A model generated the notes under the pieces. The model searched no databases. It worked only from the letters and a program-made list of their open reading frames with translations, and was not told the origin of the DNA. The translations under genes were made by a program, and so were the position numbers. This document shows, in pieces, positions 1 through 64,000 of a DNA stretch of 64,000 nt. The DNA lies in assembly GCA_949361645.1 (NCBI GenBank), contig OX442430.1:6942081-7006080 (forward strand). The letters run 5' to 3'. Source of the stretch: Spongilla lacustris (lineage: Eukaryota; Porifera; Demospongiae; Spongillida; Spongillidae). Numbering within the stretch: the stretch's first letter is position 1; each line of letters starts with the position of its first letter.

Positions 1-3000
1 GTGCTCAGAGCTGTTGGAATGAGCACCACATTGACTTCACTTGATCTAACAGAGAACACGTTTGATGACCAAAGCATAGCCAGTCTTGGTAAGTTGTTAA
101 TAATACATAATGACCAGTATCTAGTTAGTGGTAACTGTACATACAGAACATAATCGGTTGCCTTGGTGTTGGCATGTATATACATGTTTAAGTAGGAGAG
201 AGTGTACCACCATATGACTGAGGGAGGAAGGGGGGGAGGGGGGGGGGGGGGTTATGTACACACAGCTGAATACTCATTGTACAGAACATGTACTCTCTAT
301 CACCTGATATCTACAGCTGCACATTCACATACACCCCTAAGTCCATCTTAATGTTTACATGTACACTACATGCACAACACATGTATACTGGCTAGACCTC
401 TATATTTTGCTGGGAGGTAGTATCCATAAAATAAATTTGGGCTCCTAACTACATTTCTGCAGGGCACAGTGATGAGAAAATGTTTCACAAATTAAAGTTG
501 TTTACCTGATTACCTCGCATTGTTTACACTTAATAACTAACATCAAAAGCATAATCATTATGTAGAAAGGATTGGAGATTCTAAAAATAAACTTTGCTTC
601 CCTTATGACTATAGTTCAAAAGCTCAAATAACCACAAAACTTATTAAAATTTGGTCTTATTGTGTGGGGCACTGTATATGTGTGTTGTATTGTATAAGCA
701 TGTCTACTAAGTAAGCTTGATATGATCAGCTGTGTGTGTTAAAATAAATTAAACAGTGACACAGGAGGGACCCTCCCCCTCCTCTAATATTTGTGTTTGG
801 CCAATCACATGTTTTCGCATTGTTTTCCCCCTGTGTTAAATTCTGCAAACATAGAATCTGCTTATAAACTTGTGGATACTTTGTCTGTCTGTGTTCATTT
901 TTTTGAGCGTCTTTCACCAAAAGTGGACTCTTTCAACGATGTGCTGACAGTGATGGACTTACTTTTTTGAATTTCACACCTTTTTCTCTCAGTGTTTCTA
1001 TTCCTGCTGTTGGTATCGTTAAATGGCGCTCATTTAAGTACATGGATTGGAATGTTGTTCTTTTTGATAGAAGTATTGTGACTGTAAGTTCATTAATCCA
1101 TCGTTTTCTGTGGCTCCCTCGGTATCTAAGCTGGGTTGCCTAGCTTGACACTTTTGAGTGTATGCAATCATCAGCATATACTGATTGATTGTTGATGCCA
1201 TGGATATTATTCCACAGGTTCATCTAAATTGAGACTGTAATACTGGTTTTGATCAAGCCAAACCTGTTTTAATCATGGCAGTATTGCTGATCTGCATGAT
1301 CTTAAATTTAGTTAACCACTAAGCACCAAGTACATATCATTCTTTGGTCATCACCCCAATTGTCCACCTATGTGAAGGATAGTCTGCCTGGTAACTTGGT
1401 GGACGAATTTGTATGGAGCTGGTTTGTTACCATGGTTACTTTTATTACACAGGGACATTCTTAAGAGAGAACAAGGTCCTCACATCACTTAAACTAAAGC
1501 TCTGTGGACTAGGTCCAGTGGACCTTAGTGAAGTGCTCAGAGCTGTTGAAAGTAACACCACATTGACGTCACTTTATCTATCATGCAACAAGTTTGATGA
1601 CCAAAGCATAGCCAGTCTTGGTAAGTTGTTAATAACCAGTAGTGGCACATGTACTGTAGAACAATAATAACATTTCTGTTGCTACCATGGCAAGGTATGT
1701 GAGAGGGGGCATTTACCTTTCCAGTAATTTGTAGCTGGTGCTATTAGAACAATACCATCAATTATAGGTCATAATCATAAAAAACAGACATTTTCAACCA
1801 AAAAGATAAAAGAATGTTTCTAGACTAGTCCCCAGACCTGTGCGTATGTCCCTTCTAAAGTCCCCAGACCTATGGAACCATTTACATATACACACAAGTC
1901 CCCAGGCTATACATTTTAGTTTCTACATGTATGGACAACAGCAGTGAAACAGGTTAGAGATTGGAAAGCCACACCTACTTAGATCATATGGAATAAGGTA
2001 ATTATAAAACAATGTGAATGGCCTCACTACATGATACAGCATGCTATGCTACACTTGCTGGTGATAAAAAGCTTACTTGGTCTGCTAACACACATATAGC
2101 ATATGGTACCAGAGGTTTGAGGAGGCCAGGGTCATGCAACAATAGTTCCCTTTTGTTCTCTGATGACATTGGAGGGCAAGTGGTCAGGTACCAGCCTGTG
2201 TTGCCATGGTACCCACCATCCATCCTAGGACACACAAATACAACACATGATGTAAATGTATATAAACACACATACCCACACCTACATACACACATGATGG
2301 ATGTACATGTACATCACTCAGGCATATGTATGTGGGACTCGTGTGTCAATTACACTGTAATTCTGAACTTGATATTTAATGGTCAGTCTGTGTTGCCATA
2401 GTACACATACATTTATAATATGCACATTGCACTGGTCCCAAAGTGGACATAATGGTAATATTGGTACCTTCATAACTTATGGTACTCATTTGATTTAAAC
2501 CCACATGAGAAACTTTGCCTCCTCCCCAGGCCCAACCCACCACTGCATATATTGTGCTGCTATATCATGTTATGTAATGAGCCATGTCAGAGTGTTTGTT
2601 TCCCTCTTCACACAGGTATGATGTTGAAGGAGAATAAAACTCTTTTGAAACTGAACCTTTATAATTGTGGACTACAACCAGAGGGATGGGAAAAGGTGAT
2701 CAAAGGTGTCCAAGTCAATACCAAGTTGGAAACCTTAAGTCTGTTTAGCAGCATCATTGATGCCAAGAGTGCATCATGTCTTGGTAAGAATGCATGTACT
2801 AGTAGGTGACCTTCCTAACATATCTCCCCACATTATTCAGCATCCCAAAATAATAATGTAAGGAATGTTGGAGGGGGAAGGGCAGAGTGCTGTGTATGGC
2901 ACATGTGGGTGTGGTGATGTCTGTACAACTGGAGGTTAAACATTATTTAGGACAATCAATGCACTCAGAAGGTTTGCACACACATTGTCAGCTAAAACTG

Positions 3001-4203
3001 CACACCAGTACAGTGTATCATGTAGCATTGCTCCAAAGTTCTTGGTCAGCCACATGAGCAGTGCCAGATTACCCACACTACTGTTGTAGATAAACAAAAC
3101 ACCTCATACATATGGAACATTTTTACAAAAATTGTCCCCTATGTATTCAAATGTTATGGGGGGTCGTAACCTCTTTAAATGACAATAACAGGGCGGGGGT
3201 TGGGAGGGAGGGGGGGTCCCTCGCATTTGGCCAAATATGAATATGGGGGCAAGGGGTCCCCCTCATGACAAACCCTGGAGTTGGGCTTAATTCAAATGCG
3301 GGGGCACTAATATGGAGGGGGGTAGCCTCATTAGACTACTGCAGGGACATTACATGTTGCTTACATGTAAGTATTTTAGCCTGGGAGGTGTGTCAAGTGT
3401 ATTTTTAATGTACAATGCAAGCATATTTTTTGTATGCTCAGGGGGGCGGGGCATGAGCTCCTCAGTCCTGACATACTCTATGCCTATGCAACTGAGAATC
3501 ACTACAAGTTCACAACAGTTATTCTCAACACACCTTGTGCCATTCAGACGAACAAACCATTAGCTACATGTACAGAACTCCTCCAAATATACCAATTTGA
3601 AGGACACCAAAAGTACTATTTTACTATACAGAGATGAATCAGTAAATATAAAAATTCAAAAGCTATTTGGAGGTTATGACAATTGTAAGGTAAAGCACTT
3701 TTATTATACCATTTTAGGTGTTCCATAATAGAGGTTAGCCGAATGGTTAACTGAAGACAGTGGTGCTCAAATAGGCCAAGTCCTGTAAAAGGGGGCGTGG
3801 TCCGCTGGTGGGGGTAGGTCGGCTTACGCTGTGCAAAGGGAGCAGTGGATCTTAACCCCAACACCCCCACCAAACCCTACCTCGGTAGCTACAATTGTGC
3901 ATACTTGAGTTGCAAATGCAGGGTTGTTAATATATCTTTTGCATTTACATGCGGGCAGAACATCATTGTACATCTTTATTGCTGTAGTAATGAATAATAT
4001 TTTCTACTTGCCATGTTTGGTGCCTTACACTGCAAGTAGACTATGGTTATACATGGTTTCTTAGTGTGTATAACCATAGTCTAATTGCAGTGTAAAGTCC
4101 CAGGACTGTTGGCCCAGTAGCCCAATGGATAATCTGGCACTGCCCATGAACACAAAGGATACTCTACCTTACAGCTTTTGTTCCATGCTGAGCAATGAAA
4201 CAG

Positions 4204-4289
<86 letters not shown>

Positions 4290-7200
4290 CAGTGATGAGT
4301 GAGGGATAACCTCTCCTTGTTAGACACAGGGGAAATTAATATTGTCATGAGGTGCCCATTGAATTTAACACACAAGGGTGATATTGGTAACTCCATAACT
4401 TGTGGTGCCCATTTGGTTTTGACCCATGGGGAACTGCCACATAGGTTATTTAGCTCATTTATTTCAATTGTGTGTATAAATAGCAACATTTCATAATCTT
4501 AATATAATATGCCACACTCCTGTTGGCACCCCTTTACTTGGCCCCTCCCCTTGGTAAATGCTGGGGCCACCCATGGGGTGGGGGGCAGAAGGATTTTTAT
4601 CCTAACCGTTGCATATATTGTGGTGAGCCTGTATCATATGTTATGTAATGAGTCATGTCAGAGTGTTTGTGTCCCTCTTCACACAGGTATGATGTTGAAG
4701 GAGAATAATACTCTTAAGAAACTGGACCTTATGAATTGTAGACTACAACCAGAGGTATTAGAAGAAGTGATCAAAGGTGTTAAAGACAATACCAAGTTGG
4801 AAACCCTACATCTGACTGACAACATCATTGATGCCAAGAGGGCTTTATGTCTTGGTAAAAATGCATGTACTGGAAGGTTCAGTATAATATGTGAGGAATA
4901 TTGTAGGGGGAGGGGCAGTGTGCTGTGTATGGCACATGTAGGTGTGGTCATGTCTGTACACCTGGAGGTTGAACAAAGTATTAACTGTGTACATCTTCTC
5001 CAGTGCGCAATATGCACTAAAAGAAAGACTGGGTAAGAACCATGTCTGATGACCAAGGACATAGCAAATACACACACTCTATATATCACATCCAACTGGT
5101 ATGAGGTCCAATCACACCCACACGAAAGGACACATTGTTAGCTAAAACTGCACACCAGTACAGTGTATCATGTAGCATTGCTCCAAAGTTCTTGGTCAGC
5201 CACATGAGCAGTGCCAGATTACCCACACTCCTGTTGTAGCTAATGGAACACCTGATATATATGGAATTGTGTCACAAAAATTGTGTTATTGGGGATGAGG
5301 GGGGGGGGGGGGGGGGTATTTAGCCAGATATGAATATGGGGGCAAGGGGTCCCACTTGCATCAAACCTTGCGTTGGGCCAAATTCAAATACAGGGGCTCT
5401 AATATGGAGGGGGGGGGGGGGGGGGGGGGGGGGTAGCCTCATTGGAATAGATATTACACATCGCTTGCATGTAAGTATTTTAGTGTGGGAGGTGGGTCAA
5501 CCCTCAGTCCTGACACCTATGCAAGAATCACTACAAGATCAGAATGGTTAAATAATTTTCCTACTCAATTCTTAGGCACACCTTGTGCCATTCAAACGAA
5601 CAAACCATTAGCTACATGTACAGGACTCCTCAAAATTTCAAGGAGATATTTTTTACTTTACACAGATGTGTCAGTAAATCAAAAGTGTAAATTGTTTGGA
5701 GGTTACGGCAATTGTAATGTAAAGCACTTTTATTATACCATTTTAGGTGTTCCATAATAGAGGTTAGCCGAATGGTTAACTGAAGACAGTGGCCTGAAAG
5801 GGCGGTGCCCAAATAGGCCAAGTCAGCGCAAAGGGAGCACTGGATCTTAACCCCAACACCCCCACCAAACCCTAACTAGGTAGCTTCTATGCTACATGTG
5901 TGCGAACTTCAGTTGCAAATGCAGGGTTGTTAATACAGGGTCTTCACGAAAGAACGCAACACTTTTATATCACTATAACTTAGGATTAAAATTAATTAAC
6001 TGCTTGATTTCTTTAACCTATGTTGCAGAAGTTAGGCAAATACTAACAATTCAATTAGATGTAAGCGGTTAAGTAATTAAAGACCCTCATAAATCAAAAT
6101 ATTCAAAGCCCTCTATTATCAACATTATTCTAGATTACGGTTAGAGATAATTGATTTTAATAGATACTAATAATTAACGCAGGATCTTAGTATGCAGTGG
6201 AATGGCACTGATTTCAAGTTACTGAGTTCAATAGTGAGTTATTAACATTTAAAACCGTAATTTGCTTTAAAGTTATTAAGATTGAAGCTGTTATGGGGTA
6301 ACTAATTTTAATAACTATCACTAATTACTCCATGATTAAGAGAAGTATAAAACACAATTTGATTGTGTATTTGATCATGTAATGGTGAGTTACTATAACT
6401 CGAAGTTAATTAAAATTGTAGTGGCCATTTAGCATATTCAAGTTTGATTTGTTGTTTTGAATATTAAACTTAGTAAAATGCCAATTGAATTTCATAATTT
6501 TTCAAACTTTTTTCAAAACTATCTTTAGATGATAAATCTTGTAATAATTTAAAGTTGTCATACATTTTGTTTCAAATTAATTAATTGCAAGGTATTTGAT
6601 TTTATCTTTTGAACTGTAAAAGATAATTGAATTTTAACAATGCATTTGGTATTTGCCTAATCATGGTTATTGTTTAGTCATAAATTAATTTAGATTGATG
6701 ATCCTATTTAAAAATTATGTTTGTTCAAAAGCGTTGCATTCTTTCGTAAAGACCCTGTATATACCTTTTGAATATTTTGCATTACCTCTCCTCCTTAGCC
6801 ACAAAATTAATATTGTCATGAGGTGCCCATTGAATTTAACACACAAAGGTGATATTGGTACCTCCATAACTTGTGGATTTTGACGCATGGGGGAACTGCC
6901 ACATAGGTTATTTAGCTCATTTATTTCAATTGCGTGTATAAATAGCAACAGTTCATGACCTAAATATAATATGCCACGTCCCCTGTTGGCACCCCTTTGC
7001 TTGGCCCCTCTCCTTTGTAAATGCTGGGGCTACCCATGGGGGAGGGGGGCAGGAGGAATCTTAACCACTGCATATATTGTGCTGCTATATCATATGTTAT
7101 GTAATGAGCCATGTCAGAGTGTTTGTGTCCCTCTTCACACAGGTATGATGTTGAAGGAGAATAATACTCTTCGGAAACTGTACCTTGGGAAATGTGGACT

Positions 7201-8722
7201 ACAACCAGAGGGATTAGAAGAAGTGATCAAAGGTGTCCAAGTCAATACCAAGTTGGAAACCCTAAAACTGACTGACAGCGTCATAGATGCCAAGAGGGCA
7301 TCATGTCTTGGTAAGAATGCATATACTGGAAGGTGGCCTTCCTAACATACCTCCCCACATTATTCAGCATCCCAAAATAACATGGCCGGCGAAGCCCACT
7401 AGGCAACCCAGGCAATTGCCTGGGTAGATTTTTGGGCTTAAATAAATAAATATACATGTAATTCACTTCTAGATAAATTAAAGTTTCGTGACTTGTGTCA
7501 TGTGCACCTTTTTCATGCAATGATATCCAATTATGTGGTGATATTGCAAAGCTATACATGTATGTACTATTTTCTCGTACCCAGACCCAAGTGTACGTAA
7601 CGATGATTATCGCTTACAGTAGGTACATGTATCACATATACTTCAAAAGCTTCTGCGCTTTGCGCGGGAGGGGGCACATCCTCCTCCCGCTCCCTCCCCC
7701 TACTTGACACCTCTCCTCTTGCCTGGGTTGAATTTTAGACCTTCCGCCAGCTCTGAATAATGGTAGTAAGGAATGTTGGAGGGGGAGGGGCAGAGTGCTG
7801 TGTATGGCACATGTGGGTGTGGTCATGTACAACTGGAGGTTAAACTCTGTAGGCTTTCAATACCAATACCAGGGGGGGGGGGGGGGGGGGGGGGGGGGCC
7901 TTGCATTTGGCCAAATACAAATATAGTGGGGAAGGGGTCCCTGACAAACTCTCAAGTTGGGCCAAATTTAAATATGGGGGCATTCAGCCAAATATACTAA
8001 TATGGTAGGAGGGGGGTGTAGCCTCGTCAGACTACTGCAACGTTAACATGTCACTTAATTATTTTAGTGTGGGTCAAGTATATATCATAACGTAGATGCA
8101 ACCATATTTTTTAGTATGCTAGGGGGGCGGGGCTTGAGCCCCTCAGTCCTGACATACTCTATGCCTATGCAAGAATCCCTACAAGTTCAGAACAGTTAAA
8201 TGATTTTCCTTCTCAATTCTTAGGCACACCTTGTGCCATTCAAACGAACAAACCATTAGCTACAATAGGCCAAGTCCTGTAAAAATAAATGGGGCATGGT
8301 CAGCTGGTGGGGGTAGGTCAGTATATGCCGTGCAAAGGGAGCACTGGATCTTAACCCCAACACCCCCACCAAACCCTACCTAGGTAGCTGGGCCACAATA
8401 GAGGGAGCATGGACCATGGTCAGACCAAGATGACCATGAAAGGCCCCTCCCCTTGGAGGTCCATTAACATGTAATAAAGCACATACATGCTATGTACAGA
8501 CTTCAGTTGCAAATGCAAGGTTTTAATATATAGCGTTTCAATATTTTGCATTTACATGTGAGCAGAACATGATGGTACATCTCAGCTGTAGCTATGAATA
8601 ATATTTTCTACTTGCCATTGGCCCATGTTTGGTGTCCCCTGTGGTCCCAGGTCTGGCACTGCCCATGAACACAAAGGATACTCTACCTTACAGCTTTTGT
8701 TCCATGCTGAGCAATGAAACAG

Positions 8723-8762
<40 letters not shown>

Positions 8763-11700
8763 GAGTGATGAGTGAGGGATAACCTCTCCTCCTTAGCTAC
8801 AGGGGAAATCAGTATTGTCATGAGGTGCTCATAGAATTTACCACACAAAGGTGATTGGTACTTCCATAACTTGTGGTGCCCATTTGGTTTTGACCCATGG
8901 GGAACTGCCACATAGGTTATTTAGCTTATTTATTTCAATTAATAGCAACAGTTCATAATCCAAATATAATATGCCACGCCCCTGTTGGCACCTCTTGTTT
9001 GCTTGGCCCCTCCCCTTGGTAAATGCTGGGGCCACCCATGGGGGAGGGGGCAGGAGGAATCCTAACCACTGCATATATTGTGCTGCTATATCATATGTTA
9101 TGTAATGAGCCATGTCAGAGTGTTTGTGTCCCTCTTCACACAGGTATGATGTTGAAGGAGAATAATACTCTTAAGAAACTGTACCTTGGAGGATGTAGAC
9201 TACAACCAGAGGAATTAGAAGAAGTTATCAAAGGCGTCCAAGTCAATACCAATTTGGAAACCCTAGATCTGTCTGATAGCACCATCGATGCCAAGAGGGC
9301 ATCATGTCTTGGTAAGAATGCCTTCCATACACATATCCACCAGCTTGTCATGTCAGATTGAGACATCATAATTGGATGCATCACATGTGTCCCTCCCTCC
9401 TCACACTCCTCACACACACCATCCAGAAGGTTATCCTTGTCAATTCACACAATGTTGAGCAGTTTTCCATGTGAGGGGTTCCTCCCTCCCACACCTCCCC
9501 AGATTATTCAGCATCCCCAAACATGAACATGTCTATACTGCATGTTTTATTTTACATGAGAAACGTTGGAGGGGGAGGGGCAGTGTGCATACATACTGTA
9601 TGGTACATGTGGGTGTGGCCATGTCTGTAGTCATGGTAGGGTGAATTGGGGGTGTTGTGTACCATGCCATATTGGTTGTCTGCACCATTGTGGGGCTAGC
9701 AAAAGTCCTTGCCTCAGCTGTGTCACCCCATCTCAAGGTGTTAGCCCCAGGGTTAGGGTAGCCATGTGTTGAGCATAGGCCCCACCCATTTAATGACAAA
9801 CAAAACATCAAATGAGCTACACAATATAATAGTGAGAGTGCGCACACTCCATTATACAGAGTGTTTCACAATCAAGTAAAATTGTTTATAAATTAACCAC
9901 AAACTATTAATGGTTGTTAAAAGTTCTAACAGCAAAAGAAGACATGCTGGTGAAATAAAATTAATATTATCGTGAATGGTTAATTAATGTTGATAAAAGT
10001 CTCGAAACTCCTATAATGTTAATAAATGTAGGTGGGTGGTTAGTTAAAAGCTGCAAACTGTATTTAATTAACTACTTCCGTTGAGGGGCTTGTCCATGGA
10101 GCATTTGCAAGTCTCTCCTGGGGGTGGAGTGTGTGTGTACTATAAGCATGTCCAGAGGGGGTTATATACATTGTCCTGGGAGGAGGGGGGATATGTTTGC
10201 AATTATCGTCATCTGTAGGGGTGTATGGTTAAATAATGAAATAGCTCATTGCTTGCTTGCAACTCACCAAAGCAAATAGGATTTTGCAGCTCCTCAATGG
10301 CAAATAACAGCTATGTGGACCTGTGGTAGCTAGTGCTATATTATCCTTCCAGGCATTGTCTGCTGGAATAATCCTCAACTTTCCTGTCTTCTTCCAGCAA
10401 GCTGTATAAAATGGCTTATGCCCTATACGAAATAATAACAAGTGGAGCGGGCCATGGCTTATCTTGCACCTCCATGGAATGGCTCCGCCCATATGGCTCC
10501 ACTAAGCACTTGTATGATGGTGCCGTCAGCTTTTGAGCAGAAGAACTGAGTAATGTGCCTCAAGGATATATATATATAACTTCTGGGGGTGGATCTCATA
10601 GCTGTCCTTGCAAAATCCCTTCCATGCATGTGCAATGGTGGATCCATGGATAGGACCTTTGCTTGCTTGTGATCTTCACGTACACCCATGTAGATCGCAC
10701 GCAGTGTGGTTAAATATTAATTCTGTACTGCCATGCAAGACGTTTTGGCGACAACTAGTTGGCGGAAAGTTCCGCCAACCGTGTCGCCATCAACTAATAT
10801 TTAATTTTCTCCGCCAACAAGTTATCCGCGTCGCGGAGGGGGGCGAGGGTACGTACATTCTGCCTGTAGTGGGCCATACGATATTTCTGCCAATTATAAA
10901 TCGCCTTAAATTTAATGATGCTGAGACTTCCACTAATTGAAAATCGCCAGTTAGTAAAAATCAATTGTTTTGACTCCGCCAAACAGTTGTCACCGCCATT
11001 ATGTCTTGGCAGTACCTACTACGGTAGTTAAAGCAATGCTTTTTTTCACTGTTAGAAGGCTTGTAGTAAATTATAGAAATCATATTATCACTTACCTGGC
11101 TTAGCTAGTTGATCTCGAACAAATAATAGCTGCTTTTATAAGCGCGATTTCGTACAATACGAAACCAAGCACGATAGATTTCCCGCCACGAAAGTGCCAT
11201 CATATGCGCCAGCGAGTTAATATGCGTCATGGATGTTGTGTGGACTAAAGTGTATGCTCGAACTATTTCAACTATAAAATCATGTGTTCCTCTAAAAAGA
11301 AGTGAATAAACTGTCTCCGATATTACGTGTCCGTAAATCAATCATTATGATCTAATTTTAAAACCTAACGTCACGACCGAAACAGCCGTGCAACATGTGC
11401 GGTTGTACTAGCTACGAACACGCTCCAAACAACAGCACCAATTGGCATAATCGATTATAAGACATCATTCTTATTGCCAACAAAACATTGGAGTCACGCG
11501 GTTTAATTTTTTCATCATAAACACGAAATCTGATTGGTTGCGTTGCCAAACATTGCGGTAATCATCCGCAGCTGCGGTGCATTGGGTCTGGGCACGAGAC
11601 TAGGGTTGTGTGTAGTGGGCTTATTGCATGCTGAAGGGGCACCATGGGCAGATCTGATCTGAGATGACAGGAAATGGGCTTAGCCTGAAATGCAGTTGGG

Positions 11701-12347
11701 GATTGCATGCAGCTGGTTGAGCCCACCTATGTGGTTATGACAATTTGATAAGATTCCACAAACAGTATAAATCTTACAATGAAGTGTTGGGGGTGGGTAC
11801 TAGCAAGACTGTCTTTTGCAATCTTCAAAGTTGATGGACCTCTGCCTAAGGGGTTCTAGGAGAAGTACAACAGGAATGGATGACAGAGCAGGGTTGCTCT
11901 TTGTAAACTTATTATCATTACCATAATTACTTGATAATGTGCTGTACATATGTACATGTACTTCTAAATGTTTTTATCATTATTGGTACCTATCCAGCAA
12001 CTGCACTCAAACATAACACCACACTGTCTGAGTTGGGGTTGGGGTGGTGTGGTCTTGTGGATGAAGCCATATGTGAGCTATGTGGAGGACTAAAGTGGTG
12101 CAGACTGAAGACACTGCACCTTGGGAAGAATCCATTTGGAGAACAAGGAGCCAAAAGCCTAGCTGATGTTATCAAGGACAACACGACATCGGAGAAGCTG
12201 GGTATGCTTGGATGTGATAATATATCATATGGTGGTGTGCAGTATCTGATGGATGCCATGAGGTATAACACAACACTGAAGATGTTGACATTGTCTGAGA
12301 TGTATAAACATTTAGTACCACCAGAACTGGTTAGTAGAGTGATGTAG
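1..12347 (+). CDS. NLR-type LRR protein, 3' part (gene A, multi-exon, 5' end outside window)
   Basis: Seven exons are visible by splice signals and phase: 1-88, 1453-1620, 2616-2783, 4687-4854, 7143-7310, 9144-9311 and 11998-12347 (stop at 12345-12347). The five middle exons are each exactly 168 bp, enter and leave in phase 1 (a split Gly codon), and encode two 28-residue ribonuclease-inhibitor-type LRRs with recurring LxxLxLxxC/N patterns (for example TLKKLDL, CGLQPEGLEEVIKGV, NTKLETL). The last exon gives about 116 residues beginning ALKHNTTLSEL and ending VPPELVSRVM. The exons join into one open frame of about 425 residues. Known of the family: such LRR arrays form the sensor end of NACHT-LRR (NLR) receptors acting in the cytosol. 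The NACHT domain would lie upstream of this window; its presence is inferred from gene B. An LRR-only protein is the alternative. Confidence 0.72.
230..251. repeat. poly-G run in NLR intron
   Basis: Six G, one A, then fourteen G. It is one of several long G runs at matching places in the paralogous NLR introns. Confidence 0.9.
4025..4095 (+). other. 71-nt near-perfect hairpin inserted in NLR intron
   Basis: The arms at about 4025-4053 and 4067-4095 are reverse complements with very few mismatches and leave a loop of about 13 nt. The ends are TTACACTGCAA and TTGCAGTGTAA. The paralogous intron near 8610-8655 runs across this place without the hairpin, so it looks like an insertion. It may be a tiny MITE, or a pre-miRNA-like hairpin on the transcribed strand; sequence alone does not decide. 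Confidence 0.6.
4205..4288. repeat. (CA)n microsatellite
   Basis: An uninterrupted CA dinucleotide run in an NLR intron. A shorter run sits at the equivalent place in the next intron (8723-8761). Confidence 0.97.
5409..5433. repeat. poly-G run (25 G)
   Basis: A perfect G run just before the conserved intron block beginning GGTAGCCTCATTGG. The paralogous copy near 3312 has only six G before the same block, so the run length differs between paralogues. Confidence 0.95.
5936..6757. mobile_element. 822-bp non-autonomous Tc1/mariner-like element
   Basis: The terminal inverted repeats start CAGGGTCTTCACGAAAGAA and end with its near complement (TTCTTTCGTAAAGACCCTG), flanked on both sides by TA. 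The paralogous intron around 3926 has the uninterrupted site (GGGTTGTTAATATATC), which supports insertion at TA. The interior is AT-rich and I see no transposase. TA target and CAGGG ends fit a Tc1/mariner MITE. Confidence 0.8.
7143..7310 (+). other. Representative 168-bp two-LRR exon of gene A
   Basis: The acceptor is ...CACACAG at 7142 and the donor GTAAGAATGC at 7311. It encodes MMLKENNTLRKLYL, then CGLQPEGLEEVIKGVQ, then NTKLETLKLTDSVIDAKR. It is about 90 percent like its sister exons at 4687, 9144 and 21394 by eye, and the flanking intron (including ATGTCAGAGTGTTTGTGTCC upstream) is conserved too. The duplication unit was therefore exon plus intron. Confidence 0.8.
7381..7757. mobile_element. 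Unclassified insertion in NLR intron with 20-bp palindrome
   Basis: Sister introns read straight through (CCCAAAATAATAATG near 2846 and 21625), but here about 375 bp intervene between CCCAAAATAA and AATAATGGTAG. The insert holds a perfect palindrome at 7407-7426 (ACCCAGGCAA/TTGCCTGGGT), and TTGCCTGGGTT recurs near its right end at about 7719. No coding capacity is seen. The superfamily is not determined. Confidence 0.5.
7872..7898. repeat. poly-G run (27 G)
   Basis: A perfect G run upstream of the conserved intron block CCTTGCATTTGGCCAAATAC. The same block near 3218 and 21768 has shorter, interrupted G runs. Confidence 0.95.
8723..8761. repeat. (CA)n microsatellite
   Basis: This CA run is positionally equivalent to the longer run at 4205-4288 in the preceding NLR intron. 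Confidence 0.95.
9860..11590. other. Lineage-specific insert in the last intron of gene A
   Basis: Gene B's last intron passes from the block ending CACACTCCAATATA (about 22856) to GGGTTGTGTGTAGTGGGCTT (about 23159) over some 300 bp. In gene A the same two blocks are about 1.75 kb apart. The extra DNA has no convincing ORF. It contains the MITE at 10725-11015, several CGCCAA-rich stretches and otherwise unique sequence. Confidence 0.5.
10725..11015. mobile_element. 291-bp MITE with CGCC-rich inverted ends
   Basis: The left end GTACTGCCATGCAAGACG and the complement of the right end GTACTGCCAAGACATAATGG match imperfectly, followed on both sides by GGCG and ACAA motifs. The interior is non-coding and repeats TCCGCCAAC-like words. 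The target duplication is unclear. Confidence 0.5.
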
Positions 12348-12852
12348 TTGGTAGAGTTAGTCATTCCATCATACATTACATTATTACATGATACATGTAC
12401 TCCTTGCACCGCCCACATCACTTATTAATGTTGAGTATCAAAATTAAATGGCGTGAGAGACAATTGAGTGGGGAGGAGGGAGGGTGGAGTTAGATGATTG
12501 CGTTCTTAACTTCAGCTGAACTAAGTACAATTTAGAAGTAGCAAGAATACATTCAAAACATGCCAGTATACTTTTAAATGCACCAGCTCTTTTGAGCCCA
12601 TATGAGTTTATTTATTTTACAACTGAGTTTTTCGCTGCATAAAAGTATTTTGTATAAGTAATGCTCTTGGGTGTGAAGTTATCCATTGGGCAACAAATGG
12701 CATTGATAAGAATTGAAGAGACATAGTAAATCCACAGATCTAATTAAAGAGCTCCTGCACTTTTGGAAACTTCTTAAAGAGGTAATAAAAGTAAAATTAT
12801 TATTCATTATTATTAACATGTTATAGGAATCTGAACACACATACAAAACATT
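12348..12852. other. 3' flank of gene A; no gene seen
   Basis: This should hold the gene A 3' UTR (AATTAAAT near 12441 could serve as a poly(A) signal) and, from the other strand, the flank of the AP-3 delta fragment. I see no ORF or repeat of note. Confidence 0.5.
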
Positions 12853-14004
12853 CTAATACAGAAGAGCCTTAATTTCATCCAGCAAGTTGGATATCCCATC
12901 ACTACACTTTGCATCCACTGCCAGTGACCCATCTCCCTGCACATGACTTCACCAGAAGACAGACGTGTTGGTTGGCAACAGATGAGCCATGGAGAGAAGC
13001 ACTGTTCTCAATTTGTTCCAACACCACCAGATGCAGTCCTCCAGCAATGGCCACCAGGGCAGAATTATAGTCACTGGTCTTGCTCAGTGCAACCTATAGA
13101 GGTTTGAGAGATGTTCACATTCTAGTACACCTCAGTAATCCCTTCAGCACCATATTGTACACACATATACCCCTCCCCCTTCTCACACCCCCTCATCCTC
13201 AAGAGACAGAGCAAACTCATCACTGAACTAGCAACATATGAGCACAGTGCATTCCTCAAATGCACACTCAGCCACACAACCTGGGGTTCAAGCCTGTAGC
13301 CATGTTCTGAAGTGTTATACAATTCAATACATATACAGCACCCTCCTCCCCCCCCCACACACTTTTCATATCAGGCAACCCACCACACCCACCACCCAGT
13401 AGTTAGGTCCATATTTATTGTTTACCCCCCGGTCCCCATTCCCTGACCTGGCTATAGGCCTGCCCCCCCTCTCACATGCCACACCCCCAAACTACACTAC
13501 TCCCACAGTACCCACAATCTCCTGCAATTCCAAGTCGCTGCTCTGAAGGAACACAGGTAGCTTCTCCACCAACATCCCTCCCACATCCTCCACATCATTG
13601 ACGTTGCCCTGGAAACACAACAATGCCTACACATCACATCATTCATGCACACACATGCATGCACATACAGCAGGGGTACCATATCAGCCCCAAACCAATA
13701 CAATCACCAATCATATAGCACTTTACTTTACAGGCTATTAGATTAAACAGGAACATGAACACTGTATAGTAATGATTACCTCACTTAACCCATAAACCAA
13801 TTACCCCAAAGCCATGTATATTTATATGCAAACCTAACCCTGTATTAACAATTACCTCATTTAACCCCTAAAACACTCCCCCTCATTCATACCTTGGCCT
13901 CACCGTACCTGCATGTTCAGGAGGATGTGGATGGGGACCCGAGGGTGGGCCACATGCTCACAGAACTCCCCTACAATCCAGGCGGCCACATACAGCACCT
14001 CCTT
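12853..14004 (-). pseudogene. AP3D1: AP-3 complex subunit delta (AP3D1) fragments
   Basis: Three minus-strand exon-like pieces. Piece a, 14004-13909 (CAG acceptor, GTACGG donor), encodes KEVLYVAAWIVGEFCEHV, matching the adaptin solenoid motif of AP-3 delta. Piece b, 13608-13512, encodes VEKLPVFLQSSDLELQEIV, again AP-3 delta-like. Piece c, 13093-12853, encodes SASLHGSSVANQHVCLLVK and ends CSDGISNLLDEIKALLY then stop, like the AP-3 delta C-terminus. The long hinge/ear region expected between b and c is absent, b and c do not join in phase, and c needs a one-base shift near 12948. AP-3 delta is the large subunit of the endosomal AP-3 adaptor. I infer a partial, decayed duplicate; an intact gene with unusual introns is less likely. 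Confidence 0.6.
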
Positions 14005-14149
14005 CTGACTGCCACCAGTGAAGAGGTGAGTGGTGTTCAAAATGGCAAGCTATTGAAAATATTCTTATTGACACTTGCAATCATTAAGTACATACATGTA
14101 ACTAATAGCAGCCATACACAGAAGGTGAACATCTGAGAGCCAACAGCAC

Positions 14150-16046
14150 ACACATACATGTACATGTACTACACACATACATGTACATGTACTACACACA
14201 TACATGTACATGTACTACACACACATACATGTACATGTACTACACACACACATACATTTACATGTACTACACACACATACATGTACATGTACTACACACA
14301 TACATGTACATGTACTACACACATACATGTACATGTACTACACATACATACATGTACATGTACTACACACACATACATGTACATGTACTACACACATACA
14401 TGTACATGTACTACACACACATACATGTACATGTACTACACACATACATGTACATGTACTACACACACATACATGTACATGTACTACACACACATACATG
14501 TACATGTACTACACATACATACATGTACATGTACTACACACACATACATGTACATGTACTACACACATACATGTACATGTACTACACACACATGCACACA
14601 TATACACATACATGTACATGTACTACACACACATACATGTACATGTACTACACACACATACATGTACATGTACTACACACATACATGTACATGTACTACA
14701 CACATACATGTACATGTACTATACACACATACATGTACATGTACTACACACATACATGTACATGTACTACACACATACATGTACATGTACTACACACATA
14801 CATGTACATGTACTACACATACATACATGTACATGTACTACACACACATACATGTACATGTACTATACACACATGTACATGTACTACACACATACTTTTA
14901 CATGTACTACACACATACATGTACATGTACTATACACACATACATGTACATGTACTATACACACATACATGTACATGTACTACACACATACATGTACATG
15001 TACTACACACATACATGTACATGTACTACACACATGCACACATACAGACACATACATGTACATGTACTACACACACATACATGTACATGTACTATACACA
15101 CATACATGTACATGTACTACATACATACATGTACATGTACTACACACATACATGTACATGTACTACACACACATGCACACATACAGACACATACATGTAC
15201 ATGTACTACACACACATACATGTACATGTACTACACACATACATGTACATGTACTACATACATACATGTACATGTACTACACACATACATGTACATGTAC
15301 TATACACACATACATGCACATGCACTATACACACATACATGTACATGTACTACACATACATACATGTACATGTACTACACACATACATGTACATGTACTA
15401 CACACATACATGTACATGTACTACACATACATACATGTACATGTACTACACACATACATGTACATGTACTACACACATACATGTACATGTACTACACACA
15501 CATACATGTACATGTACTACACACATACATGTACATGTACTACACACATACATGTACATGTACTACACATACATGTACATGTACTACACACATACATGTA
15601 CATGTACTACACATACATACATGTACATGTACTACACACATACATGTACATGTACTACACACACATACATGTACATGTACTACACACATACATGTACATG
15701 TACTACACACACATACATGTACATGTACTACACACATACATGTACATGTACTACACACATACATGTACATGTACTACACACATACATGTACATGTACTAC
15801 ACACATACATGTACATGTACTACACACATACATGTACATGTACTACACACATACATGTACATGTACTACACACATACATGTACATGTACTACACACATAC
15901 ATGTACATGTACTACACACATACATGTACATGTACTACACACATACATGTACATGTACTACACACATACATGTACATGTACTACACACATACATGTACAT
16001 GTACTACACACATACATGTACATGTACTACACACACATGCACACAT
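14150..16046. repeat. 1.9-kb minisatellite, 23/25-bp unit rich in ACATGTACATGTACT
   Basis: About 80 head-to-tail copies of a 23-bp unit (ACATACATGTACATGTACTA plus CAC), with 25-bp variants carrying an extra CA and occasional interruptions by TGCACACATACAGACACA. Each unit contains the self-complementary core TGTACATGTACA. Because the unit length is not a multiple of three and has no stop in any plus frame, all three plus frames stay open for 640-815 codons. These give Tyr/Met/His/Thr/Cys-rich repeats that I regard as spurious. Confidence 0.95.
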
Positions 16047-16163
16047 ACACACACAGTCACATGTACACATACCATACAAGGTGCACTAATAGATCATGTA
16101 CACACATATCAACCACACAAATGCATAAGTCATATACAATTTTCGCATACACATACACATATA

Positions 16164-16424
16164 CCGTAGAGTACCGCGAGATATCCCCCCCCCCTCCGCC
16201 CCCACCAAAAAAAAATGGCCCATGTTTAAACGAGCGTATCGACGTAATCATGAACGCAGCTGCTTGCTATTCTTTAAAATCCTGTTGGAGTACCAGTTCT
16301 TTCCTGGAATTTAGAAATAGGTACGCGGAAGCGTTAACGAGTACGAAGATACGCTCGTTTAAACACGGACCGTTTTTTTTAGGTGGGGGCGGAGGGGGGG
16401 GGGATATATCGCGGTACTCTACGG
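16164..16424. mobile_element. MITE with poly-C/poly-G inverted ends (copy 1)
   Basis: The inverted repeats of about 90 bp begin CCGTAGAGTACCGCGA and continue through a C run, CTCCGCCCCCACC, an A run and GTTTAAACGAGCGTATC; the right arm is the complement. The interior includes TCCTGTTGGAGTACCAG. Related copies are at 16892 (partial) and 18796. Confidence 0.8.
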
Positions 16425-16891
16425 GTATGTACAAGCTCACACACACAATAGTAAGAAATAACAGTACCACATGTGCAAGTTTTTGTGAAGAGGAGAAGAT
16501 AATTCATTCTCCAGTATCCCATCACTGTGATGCTCCTGAAGTAACCATGGCAACATTCACACCACAGGTTGTTTGGGGGGCCAGGGTTGTCTATCTTCAT
16601 CTCAGCCACAGGAAACACCTTCCCCACAGCACCACTCTTGTGGTTCCCTAGGGGAGGGGCCACAAATATGGTTGTAAGACCACCACAATGGGTGACCATT
16701 GGTCACTCATATATCCAATGCATGCAGCCCCAAATTTTGGAGGGCACAGTGCACCATAGCAACCTATTGGGCTAGGAGCCATGCATAGCAGTCAGGTGGT
16801 GGTCTGGTTCCAGCCATCACAGAGACCAACAGCCTCCTTGACACAAGTGGTGTTGCCATCAGAAAGAACATTACAGTGTTAAGGTTTTATA
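16425..16891. other. Intergenic; possible isolated minus-strand exon
   Basis: On the minus strand, 16650-16545 reads GNHKSGAVGKVFPVAEMKID followed by NPGPPNNLWCE between an AG and a GT. I do not recognise it. It could be a stray exon or chance; nothing else is seen. Confidence 0.2.
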
Positions 16892-16993
16892 CCATAGAGT
16901 ACGTGTACTAAGCCCCTCCCCCCCCCCCCCCCCCCCCCCACCAAAAGGCTCATGTTTAAATGAGCGTATCATCGTAGTCATTAATGCTAGCAT
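16892..16993. mobile_element. Partial copy of the poly-C MITE (copy 2)
   Basis: Only one end is present: CCATAGAGTAC, a long C run (about 16917-16939), CACCAAAAGG and GTTTAAATGAGCGTATCATC. Sequence similarity to copy 1 stops near 16993. Confidence 0.6.
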
Positions 16994-17296
16994 TGTAGCA
17001 GAGCATTAATTAGAACTTTGTAATTAGAACCATAATCACTTTGTGTGTGTATTGGTATATATATGGCAAAGTGATTGTGAAGATTATTAATGTGGTTATT
17101 AGACTCCACTGCATGCACATGTGTGCCTGTTTCAGCAGTTCAGGAAAGAAATGGTACTAACAGCAGGCAACAATACTAGGACAATAAAACTTTAGAGTGT
17201 TTTAAGGTTTTATACTGCCATGGATAAGCTCCAGGAAGTGATCACATGGCAACCACTGTGCAGTAGGTGGTACCCCCATACCTCAAACCCCTTGGA

Positions 17297-17421
17297 CAGT
17301 GGAACATGTCTAAAGTGGTTACCTCAGGGCCAAACATAAATGGTACCATGACTTTAGTTAGGTGGCCAGTATGCAGAGGTGACCAGCCAACTCAGATGAC
17401 CATTAATGGCAGGTTCCAATG
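17297..17421. mobile_element. Short Tc1/mariner-like MITE (CAGTGGAACATG ends)
   Basis: The left end is CAGTGGAACATGTCTAAAG and the right end GGCAGGTTCCAATG followed by TA. The interior CCAAACATAAATGG and GAGGTGACCAGCCAACTCAG recur, inverted, at 18003-18147. Confidence 0.6.
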
Positions 17422-18002
17422 TACCTGTAAACCAGCACACCCATTACATACATGCTCACCTGGAGATGAAGCAGTCTGGGGACCAGACATTCCATATATC
17501 AGCATATCAAAGTGGAGGAAGAAATCCAGAACCTCCCTAGAGATGGGGGCAGCAGCTGAACCATACAGTAGTACAAACCCCCCCATTAAGGGCAGGACAC
17601 ACCAGACACTGTTAGAACACCCCCTCCCTCCCCCCCCCCTCCCTCACCAAGTACTTTATAAAACAGAGAACAGTGCACACACAGGCCTCTACTAAAGAGC
17701 GGGGCCTATGTCCCTACATTTCCCTCAGCCTTGGAACAGCTGTCAGACAGCCTTGAAACAGTTGAGTACTTTTGGTACATTTACATTCTAGCAATACTCC
17801 CTGGTTCAAGTGTGCCTGTTCATAAACCCAACACAGACTTATATACAAATCAAACTCTTCATGACATCACTATAATTGCATTCCTCATGGCATATGTAAA
17901 ACTAGCCCATAGTGGTGAGGTTGGACCACACACCAGTGGACACACTGTTATAAACAAAACTATTGGATGCAGTGTGTGCTGGTAAATGGCAAACCAAACT
18001 AA

Positions 18003-18147
18003 TGCCAAACATGAATGGTCACCTGAGTTGGCAGGTCACCTCTGAACACAGGCCACATCACTAAAATCATAAGTATGTGGTTTTGACCTGTGTGCAAAGA
18101 TCATTTATGTTTGGTCCAAAGGTGACCCCTTTAGACAGGTTCCACTG
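18003..18147. mobile_element. Second copy of the CAGTGGAACC MITE, opposite orientation
   Basis: Read on the minus strand it begins CAGTGGAACCTGTCTAAAG after TA and matches the 17297-17421 element through CCAAACATAAATG and TGACCTGCCAACTCAGG. It is truncated at the other end. The two copies lie as inverted repeats about 580 bp apart. Confidence 0.6.
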
Positions 18148-18393
18148 TACTTGTATACACTGTGTAATATGTGCAGTGTCCCATATGTTGTGAGCTAGTC
18201 ACCTAATATGCCAGCTGCTATAACCATAATCATCATTACATCCCCCCCCCCCAGGTATAAAAACCTGCCCCATTTGGTATTTTACCATTCTGCTACTTTG
18301 AGCAGCAAAAGGATTCAAAGTTAAGGACTTACATGTACATCGTGAAATGACACTTCTCACAAAAATTTTTAATAAATAAAAACTATTACACAA

Positions 18394-18397
<4 letters not shown>

Positions 18398-18452
<55 letters not shown>
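18398..18452. repeat. (CA)n microsatellite
   Basis: A CA run with one TA interruption near its start. Confidence 0.93.
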
Positions 18453-18454
<2 letters not shown>

Positions 18455-18795
18455 CTGCCATGTGTTAAACATCAGGACACTCACCCCATGCAATCCAGAC
18501 TGATGACTGATTCAGAATTGATTCAGGACCATACATGCCCACAGAAGCATGCATGATAAAGGTAAGCAATACCTACCTTACTTCTCCCCACAACAAATCC
18601 TTTAAATGGGCCACATGTTTGACTGTACTGCAACTCAATTCTTTCCTTGAATATTTCTCCCAGACATGAGGCACGCCCACAAAACAAGCTCCTGGTGATA
18701 GTATGATAAGTGGTTAGGGGATATGGCTATGAATATGAACTGATATTCCATGGTGTCTCAGAAACCATTGAATCCTTAGGTATGTGTCTTATGTA

Positions 18796-19066
18796 CCATA
18801 GAGTACTGCGATATATCCCCCCCCCCTTCCCCCCGATATATATCCCCCCTTATATATCCCCCGTGTAGCGGCTGTGTTTAAACGAGCATATCTTTGTAAT
18901 CGAGAGTGCTTCCGCTTACCTGTTTATACATTTCAGGAAAGAACTGGTACTCCAACAGGATTTTAAAGAATAGCATGCAGCTGCGTGCATGATTATGTCG
19001 ATACACTCGTTTAAACACAGTTCTTTTTTGGTGGGGGCAGAGGGGGGTATCTGGTGGTACTTTATG
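18796..19066. mobile_element. MITE with poly-C/poly-G inverted ends (copy 3, inverted)
   Basis: It starts CCATAGAGTACTGCGATATA with a C run and ends GTGGTACTTTATG. The interior TGGTACTCCAACAGGATT and ATTATGTCGATAC is the reverse complement of copy 1's interior, so this copy lies the other way round. Confidence 0.75.
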
Positions 19067-21641
19067 ACCAGTGCATGTTTTTTTTAGTAGCAAAGATGTA
19101 CTGATACAATGTAAGGTTTTGTTGATACATGCATTGTATGTTTATATGATATTCATAAGCCATGAAACTATACTCCCATACACGTCACCTTGCTACTGAT
19201 GGCTAGCTTGCCTTTAAATTACATGTGCATGTACTACATGTACACATATGAACAGGCATCCCATGAACATATCTTAGACTATATGTACATTATGTAGATC
19301 CAGCTTTAATCAGTGTCCCACACTGAGCTGGCATATCATGGTCTACCCTCTCACACTGGACCATGGGGGTAAGGTGGGAACATGGTATGGTATGTATATA
19401 TGGGAATTTATTAGGAGGTGTGATTATGATTGAACACTACAGCAGACCACTTTGTGACCCTTGGCAGATTTTCTACTTTAGGCATTTGTGAGTAATTCTG
19501 GTAGGTACTGTACACCTAGATCTACATGTAATATGACAAGGGGGAGGGGGTGGAGTTTCACCTTCATCCAATGTTCTTTCCCATGCATATACATCTACAT
19601 GTGAGGTTAACTAAGAGGTCTGGGGACCATAGGCAGATGATATTTCGGATGCAGCAGGTTAGAAGTGATAACTTGATATGGCAAATGCTGCTATAGAGAT
19701 GTTCAGTGGAAAGGAGGGGGAGGAGGCAGCCTAATTACAGAAACATTAGAGGTGATAGCCCACATGTTCATTCCTTATATCCTTCAGGTCTCCTCAAGAA
19801 GGTACCACAGCTGTACTTGGGGAGCTCCTCTACAGCTTCATACAACTTCATACACAAGACTCTCCAGGAGTTCCTAACTGCATGGCATGTTTCATCTCTA
19901 CCTTCATTGGAACAGAGGGCCTTTGTGCGAGATGCCCTCACCAATCCCAACATGGTTATGACTGTATGGTTCATGGCAGGTCTTACCAAGTTCCAGACAT
20001 CACCTGAGGATGTTGGTGGCTTTGCAGACATTGTGATTTCATTGGAGACTGGTTATAAAGGGAGGTTGATAGAAAACCTTCATTGAATGTTTGAAACTCA
20101 GAACCCTGCCTTCATTCAGAGGTTGATGGGAACTAAGGAGCAAACATATGACTGTTCAGATACTCGTCTCAATCCATTTGATCTGTATGTGCTGGGGTAC
20201 TGCATTGCAAACAGCTCCACATTGTGGACAGTGAACTTAGAAGGGTCAATGTCTGATGAGTGTATAAGAATGATGTTCTTGGTTGAGGATGGAAAAGCAT
20301 TCCATCATATCAAAACCTTGAGCGTACAGGGGAATGACATATCAATTTCCAGTGCATCCCTTTTAGGTGAGTTACTTTTGTACTGAATAATATACATGTA
20401 TGTGCTATACACTGCAAGCAAAGGATTACTTGATAGGTCCATTTAGGAGGTAGATGTGCATGTAATAGGTCACCCTGGACAATGGTATGGAACCATGTAC
20501 TTATACACACAAGTCCCCAGGCCATACATTCAGTTTCTACATGTAAGGACAACATCAGTCACTGGAGCGACCATGGTCAGCCCACTTTAGCAGTATCATC
20601 TGTGCATGAAATATGTTAGAGAATGGAAAGCCACACCTACCTAGAGCTTGTCCCAAAGGTTAGACTGTATGGAAATAAGCGAATTATTTATGGCCTCACT
20701 ACAGAGATTGGAGATACAGCATGCTATCCTGCCCCCCCCCCACCCTTCCAGAAATGCTGGGGGTGCCATGGAGATACAGCATGCTATGCTACACTGGGGA
20801 GGAAGCCTAGCCCCCTCCCCAGGCTGGTGATAAAAAGCTTACTTGGTCTGCTAACACACATACAGCATATGGTACCAGAGGTTTGAGGAGGCCAGGGTCA
20901 TGCAACAATAGTTCCCTTTTGTTCTCTGATGACATTGGAGGGCAAGTGGTCAGGTACCAGCCTGCCTGTGTTGCCATGGTACCCACCATCCATCCTAGGA
21001 CACACTAATACAACACATGACATACATGTATACACCTACACACACATGATGGATGTACATATGCATCACTCAGACATGTATGTGGGACTCATGTGTCAAT
21101 TACACTGTAATTCAGAACTTGATATTTAATGGTCAGTCTGTGTTGCCATAGTATACATACCTACATGATACATTTACAACATGCACATTACACTGGTCCC
21201 AAAGTGGACACAATGGTAATATTGGCACCTTCATAACTTATGGTACGTGCTCATTTGATTTTGACGCCGCAGGAGAAGGGGGAGGAAGCCTAGCCCCCTC
21301 CCCAGGCCCAACCCACCACTGCATATATTGTGCTGCTATATCATATGTTATGTAATGAGCCATGTCAGAGTGTTTGTGTCCCTCTTCACACAGGTATGAT
21401 GTTGAAGAAGAATAATACTCTTAAGAAACTGGACCTTGCGAGATGTAGACTGCAACCACAGGGATTAGAAGAAGTGTTCAAAGGTGTCCAAGTCAATACC
21501 AAGTTAGAAACCCTACATCTGTCTCATAACTTCATTGATGCCAAGAGAGCATCATGTCTTGGTAAGAATGCATGTACTGGAAGGTGGCCTTCCTAACATA
21601 CCTCCCCACTTTATTTAGCATCCCAAAATAATAATATTGGA

Positions 21642-21663
21642 GGGGGGGGGGGGGGGGGGGGGG
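21642..21663. repeat. poly-G run (22 G)
   Basis: A G run in the gene B intron, equivalent to GGAGGGGGAGGGGCAGAG in the gene A introns (near 2868 and 7778). The same site has expanded here. Confidence 0.95.
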
Positions 21664-22936
21664 CAGTGTGCTGTGTATGGCACATGTGGGTGTGGTCATG
21701 TACACCTGGAGGTTAAACATTGTAGGCTGTAATCCCTTTAAATAGGTGGGAGGGGGAGGGGGGGCCTCGCATTTGGCCAAGTACGCATGTACAAATATAG
21801 TGGGGAAGGGGTCCCCATCACGACAAACACTCCTATTGGGCCAAATTCAAATGCGCCCAAGCATTCAGCCAAACATGCTACTATGGAGAGGGAGTGGGGT
21901 AGCCTCATTGGACTACTGCAACGTTACATACATGTATCGCTGAATTATTTTAGCATGGGAGCCCCTCGGTCCTGACGTACTCTATGCCTATATGTAAGAA
22001 TCACTACAAGTTCAGAATGGTTAAATGATTTTCCTGCTCAATTCTTAGCACACCTTGCCATTCAAACGAATAACTATTAAAACTACATGTACATGTACAG
22101 GACTCCTTCAAATACACCAATTTCAAGTATACATGTATTACAGAGATGTGTCAGTTAAATATAAACAAATTGGAAGCGTAATTTGTTTAGAGGTTATGAC
22201 AGTTGTAATTTTATTATACCATTTTAGATGTTCCATAATAGAGGTTAGTCAAATGGTTAACTGAAGACAGTGGCCTGAAAGGTGGTGCCCAAATAGGCCA
22301 AGTCCTGTAAAAGGGGGCGTGGTCAGCAGGTGGGGGTAGGTCAGCTTACGCCGTGCATAGGGAGCACTGGATCTTAACCCCAACACCCCCACCAAACCCT
22401 ATCTAGGTAGCTGGGCCACAATAGAGGGAGCATGGACCGTGGTCAGACCAAGATGACCATGAAAGGCCCCTCCCCTTGGAGGTCCATTAACATGAAAGCA
22501 CATACATGTACATGCTATGTGCATACCTCAGAGTTGCAAATTCAAATATTGCTTTTGACTTGGGCAGAACATGTCTCTATGGCAACTCAGCTATAGTTAT
22601 GAATAATATTTTCTACATGTGTGGTCATGTCTTGGGTGAATTGGGGGGGGTTGTACACCATGCCCTATTGGTTGCCTGCACCATTGTGGGGCATATGGGG
22701 TGTGGACCCTGGGCTAGCAAAAGTCCTTGCCTCAGCTGTGTGACCCCACCTCAAGGTGTTAGCCCCAGGGTTAGGGTAGCCATGTGTTGAGCAGTGACAT
22801 ACAAAACAGCAAATGAGCTACACAATACAATAGTGAGAGTGCACACACTCCAATATACATTTACAATGAAAAGAACATACAGGCAGATACAGAGTGTGGT
22901 GGGAGGGTGATTACTAAGACTTGACAGCCAGCAGTG

Positions 22937-23139
22937 CAGGGGCGGATACAGGGGGGGGGGGGGGGGGGGTTGGGGGTTGCAACCCCCCCTTTTGTCCGAA
23001 TTCCTTTTTTTTGCACCCCCCCCCCCCCCCCCCCCCCCCGCCCGCTCGTAGAATCGGCCGAAAGCGGACAGCACCCCCCCCCCCCTGCTCGTCTTATTAT
23101 TGATTAACAACCTTGTCTGAAACCCTGTATCCGCCCCTG
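22937..23139. mobile_element. 203-bp hAT-like MITE
   Basis: The ends are CAGGGGCGGATACAGGG and its complement CCCTGTATCCGCCCCTG, flanked by GCAGTG on both sides (partly overlapping the terminus). The interior is dominated by G and C homopolymers. It is absent from the equivalent gene A intron. Confidence 0.7.
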
Positions 23140-24344
23140 CAGTGACTGAGAAGGGGAAGGGTTGTGTGTAGTGGGCTTGTTGCATGCTGAAGGGGCACCA
23201 TGGGCACATCTGATCTGAGATGATAGGAAATGGGCTTAGCCTGAATATGCAATAGGGGATTGCAGTTGGTTGAGCCCTCTGATGTGGTGTTTCCACCAAA
23301 CAGTACTTTAATATTATAAATCTTACATTGAAGTGTTGGGGGTGGGTACTAGCAAGACTGTCTTTTGCAATCCTCAAAGTTGATGGACCTCTGCCTGAGG
23401 GGTTCTAGGAGAAGTACAACAGGAATGGATGACAGAGCAGGGTTGCTCTTTGTAAACTTATTATCATTATTGGATAATGTGTTTATTATTTCTTGTGTTG
23501 TTGTATGGTGATAATACATGTATGTGTATGTACATGTAGTTATGATTATTTATATCTTGTTATTATCATTATTGGTACATATCCAGCAACTGTACTCAAA
23601 CATAACACCACACTGTCTGAGTTAAGGTTGTGGGGGTGTGGTCTTGAGGATGAAGCCATATATGAGCTATGTGGAGGGCTAAAGTGGTATAGAGTGAAGA
23701 CACTGTACCTTGAGGGCAATCCATTTGGAGAACAAGGAGCCAAAAGCCTAGCTGATGTTATCAAGGATAACACAACATTGGAGGAGCTGGGTATGAATGG
23801 ATGTGGTAATGTATCATACGGTGGTATGCAGTATCTGATGGGTGCCATGAAGTCTAACACAACACTGAAGATGTTGACATTGTATGATAAGCATAAACAT
23901 TTAGTACCACCAGAACTGGTTAGTAGAGTGAGATATTCTTAGTACAGTGTAGGTAGAGTGTAATATTGTATAGCTGGTCATTCATGTCCTTGTATTGGTT
24001 TTTGTAGCAAAATCAAATGGCTTTGGAGACAATCTGGTGGGGAGGAGGGAAGGTGGAACCATGGCTGTTTGTGACCAGCCAGAATGGGGCTGGGGTTGGC
24101 TAACCCTCGATCCCCCTCCCCCTAAATATAGGACCTCATAATGTCATGAATAGTATAATGTTACAGTGGTACATGTAGTATATCTGCTGACCCTCAGTGA
24201 GGGAGAGCTGAAGCACTACAGAGATTGCTTGTAAGAGCTAGTTGAACTGCATAACAAATATGATGACATCATGATCTCTACACTAGCCTGTCAATGGATT
24301 CTACCAACCTTGGTGGGACCTAAGTTAAGTAGTCCTTGTGACTG

Positions 24345-24350
24345 AATAAA
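24345..24350 (+). terminator. Candidate poly(A) signal of gene B
   Basis: AATAAA about 400 bp after the gene B stop codon, followed by TTTCTGGACC. It is the only canonical signal seen before the next gene. Confidence 0.4.
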
Positions 24351-24669
24351 TTTCTGGACCTAGTTGTACATGTACAAGATTATTTTAAATTTGGTGATGT
24401 TGCTAAATGTATTCATGACATTATAGGACCTTGTTGCATAGGTCCTGACATGTGCTGGTATCAAAAACAGCAAAAATTCTATATCAAGGAATCCCCAAGG
24501 ATGCACGTAATTAAGAGACCAAGGTGATCTCAATTTATGCATATGCCACTGGCTATTGATTAGCATGCTTGGGGTAGGCGATAACATTAGTAGGAAGTAA
24601 AAAAAGGTTTGATAAGCAAAACTGATTCCTAACACAACAAATTGGCCCAAGCAAGTACATGATGTTGCT

Positions 24670-26230
24670 TCAGTTGAGAAGGCGTCGCAGGATCTTGCCA
24701 GAGGCTGACTTTGGTACAGCTTCAATGAACTTCACTCCTCCTGTGAGGTGTTTGTGCTCAGAGACATGGCTGGCAATGTAGTCAATCAGCTCCTTCTCTG
24801 TGAGGGTGGGGTCCCTCTTCACCACAAATGCACGGGGCGCCTCCCCATGGCGCTCGTGGGGTACACCGATCACAGCAGCATCGGCCACCTTGGGATGGTT
24901 CTGCAGCAAGGCTTCCAACTCGGCAGGGGCCACCTGCAGACCCTTCACCTTGATCAGCTCCTTGAGCCGATCCGTGATGTAGAAGAACCCATCCTGGTCA
25001 AAGTACCCAATGTCCCCCGTCTTCAACCATCCATCCTTGGTCAGAGTCTTGCTGGTAGCATCAGGTTGGTTCAGATATCCCTTCATCACGTTGGGACCCT
25101 TGATATAAATCTCTCCCTCTTGTCCATTTGGGAGAGCGATGCCACTGGCAACATCTACCACCTTGACCAGCTGGTTTGGTACAGGTATACCGACAGAGCC
25201 AGGTTTTCTCATCCCATAGGCAAACGGAATGGAGTGTGTTACAGGGCTAGTCTCTGTGAGACCGTACCCTTGAAGAATCATGGTCTTGCCATGCAGACGG
25301 GCGCATGCAGACTTTAACAGGTCGCTTCCCAAAGGGGCGGCCCCACTGTTTATGAGAATAAGGGACGAGAGGTCGTACTTTTCAACATCAGGATGCTTGG
25401 CCAGGAACAGAATTAATGGTGGGACTAGGTGAGCCAGGTGTACACCATACTTCTGTACAGTGGAGAGGAAGAGGGTGGGGTCAAACTTTGGAAGGGTGAC
25501 CACTCTTGCTCCATGCCATAAGGCTGATATCAGGATGACCTCCATGCCATAGATGTGGAAGAAGGGGAGTAGGCCCAGCAGAGTGCAGCCATCAATAGAT
25601 AGGTCAAAAAACTCTGGAATACCAAACTGGTAGGTGTTTGCCACAAGGTTGTGGTGGGTCAACATGACCCCCTTTGGGAGGCCCGTTGTACCACTGGAGT
25701 AAGGCAACACTGCTATATCATTCTTGGCATCCACCTGGTGCTCAATAAACCGAGAACCAGAGTCTGTTACCAGCGACTGGTAGGATATATATCCGGGCTC
25801 CTTCACAGAGTGGTCATCAATGATGATGATGGTTTCCACACCGGCCATGTCTGCTGCCTTCTTCACAGAGGGCAGGAAGGCAGCCATAGTGGCTACGTAC
25901 TTGGCACCAGAGTTCTTGAACTGGTAGGCCAGCTCCTCTGCAGTGTATGCAGGGTTACAGGTGGTGACCACGCCCCCAGAGGCCAGCACACCAAAAAACA
26001 CCACAGCATACTGGGGACAGTTCGAAGCACACAATGCAAGGACGTCTCCCTTCTGAAAGCCAAATCTATTTAGTCCTGATGAGAAGTTGACAACAGACTC
26101 ATGGATCTCAGTGTATGAATACTCCCTGCCTGTTATGCTATCAACAATGGCTGTCTTCTTGCCGTGGTTGTCGATCTGCGAGAACACGTGATGGTACAGG
26201 CTGCACTCTGGAATGGTAGCATCTGGGAAT
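24670..26230 (-). pseudogene. 4CL-like acyl-CoA synthetase 1, C-terminal nine-tenths, cut off by a transposon
   Basis: This reads as an ANL-superfamily adenylate-forming enzyme (ATP plus carboxylic acid plus CoA to acyl-CoA). Visible motifs are the P-loop SSGTTGLPKG, QGYGLTETSP, the hinge GWLKTGDIGYFDQDGFFYI, RLKELIKVKG and the C-terminal catalytic-lysine motif SASGKILRRLL. The frame continues upstream of the first ATG (26187) as FPDATIPECSLYHHVFSQID to 26230, where it runs straight into the transposon. The N-terminal remainder is at 29244-29389, and the two parts join as SPFPDATIPE across one copy of the duplicated GGGAAT. The C-terminal 130 residues are almost identical to the intact paralogue at 30971-32710. 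An internal ATG at 26187 could give a shortened protein lacking about 70 residues. Confidence 0.85.
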
Positions 26231-26302
26231 TACGGTGGCCCGGTAGGTCGCGCTCTCGAGCGATGAGCTTCGAGCGTTGTGCTCAAGACACAAAAGCAGT
26301 TA

Positions 26303-26414
26303 AGCTCAGAGCCATAAGCCCAAAGCCCAGAGCCGTAAGCCCAAAGCCCAGAGCCGTAAGCCCAACGCCCAGAGCCGTAAGCCCAAAGCCCAGAGCCGTA
26401 AGCCCAAAGCCCAG
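26303..26414. repeat. 21-bp tandem repeat inside the transposon arm
   Basis: About five copies of AAGCCCAAAGCCCAGAGCCG plus T. The same array is present, inverted, in the right arm (about 29060-29172), with the same variant (AACGCCC) in the same copy, so the arms are either young or being homogenised. Confidence 0.9.
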
Positions 26415-26524
26415 GGAGAACTATGGGATGGAAAGGCTATATTACGTCATTGCATGTTTACAGTGTCACGTGACGGAAAGTTAGCGACATCATATTAGAT
26501 ATTACCTCTAATATCTATGGCGAC

Positions 26525-28598
<2,074 letters not shown>

Positions 28599-28870
28599 CA
28601 AGTCATGCACTTAGTTTTTGGAGGGCTTCTAGTTTTCGGAGGGCTTGTAGTGCGGTGGGGCGTTCGGATGCAACCAGTTTTGTGAGTTGGGCGCATAAAT
28701 CCTGGTACTCGTTAGGCACATCAGTTATAGATTATTAAAAAAATACAACGCGCATTTCGCAAAATACAAATCTTGAAACACACCCAGCTGAAACGTGGTG
28801 GACGAAGCGTAAATGTGCGAGTATTACTGCGATGGTCTTGTTTTGTCTCGAATAGCGCAGTATGAGGCCT

Positions 28871-29243
28871 GCCAAGTTGATACGGATGAGAGCCTGTACG
28901 CTAACAATGAGCTGCCTTTCTTACGTTCCACTTTAGGATCGTTGCGAAGCATGTCGCCATAGATATTAGAGGTAATATCTAATATGTCGCTAACTTTCCG
29001 TCACGTGACACTGTAAACATGCAATGACGTAATATAGCCTTTCCATCCCATAGTTCTCCCTGGGCTTTGGGCTTACGGCTCTGGGCTTTGGGCTTACGGC
29101 TCTGGGCGTTGGGCTTACGGCTCTGGGCTTTGGGCTTACGGCTCTGGGCTTTGGGCTTATGGCTCTGAGCTTAACTGCTTTTGTGTCTTGAGCACAACGC
29201 TCGAAGCTCATCGCTCGAGAGCGCGACCTACCGGGCCACCGTA
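28871..29243. repeat. Right terminal inverted arm of the IS3EU-like element
   Basis: It mirrors 26231-26606 and ends CCGGGCCACCGTA immediately before the GGGAAT duplication. Confidence 0.9.
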
Positions 29244-29389
29244 GGGAATGGACTTCGGACCACGTGATCGGGTCCAACGATCTTGACCGAGGGCTGGGCA
29301 GTCACTCGAAGCGCAATCGCAGCTGTTCCGTGCACCTCCGCAGCCTTGACCACATGTCTGATGGTTGGACACAGCCTCAGTAGTGATGT
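29244..29389 (-). pseudogene. 4CL-like acyl-CoA synthetase 1, N-terminal part upstream of the transposon
   Basis: The minus-strand frame reads TSLLRLCPTIRHVVK, then VHGTAAIALRVTAQPSVKIV, then GPDHVVRSPF. It aligns with the first 57 residues of the intact paralogue (MTSLLQRVTSLLPFTRQLI ... TDHVVRSPF). Where the paralogue has AGCGGTATGACATCA this copy has AGCGGCTACATCA, so the equivalent start codon is missing. The leader is Arg-rich and non-acidic, which would suit a mitochondrial targeting peptide. No in-frame ATG is seen before the upstream TAG near 29500. Either a spliced 5' exon supplies the start or the gene is dead. Confidence 0.7.
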
Positions 29390-30970
29390 AGCCGCTAGTG
29401 TTCGGACCTGCAGTACAGTGATGTAGTGTGTTGGAGAGAGCCGGAGAGACAGAAAGTGGGCGTGACACTCTGTACTAGTATCGGAGCTTAGGTACTAGTA
29501 ATTGAGCGTTCGTGCTAGTTAAAAGCGAACGTCTCGGTTTTTTTTGTTGATAAGATTATGTTCACTTGAATCTACACTACCAACCTTGTACATGGAGGCC
29601 GGATAGGAATGGAAGCAAATATATGAATATGATAATAGAAAGTTGTCACTTACCTGTAGTCACGTTCCCAGACACTGAAGTAAAAAAAATTAAAAAAATA
29701 CAATTACGGATTACCGGGAATGTGACTAAGTGAACTGTGGCCCTTGGCGGATCTTTAGACACGTTTATAGCTTCTGACAACGAATTCCTAACTTGTAAAC
29801 GCTATCAACTCTTTCTCTGATAGATAGTATATAATCAGAGATGATATATTATTTCTGTTATGATATGTCGTCGGAGGTACTACTAGTATCGGTACGGTTC
29901 CAGTCTAGCATTTATCCTCGTCCCCAGACTTATACATGTACTCTCCCAGCAACTTGCTTGGGCAGTGACCTAGCAGAGATATTTATTATCTCTGGACCTA
30001 GTAAATGTGAGTTGATTTGTGTGGCCATGGGAGATCCATTACCTTGGGTTTGGGTATGCGGGAGAAAGGCGATCCATCTTATGGTATGTTGTGGTTCAAA
30101 CGACATCACGCCTATGGCCTACCCGGTACTAATATAGGCCTAGGCCTATATCATTAATATCTATGCCTAGGCCTATATCAATGTTGGGGTCTATAGACCT
30201 ATAAGCCTACTGCCATCTCTATAGACCACAAAAGCAGGCCTATGCAGGTAATTTTCCGATGAAGTATTGGCATGCACTAGCTGACGCGCATTTATGATCC
30301 TAGGGAGCGGGATAGCAGCGGTGTTACAGACCACTGGCCCACTGCATTGCTTTTGTGTCGCATATACATGTATACCGGTAGCCCGTGCGGACAGAAGGCG
30401 GGGACGAGGGCTAATACCCCCATATTTGTTACGCTGTGTTGTTGTACTGCACAGCGATCAGTGTTTTCGGCCCCCATGATTGGTGTTAGTTGGTCCAAGA
30501 GCGGATAGGGAGGAAGGGAGGGGGCGGGTAACTTACTCCTACGCCCTGTGTATTGTCATGGGGAGGAGGGTATAGGAGGGAGGGATAAGGGTTCTAAGTG
30601 GTTGTGTGTGTTTGGTGGCAGCGTGCACAATGAAGCTAAACCAATATTCTATTTTGGTTATTTGGGGGGAAGTAAGGTGCTATACTGTGTGCATGTGGGA
30701 GGGAGGGGATAAGGGTTTGGGTAGACTGTCATGTGGAGAGTATAGGAGGGAGGGATAAGGGTTTGGGTAGGCTGTCATGTGGAGAGTATAGGAGGAGAAT
30801 GGTTTGGGTAGTCTAGATGGTGTGAGGGGAGGGAGAATGGTAGAGGACTGTACTACTGTTACCTTTTCTTCTCCTTACATTTATTTCTTTCTCCTCTCTT
30901 CCCACATTGTCTCCCCCACCCCTCACCCATTCCCCACCCCCTCACCCAACCTCCGTGGCTACTCAGCGGT
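29390..30970. other. Intergenic between the two 4CL-like genes
   Basis: No gene recognised. 30133-30240 has repeats of TAGGCCTAGGCCTATATCA and 30500-30860 is GGGAGGGA-rich with a twice-repeated block (TATAGGAGGGAGGGATAAGG). It should hold the divergent promoters of the two 4CL-like genes, since they point away from each other. Confidence 0.5.
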
Positions 30971-32710
30971 ATGACATCATTATTGCAACGGGTTACATCA
31001 CTCCTCCCCTTCACCAGACAGCTGATCAGAGGTGGTGTGGGCTTGCATGGGGCTTCAGCCTCACAGCTGCACATCACTGGTCGGCCCCTTCTACCATCCA
31101 TCAACCCCATCGGAACCGATCACGTGGTCCGAAGCCCATTCCCCGACGTCACCGTTCCAGACTGCAGTGTGTATAGCCACGTGTTCTCAAGGATCGACGC
31201 AAATGGAAAGAGAATAGTCATCGTCGATGGTGTAACTGGCAGAGAGTATTCGTTCAATGAACTCCATGAGTCCGTCATCAACCTCTCATCTGGATTGAAC
31301 CGACTTGGCTTTCAGAAGGGAGATGTCCTCGCACTGTGTACAGCTAACTGCACCATGTTCCCTGTTGTCTTCTATGGTGTCCTGGCCTCTGGGGGCGTGG
31401 TCAGTACCTGTAACCCTGCATACACTGCAGAGGAGCTGGCCTACCAGTTCAAGAACTCTGGTGCCAAGTACGTAGCCACTATGGCTGCCTTCCTGCCCTC
31501 TGTGAAGAAGGCAGCAGACATGGCTGGTGTGGGCACCATCATCATCATTGATGACCACTCTGTGAAGGAGCCCGGATATATATCCTACCAGTCGCTGGTA
31601 ACAGACTCTGGTTCTCGGTTTATTGAGCACAAGGTGGATGCCAAGAACGATATAGCAATGTTGCCTTACTCCAGTGGTACAACGGGCCTCCCAAAGGGGG
31701 TCATGTTGACCCACCACAACCTTGTGGCAAACACCTACCAGTACTGCCACCCTGAGTATCTGGATCTAACCCCACTAGGTACAACCCTAATTGGAGTGCT
31801 CCCCTTCTACCACGTCTATGGATTCTCCATCATCATGATGTCATCATTATGGCAGGGGGCTAAGTTGGTCACCCTTCCGAAGTTTGACCCTGCCCTCTTC
31901 CTCTCCACCCTCCAGAAGTACAGGGTCAACATCGCCCATCTTGTGCCTCCCATAATCCTCTTCCTGGCCAAATATCCTGACGTGGATAAGTACGACCTCT
32001 CGAGCATCAGGCAGATCATAAGTGCGGCTGCCCCCCTGGGGGCCGACCTGGCCAGGGCTACCACTGCACGGCTACACGGACGATGCATCATACGTCAGGG
32101 GTACGGTCTGACGGAGACCAGCCCTCTGAGTCACCTCACACCCTTATCTGTCGGGATGAGCAGACCTGGATCTGTTGGTGTCCCATTGCAGAACCAGCTG
32201 GTCAAGGTGGTGGATGTTGACAGTGGCCACACCCTCCCAAGTGGACAAGAGGGAGAGATTTATATCAAGGGTCCCAACGTGATGAAGGGATATCTGAACC
32301 AACCTGATGCTACCAGCAGGACTCTGACCAAGGATGGATGGTTGAAAACGGGGGACATTGGCTACTTTGACCAGGATGGGTTCTTCTACATCACGGATCG
32401 GCTCAAGGAGCTGATCAAGGTGAAGGGTCTGCAGGTGGCCCCTGCCGAGTTGGAAGCCTTGCTGCAGAACCATCCCAAGGTGGCCGATGCTGCTGTGATC
32501 GGTGTACCCCACGAGCGCCATGGGGAGGCGCCCCGTGCATTTGTGGTGAAGAGGGACCCCACCCTCACAGAGAAGGAGCTGATTGACTACATTGCTAGCC
32601 ATGTCTCTGAGCACAAACACCTCACAGGAGGAGTGAAGTTCATTGAAGCTGTACCAAAGACAGCCTCTGGCAAGATCCTGCGAAGGCATCTGAGACAGGG
32701 TGTTAGTTGA
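30971..32710 (+). CDS. 4-coumarate-CoA-ligase-like acyl-CoA synthetase (intact paralogue)
   Basis: A single uninterrupted 579-residue frame. Domain order: an Arg-rich leader (residues 1-45, candidate mitochondrial presequence); the large AMP-binding domain with P-loop SSGTTGLPKG (about 234-243) and QGYGLTETSP (about 376-385); hinge TGDIGYFDQDGFFYITDRLK (about 460-479); and the small C-terminal domain with catalytic Lys568 in TASGKILRR. Length and motifs are those of 4CL/firefly-luciferase relatives, which adenylate a carboxylic acid and transfer it to CoA. The true substrate is unknown, and animals generally lack phenylpropanoid synthesis, so a medium/long-chain or aromatic acid is more likely. 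There is no SKL-type peroxisomal signal (it ends RQGVS). Residues 262-400, which line the acid pocket, differ most from the neighbouring copy. Confidence 0.92.
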   Translation: MTSLLQRVTSLLPFTRQLIRGGVGLHGASASQLHITGRPLLPSINPIGTDHVVRSPFPDVTVPDCSVYSHVFSRIDANGKRIVIVDGVTGREYSFNELHESVINLSSGLNRLGFQKGDVLALCTANCTMFPVVFYGVLASGGVVSTCNPAYTAEELAYQFKNSGAKYVATMAAFLPSVKKAADMAGVGTIIIIDDHSVKEPGYISYQSLVTDSGSRFIEHKVDAKNDIAMLPYSSGTTGLPKGVMLTHHNLVANTYQYCHPEYLDLTPLGTTLIGVLPFYHVYGFSIIMMSSLWQGAKLVTLPKFDPALFLSTLQKYRVNIAHLVPPIILFLAKYPDVDKYDLSSIRQIISAAAPLGADLARATTARLHGRCIIRQGYGLTETSPLSHLTPLSVGMSRPGSVGVPLQNQLVKVVDVDSGHTLPSGQEGEIYIKGPNVMKGYLNQPDATSRTLTKDGWLKTGDIGYFDQDGFFYITDRLKELIKVKGLQVAPAELEALLQNHPKVADAAVIGVPHERHGEAPRAFVVKRDPTLTEKELIDYIASHVSEHKHLTGGVKFIEAVPKTASGKILRRHLRQGVS

Positions 32711-33866
32711 GTGTACCGAAGTTAAGGAAAGAGCTTTAGTGGTATTCACTGAACTCAAAACTGTGAATGGTATAATCATGATTAGTACTTTTAGCAAGAT
32801 GTATTTTATCTCTCAAGTCATTAGGACTGCTGAATCGTGTTCAACCTGGCAATTGATAACCTGCCAATTAACAGACTGGTAAATTATAACTATACATATA
32901 CATCATGACTTAAGACATGTCACATTGTTGTCAGACCACACCACCATTTCACTATAGAGCCCCGCAAACACAGGCTAGCAGAACTAAAGATAGCCTCGTT
33001 CTGACAAAACTAACTGTTTCTGAGTAAGATATCTCCCATTTCATTGCAAGGCTAGCAGCTATATGCTTCATAAAATGATTTGCCTATCTGTGCAGGAGTC
33101 CATCCACTGAAACAACAAAGGGTTTAAATTGACCACGTCAATCCTCAACTGCTTTCTGATAAATCCTTTTCTTTTCTTTACTGGTTGATGAGGTGGTGTG
33201 TCTATGGTTGATTGATACTGTACACCCCTGCTCACCTTATGTTGGTTCGGTTGTTGTAAAACTGCATGCATTGAAACAGTGCTAGTAGATGAACCCAAGG
33301 CAAGCCCATACAGTAAGTATAAAAAGCTTTATCAGTAGATCATCAATGTCATTGTATATCAATGTACACAATGCACGTGCACTCAAAAAAATAACAAATC
33401 ACCCGCGGTCCAGAATCCAGGCAATGCTATAGGCTGGAGCTGCTGTTCTTAAATTCAGTATTAGCCGAGGTACATGTACTAGGCTAACTAGCAATAATTT
33501 ATTCTCACACGTAGCTACATGTACATGTATCACAATAGATAATTTCTTATTCCTACATGTATGGGGTACACATCAGTTTAACAAACGATGCCATATACTC
33601 ATGTACATTTGTGTGCATGATACTAATATATAGCAGTGAAGCCCAATCATGGGTAAGGGCAGGGCTCCTTAAAAAAAAATACAGATAAACAAGCACATAA
33701 CGTTAAATTAACTACCACCTAGACTAAATAATATATCAGTAGCCTGCGTCTGAGATGGCCCTTGAAAGAAGAGCCCTCGCTCCTTTTTAAAAAAATAAAT
33801 AAAATAAAAATATGAAGTTTCAAATAATAATTATTTTTTAACCCTGGCGCGACAAAAGTAGATTAT
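32711..33866. other. Intergenic between 4CL-like gene 2 and PHAX
   Basis: No gene or clear repeat. It is AT-rich with scattered ACATGTAC words (about 33470, 33520) and A-rich runs near 33670 and 33785. Confidence 0.5.
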
Positions 33867-35915
33867 ATGGGTGAATCACCACCAGCGGTAGATACACGCT
33901 TGCCGCTCATCGAGCGCGCAGAAGCAGACACATCCCAGTCACGCCGAGATATCCCGCGGGTCCAAGCACCGCAAGGCGGTGGAGTTCCCAACCGAAAGCG
34001 GCCCACTTCAGCGCAACACTCTGGGCAAAGCTGGGGGGCCCCCAAGAAAAAGCAACCACTCGCTTACAAAGATGGCGCGCTACAGTGCTTGAACCTCGAG
34101 GGTCTGACCGGGGAGAGCCAATGCGAGCACGCCAGTCAGGAGATAGCTCGATGCCTGCACGAGGTAAATATAGGCCCCACGTGAGACAGTAGGCCTAGTC
34201 TTTATTTATACACGCCCTCGTCTTCACTCCACACACTCACCGGTCATCTCACCATGCCGCACGTCAACACGTCCTTGTACGAAGCATTGTTTGACATGGT
34301 GTCTGTGCCATCCCACACCTTCCCTTTCCACAATACTATTTAACCCTCCCCTTAAAACCAAACCACTTAACCCTCTCCCTTAAACCTTCTCCCATAAAAA
34401 CTAACCCTCACTACCTCAACTGCAACTTTTTAATTCTCTTCCTCACACCACACCTGTTTGGTCCCTCCCTCCACTTTTTAACCCTCTCCTTTCATGGACT
34501 TGTTAACCCACTCCACACCACGTTTTGGGCCCCTCCCTCCACTACACCTTTTTTGGGGGGCCTCTCCCTATCCACAACCTTACACTGCACCCTTGGTTCA
34601 CCCTTACAGCCAAAGGTGAACCTCATCAAGGACGCCATTGCTGTGTTAGGTGTGAAGAGGGCTCTTGTATTTTTTGAGGAGACAGTCAAAATTCAGGAGG
34701 GAGGTGGTCAGCGTACCAGCAATGGAAATAAGAAGTATGCAAATATGTTATCTGTGCTGATGGATATCCCGTCTCGAACACTTACTTAACCCTAGTGCAC
34801 CCTCCTATTAACTCCAACTGATGCACCCTCTTTAACCCCTCTGCACCCCCCAGACACCCTAACTCAGTGTACCATCCCCTTAAATAGTGCACATAGCTTC
34901 CATTCCCTTCCACTCACCCCTTAACCCCTGGTGCTCCAATGCTGTTACCTTCACCTCTGTCTTCATGCCTCTTTCTTGGTACCTTTCTACCTCACCCCCC
35001 CCCCCCCCCCCCCCCCAGCACACCCCATTGCTGTTCAATCTGTCCCCACTCTCTGTGTAAATGTTCCTGCAGGTTATGTCCTCAAATGTTGGGACTTTAG
35101 TACCAACAGAGATGTTATCTCTGGTACCACCATGGGCAACAGGTATTTCTAAGAGCATGCAATACCCTCTACAAAATTTGTTAATTCCAATTCAATTTGT
35201 TAATCCAATTCAATGCAAACATTATAGTAAATTGTAGCTTGTCCTGTAAAGTTGCAGAAGTGTATCACAAAGCCCAAATGTTTTGTCAGATTATATTTCA
35301 ACAAGCTACTGGCTTATCTACGGCACCCCACCATATTGCTGAGTTTGCTCGTCCCCTTCATGAGTAGTACTAGTTATGTATATGTGCACAGTCAAGTGTC
35401 TAGGTGATCGTTGGTACCCCACCCCCACCACCCCAAACAGGAGAGCTCCCGGCGGTGTCTTCCTGACTCTGATCAAGGGCAGCCCCACACTGACCGAGGC
35501 AGAGAAGGCCGAGATCTTCAGGAAGGACAAGCAGGTGGTGGCAGAGAACAAGAAGCGGGCCAGGAAGAGGAAGAAAGAAGCTGAACTGAAGAGGTCCAAG
35601 GCCAACCACCCGCCCAACCCGCCTAACCTGAATATGATTAAGCGCCTGCCTGAGAATGGCACAGGGGAGGGTTTGAAGTTGGAGCGTGTTGAGCCGGAAG
35701 ATGGGCCTAAAGGGGCGGAGTTAACGTGCAAGTTGGAAGGGGTGGAGCTGGTGGTCAAGGTTGAGGAGGCGGAGCCAATGCAGGTGGAAGAAAGTGTTGC
35801 CGAGGCGACAAAATACAGGAGTGCTCTTCCTCCCAGCCAGCATGAGGTGGAAAGGGATCTTGACGAATTTGAACAGACTGATACGATAGATTTTGATATT
35901 GGTTTTGAGGTGTAA
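33867..35915 (+). CDS. PHAX: PHAX, phosphorylated adaptor for RNA export
   Basis: Three exons: 33867-34163 (phase 0 end, donor GTAAAT), 34610-34734 (acceptor TTACAG, donor GTATGC) and 35441-35915 (acceptor AAACAG). Together they give 298 residues. Exon 1 ends ASQEIARCLHE and exon 2 begins PKVNLIKDAIAVLGVKRALV, which continues the conserved PHAX RNA-binding domain. The exon 2/3 junction restores NGNKKRAPGGVFLTLIKGSP, the family's hallmark GGVFL block. Basic KKRARKRKKEAELKRSK follows, then an acidic C-terminus. PHAX bridges capped U snRNAs (via the cap-binding complex) to the exportin CRM1 in the nucleus. Human PHAX is 394 residues, so this one is short, mainly at the N-terminus; an additional upstream exon is possible. 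It lies next to COX17 and SF3A1. Confidence 0.9.
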
Positions 35916-36756
35916 TGTTAACAGGGGGGCGGGGTGCCCCTCCCTACAGCACTACAGGTCACATCACACACACTATCAAAATGCTGCAGTGGCCAATCAG
36001 ATGGGAGGGTGGGGGCCACGGTTGTCTCGTCCCAGCATTGGCAATATGCATTCGGCTGCTGCGTGTATGTGGGTCTGGGGACGTGACAACCACATCGCGT
36101 TGTGAATGACAAGGTGGAATGTCAATCAGCCCATTGATTTCCGTTAGGTCTTTATGTTTTTTTTTTGTCAGTATGTAGGTGCAGAGATAATATATACATG
36201 TATATATTTTCTCTGGTAGGTGCGGATGTCGGATGTACTATCAGTCGCTACACTAAGCCTGAATATGATTTTTAAAGTAAGCGCCTAAGCAGACAAATCT
36301 CTAAGGCAGTCTAATGTCTATGTACATGTAACAATATCTGTGGTTAGCCAGGAAATGGACTATAGAAGGCGGAGTTCACATCCGGGGCGATAAGTGTGAC
36401 GTTATATATGACAGCAGGTAAAAAAAAAAGTTGCCAATACAAGGCACATCGGATCCTTTTAAATAACAGAAACATGGTTATGACAGAGATCATATATAGA
36501 TGATCCCTGGTTATGAGGAATCTTGAGTCTCAGCAGAGATCGTATATGTGATCTCCAGTCTCAGTATCATGACCAAATTGTGAGTGTTGAGAGGTATATT
36601 GGAATTAAGTGGCGGTTATCGTAGTATCTATTGTCCATGCGGCCCATATGCATGCGTACCCATACATTTAATATCCCTACCGTTGTGCAAAACAAGCACG
36701 TGCTAGTGATATATAATAAAGTGACAGGTTACATATGATATGCCTCTGTTTGGGTT
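35916..36756. other. Between PHAX and COX17 (convergent 3' ends); no gene seen
   Basis: No ORF with recognisable content. AATAAA at about 36716-36721 is on the plus strand (a possible PHAX poly(A) signal, though distant). Confidence 0.4.
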
Positions 36757-36981
36757 CTACACCTTGAATCCAAGCTTTCTAAGACACTCCTTGTGAGCCT
36801 CTATCAGTGCCGCGCAGTTCACCTCCCCTTTCTCCACCACACACTCGTCCCTGGCTTTTTTGGTCTCGGGACACGCACAACACGGTCTCAGTGGCTTCTC
36901 GGACTTCTCTTTCTCGGGAGCAGGTGCCTCTGGTTGCTTCTGCTGAGAGACAGTGGATGACCTATCTACAGATGTCCCCAT
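36757..36981 (-). CDS. COX17: COX17, copper chaperone for cytochrome c oxidase
   Basis: 74 residues from ATG 36981-36979 to TAG 36759-36757. It carries the copper site CCAC (Cys34, Cys35, Cys37) in the invariant [16 protein letters not shown], a twin CX9C pair (Cys37/Cys47 and Cys56/Cys66) and the C-terminal [16 protein letters not shown]17 carries Cu(I) in the mitochondrial intermembrane space to SCO1 and COX11. The chosen start gives a 30-residue Gln/Pro/Glu-rich head, slightly longer than the human protein (63 residues). The frame stays open upstream to 37170, but that part lies antisense to the SF3A1 first exon and is unlikely to be coding. No intron is seen. It is divergent from SF3A1, 150 bp away. 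Confidence 0.93.
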
Positions 36982-37131
36982 ATCACTTTCAAAAAAATTA
37001 CTATTATTATTAACCCTCGTGTAACAAGCTCGAGCCCAGACCCACACTAATAGGTGCATATGGCACGTGGTGCAGCGGGCTTTTAAAAATTGGTTAGAAG
37101 CACGCGACATAAAAAAAAAAAAAAGAGGAAA
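36982..37131. promoter_or_regulatory. Shared bidirectional promoter of COX17 and SF3A1
   Basis: Only 150 bp separate the COX17 and SF3A1 start codons, so both 5' UTRs and core promoters must fit or overlap here. No TATA box is obvious. The motif GCACGTGG sits near 37062. An A run (about 37111-37124) lies just before the SF3A1 ATG. Confidence 0.55.
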
Positions 37132-40100
37132 ATGCCTGATCTTACTACAGAAAATCAACCCGAGCAGCAAGTAGAAGAGAAGAAAGAAGCACCAGCTTCC
37201 AAGTCTATGGTTGGCATTATTTACCCGCCACCAGAAGTAAGAAGTATCCCTCTACATTGCAGATAGTGCGCTCTAGTTAGAATCCCCCCCCCCCCCCCCC
37301 CCCGTGGTACTAACTTGCATCACCTTGCAGCTATTAATGCTCCTGTACCTGCTGTCGTTAGCATGGCGCCATAATCTATTCACTCAGTTATCTTTCTGAA
37401 CCCACGTGCTCTCAGACATTGTTGACAAGACTGCCGACTTCGTGGCGCGAAATGGTAAGGAATTAGGTTACTGGGTTTGGAGTGGGAGAGGAGGGAAGGA
37501 TAGTCATGAGACTTATACGATTTGAGAAGGTGGCAGGGGGGAAATACTACCCGCTGAGCGGGAATTTGTCTTTAAAAAAATAAAAAATAAAAATAAAATA
37601 AAAACCTGAACAAGCTGTTATTTGACTTTCTGGGTGTGCACAATGTTCTGTACAAAGTTGTTCTTATAGAAAATCTAGTCTGCCTATCACTCAGTCATGT
37701 ATTTCCACAGCACATGCTCTTGAAATGGTACTATAATTGGGACAGTTTCTGGGGAAATGAACACAGCACTATTTTATAAAACATCTTCAGGGGGGGGGGG
37801 GGGGGGGGGGGTGTAGTTTATTCACATTGAAAAGTAGACGTCTCTAATGTTATTGGGGCGCTATTTATGAGCAGATGAACATTTTAATGCAAGCATTGCC
37901 TGTCCTGGATAAACTTCCACTGCAGGTTTCCATGACAATCAAATGGCGAGCAGTGCTTGCATTGGAGTGTACAGCTAGCACACTTGCACACACAAATATG
38001 CGCCCACAATGCACATCGCTGAAACAAAATGGAAGTGTGTAACATACATGTAGCTCATTCCTGAACATTGCAATTGATAGGTTTGTAGGCCTCTTTGCGT
38101 TGTGTGCTGTGTACACGTGTTGTGTGTGTTGTGTGTGTGTGTGTGTGCTGCGTGTGTGTTGTGTATGTGTTTGTGTGTTGTGTGGGTGTGTGCATGTGTA
38201 TGTGACTGGAAGAGTTTGTTTTACAGCAAGCTTTACTTTCACTTTCAAGGTCATGAGTTTGAGGAGCGCATCAGACACAACGAGGCGGGCAACCCAAAGT
38301 TCAACTTCCTGAACCCGCAGGATCCTTACCATGCCTACTACCAACACAAGATCAAGGAGATACAAGAGGGCGTGGCTCAGGAGCTGGCATCCACCCAGCA
38401 AACTCTACCATTGGTCAGTTCCTCCCCACCCCCCTCTCCCTAATGTGCACCTAATTTAACATGCACTCGTAAGCGTACACGGACCATAAAATGGTACTGC
38501 ATGTGCATAATGTGTGTGCAGAAATGAGCATAATATACACCAGCCAAGACCTGAGCTCACCAGCATGTGCAAGTGTTAACTTGCAGAATGTGGTCATCTT
38601 TAGGACCAATCATTGGCCGCATTACATATGGCTGGCTGGCTTGGCTGGTTGTATTTGCAGTGTTCTCCCTAGACTTATGAGAAGGCTAGGTGCTCTTATT
38701 GGGGAAGGGCACGTGCCTACATATGTGGTATATTAGTGGGACAGGTAGCAGGTGCAAATGTGTAATATAGATCTTTGTGTGTACAAAATAATTTCCAAGC
38801 TCTCTTGTGTTTGTGAAATGCAAGTGGTTATGACAGTTGTGTTAGGTCAGAGATGTTTTGATAGTCTATCAAAACATAAACACATGTGGACAAAGGAATA
38901 TGGATGGAATGGATTTGTGTTTGTGGGACAACTGTGATTGTTTGTAATCCATGATGTCATTGATCAATAATGTGTACTATTAACTTGTAAGTGGGGGTGT
39001 AGTCAATAATTGGTACACAATGCCTACACAGAGCGGAATATAACAGTCGGCCATCGGACATTTTGCCGTTCAATTTCATGCCATGGCCGATCGTTTATTA
39101 TTAGGGTTGGTCATTTTGGCCGATCATTACAACTAGCAACTACGCCCACTAATTACTCTGCTGATTGGCTGCAATAACCAACCTTTATCATGATTGTTAG
39201 TATGCGGGAAAAGTTTGTTCTACAGTGCATAACATGCTAGTTGATGATAAAATTTTTTGCATCACTTTTACATTTGATTGGACTTTTTAACAACATGGTT
39301 TGGGATATCCAAAATCTAATTACAGAATATTGTTTATGCATCATCTGGCATTAAAAGTACAAAACCACAACTGCTCACGTGACTTCCTGATTGCATAGCG
39401 TTTCATTTTCAGTAACTACCCTAAATACGTAGTTTTTAAGGGATTTCTCCACCGCTACATGCTGGATTTCGCTGAAATTCGGTGTGTAAGTGTAGCATGG
39501 CCCCTTATCGAAAACTGCCGTGTCCGATTTCGAATGCGGGAAACAGTTTTGGTATTGGCATCCTTTAAGGACAGATTTTAGAGGGAATTGTGCTTAGTAT
39601 GGAGTTTCGTTGCGTGCACGATCTGAGGTCCCAGGATCAGCTAGTAGATATTAAAATGATGGTTGAATCTAAGGCAGTTGCATTCGTGACTTTACTGATG
39701 GTTTGGCAGCGAATAGAAAGCCTCTAAGTCGGAGGATGAAAAAAAGTCGGCCATATACAATGAATAACATTATAAAGTTGACGTCATTGTATTTTGTGGG
39801 AGTGGTGATCAAGTCGACAACGGTTTTTTTCCTCTTCAGAGGTGCCCAAATAGGTGATGATGCTTTCCTATATCTGATTTATCGCCCGCTTGTGGTCTCC
39901 AGCAGGGTTTGGTTCTGAAAAGAACGCTACCACTCCCACGTTGCAGCCAATGACGTCAACTTTATAATGTTATTCATTGTATATGGCCGACTTTTTTTCA
40001 TCCTCCGACTTAGAGGCTTTCTATTCGCTGCCAAACCATCAGTAAAGTCACAAATGCAACTGCCTTGGATTTAACCATCATTTTACTATCTACTTGCTGA

Positions 40101-43009
40101 TCCTGGGACCTCAGATCGTGCACGCAACGAAACTCCATACTAAGCACAATTCCCTCTAAAATCTGTCCTTAAAGGATGCCAATACCAAAACTGTTTCCCG
40201 CATTCGAAATCGGACACGGCAGTTTTCGATAAGGGGCCATGCTACACTTACACACCAAATTTCATCGCAATCCAGCATGTAACGGTGGAGAAATCCCTTA
40301 AAAACTACTTATTTAGGGTAGTTACTGAAAATGAAACGCTATGCAATCAGGAAGTCACGTGAGCAGTTGTGGTTTTGTACTTTTAATGCCAGATGATGCA
40401 TAAACAATATTCTGTAATTAGATTTTGGATATCCCAAACCATTTTGCTAAAAAGTCCACTCAAATGTAAAAGTGATGCAAAAAATTTTATCATCAACTAG
40501 CATGTTATGCACTGTACGTGTTAATTGAATATTGATTAATTAAGACTGTATCCGTGCGGGCGAGCTAGCTCTAGCGTTGGATTATACTATTGTGTCTAAT
40601 TGAACACTTGCGCTACTGATGTAATATTTGTAGTAGTACTTAGAGATATGTACTCTTGTGCCAAGTGTTTGTTGTACTAGTCAGTTGCATATAGCCAGTC
40701 CTCCATCCCCATCACACCTAGTTCATCCTGATTCAGATCCTAACTCTAATGTACAAACCATGCCTTTGCTTACTACTGTGAAATCTGTATGTATTTCATA
40801 ACACATGTAATTAGTTTATACCTGCAATGCTTAGTCATGAATAATTAATGATGTCAGATCATGTCTGACCAAAATGCCTCTTGGTCTGACATTTTTTCAG
40901 ATCACTTTAAGGGAGTTATATTCCGCTCTGCTACAACAAGCAATGTGCATATCCTTATCTCTTGTGTGTGTATGTGTGTGTCTGTGCATGTGTGTGTGTG
41001 TGCATGTGTGTGTGTGAATATGTGTGGGTGTGCAGACCACCCCAAAAGCTCCGACAGCCATTGTGATGGAACCCGAGGTACCCAATGAGCCTCCTCCTGA
41101 ATGGGAGTACATGGTGACCACACCCTCCATTTCTGGAATAGAATTGTAAGTCCTCGATTGCGAAATGAGTTGCCAAGAGATCAGGAAGGAAACAGAGAAG
41201 GAGGGTGGTGGTTATGGGGGGGATGAGTGGATAGGGATTATGTGTGACAGGGAGGGTTGGTTATGGGGAACAGAGGGAGGGTGATTTTTATGGGAAATGG
41301 TTGTTATGATGTCATAGGGAGGGTGGTCGTGGCAACAGTATGCAAAATATTACTCACATGTATGCAAGACACAATAAGCACATGCAGTTAATTGGCTTCA
41401 AGCAGATTTTATCTTCATTTATATAAGCATACATGTGCACAAGTTCTGAGTTGCAAATTTTAATAATTGGCGTAAAATATTCATGATTAAACTTAAACTT
41501 ACTTTCCAAAACCTGTGGTAAGGCTTTGAATGCTTGCTGCCTAATCAGATGCTTCTGTTTTAAATGATTTGTGTATACGTACCTTCTGCCTTGTCTGTCC
41601 AATTGCTCCTTGGCAGAATGAGCCCTTCCTAGTTTGTTCAGTTGTCTGTTGTACGTCTGTGTTTATATACATGTACCTGCAATCCCCTCTCTACCCTCCC
41701 CACCTGCAACCCCCTCCACCCTCTCTCCTTACCTGCAACCCCCTCCACCCTCTTTCCTTCAACCTTGCAGAGACATCGTGAAGCTTACAGCACAGTTTGT
41801 AGCAAGAAATGGAGCCCAGTTTTTGGACAAACTTATGATGCGCGAACAGGTAAGGGCATCTATTTGGACACACACATACGTGTACGTACTACTACACACC
41901 CCCACACACATACATGTACATACTACTACACACCCCCACACACATACACCACATACACACAGTGACACACCCAACATAAACACATTCAGCTATGAGGCAG
42001 CCATCACAAAACAAATTAGTGAGCCCTTGCTATTACATTCCTAGTCTTTTAAAAGTGTGCACAAATCTAGTTTATTTTATAGACTAAGATTAGGAATGTG
42101 ATAGCAAGGCTCAATGCTTTGTTATGGAAGCCATCATAGCTGAATGTAGATCTATACCATGGCACTTCCATCCCACACCCTGGTCCTCATCAATCCCACA
42201 CCATGGCCCTCATCCATCCCACACCATGGCCCTCATCCATCCCACACCCTGGTCCTCATCCATCCCACACCCTGGTCCTCATCAATCCCACATCATGGCC
42301 CTCATCCATCCCACACCTGGTCCTCTCCCTGGCACACCTAGCCCTCATCCATCCCACACCCTGGTCCTCATCTTTTCCTCACCCTGATTCACATCTATTT
42401 GACACCCTGGTCTTCAAATATATTCCACACCCTGATCCTCACTTATTCCACACCCTGGTCCTCAAATATTCCACACTCTGATCCTCAAATATTTTACACA
42501 CTGATCTTCATCTATTCCACACCACCCTGATCCTCATATATCCTACACCCTGGTCCTCATTCATCCCACACCCTGGTCCTCATCTGTTCCACACCTGCTC
42601 ATCATCCAACCCACACCCTTGGAACTCATCCATCCCCCTAGCTGGTACATGTGTTGTCACTAACCGCACCCCCCTCCCTATGCAGCGTAACTACCAGTTT
42701 GACTTCTTGCGTAAGCAACATCCACTGTTCTCCTACTTTACAAAGCTTGTGGAGCAATACAGCAAGGTATGTATGTAGGCCACGTGTGTATGTGTGTGTG
42801 TGTGTATGTATGTGTGTGTATGTGTATGTATGTATGTATGTATGTATGTATGTATGTATGTATGTATGTATATATGTATGTATGTATGTATATATTGTAT
42901 GTATGTATGTATGTATGTATCATTGTTGTACTTCCTATATGTTTAGATTCTCCTACCTTCACATGAGACTATGGACCTTTTGAGAACTGACATAGAGAAT
43001 CCTCTGGGG
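37132..43009 (+). CDS. SF3A1: SF3A1 (splicing factor 3A subunit 1), first seven exons only
   Basis: The exons by eye are 37132-37243, 37416-37454, 38250-38413, 41036-41145, 41771-41849, 42686-42766 and 42947-43009. They sum to 648 nt, or 216 codons, with consistent phases. They encode [20 protein letters not shown] leading into SURP1 ([31 protein letters not shown]), a linker with [11 protein letters not shown], then SURP2 ([39 protein letters not shown]). SF3A1 is the largest subunit of SF3a in the 17S U2 snRNP; SURP2 binds SF3A3. Human SF3A1 is 793 residues. The PRP21 core, Pro-rich part and ubiquitin-like domain are not found before 64000. After exon 7 the locus runs into a minisatellite, a U2-like gene and transposons, so the gene is either truncated or has an intron longer than 20 kb. 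Confidence 0.9.
39221..40516. mobile_element. Long-inverted-repeat (foldback) Tc1/mariner-like element in SF3A1 intron 3
   Basis: The arms at 39221-39807 and 39929-40516 are inverted repeats of about 585 bp with few mismatches and a spacer of about 120 bp. The ends are TACAGTGCATAACATGCTAG and its complement; TA at both ends fits a Tc1/mariner target. No transposase is visible. An RNA made from this intron would form a very long double-stranded hairpin. Confidence 0.85.
42160..42640. repeat. 23-bp minisatellite in SF3A1 intron
   Basis: Copies of CATCCATCCCACACCCTGGT plus CCT, regular at first and increasingly degenerate after about 42370. Confidence 0.9.
42787..42920. repeat. (GT)n/(GTAT)n microsatellite
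   Basis: A GT run grading into GTAT tetranucleotides between SF3A1 exons 6 and 7. Confidence 0.95.
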
Positions 43010-43012
43010 GTT

Positions 43013-43014
43013 AG

Positions 43015-43053
<39 letters not shown>
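43013..43053. repeat. (GT)n microsatellite after SF3A1 exon 7
   Basis: A GT run beginning within a few bases of the exon 7 donor (GTTAGC at 43010). Confidence 0.9.
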
Positions 43054-43055
<2 letters not shown>

Positions 43056-43204
43056 GTGAAGTGGGATTTTTATGGTGTGTACGTGCATGTGGGTAGGTAA
43101 TAAACTGTCTACCACAATTAATTAGTCTGTCACTTCGCCTCCGATTCCTCCTCCCTGTTTGTACATTTTTCTTCTACTCACGTGTACATCTAGCTACAGA
43201 TATA

Positions 43205-45060
43205 GCTCACACCTCACTCATTCTCCTCACCTTCACACCATCCCTCACCCTCACTATCTCTCACCCTCACCATCCCTCACCCTCACCATCCCTCACCCTC
43301 ACCATCCCTCACCCTCACCATCCCTCACCCTCACACCATCCCTCACCCTCACACCATCCCTCACTCACCCTCACCTCTCACCCTCACCTCTCCTCATCCT
43401 CACACCCTCACCCATCCTCACACAACCCTCACCCATCCTCACACAACCCTCACCCGTCCTCACACATCCTCACACACCCTCACACCCTCACTCATCCTCA
43501 CCTACATCCTCACCTCTATCACTCATCCTCACCTCACTCACTCATCCTCACCTCACACTCACTCATCTCCACCTCACACTCACTCATCCTCACACATCCT
43601 CACCCTCACACATCCTCACACCCTCACTCATCCTCACACCCTCACTCATCCTCACACCCTCACTCATCCTCACACCCTCACTCATCCTCACACCCTCACT
43701 CATCCTCACACCCTCACTCATCCTCACACCCTCACTCATCCTCACACCCTCACTCATCCTCACACCCTCACTCATCCTCACACCCTCACTCATCCTCACA
43801 CCCTCACTCATCCTCACACCCTCACTCATCCTCACACCCTCACTCATCCTCACCCCTCACTCATCCTCGCAACTTCAGTGTCACTCATCACACCTCACAT
43901 CCTCACTTATCCTCATCTTCACACCATTCCTCATCTCACACCATCCCTCACCCTCACACCATCCCTCACCCTCACATCATCCCTCATCCTCACACCTTCA
44001 CTCATCCTCACATCCTCACTCATCCTCACCCTCAATCATCCTCACACCCTCACTCATCCTCACCCCTCACTCATCCTTGCAACCTCAGTGTCACTCATCA
44101 CACCTCACATCCTCACTCATCCTCACCCTCACTCATCACACCTCACATCCTCACTCATCCTCACCCTCACTCATCCTCACCCATCCTCACACCCTCACTC
44201 ATCCTCACACCCTCACACATCCTAACACCCTCACTCATCCTCACACCCTCACATCCTCACACCCTCACATCCTCACACCCTCACATCCTCACACCCTCAC
44301 TCATCCTCACACCATCCCTTATCCTCACACCATCCCTCATCCTCACATCCTCACACCCTCACACATCCTCACCCTTACACATCCTCACACCTCACCCTCA
44401 CACATCCTCACACCTCACCCTCACACATCCTCACACCTCACCCTCACACATCCTCACATCCTCACACTCTCACACTCCTCACACCCTCACACATCCTCAC
44501 ACATCCTCACCCTCACACATCCTCACACCCTCACACATCCTCACATCCTCACACATCACACCCTCACACATCCTCACACCCTCACACATCCTCACACCCT
44601 CACACTTCCTAACCCTCACACTTCCTAACCCTCACACATCCTCACACCTCACACATCCTCACACCCTCATACACTCCTCACCCTCACTCCCTCACTCATC
44701 CTCACACCCTCACTCATCCTCACACCCTCACTCATCCTCACACCCTCACTCATCCTCACACCCTCACTCATCCTCACACCCTCACTCATCCTCACACCCT
44801 CACTCATCCTCACACCCTCACTCATCCTCACACCCTCACACCCTCACTCATCCTCACACCCTCACTCATCCTCACACCCTCACTCATCCTCACACCCTCA
44901 CACATCCTCACACCCTCACACTCTCACTCATCCTCACACCCTCACTCATCCTCACACCCTCCCTCATCCTCACACCCTCCCTCATCCTCACACCCTTACA
45001 CATCTTCACACCCTCACTCATCCTCACACCCTCACTCCCTCACTCATACTCGCACTCACA
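43205..45060. repeat. 1.85-kb minisatellite, 18-bp unit CACACCCTCACTCATCCT
   Basis: It begins as CCATCCCTCACCCTCA variants and becomes near-perfect 18-bp copies at about 43620-43850 and 44695-44990. The unit is six codons long, so frames stay open on both strands (for example repeated MRMSEGV on the minus strand at 43590-43853). I treat those frames as artefacts. Confidence 0.95.
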
Positions 45061-45259
45061 TCTACACACACTCGCACCTCCCATCTCACATCCTCATTCT
45101 TTATACTTTAGTGGTACATAGTGTTACCCCACCCACTTTGTCATTTGATAACCACAGAAGCCATGTTTATGATTATTTCATGTGTCCCCAACCCATACCC
45201 TACCACTTGTATTCTGTGAGGTCCAAAGAATATAAGGCACTGCAGAAATCTGGAAATTT

Positions 45260-45447
45260 ATCGCTTCTCGGCCTCTTGGCTAAGATCAAGTAGAAATAAC
45301 TGTTCTTACGAGTGTAATATCTCGTATGAGGACAATGTCCTCACGATATTACATCAATTTTTGAAACCTGGGACTCGGAGTGAAGCTTGCTTCGCCGGCC
45401 CCGCGGGTTGCCCCAGTATTGCACTACCTCTGGGTGCGGCCCATCCC
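45260..45447 (+). ncRNA. U2 snRNA-like gene with altered branch-site recognition region
   Basis: The 5' end ATCGCTTCTCGGCCTCTTGG plus CTAAGATCAAG is textbook U2. SL IIa (TACGAG...CTCGTA), SL IIb (GAGGAC-AAT-GTCCTC), the IIc complementarity (GTAATAT/ATATTAC), an Sm-like site (AATTTTTGA at 45356-45364), SL III (GAAGCTTGCTTC) and SL IV (CCCAGTATTGCACTACCTCT then GGG) are all present. The invariant GUAGUA that pairs with the intron branch site is missing: between AAGATCAAG and CTGTTCTTA there is TAGAAATAA instead of TGTAGTAT. U2 is the branch-site-selecting RNA of the spliceosome. This copy is either a pseudogene with preserved folds or a variant U2. A 3'-box-like element follows. Confidence 0.85.
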
Positions 45448-45465
45448 CTTTGGGGGAACACAAAT

Positions 45466-45483
45466 CAAATAAAGATAAGACTT
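45466..45483 (+). promoter_or_regulatory. snRNA 3'-box-like element
   Basis: TCAAATAAAGATAAGACT, about 20 nt after the U2 3' end. The second U2 fragment (59881 to about 59755, minus strand) has the aligned ACAATAAAAGATCAGACT at the same distance, so this flank is conserved between U2 copies. It resembles the metazoan snRNA 3' processing box. Confidence 0.4.
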
Positions 45484-46056
45484 ATAGCAATGGGTTAAGT
45501 TGATCACTTGTGGGTTTCTTTTAATAGGCCATCCTTAATGAATAGGTGCCTGTAAAAACGCTAGGTTAACCTAGTGTTCCCGTCGTACAGTCACAATAAT
45601 AACGAATGATTGGCGCATGAGAATTACATTATACAGTAAAACAAAGTACTTTAAATACATAGTTAAGTTGTCCACATTCGTTTTTGATGAACTTGGCTGC
45701 ATATTCTGCCTGATTTGGGCCCACAGACACCAAATATATGCCCATCCATGTCATTTGAACACTGAACACAGCAGAAGTTTGCATTTGGAGCTGGTTTTGG
45801 GCACACCTTGCAACGCACAGCAGTCCCATGTACTGCCCGGTGCACTTTTGCAAGCTCCTCAGAATTCCTTCTCTTAGCTGGTGGTTCGCCTGCAAGACTA
45901 TTTCGTTTAGAGGCTTTTGAACCACTATCTTTAGCATTCAGATACTGTGTGATGGACATAATCTGGTGCTCAACTTCACATTCCACATCACTTTCCTCCT
46001 CTTCACCGCTGTCATTCCTCTTGCGCTTCCTGAGTTGAAGCTGGAATGGAGTAGGC

Positions 46057-46928
46057 CAGTGTTGCCGCGGTCCACTACTTTTCAGTGGATCGTGGACCGC
46101 GGTCAAACCTAAGTAGCCAGACCGTGACCGGACCGCGACCGTGCACAAATTAAACAATCCAGGACCGTGACCGTCGGTCGGACCGACGGTCGGACCGCGG
46201 TCCACAATGCTGATAATATAAATCCAAGAAAGGCAATGCAAATGCAACAATGACAACACATACATACACACACACATTATGAAACATACAACAAAGTACA
46301 AAGTCTGAAAAAACAATGCTATTTCCAGAAGTATTGATTGTGGCGTAAAAGAATGGTCTTGTGAAGTCTTTCTGGAAGCAGGCGCCATCTTTTTTGTCGG
46401 TTATGTTTTTGGCCGTGGAAAAAACCCTTTCAGAGGAAGCTGATGAAGCGGGGATGGCCAAGTATTTTTTTGCAAGCACCGATTATAATGGGATAATTAG
46501 TAGCATTAACAGACCACCAGTTAAGTGGGTCCAATCCTGTCAGATGATCTGACTCTGGCACTGCCAGATACCTACATGTACACATTATCATAATACATAA
46601 CATTTCAACATTCATTTTTGAAGTACCTTTTTAGTTCTTCATCAACACGATCATCAACAGTGTTAGAAAATAGCTGTGTTGGTGTTGGTAAAGCAAAACT
46701 GAAAAGTAACTTTGCTTCCTCAAACACACTTGACAGCTTTGTCTTCTTTTGTCCATGCGTATTTAGGCGTGGGTACGAGGGGGACCGCGGTCAGACCGTC
46801 GGTCCAGTACTGCTTGGACCGTGACCGTCCGTGAATGAAAATAATAAGGACCGAGGCTCGCGGTCCAGCTAAAAATGGCGAGGACTGCGGTCCGGACCGT
46901 CGGTCCCGGTCGGACCGCGGCAACACTG
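46057..46928 (-). mobile_element. 872-bp hAT element nested in the piggyBac transposase
   Basis: The ends are CAGTGTTGCCGCGGTCC and GGACCGCGGCAACACTG, with an 8-bp duplication GAGTAGGC (46049-46056 and 46929-46936). The subterminal regions are crowded with GGTCCG/CGGACC words (for example GACCGTCGGTCGGACCGACG near 46167). The interior keeps the end of a hAT transposase. It is an internally deleted derivative. Confidence 0.92.
46310..46479 (-). pseudogene. hAT transposase C-terminal dimerisation segment
   Basis: It reads KYLAIPASSASSERVFSTAK, the hallmark hAT-C motif, followed by NITDKKDGACFQKDF. The rest of the transposase (RNase H-like core) is missing from this copy. Confidence 0.8.
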
Positions 46929-48960
46929 GAGTAGGCTCTGGAGCACCACCTTTGCTGTTTGTCAGCAGCATTATGACCAGCCTTTCAATGAAGTTTCTGT
47001 GGGATGGAACTTGTACATGCCGATTGAAGTGACAGAATTTCTTGAACGTATCCACCTCAATCATCCCCAAAATGGTACACATCAACCGAAACCACCAGTT
47101 GCTGGTTTCAATAGCATTTTCCATTCCTAGACCATCTTGCCGTAAGTGGTTGTGCACATCAATGGCACATGCTGCTTCAAAATAAGACTTTATCATCTGT
47201 GTGCGAGGAACAGTGTGGGTAATGGTTTCGGATTCTCCAGTAGTTTCATTGAGGTGCCACCGCTTCCTTGCATGGTCATCAACAGACATGCTGTGATTCC
47301 ACGTGCTGATGATGATCTTCCTTGGTGCTCCTTCTGAACCCGGTTCATTCCAGACATGGCCATAAATATACTTACTAACTCCGTGTACTTTCTTCTCAGT
47401 ACGAATGGTCACTGTGTCACCACGCTTGGCTTGTGCACTAAAGGCCATCTCTGGCAGAATTTCCTAGGAAACTCCTTATGAGCTGTTTTGAGCAGACCAG
47501 AAAAGTATGTGGAATGTTCCAGCAGAGCATTACAGGTGGTTACAGATGCAAATGCACTGTCTCCATGAATAACATGTCCACGACCATGCAAAAATTCTGT
47601 CATCCTGAGATTAAGAGCAACTGATTTGGGTACCTGTCACGATATCTTTTGCTTGCCATAGCCTCCTTTCCCTCTTGTATCTTCAGAAACAGCATAATGC
47701 CAGTCTGTGCATCTGCCACATTCTTGTACTCCACCCCAATGCCCTGTGGCTTTCGGATTATTTTGGAAAGGTGGGGCACACCTTCTGGAGTATTCTCAAA
47801 AAATGGAATCCATTTATCCATTGATTCGTCAATAACCACTTCAGTTCCCTGATCCACAAACTTCCTCCGTAGGGCATTGAATGCATCGACTAGTGGCTGG
47901 ATGTATTTCCACTTGTTGTCAGAATCACCAGGGGGCCAGATCTTCAGGAATCTCTCCCAATCAATGAAGCGGTCACGAGCTAAGCCAAAGCGTTCTCTCA
48001 TTCTAAAAGGAGGAACAAAGCCATCATCCCTAGTTCACCAGAGGTCCTTGATTCTTCCAATTGGATGCAGTGTTCTTGCATACAACACACCCAAACACAT
48101 CCAATGCTCGTGTTCTGAAAATGCAGCAACATTGTCAGGCAGTGAGTTATTTGTCCATTGAAGACAATCCATCCAAAAGTCAATAGGCATCATGTGGTTG
48201 AAACATGCCTCATCATGCCAGACTGTCTCTGCCAATGCTCCCTGCCACCTGATTCTTGTTTTAGCATAACGCCAGCCATCCTTGGCACGCTGGCATTCCG
48301 TCACACCCCCTTGTAATGTTTCCCATTGTTGACCATGTGCTAAAAGTGGATCGGATGGGCCTGTCTCATGGCTACTTGCTGGAAGAGCATCAGGAGGGTT
48401 TAGTTCTTCGTCTAGGTCCTCACACACTGGCTGAGCATCATGATTGAAGCTCTCGTCCTCTTCAATATCTTCAGGCCGGCTATTTTGTGGCTCAGTTGAT
48501 GGCTCTGGAGTGGGATCCAATGCTACTATGAGTTCTTTAGCATTCCTCCAAAATGTTGCACCATGTTCAGTTTCATAAAACTGGCCCCCAATGTTCCATC
48601 TAACTCTCCTCGTGTTTTTTCGAGGCTTAGCTATCACCTCCCCTTCGACATCTGCGTTTTTCCATCCCGTACCGAACGTACGCATCAACGCATCTTTTAC
48701 GCGAAACTTGGCACCTTTGGCGTGAACTTTAGCGCCTAGCTCCGGTAAACATGCATTAACACGCCCAGTGCTCGGTGGAACTGATAGCCTACTTCCAGAC
48801 ACAACATTAGCCGCCATTTCGAAGAGGGTACAATAAATAACCACAAGACCTTTGACCCTCAAAAAACGCTAGGTTTACCTAGCGAACGCTAGGTAAACCT
48901 AGCGTTCGGCACCTATTCATTAAAACGATAATGCACCATACGTGTCGAACCTTTTTAGTG

Positions 48961-48995
48961 AAGCTTCACTCCGATGTAATATCGTGAGGGCATTG
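48961..48995 (-). pseudogene. U2 snRNA fragment lacking the Sm-site linker
   Basis: On the minus strand it matches U2 positions equivalent to 45333-45355 (CAATG-C-CCTCACGATATTACATC, one mismatch) joined directly to those equivalent to 45377-45388 (GGAGTGAAGCTT). The 21 nt between, which include the Sm-like site, are precisely absent. Confidence 0.65.
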
Positions 48996-49004
48996 TGAAG
49001 GAAC

Positions 49005-50828
49005 GTGTGATATACATCTATTAACTGAAATGTGTAATCAGAATACTTTATACTCCAAGCACCAGACAATGAAATATAAACACAAATCACTAATCAAGTT
49101 CGTTAAGAAAAGTTTGTAACTTCACCCTGTATAAGTTCTTTGGAGGCTGTTCCTTAAAAAAAATGTACTCTCAACAATAAAAAAGATTACTACAATAATC
49201 TGTAAATTTTATGTTAAATACATAAAAGCTGGCTAATAATGTGGGGACTGCTTCTTCAAGTTTCATTTGAAAATGCAAACTGCCATCAGCCATCAAAGAT
49301 GCACTCTTTTTCGCCTTATTGTAGACAATCATGGGCTGAGTGTAACCATGTGCCTCCACATCAGCTGAACTTTCTGTTGTCTGCAAATGTAATGAGATGA
49401 TTACAACATCATTGGTACACCTGTGGAAATGATGTACCATCATTGTATAAAGCACACGGCTGTGGTCTGCCTTTGACCGTGTGTCTGGTAAAAGGTAGTA
49501 CAGGAGTATTAGGGCTTGAATGCTGATTTCTGAAAATAACGTTAATCAAATATTAATATTGTAATATACAAATGCACCTTCACCAGGATATGATTTTCCT
49601 TCTAATTCAGATAACTCAAATTTGACACATAAATTCAAATCCTGCTCACTTTCAGCAAGTGCGATTATTTTAGGTACCGCCTCCTTCCATCTTTTTACCA
49701 TGTGCAAGCAACTGTCCTTGATCCAATCCAGTTCCCTAAGAAACTGCATACAATGAACAGTGTTGACATGTAAATACCATTGTAGATATAAAGAAAATAA
49801 TGTAAACTTACACCTTCACTGCTTTGCAAAGCTGGGAATTGCTGGAGGAGTGCCACTGCATCTTCTGGATTATTCATCACATCGTAACGTCTAATGTTGA
49901 ACGTCTGCTTCATTAAAGTGGCGGTTCTGGCTGCAGTGTCCTTTCCAGACGATGTCGTTATCTTCTAAAAGATATTGACCTGTTCACTGTAGACTTTACG
50001 CTTGTCTGGAGTAAGGCATTTAAAGTCCCTGCTGAAGGGAAATCTGCTGGATGGTTTTAAACTCTTTCCAGTCCCCATGTGTCGGCATCCAGATTTTCCA
50101 TCTCTGTAGCCCAGCCTCTGACAGATCAATCTTTTGAACAATTTCTAAAATCCCCAAAAGTTGATACATAACTGGCATACTCACCAATTTCCCGTCCCCT
50201 GGCAGAAGCTGGACGTCTTTAGGCGGTTCCTCTTCCCCAGGTTGACCTTTGTTCTTCAGATTATTTTCCCTGGGTCAACCTGGCAGTAGATTCTTCCAAA
50301 TGGTGTAGCTGCCCTTTGTAGCCTCAGTGCAGCAGAGCTGTCGAAACAGTCGGGCGTACCTACTGCCAACAGACAGTTTTTTCAAAACTGGATCGTTGGC
50401 TGTATCCCAGCCTCCCAGAGGGCCCACGATGAAGGCATCCACCTCTACCTTGCGGTACCCCTTGGACCTGAGCAGTGCCTTTGGGTTGTGGTACTTCTGC
50501 TCTTTCGCTTCTCGGGCTGGTGGGAAAGCCTCTGTGCCCTCAAAGATCATTGTGACGTCCACAATGTTAGGCCTCTTTAGTGGCCTCGTTGAGGATGGCC
50601 AAGTCCGGCTACAGCCCCTGCATGTCCCCTGGGATGAGCTGCTCCTTGTACTACTGCCCCTTCCATGCTGGCACTGCGTTGATCAATGGAGCCAGGATCT
50701 TCTTGTGGCGATGGCACAGCAGGCCCACGTGGTTGGGACAGTGGTTGAAGCACATGAGCGAGGTTCTCTTGTTCCTCATGGCACCTTGGGCAGCTGAGGT
50801 CATGGATCCGTTCACCAGCTCTGCTCCT
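49005..50828. repeat. Segmental duplication, copy 1
   Basis: It matches 53000-54763 in the same orientation with high identity. Each copy contains the same unrecognised minus-strand exons plus the same LINE 3' end. The left breakpoints read GGAACGTG(TG)AT in both copies. Confidence 0.85.
49171..49970 (-). pseudogene. Unrecognised host-gene exons, copy 1
   Basis: Minus-strand exon-like pieces: MKQTFNIRRYDVMNNPEDAV and ALLQQFPALQSSEG (49913-49815, donor GTAAGT); FLRELDWIKDSCLHMVKRWK, then LCVKFELSELEGK (about 49745-49580); and VEAHGYTQPMIVYNKAKKSA, then SLHFQMKLEEAVPTLLASFY (about 49375-49210). The FPAL and TLLASFYVFN style recalls the large family of SAMD3-like and uncharacterised proteins amplified in many animals, but I cannot name it safely. 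There are introns between the pieces. The LINE 3' end lies just upstream (50275), inside what would be an intron. Confidence 0.4.
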
Positions 50829-51302
50829 TACAGTCCTCGTGGGGAGGAGGTTGAGGCATGGGCCTTCAGAGCGAGCTGGTACTCTCCGAAGCTTGTAAAT
50901 TTGCCCATCTGGATCCTGTGGTTGCTCGCAGGGTGGGCCGATATGCATGTTGTCGATCTGCCCTGGTCCCCTGGCTAGCTTCCATCTTTCCAGGTACCTC
51001 CCATGGAGGGTGGATCAGAGCAGGCTGGACACAAGTTTTCGCTTCCCCCTACCAGTTGTCTTTCCGCTGCAGGTAATGGCATCGTTATTCAGGAGGATTT
51101 CTGCCCCACAGAGTGGCTCGAACCTTGCTCCAAATTGTTGTGATGTCACCATGCCTGCCCTCGCCGGGTTCTGCAGGCCGGTTGATGAAGTCTTGGGGGT
51201 CCAACAGACCTCCTGAGCGGCAAGGTTTGGCAAAGCGACGGATGGCATCGAGCTTTTGCCAGTCTGACAAGTCTGATTTAAGAATGACTTCACAGCCAGC
51301 AA
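50190..51302 (-). mobile_element. RLE-type LINE, 3' fragment (family I)
   Basis: Minus-strand pieces: PGEGRHGDITTIWSKVRATL (about 51180), a CCHC-like finger DLSCPRCHEEQENLAHVL (about 50790), and the restriction-like-endonuclease C-terminus VEVDAFIVGPLGGWDTANDP, then RYARLFRQLCCTEATKGSY, stop at 50275. A 3' UTR of roughly 85 bp follows (CAAAGGTCAACCTGGGGAAG). The order finger, endonuclease, GALGSWD and YARLxRxLC block is that of R2/NeSL/Hero-group LINEs. Several frameshifts; dead. Confidence 0.75.
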
Positions 51303-51405
51303 GGTATTTCCTGCCGGCCTGTTGCAGTTCGCTTTTCGGGATTGGCCCTACTTTGCACCATATATGCAGACTCCATTGGTAACAGAGGTGTGAAGATACT
51401 TGTCA

Positions 51406-52430
51406 TTACAGGCAGGGAGAAAGGTGGGGGGAAGCCATGGGTAGATCTACTGGTGGAGTGGGTTGCCCTTCAGCTCCAACGTCTGGATCACGACGATGAC
51501 GATGCGTGCACATTGATTGGTACCATATGGTCTGGGACCCAGAGATGGCAGACACCACGAACAGGAGGCGCATTAATGCCGCATATCTGTGGCCAATGTG
51601 GAGGGATGAGAGGACCCTGCTGTTGCCAGGGTACCAGCTGCCCAGAGAGCCAACTATGAAGGGGAGGATGTTCACTTGAGCATGACGCTGGAGTAGGACC
51701 TGCTTTCGTATTTGGCTATCTTGGCCTTGGCAGTGTCCTCAAGGGCAGTTGGGGAACCTTCAAATGAGCAGCAGACCTCCACAATCATGATGGAGGACTC
51801 ATCCGGGGAGATGATTGTTAAGTCCGAGCGGTTGTTGCTTGTTGTGTTGGGCAGCGGCTGCTCCTTGAATTTGTCCCCAAGGGAGGGTGGTGTCGCTCTG
51901 ATGAGGCGCTCGAGCACTGCGTTATGCCTGTCTCTAATAAGGTTGAGGTTGTGGTGGCAATGGTTCATGATGTGAGCGAGGGTCTCAGGGTGTTGGTGAC
52001 AGAGGAGGCAGCGGGTATCTGTGAGGTGAGTGCCGCATCGCGCTTGAACGGTCCTGGTGGGCATAAGGTTGAGACGTGCTCTCAGTATGAAGCGGTACTG
52101 TGGGAAGGTCAAATATGCATCCGAGTATGTAAAGTAGTTGGAGGTGTCCGAGAGGCATGTAGAGTAGCTGCCACTCCCTCATCATCCCCAGGTTTTGGTG
52201 GCAGTGATTGATGATGTGGGCCAGTGTTTCAGGCACCCTTCCACATTTTTGGCATGTGGTGCTGGGGACCACCTTCCCCGACAACGTGCCTGGCCAGTGC
52301 GGACTGGCAGCAGATTCATCCTTGCCCTATGAATGAATCGGTATTGAGGGAAGGAAAGAAACGCTCCAGTGTACATAAAGAATATTGAATCTGGGTGGAG
52401 GGATACGGAGTCATAGCAATATGTATCCAC
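51406..52430 (-). mobile_element. RLE-type LINE, 3' fragment (family II)
   Basis: Minus strand: FMYTGAFLSFPQYRFIHRAR, LNLMPTRTVQARCGTHLTDT, the CCHC finger CLLCHQHPETLAHIMNHCHH, RSDLTIISPDESSIMIVEVC (the endonuclease catalytic region), FEGSPTALEDTAKAKIAKYE, and LPFIVGSLGSWYPGNSRVL. Two partly overlapping copies or a frame-broken tandem of the finger region are present near 52100-52300. About 565 bp (51850-52414) match 57477-58042. Confidence 0.75.
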
Positions 52431-52995
52431 AGCAAATGGGACACAAACCCACCCACAATATAATATTCAAACATAAAGAAATTTGTTGATCAGAGTGAGA
52501 TTCTATTTTCTTTCAGTCTGTGCTCTCATAAATGATCTTTCCGTTTCAGTCTTGGGTGTTAGAAAGTACAAGTATGCAGCTATATTACTGTTTATTCTTA
52601 TGCAATACGTAAATGGTTACCTCTGAACGCCGACTCAAATTCATCACACCCATTATGTCTCAACCAGCTACAAACGTCTTCGACACCTCATGGTCTTGGA
52701 TTGAATGACTTACGCATGCGCATAAATGCAGTGCCGATTTGAATACCGGATATTGATATCTTTACGACTAGACGGACGGTCCTTACCTACAACCATGCAT
52801 CTAATAGCGAATTGATCGACGATTGTGATTTATATTGTTCATATCATACGGCCACGGCCTGCAATAGGTATTCGCAGGCTTTGAATGCCGCACAGCACAA
52901 GTATATGTACAACGTACGTAGTAGTCCTGAAATCATAGATAGAGACTAAAATATTTGCTTTGAAAAAAATAATTCAACGTTCATTTAGGTTGCCC
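52431..52995. other. No gene seen
   Basis: Unique-looking sequence between LINE family II and segmental duplication copy 2; no ORF, repeat or RNA recognised. Confidence 0.4.
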
Positions 52996-52999
52996 AGGA

Positions 53000-54763
53000 A
53001 AGGAACGTGATCTACAACTATTAACTGAAATGTGTAATCAGAATACTTTATACCTCTATATACTCCAAGCACCAGACAATGAAATATAAACACAAATCAC
53101 TAATCAAGTTCGTTAAGAAAAGTTTGTAACTTCACCCTGTATAGGTTCTTTGGAGGCTGTTCCTTAAAAAAATGTACTCTAAACAATAAAAAAGATTACT
53201 ACAATAATCTGTCATTTGAAAATGCAAACTGCCATCAGCCATCAAAGATGCACTCTTTTTCGCCTTATTGTAGACAGTCATGGGCTGAGTGTAGCCATGT
53301 GCCTCCACATCATCTGGACTTTCTGTTGTCTGCAAATGTAATGAGATGATTACAACATCATTGTACACCTGTGGAAATGATGTACCATCATTGTATAAGG
53401 CACATGGCTGTGGTCTGCCTTTTAACCGTGTGCCTGGTAAAAGGTAGTACAGGAGTATTAGGGCTTGAATACTGATTTCTGAAAATAACGTTAATCAAAT
53501 ATTAATATTGTAATATACAAATACACCCTCACCAGGATCTGATTTTCCTTCTAATTCAGATAACTCAAATTTGACACTCCCTTTCAGTAAGTGCGATTTT
53601 TTTAGGTACCACCTCATTCCATCATTTTACCATGTGCAAGCAGCTGTCCTTGATCCAATCCAGTTCCCTAAGAAACTGCATACAATGAACAGTGTTGACA
53701 TGTAAATACCATTGGAGATAGAATGAAAATGATATAAACTTACACCTTCACTGCTTCGCAAAGCTGGGAATTGCTGGAGGAGTGCCACTGCATCTTCTGG
53801 ATTATTCATCACATCCTAACGTCTAATGTTGAACGTCTGCCTCATTAAAGGGACGGTTCTGGCTGCAGTGTTCTTTCCAGACGATGTCGTTATCTTCTTA
53901 AAGGTATTGACCTGTTTACTGTAGACTTTACGCTCGTCTGCAGTTGGACATTTAAAGTCCCTGCTGAAGAGAAATCTGCTGGATGGTTTTAAACTCTTTC
54001 CAGTCCCCGTGTGTTGGCATCCAGATTTTCCATCTCTGTAGCCCCGCCTCTGACAGATCAATCTTTTGAACAATTTTTAAAATCCCAAAAAGTTGATACA
54101 TAACTGGCATGCATATACTAGACTCACCAATTCCCGTCCCCTGGCAGAAGCTGGATGTCTTTAGGCGGTTCCTCTTCCCCAGGTTGACCTTTGTTCTTCA
54201 GGTTATTTTCCCAGGGTCAACCTGGCAGTAGATTCTTCCAGATGGCGTAGCTGCCCTTTGTAGCCTCAGTGCAGCAAAGCTGTCGAAACAGTCGGGCGTA
54301 CCTTCTGCCAACAGAAAGTTTTTTCAAAACTGGATCGTTGGCTGTATACCAGCTTCCCAAAGGGCCCACGATGAAGGCATCCACCTCTACCTTGTGGTAC
54401 CCCTTGGACCTGAGCAGTGCCTTCGGGTAGTGGTATATCTGCTCTTTTGCTTCTCAGGCTGGTGGGAAAGACTCTGTGCCCTCAAAGGGCATTGTGACGT
54501 CCACAATGTTAGGCCTCTTTAGTAGCCTCGTTGAGGATGGCTAGATCAGGCTTCAGGCCCTGCATGTCCCTAGAGATAACCTGCTTGTTGTACTACTGCC
54601 TCTTCCATGCTGGCACTGCGTTGACCAATGGAGCCAGGATCTTCTTGTGGCGATGGTGCTACAGGCCCACGTGGTTGGGACAGTGGTTGAGGGTCTCTTG
54701 TTCCTCATGGCACCTTGGGCAGCTGAGGTCGGGGATCCGTTCGCCGGCTCTGTTCCTCATGGG
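53000..54763. repeat. Segmental duplication, copy 2
   Basis: Partner of 49005-50828. It has lost short segments relative to copy 1 (for example about 40 bp near 53215 and about 30 bp near 53578), which makes its exons more broken. Confidence 0.85.
53132..54073 (-). pseudogene. Unrecognised host-gene exons, copy 2 (more decayed)
   Basis: The same pieces as at 49171-49970: RQTFNIRR then stop, NNPEDAVALLQQFPALRSSE, LDWIKDSCLHMVK with a stop, and VEAHGYTQPMTVYNKAKKSA. The upstream exon FLFSRDFKCPTADERKVYSK and QVNTFKKITTSSGK is clearer here (54000-53880). In-frame stops and deletions indicate a pseudogene. Confidence 0.4.
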
Positions 54764-55224
54764 AGGAGTAAGACTTGGGGGCTCCTGAAAAGTATGTAGA
54801 TATGATAAAACACCTTTACAACAATTTACATCCATCACTATAAGTAGCAGATTAAATATTCCACAGTCCATAAAAGAGAGTGGTGGGCAGATGTAGTTGA
54901 ATGTCTCCTTATCTATAAAGCCAGTCGATTTATCCTTTATGTTAATATAGTTTGTGGGGAGACAGTGTTCTTCAAAATGGTTTTGTACGGTTTGGCATGG
55001 GATCTGACATCGTAGAGGAGGTGGTTCCTGCGTAATCTGTTGCATGGCTTGTTTGGGATTCTTCCGGTATAGTTTTTGGATATCAGCCATTTCCCTGATC
55101 CTCCGCTTCCTTCCATTGATGCGGTTAGGTCTTCTCCCCGGTTGTGAGGCTTCCCGTTGTCTATAGCCCCTCTGTCCGTTTCTGTTGTTGTTGTCTCGTC
55201 TGTTCTGTGGTCTGTCTTTGTCAC
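54130..55224 (-). mobile_element. RLE-type LINE fragments (family I), deleted
   Basis: Upstream part 55224-54800: ADIQKLYRKNPKQAMQQITQ and NHFEEHC, the linker region that precedes the reverse transcriptase in R2/NeSL-group LINEs. It then jumps to RAGERIPDLSCPRCHEEQET (finger, about 54710) and the endonuclease/C-terminus (about 54520-54240), with the reverse transcriptase missing. The 3' UTR matches the 50190-50275 segment. Confidence 0.6.
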
Positions 55225-55442
55225 ACAGTTGTGCTACATGTATTGTTCATGTTAGTTCGTACATGAAAAGAAATGAGCACACAGGATGATTTGATTGCTG
55301 AGGCAGGTGTGTTGTTCTGCAACAACCTTAGCAGAGCAATTTAAAAGTATCATTGCTTGAATGGGGAAAAAACAGTGCAGCAACAAAATCAGCCAGAAAA
55401 TAAAAACGTTCCTAACCTAGCAAGCCAAATGTTTTAAAAGTT

Positions 55443-55924
55443 CTAAGCAGTGGTACTGAAATTGACCAACATGTCAAGGTATTGCTGGGGTTCTCCGGAA
55501 TGCTGGAGTAAAAGTTGATCAGCCACCAAGATCTCAATCTCTTCTTGGGATGGCATTCCTCTTAGAAATGTTGCAAGTAGCCATGCTTGAAATTCTTTGT
55601 AAGTGTATTCATCTTTGCTAGTACAGATAGTGCGAACTAACTTAACATTTGAGTTGCTGAGACAAGGTGGTGTTGAAACTGGGAGCCGAAACCCGAGGTA
55701 CAAAGTGAGGCAATGTAAGCTGCAGGGGAGTGTTGTGTGAGGGAACGCAGACCCAGACCACCTCTATTCAGGCTCAGCCTAGCCTGGTGCCAGGCATGAT
55801 CAGAGGTGTCCACAGCAGTACATTGTGCAAAGCACTTACGTACATCCTCATCAAATATCTGAAAGGCCTTTGTGGCATGCAAAGGAGTGTGGCTGGTCAG
55901 CCTGTCACCTAGGCTCTCTGACAC
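55443..55924 (-). mobile_element. LINE reverse-transcriptase thumb fragment, different lineage
   Basis: AWHQARLSLNRGGLGLRSLT and HSPAAYIASLCTSG (55800-55690) form the post-RT block common in many sponge and cnidarian LINEs. The overlapping downstream frame (EFQAWLLATFLRGMPSQEEI) is not recognised and may be captured sequence. Confidence 0.45.
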
Positions 55925-55959
55925 TGTAGAGGTTGGGGAGCCTGCAGAGGGTGAGGACT

Positions 55960-56814
55960 GGGTGACTTTGTCCTGTGAGGGTGGTGAGGCAGGCAGTACA
56001 TACTATTCCGTCCACTCTTGACTTCAGGTCTTGCTGGATCCCCACACACTGGAAACCAATTACACTTGTAATTGTCATCCTTTAGATTGTGCAGCTGAAG
56101 ACCGAACGGTGCTCCAGATGGATTTGATGTCCCCTGTCTTGCCCTCACCAGGAATGGGTGTGGCATTGAGGAATATCTCCATGTCCTCTCGAGTGGGGTC
56201 ACTGGTCTTTGTGTGCTGGATCATTGGCCGGATCCCAGCTGCCAAGAGGGCCCACATTAAAGGCATCCTTTTGTAACCATTGGCATTTAGGAGGGCTTTG
56301 AGATGACCATATTTCCTTTCTTTGGCCTGTCAGGCCTCCAGGAAGGTGCCATTCCCTTCAAAGGGCATGGTTTCTTTCTTTGAGTCATCAAGAACGACTA
56401 GTCTAGTTTATGACCTAGGTTGTCTCCCGGGACTAGCTGTTCTTTGAACTGTTTGCCCCTCCAGTCCGGAATCGCCTTGGAAAGGATGTTATTGTGCCTC
56501 TTTCGCAACAGACCCATGTGGGTAGGGCAATGATTCAACACGTTAGTTTGGGTCTCCTGTTCTGTGTTGCAGCGTCTACAGCTGCGGTCTAGAACCCTTT
56601 CTCCAGCTCTGTAACGCGAGGTGCAGGTGGTAAGGAGATTGGTAAGGAGATTCAACCTGGCCTTAATGGCGAAATGGTACTGGTATAGCGCACGGTGGTC
56701 ACCCAGTGGTTGCTGGCTGGATGGGCTGATGTGCAAGTAACTGCTCTTCTCTGGTCTGGGCATCTCATCCAGTCCTCCACGTACCGGCACTGGATGGTGT
56801 CTCAGAGGAGGCAA
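55960..56814 (-). mobile_element. RLE-type LINE, 3' fragment (family III)
   Basis: Minus strand: RAGERVLDRSCRRCNTEQET and NVLNHCPTHMGLLRKRHNNI (finger, 56610-56500), the GKQFKEQLVPGDN region (56440), NGYKRMPLMWALLAAGIRPM (56280), and REDMEIFLNATPIPGEGKTG then DIKSIWSTVRSS (56190-56090). It is similar to family I but diverged. Confidence 0.65.
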
Positions 56815-57038
56815 GTGATGTTTTTCCGCTTATTCCATCCAAGTGCAACACCTAGTACAAAGTTTACTATAGCATAGATAATACAAATTAAATGATAACT
56901 GCATAGGACTGTGTAGCACGACAATGGATTGTGTCCATCCAGAAGGGCCACAGAGATTATAGGGTAGAATAGGGTTCCTTTTTGGAAGTTTGATCTATGA
57001 GATAAGAGGAGCACAGAAGTGGGAGTGCTAGCCAAGAA

Positions 57039-58240
57039 TTAAATTGTTACAGTATGCCTAATGTGAATGTTCATAGAAGAAGCCACACATAGGCGTCGCA
57101 TCAGGAAGGAGTAGTACCTCTCGATGTGCAGGTGACGGAGGACTGTATTGATGGGCGGGTACCAACTGCCGAGGCTGCCTATTATGAATGGGAGCACCTC
57201 AACCTTGTCATACCTTGCCAGGAGGGCTTGCTGAAGGGGCAGGTATTTATCCACCTTCATGCTGGCTGCCATTTGTAAGGCATCGGGGCTTCCCTCAAAT
57301 GGGATGCACACATCCACCAGAATCACTGTGTTCCCTTCTTATATTTCCAGACCCAGATGCAGAATTTCAATCACTACCATGTGTGCAAAGCCCACGGGCT
57401 GCTCTGGATCTAGACAGTGGGTTAACTCCCATCCGGGGACACGATGGTGAGGTCCGGCCTGTTAGCTCCTGAGGTGTTGGGCAGCGGCTGCTCCTTGAAT
57501 TTGTCCCCAAGGGAGGGTGGTATCGCTCTGATGAGGTGCTCGAGCACTGCGTTATGCCTTTCTCTAATAAGGTTGAGGTTGTGGTGGCAATGGTTCACGA
57601 TGTGAGCAAGGGTCTCAGGGTGTTGATGACAGAGGCGGCAGTGGGTATCTGTGAGGTGGGTGCCACATCGCGCTTGAACGGTCCTGGTAGGCATAAGGTT
57701 GAGACGTGCTCTCAGTATGAAGCGGTACTGTGGGAAGGTCAAATATGCACCCGAGTATGTAAAGTAGTTGGAGGTGTCCGAGAGGCATGTAGAGTAGCTG
57801 CCACTCCCTCATCATCCCCAGGTTTTGGTGGCAGTGATTGATGATGTGGGCCAGTGTTTCAGGCACCCTTCCACAGATTTGGCATGTGGTGCTGGGGACC
57901 ACCTTCCCCGACAACGTGCCTGGACAGTGCGGACTGGCAGCAGATTCAACCATGCCCTATGAATGAATGGGTATTGAGGGAAAGAAAGAAACGCTCCAGT
58001 GTACATAAAGAATGTTGAATCTGGGTGGAGGGATACAGAGTCAAACGCCCTCCCCTGATCGGCAGACGTCTTCAGTTCCCCCAGATGGCGAGTATGAATG
58101 GCTTCCCGAAGCACTTGGAATACATCCTTGCGCTTGTGCCGTGCAAGGTGATGGCGCTGTGTGTGGAGGGTGGCAGAGTCCTGTGTCAACTCTATGGTGG
58201 CACCTTTGATGGCTGGACTGGCCCTTGCCGCAGTCCACAA
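57039..58240 (-). mobile_element. RLE-type LINE, 3' fragment (family II, second copy)
   Basis: It reads HTRHLGELKTSADQGRAFDS, LHPDSTFFMYTGAFLSFPQY, the CCHC finger CRLCHQHPETLAHIVNHCHH, RPDLTIVSPDGS, MILVDVCIPFEGSPDALQMA (endonuclease), LPFIIGSLGSWYPPINTVL and SFLMRRLCVASS. Most of the C-terminal half of a single LINE can be followed with frameshifts and a short insertion near 57340-57430. Confidence 0.72.
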
Positions 58241-58451
58241 ACTTTGGCCACCGTCTCAGAAAGCTGTTTCCGGGCCACATCACTGGTGCACGAATTCCCC
58301 TTTCAACTTGATCTTAGCCATGAGACCGAGAAGCAATAAATTTCCATTGCCTTATATTCTTCATACCTCACAGCATATTCATATATATGGCAAAGCTCCT
58401 CAATCAAATGATTCTCCATCCAGGAAAATTATAACAAGTAACCGAATTGCA

Positions 58452-58690
58452 CTATACGCACACCCATAGTTCCGTTGGCAAATTCGGGAAGTGTGCGCGG
58501 ACATGCCTTACAAAGGACTTCTCCTGCCACATGCAGGAGGAACACCTAGGGCACTTGAGCGTGCTGGGTGGTGGGTAGGTCCTATGCCACACCACATTTT
58601 GTGGTGACTGGGCTGACATGTCTGTTTGGTCAAGAGGTGCTGTGCCGCGTAATATTAAATTCCGGGGAGTGGGACACACTCTCGCCCCGA
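58452..58690 (-). mobile_element. N-terminal zinc-finger segment of an RLE-type LINE
   Basis: LKCPRCSSCMWQEKSFVRHV then RAHFPN is a C2H2 finger (C..C, then H...H), the usual N-terminal DNA-binding finger of R2/NeSL-group proteins. The reverse transcriptase expected after it is missing (58240-58452 has none), so this copy is internally deleted. The region upstream (58690-58880) could be its 5' UTR. Confidence 0.6.
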
Positions 58691-59200
58691 GGGGGAAAAA
58701 ACCCTTCTGCAGGAGGGAAAAAGACCTTTCGCAGCACCTTACTCGACAAGGCTGGTGGGTAGTAACGATCTTGATCGATCAGGTCTCCGCAAAATCGTTG
58801 TATAGGAGGTGTGACCAGGCTTGTGGAGGGGGTCCTCTTCCACGGTGGAAAGGGGCCTCCCGATTGTGTACTTTTTAATAATTACGTTCAGTCTCCTTAT
58901 TCTGTTTTTGACGAATTTTCAGACACCCATTTCTCTCTGCCATTCACGTGTCAATACTGCATGCGAATAATGGCTGTGATGTCCAATTGTTATACATTAA
59001 TGCTCTACTTTATCTGGGTGTGTTCTTGACCAAGCTGCCATCAGTGCGTATTCAGCTGCAGTGTTCTTGGCTTCCTCCACAGGGGGGAGAGGGGAAAGCA
59101 TCCTTTAGGTCAAGCCAGACAAGGTTCGCTGTTTCACCTTGTATCTCACTGCATGTGGCACAAGTATACAAACAGGAGGACTTTGTATAATGATAGTCCA
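58691..59200. other. Possible LINE 5' UTR and unassigned sequence
   Basis: No ORF recognised. 58680-58740 has runs of GGGGGAAAAAACCC type. 59130-59290 is repeated at 60265-60420. Confidence 0.3.
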
Positions 59201-59207
59201 TAGTCTG

Positions 59208-59480
59208 CTAGTTAAGGAGACCTTTGTTATTAGGCAGCCTTCGAATGGAAGAAATCCTTTTTGGCTCCAGCTGGGCAGCACTCTCGGCCAGTGGCCGGTA
59301 CAAGAGAATATACACTAGGCCCAATTCCACAAAGGTTTTGGAGCGTGATGGGCTTCCAGTTATCCAGATTGTTTGGTGTGGATCAGGATCATGTTTGATT
59401 GTTTCCACAAGGGTGGTATCCTGCCGTTGATGCGGCAGGTTTCGGAGGTCTGGGGGGAGGTAGCCTATGGAGGGAATGGA
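59208..59480 (-). mobile_element. Degenerate LINE reverse-transcriptase fragment
   Basis: In one minus frame CRINGRIPPLWKQSNMILIH (about 59440-59380) is the RT motif that usually reads IPxxWKxSxxxLIHK. Frames shift immediately afterwards. Confidence 0.45.
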
Positions 59481-59840
59481 GGAGGGTTTAATTGAAAAAA
59501 AAGGCCTGCAGTGAGTACAACACTGAACCCTCGCGGGTTGGCACTCTCCCATCATATAGATGGGGAAAAGATACTTGCAAGATACAACAGAATTGTTAGC
59601 CAGGAAGAATGAAGCGTTAATATTTACCATGTATATGTGGTCTTTATGACAGCTATTGTCTGGGAATTATACGTTTTTACCAGTGCCTTAGGCATAAATA
59701 AAGGATATTTCCCTGCTTCTATGCCTGATTGAAGCCGGTACGGATTCTCATGTGTAATTGTTTAAAATTTAGACCCACAAGGACTTTACATTACTATTAG
59801 CTTAAGTCTGATCTTTTATTGTTTTGAGTTCCCCCAAAGG

Positions 59841-59881
59841 GGATGGGCCGCACCCAGAGGTAGTGCAATACTGGGACAACC
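59841..59881 (-). pseudogene. 3' half of a second U2 snRNA gene
   Basis: The minus strand reads GGTTGTCCCAGTATTGCACT, ACCTCTGGGTGCGGCCCATC and C, identical to 45406-45446 except for one base. The match continues through the downstream flank (to about 59755), including the 3'-box-like element. Upstream it stops abruptly at the 3' end of a LINE fragment. Confidence 0.85.
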
Positions 59882-59882
59882 A

Positions 59883-60274
59883 GTATTGCATGATACAACA
59901 GAATAGTCAAAATAGTGAAGATAGGAGTTCTAGCATCTACAACAGGCCTTCCAGATTGCGTAGCTGCCAGATATTGCAGTTGAGCAGCAAAGTTGGCGAA
60001 AGAGCTTGGCATAGTGCTGGCCTATGGAGAGGGCTCTGAGCACCCTCTCATTATCTGGGTCCCACGATCCCAGGGCTCCAATAACAAAGGCTTCCAGGGT
60101 TATGTCCGATAGGATGGTTGGTCGGAGTCGCTTCCACGCAGAGTATTGGATGCGGTCTGGGCCTGGCGCGGAATTTGCCTTCATCCTCTTGGTGGTTTTA
60201 GATACCTCTTCCGCTAGTTTGGGGGCTTCCATGACGTCTGTGTGGGTGGGGTTGGACAAGGTTTGCTGTTTCAC
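59883..60274 (-). mobile_element. RLE-type LINE 3' end joined to U2 (Utopia-like)
   Basis: A frame from 60274 to the TAG at 59932-59930 fuses an RT start (RMKANSAPGPDRIQYSAWKR) directly to the LINE C-terminus (EAFVIGALGSWDPDNERVL, HYAKLFRQLCCSTAISGSYA), so about 2 kb of RT/finger/endonuclease is deleted. About 48 bp of 3' UTR then runs into the U2 3' half in the same orientation. That is the arrangement left by target-primed insertion into a U2 gene. RLE-type, U2-targeting LINEs are known as Utopia; the match to that lineage is inferred from the target and enzyme type. Confidence 0.75.
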
Positions 60275-60394
60275 CTTGTATCACTGCATGTGGCATAAGT
60301 ATACAAACAGGAGGACTTTTTATAATGATAGTCCATAGTCTGCTAGTAAGGAGACCTTTGTTATTAGACAGCCTTCGAATGGAAGGAATCCTTT

Positions 60395-60679
60395 TTAACT
60401 CCAGCTCAGGATGCTATTCTCTAGGGCCCACGATGAATGTCGTCCGGCTATTATTGCCCCATACAGCTTGTATGCTGTATTTTGCAGGCTGGTAGGTCGC
60501 CAGTTCCTGATTGCAGAGGGATCATCTCCTTTGTGGATCAGGATGGTGGTTGATGTCTTACAGGCAGTCGGGATCTTCTTGTTCTTCCTGCAGGTCTCCA
60601 GAATTTTTGCCTGCATGTAGCAACCGGGGTCAACAGCTCTCCAGGTGGAATAGGTAATACGGTTAGGGCCCCGTGCCAA
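60395..60679 (-). mobile_element. LINE reverse-transcriptase fragment (N-terminal RT motifs)
   Basis: It reads GPNRITYSTWRAVDPGCYMQ, CRKNKKIPTACKTSTTILIH, KGDDPSAIRNWRPTSLQNTA and YKLYGAIIAGR, RT motifs 0-2 of an R2/NeSL-type element. It ends before the catalytic YxDD motif. Confidence 0.7.
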
Positions 60680-60879
60680 GTTGCGTGGTAATCCTTTTAA
60701 AGACGTTCCTCACCTCCTGCTGTGTGATTTTCACTGCCATAACATCACCGTTGGCTGAGGGGGGCCATGCCCCAAATGGGGGTGGACCAGGAGGGGCACT
60801 ATCTGGAGTGGCAGCACACATATTTTCAAAGTAGTCCCCTCTGGCGTGTTAGCATAAGTTCACGTAACATAAAGTAGCA

Positions 60880-61125
60880 TTATGAACTTAATTTTTCTTG
60901 TGAGAATGTTTCCAGACCCTCCGCAAAGTGATCCCCGAGAAATTTGAAGACCTGGACAGCGCGTGTGATGTGAGCCTCATCCCAAGCGCTGGGAACCCCC
61001 AAAAGCCTGGGGCAGGTAGAAGTATTGGGTTGCAGTCCTCTGTGGCAGTTTTTCAGTCCCTTCTTGATGGCTGGTGTCCAACTTCCTGTACCAGGTTGGC
61101 CCAGGGAAGATGACCTGAAGAACAA
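60880..61125 (-). mobile_element. LINE C-terminal linker fragment
   Basis: LLGVPSAWDEAHITRAVQVF and KFLGDHF matches the stretch that follows the thumb in R2-group LINEs. It lies beside a plus-strand copy of the family I 3' UTR (61090-61180), marking an inversion junction. Confidence 0.5.
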
Positions 61126-61180
61126 AGGTCAGCCTGGGGAAGAGGAACCGCCGAAAGACGTCCAGCTTCTGCCACCCTGC
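61093..61180 (+). mobile_element. Family I LINE 3' UTR, inverted
   Basis: CCTGAAGAACAAAGGTCAGC and CTGGGGAAGAGGAACCGCCG match the minus-strand sequence after the stop at 50275 and at 54236, but here on the plus strand, opposite to the neighbouring LINE fragments. Confidence 0.65.
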
Positions 61181-61830
61181 GAGGGGGGACGTGAAGATGG
61201 TGGTGGTGTCATTGACCAGGGGGGACTTGAAGATGGTGGTGGTGTCATTGACCAGGGGGGACTTGAAGATGGTGGTGGTGTCATTGACCAGGGGGGACTT
61301 GAAGATGGTGGTGGTGTCATTGACCAGGGGGGACTTGAAGATGGTGGTGGTGTCCTTGACCAGGGCCTCACGGATGGAGTCCAGGTCCTTCTACTTTGTC
61401 CGGTATGCCCCATTATGTCATTGTCAGTGTCCCAGCTTCCAAGAGCCCCTATGACGAAGCCGTCAACCTCTACTTTGCGGAAGCCTTTAGACCTTAGAAG
61501 TGGCTTTAGGTAGGAATACTTATCCTCTTTAGCCTTGCGTGCCGCTTGGAATGCCTCTTGTTCCTCAAATGGGACTGTCACATCTACATGTACAACGTAC
61601 GCCTCTGATTGTCCTTGTTGACCAGGGCCTCACGGATGGAGTCCAGGTCCTTCTCCTTTGTCCGGTATGCTCCAGTGGGACACCCAAGATACCGGTATCG
61701 ATCTCCCCAGGTTAGGGCTGGAATGACTTCATCCCCAAGATGTGGCGTAAACAAGTCGTCCACAAAGATGTGTGGTGTCTGGTTCACTAAGCATAGTGAT
61801 CCACACTTCCTTGTGTTGAACCTGAATCCC
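61129..61830 (-). mobile_element. RLE-type LINE fragments: RT end and endonuclease C-terminus
   Basis: 61787-61584 reads HIFVDDLFTPHLGDEVIPAL and TWGDRYRYLGCPTGAY, the RT region just after YxDD. 61581-61430 reads VPFEEQEAFQAARKAKEDKY, LLRSKGFRKVEVDGFVIGAL and GSWDTDND, the endonuclease C-terminus, which then runs into the 36-bp tandem repeat. The finger region between them is deleted. Confidence 0.68.
61190..61370. repeat. 36-bp tandem repeat, five copies
   Basis: The unit is GATGGTGGTGGTGTCATTGA then CCAGGGGGGACTTGAA, nearly perfect. Being 12 codons, it keeps frames open: on the minus strand, in frame with the LINE C-terminus, it gives repeated WSMTPPPSSSPP. It starts where two oppositely oriented LINE pieces meet. 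Confidence 0.93.
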
Positions 61831-61904
61831 GCCTAGTCTCCAAAGTGCAGGAGTGTGGCTACATCAAAGTAGTAGGTTCCGTCAACCACTGGCCCACAGG
61901 GCAA

Positions 61905-62235
61905 CTATAGCACATAGTGCTTAATGTTGACAGTGAATTTAGAGCATACCTGATTTAATTGCTGGTGAAGTTCATCCGTTCTCTCCTTTGTTAAAAGAAT
62001 ACAATACAAACATTTCAGAGATGCATCTGGGGTGGGTGGGCTGCACAAAAGTGCAACCACGCCATCTTTGCATGAGAACACAGCATCACAGTTGCCACAC
62101 ACCCGCACCTCACTTTGTTGGTGGGTTTGGACCATTTCTTCTATTTTGCTCTATGTGTCTTAACGTGAACTCCGTAAGATTTTGCTTGCCAGAAGCAGGA
62201 GGAGCAGAGAGGACACTTCAAGGACCTTGTCCCGC
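61905..62235 (-). mobile_element. N-terminal zinc-finger region of an RLE-type LINE, second copy
   Basis: LKCPLCSSCFWQAKSYGVHV then KTH (62222-62154) aligns with the finger at 58452-58690. VRVCGNCDAVFSCKDGVVAL and SLKCLYCILLTKERTDELHQ (62110-61970) add further Cys pairs. Frameshifts separate the two. Confidence 0.5.
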
Positions 62236-62351
62236 CTTCAGGGTATATCCTTCTCCACTCCATATATAATATTACTATAAGGTAAAAACAATAGCAGACC
62301 TGAATAACCAGACAGCTGCTTAGGAAAAACCTATTGAGGATCAGAGGTAGA

Positions 62352-62402
62352 AATAACCTTGCTTGACCTTAGCCGAGGGGCCAGAAGAAACTACTCCAAG
62401 CC
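62352..62402 (-). pseudogene. Diverged U2 snRNA 5'-end fragment
   Basis: The minus strand reads CTTCTGGCCCCTCGGCTAAG then GTCAAG, about 23 of 27 positions like the U2 5' domain (CTTCTCGGCCTCTTGGCTAA then GATCAAG). It is followed by CAAGGTTATTTCTACC, whose complement contains the GTAGAAATAAC seen in the branch-site region of the 45260 gene. Confidence 0.45.
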
Positions 62403-62844
62403 TGGCTATGGCAAAGGCCTTATGCCGCACAAGAACTGTACGTCACCATCACTGGTGAGCCCCTCCCGATTGCAGTTGTTGCAAATATTCCGCACTTCTA
62501 GCCTTTGTGAAAAGAGTACAATATAAACATTTCAGAGATGCATCAAATCCCTGACTAATTTTATTGGTTTAGCCACAAATAAATGTCCAGCATCTTTTGG
62601 GTAGTAGACTAACCTTGTCGTAAAGCATAAGTAGAGCGCTCACACACTACTTAGGACATAGTTGCAAAGCTCCTATTTGCTGCACACTTTGCCAATCTTG
62701 AACACAAGGTGGAGGAAGTTCTCAGTGGTATTAGAGTGACTGTAGTGTACGAGGTTGGTGGCCATTTTATTTTTCACTACAACACCGAAATAAGAACCAG
62801 GCATGTTTGCTACTATGGTGGTGCAGTTGCCTTCAAAATCACTC

Positions 62845-62862
62845 GTAAGAACAGTTAAAATT
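62845..62862 (-). pseudogene. 18-nt exact U2 match
   Basis: TAACTGTTCTTACGAGTG on the minus strand equals 45297-45314 of the U2-like gene and then switches to ATTTTGAAGGCAACTGC. The same downstream sequence occurs without U2 at about 63217-63235, so this is a U2/element junction. Confidence 0.5.
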
Positions 62863-63049
62863 TAATTGCAATAGAGCGACAAGGTCAGCACCTCCGAACA
62901 GGTGGCCCCCGCAAAGGGGCGACACTCTCCAGCACTCAGGCTGGGTGATTACAAATATGTTACATATAGACTAAGGAACCGTGTGCTACAGACACACTAA
63001 AAAGTACACATTACAGTCCTGGGGCACCAAGGAGTGGAGACGCAGGTTA

Positions 63050-63150
63050 TGATTCATCTGGGTCCTGGGCAACTGGCGTGGAGTTCTCCAAATGGCAAAG
63101 CTGCCTTTGATAGCCTCAGTGCAGCAGAGCTGCCGAAATAGCCTCGCCAT
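63050..63150 (-). mobile_element. Family I LINE C-terminal scrap
   Basis: ARLFRQLCCTEAIKGSFAIW then RTP matches the end of the family I protein (RLFRQLCCTEATKGSYTIW). Confidence 0.65.
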
Positions 63151-63463
63151 TTAATTTTTTCACTACAACACCGAAATAAGAACCAGGCATGTTTGCTACT
63201 ATGGTGGTGCAGTTGCCTTCAAAATGTACGGGAGGTAACCTTGTCGTAAAGCACAAGTAGAGCTCTAGCAGTAGTAAACTGCTAAAGACTTTGTTTTTTT
63301 TTTTTCATAGAAGTATGCAGCTGTACAATCCTGTCCAGTATGGCATTGTGCCTCTCTTGAACCATCCCCAGATTGTGGTTGCAGTGGTTAACCACATGTG
63401 CGCTCTAATCTCCTCTTTCAACACCTGGGAGGCTTGCTACCTTTGGAGCCAGCTTATAATAAA

Positions 63464-63798
63464 TTACAAATACAAATACATGTCCAGCATCTTTTGGGCA
63501 GTAGACTTTGAGCTGGCAAGTACACAGAGGTATGCTAGTGACTTTATGTTGCTGCCATCTGCCATCCGGTAGCCTGACCCTGGGACACTCTCTTGCAATT
63601 TCTGATCATGACCTCCATCACCATGTTGAACAGTATGGGGCTGAGGGGGCAACCTTGTTTCACTCTGCAATTGCAAGGGATGGCCTCTGTGTCTGTTCTT
63701 ACGCAGGTCGTGGAGTCGGTGTAGACGTCCTTTATCAGTTCTACTGTTGACCCCATCAAACCAACGTGTCGCAGACATCTCGATGGGGCCTGTTCCAT
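63464..63798 (-). mobile_element. LINE reverse-transcriptase fragment (GVKQGCPLSP motif)
   Basis: GLMGSTVELIKDVYTDSTTC, RVKQGCPLSPILFNMVMEVM and IRN is RT motif 3-4 of an RLE-type LINE. The catalytic Asp pair lies outside the fragment. It breaks off at both ends. Confidence 0.7.
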
Positions 63799-64000
63799 TT
63801 TGATTGCAAATTACTTAAAGTTACTGTGGTGCGTTGGTATACACTGTTATCACAGTAGTCAAAAAAAGGGAGTGGAAAACCAATCACAGCTCACCAATAG
63901 GCCTCTTGGCTGTGAAGATCAACTCTAGACAGACATGTCCAGACCACGTAGAGATTAGATAGGTCACAGCAGAAGTTGAGAAAAATTGATTTGCAAGTAG
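63799..64000. other. Window end; possible U2 scrap
   Basis: 63899-63923 on the plus strand reads GGCCTCTTGGCT then GTG then AAGATCAA, like the U2 5' domain with three extra bases. This is weak. Nothing else is recognised. Confidence 0.25.

Follow-up and report, generated by a model that had tools for sequence, protein, structure and literature searches.

The U2 snRNA genes of this freshwater sponge, Spongilla lacustris, really do house LINEs of the known Utopia kind, which carry a restriction-like endonuclease (RLE). The sponge elements add to the known U2-targeting kind, and the LINE-U2 junction found at about 60 kb in the window (the 64-kb stretch of contig C17 that was analysed) is a secondary product. 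Here it appears to be U2 sequence that entered the LINE, and not the LINE that entered U2. In our preferred reading, which we hold to be quite probable, a piece of about 290 bp from another U2 locus was inserted into the 3' UTR of a decayed, internally deleted Utopia-like RLE element of the type that we call A. What the sequence shows directly is a UTR end that lies beyond the U2 piece, a direct repeat that brackets the piece, the length of the UTR, and the canonical insertion site used by the other copies. The preliminary description of this DNA had proposed a U2-targeting, RLE-type, Utopia-like lineage in an early-branching animal, caught at its target. The lineage and the kind of animal stand; the claim that this particular copy sits at its target is not supported.

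The flagged LINE lies on the minus strand. Its C-terminal frame (GALGSWD...YAKLFRQLCC) occupies 60112-59933 and ends with a stop codon at 59932-59930, in agreement with the preliminary description. This fragment (60112-59930, including the stop) is 54.7% identical to family A and 45% identical to family B, and both the C-terminus and the UTR domain described below are A-type. In tblastn comparisons, the element is internally deleted: a fragment of the RT start (60247-60119, minus strand; family A residues 850-892) directly abuts the C-terminus (60103-59945), and only these two parts of the LINE are retained. A stretch matching U2 (59881-59803) begins 48 nt 3' of the stop in the same orientation. 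It extends from U2 nt 147 to 35 nt beyond the end of U2 and is 92.4% identical to the intact U2 snRNA gene of the window (45260-45449, plus strand; Rfam RF00004, 149.6 bits). The co-oriented order of LINE end, U2 3' end and U2 flank had thus been described correctly, except that the portion of U2, given earlier as its last 41 nt, is about 44 nt (nt 147-190). The surroundings, from about 50.3 to 63.8 kb, are filled with LINE fragments, mostly on the minus strand, with local duplications. A 155-bp direct repeat (60255-60406 and 59118-59272, 93.5%) flanks the whole flagged LINE fragment. A tRNA scan of the window returned 0 genes, and Pfam searches with three window fragments returned 0, 0 and 1 match, the single match being under its cut-off.

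U2 3' ends were counted throughout the genome (248.6 Mb in 51 contigs) by a pattern allowing up to 3 mismatches, more diverged U2 (for example on contig C1) falling outside the count. They were found at 21 places: seven are full-length copies, 11 begin at nt 39, one (decayed) begins at nt 47, one carries an internal deletion, and one, the flagged copy, begins at nt 147. In the copy with the internal deletion, where nt 97-113 are joined to nt 157 on, the best LINE match in the 1.1 kb covered there is at chance level (E 0.92). The cut site had been placed just upstream of U2 stem-loop IV, to be recognised by a junction base that independent copies share. Among the 21 places the nt 147 junction is seen in the flagged copy only, and it is nt 39 that recurs, in 11 of them.

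The site was also approached from its downstream flank, using 80 of 96 loci, the other 16 of which overlap them. Sequence from U2 nt 40 on is present at 35 places, comprising 12 uninterrupted U2 copies, three U2 5' halves that give way to unrelated sequence once nt 59 is passed, and 20 copies that have no 5' half. In 18 of the last 20, a LINE 3' end stands directly before the site (8 A-type and 10 B-type). As to the other two, one ends in the last bases of a B-type element but does not pass the motif test, and in the other the upstream bases are masked. Since these places were selected by the sequence from nt 40, the count says nothing on nt 147. Target-specific LINEs had been said to leave exactly the flagged kind of junction; in this genome the junction that they leave is at U2 nt 39/40. 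All 32 scored matches to the flagged C-terminus (the best 35 candidates were scored) fall on the same four contigs as the 28 U2 matches, namely C1 (16.29-16.43 Mb), C11 (4.25-5.05 Mb), C17 (3.94 and 6.69-7.03 Mb) and C18 (4.12-4.54 Mb), and part of them were traced to U2 junctions. At the site of Utopia and Keno, downstream U2 starts at nt 39, according to the published account (Kojima and Jurka, 2015; PMC4640811). The U2 of this sponge carries one additional base immediately in front of the insertion site, so that nt 39/40 here is the published place within one base. The window itself holds the canonical 3' junction base at 62857-62840 (minus strand), where U2 nt 38-55 directly follow a LINE 3' end. 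It also holds a U2 upstream region with U2 nt 1-37 (58377-58301, minus strand) followed by a 5'-truncated B-type LINE (58246-57069), which probably represents the old 5' junction of an insertion at the canonical site.

The evidence that the U2 piece lies within a LINE 3' UTR comes from what follows it. A covariance model (R1) was built from the 3' ends of seven A-type LINEs, with the flagged copy left out. In five of the seven, the terminal RNA domain directly precedes U2 (at nt 39, or nt 47 in one decayed case); in two (the upstream copy at L042, and L065) no U2 directly follows. R1 matches the minus strand at 59564-59500 with 41.3 bits and an E-value of 5.5e-9, a rough value because the calibration was short. 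The sole better match is a training sequence, the second A-type 3'-terminal domain of the window (62944-62880, minus strand), and the next match has an E-value of 0.75. The domain at 59564-59500 is the conserved end of the interrupted 3' UTR, and the end of the LINE therefore lies beyond the U2 piece. The 48 nt that had been described as a 48-bp 3' UTR are the first part of that UTR. The idea that the nt 147 junction is a plain deletion or fold-back product was dropped because this domain was found. Downstream of the UTR end (from about 59475), a U2 match was sought in the flagged copy and none was found.

A direct repeat of 22 bp brackets the U2-derived segment. Its left copy is at 59907-59886 and its right copy at 59596-59575, both read on the minus strand, and 20 of the 22 bases are equal. 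The segment between them (59885-59593) begins with 4 extra nt, followed by U2 nt 147-190 (59881-59838); the remaining 245 nt or so are U2 3' flank. The 3' flank of the U2 copy at C17:6692 matches the segment at 84.8% over 316 columns, and the homology ends at about 59590-59597, which coincides with the start of the right repeat. With equal base use, and with 17x17 offsets allowed, the probability of such a repeat by chance is about 3.5e-8. An empirical control gives a weaker result than the analytic one: among pairs of 40-mers drawn from the repeat-rich region, 23 of 20000 draws score as well (18/20 in the best 20-mer, pairs less than 60 nt apart being skipped). The stop and the terminal domain lie 430 nt apart, or 119 nt when the segment and one repeat are removed; in four relatives the distance is 130, 153, 206 and 234 nt. 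Taken together, the domain beyond the U2 piece, the bracketing repeat and the UTR length place a U2-derived segment of about 290 bp inside the LINE 3' UTR. These three findings also argue against a copy caught at its target. At its 5' edge the U2 piece carries an 11-nt inverted repeat (fold z -6.1, equalled by 0 of 200 shuffles). In a DNA search with 59990-59750 for an uninterrupted relative of the UTR, that is, an empty site, 0 of 19 other matches enter the LINE part. The direct repeat was also considered as a U2-like RLE site and rejected: its likeness to the U2 target is equalled or bettered by 5018 of 20000 random 20-mers, a chance level that gives an RLE-directed cut no support from sequence.

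In the preferred reading, an A-type Utopia-like LINE, of the kind that inserts just upstream of U2 nt 39/40, would have decayed with an internal deletion. A piece of another U2 locus, from nt 147 to the gene end with about 245 nt of 3' flank, would then have entered its 3' UTR and duplicated about 20 bp of it. The 22-bp repeat would be the target site duplication, and the U2 piece would be the last to have arrived. The route may have been that a LINE transcript continued past the LINE end into the U2 3' half and flank next to it and was reverse transcribed by target priming at the UTR, with 5' truncation leaving the transduced U2 tail alone. Points for this route are the 21-bp duplications made by B-type elements in the same genome, the U2 3'-end content of the segment, its orientation, and the presence between 80-bp direct repeats (63225-62761) of a LINE 3' end that carries 17 nt of U2 as a tail. 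Against this route are the chance-level likeness of the repeat to the U2 target and the 11-nt inverted repeat. Points against the main reading are the 2 mismatches among the 22 bases of the direct repeat, the inverted repeat, which simple insertion does not explain, the weaker empirical control for the direct repeat, the 0 of 19 matches in the search for an empty site, and the lack of a U2 match downstream of the UTR end. On a broader and more doubtful interpretation, Utopia-type machinery might mobilise host U2, in that read-through transcripts would be reverse transcribed off target and LINEs would spread U2 pieces too. This would perhaps cover both the orphan U2 tail at 59885-59593 and the LINE end with a 17-nt U2 tail at 62857-62840.

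The same anatomy could have arisen by another route, in which a U2 fragment was captured while a staggered double-strand break was being repaired, reverse transcription playing no part. Repair capture gives an insert with a duplication of about 20 bp and no poly(A), as seen here. Template switching during repair can leave short inverted repeats, and the 11-nt inverted repeat at one edge is of that kind; the region is, moreover, heavily rearranged. The orientation, the 3'-end content and the duplication length, on the other hand, fit LINE machinery too (21 bp in the B family), and repair capture and LINE machinery are inseparable by sequence alone. We attach a substantial probability, somewhat short of even, to repair capture, and as routes to the inserted segment it and reverse transcription appear about evenly balanced.

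Explanations that assume a different anatomy fare less well. A canonical insertion at nt 39, from which one deletion removed the 3' end of the UTR and U2 nt 39-146, has precedents in that U2 copies are known here with joined interior segments: nt 97-113 joined to nt 157 on at C17:6252387, and nt 73-96 joined to nt 116-129 at 48996-48961 of the window. It is nevertheless unlikely: it predicts no downstream LINE 3' end, and one is present at 59564-59500; nor does it explain the 22-bp repeat at both edges. Two LINE pieces could also have come to lie around a U2 3' end by chance, with no insertion, if the U2/LINE array underwent unequal exchange or gene conversion, and neighbouring duplications are in favour of this (53000-54757 and 48998-50828, 88%; 57430-58043 and 51800-52413, 94%; 60255-60406 and 59118-59272, 93.5%). 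Exchange does not, however, predict a 20/22 direct repeat at both edges, or a near-normal UTR length once the segment is removed, and we judge it an improbable origin. The least probable explanation is a distinct LINE lineage that cuts U2 at nt 146/147, just upstream of stem-loop IV, and that was caught at its target with a 3' UTR of 48 bp. The co-orientation of LINE C-terminus and U2 3' end, with 48 nt from stop to U2, is what such a lineage would leave; but the junction is unique, 1 among 21 U2 3'-end places, and the conserved terminal UTR domain beyond the U2 piece and the direct repeat around it both speak against it.

The LINEs at the canonical site belong to two lineages, A and B. Copies with U2 on both sides hold uninterrupted frames, of 1640 codons in family A (C17:3.93 Mb) and 1540 codons in family B (C17:6.69 Mb). 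Among 12 U2 5' pieces examined, five end at nt 42 and lead into the start of family A and three end at nt 59 and lead into the start of family B; the remaining four are decayed or truncated (nt 37, 38, 40 and 42). Together with the 3' junction at nt 39, these 5' ends give target duplications of about 4 bp for family A and 21 bp for family B. Over the 1350 bp next to U2, L012 is identical to L013, and L014 to L015; the members of each pair are on different contigs. The LINE copies are thus identical while their U2 hosts differ, which suggests recent movement. With Pfam, the 1640-codon frame of family A matches RVT_1 (8e-33) and a Myb-like domain (4e-6), and C2H2 only below the curated cut-off. 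The elements also contain what we take to be a zinc knuckle and a PD-(D/E)XK-like block, both read by eye.

For a tree of RT sequences, 158 RT-covering proteins or families and three R2 elements (161 rows) were available; a diverse selection of 141 was taken from them, and its first 95 rows entered the tree. The tree was made by a quick method, with long branches flagged, and holds no rows labelled Utopia or NeSL. Families A and B each belong to a set of their own (SH-aLRT 99 and 100, respectively), and these sets contain 3 and 8 of the 11 Ephydatia rows. Both sets lie inside one set of 46 rows (SH-aLRT 96), which includes all 11 Ephydatia rows and 33 unnamed rows, and the three R2 rows are outside it. 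The closest named relatives of the LINE proteins are from Ephydatia muelleri, at least seven of them from one scaffold of 14.9 Mb. A 4-coumarate-CoA-ligase-like gene of the window is 84% identical to an E. muelleri protein; the identity is lower with Suberites and Geodia (58% each) and with Dysidea (55%).

The join of U2 nt 73-96 to nt 116-129 (48996-48961, minus strand) starts at most 2 nt from the end of a 1.85-kb duplication (48998-50828 and 53000-54757). Within 63225-62761 (minus strand), 80-bp direct repeats (97.5%) enclose a 306-bp piece that looks like an off-target insertion with a short U2 tail: it consists of the last LINE residues, an A-type 3' end and 17-18 nt of U2, beginning at nt 38/39. 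At L068 (C17, about 7027400-7027750, minus strand), an A-type LINE 3' end is followed by U2 nt 39-59 and then by an apparent B-type 5' end; near it, U2 nt 56-103 and U2 nt 1-38 face each other head to head. At least two U2 copies are preceded by long simple repeats of a CTCATCCTCACCC-like kind (43-45 kb in the window, and C17 at about 6698000-6699390). Long frames at 46720-48868 (minus strand) resemble, by eye, a piggyBac-type transposase.

No report of U2-targeted RLE LINEs in sponges was found in searches of the open-licence PMC literature. The present elements extend such LINEs to a sponge, in which two lineages share one site and hold uninterrupted frames. The coexistence of several LINE families in about a dozen intact U2 copies thereby becomes testable, now in an early-branching animal. 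A tempting false lead, that of a second cut site in U2, is also corrected, and the case shows what a graveyard of U2 and LINE copies can do to junctions.

The inserted U2 segment invites comparison with the orphan 3' transductions of L1, in which the insert consists solely of LINE-downstream sequence and is flanked by a target site duplication. The U2 insert is similar in being LINE-downstream sequence between putative target site duplications; it differs in having no poly(A), in being a single old example, and in that its RNA intermediate is putative. The RT and linker of the sponge elements are clearly related to those of R2 in structures 8gh6, 9dou, 9nl2 and 9nl3 (best match E 3.2e-64). Unlike R2, which is a LINE of 28S rDNA, those sponge copies whose 3' junction can be read are located in U2, and in the tree the three R2 rows are outside the branch holding A and B. 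Keno is a Tx1-clade LINE found in U2 that has an apurinic-like endonuclease (APE-type), and the sponge elements use the same insertion site, as it is described in the published account (Kojima and Jurka, 2015; PMC4640811). Unlike Keno, the sponge elements end in a zinc knuckle and a PD-(D/E)XK-like block (motifs read by eye), and in the family A frame Pfam finds no apurinic-like endonuclease upstream of the RT at an E-value cut-off of 0.01. The closest parallel is Utopia, a group of NeSL-clade RLE LINEs of U2 snRNA genes, and the following comparison rests on the same account (Kojima and Jurka, 2015; PMC4640811). Like Utopia, the sponge elements encode N-terminal zinc fingers, an RT, a zinc knuckle and a restriction-like endonuclease within a single frame, and insert in U2 with downstream U2 from nt 39/40. 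Also as in Utopia, several families occupy one U2 set, with tandem insertions and a duplication length that depends on the family. The flagged copy departs from the Utopia site, since its U2 starts at nt 147 and not at nt 39. The host differs as well, Porifera being absent from Table 1 of PMC4640811. In the sponge, in comparison with Utopia as described there, two lineages are found at one site in one genome, with duplications of about 4 bp and 21 bp.
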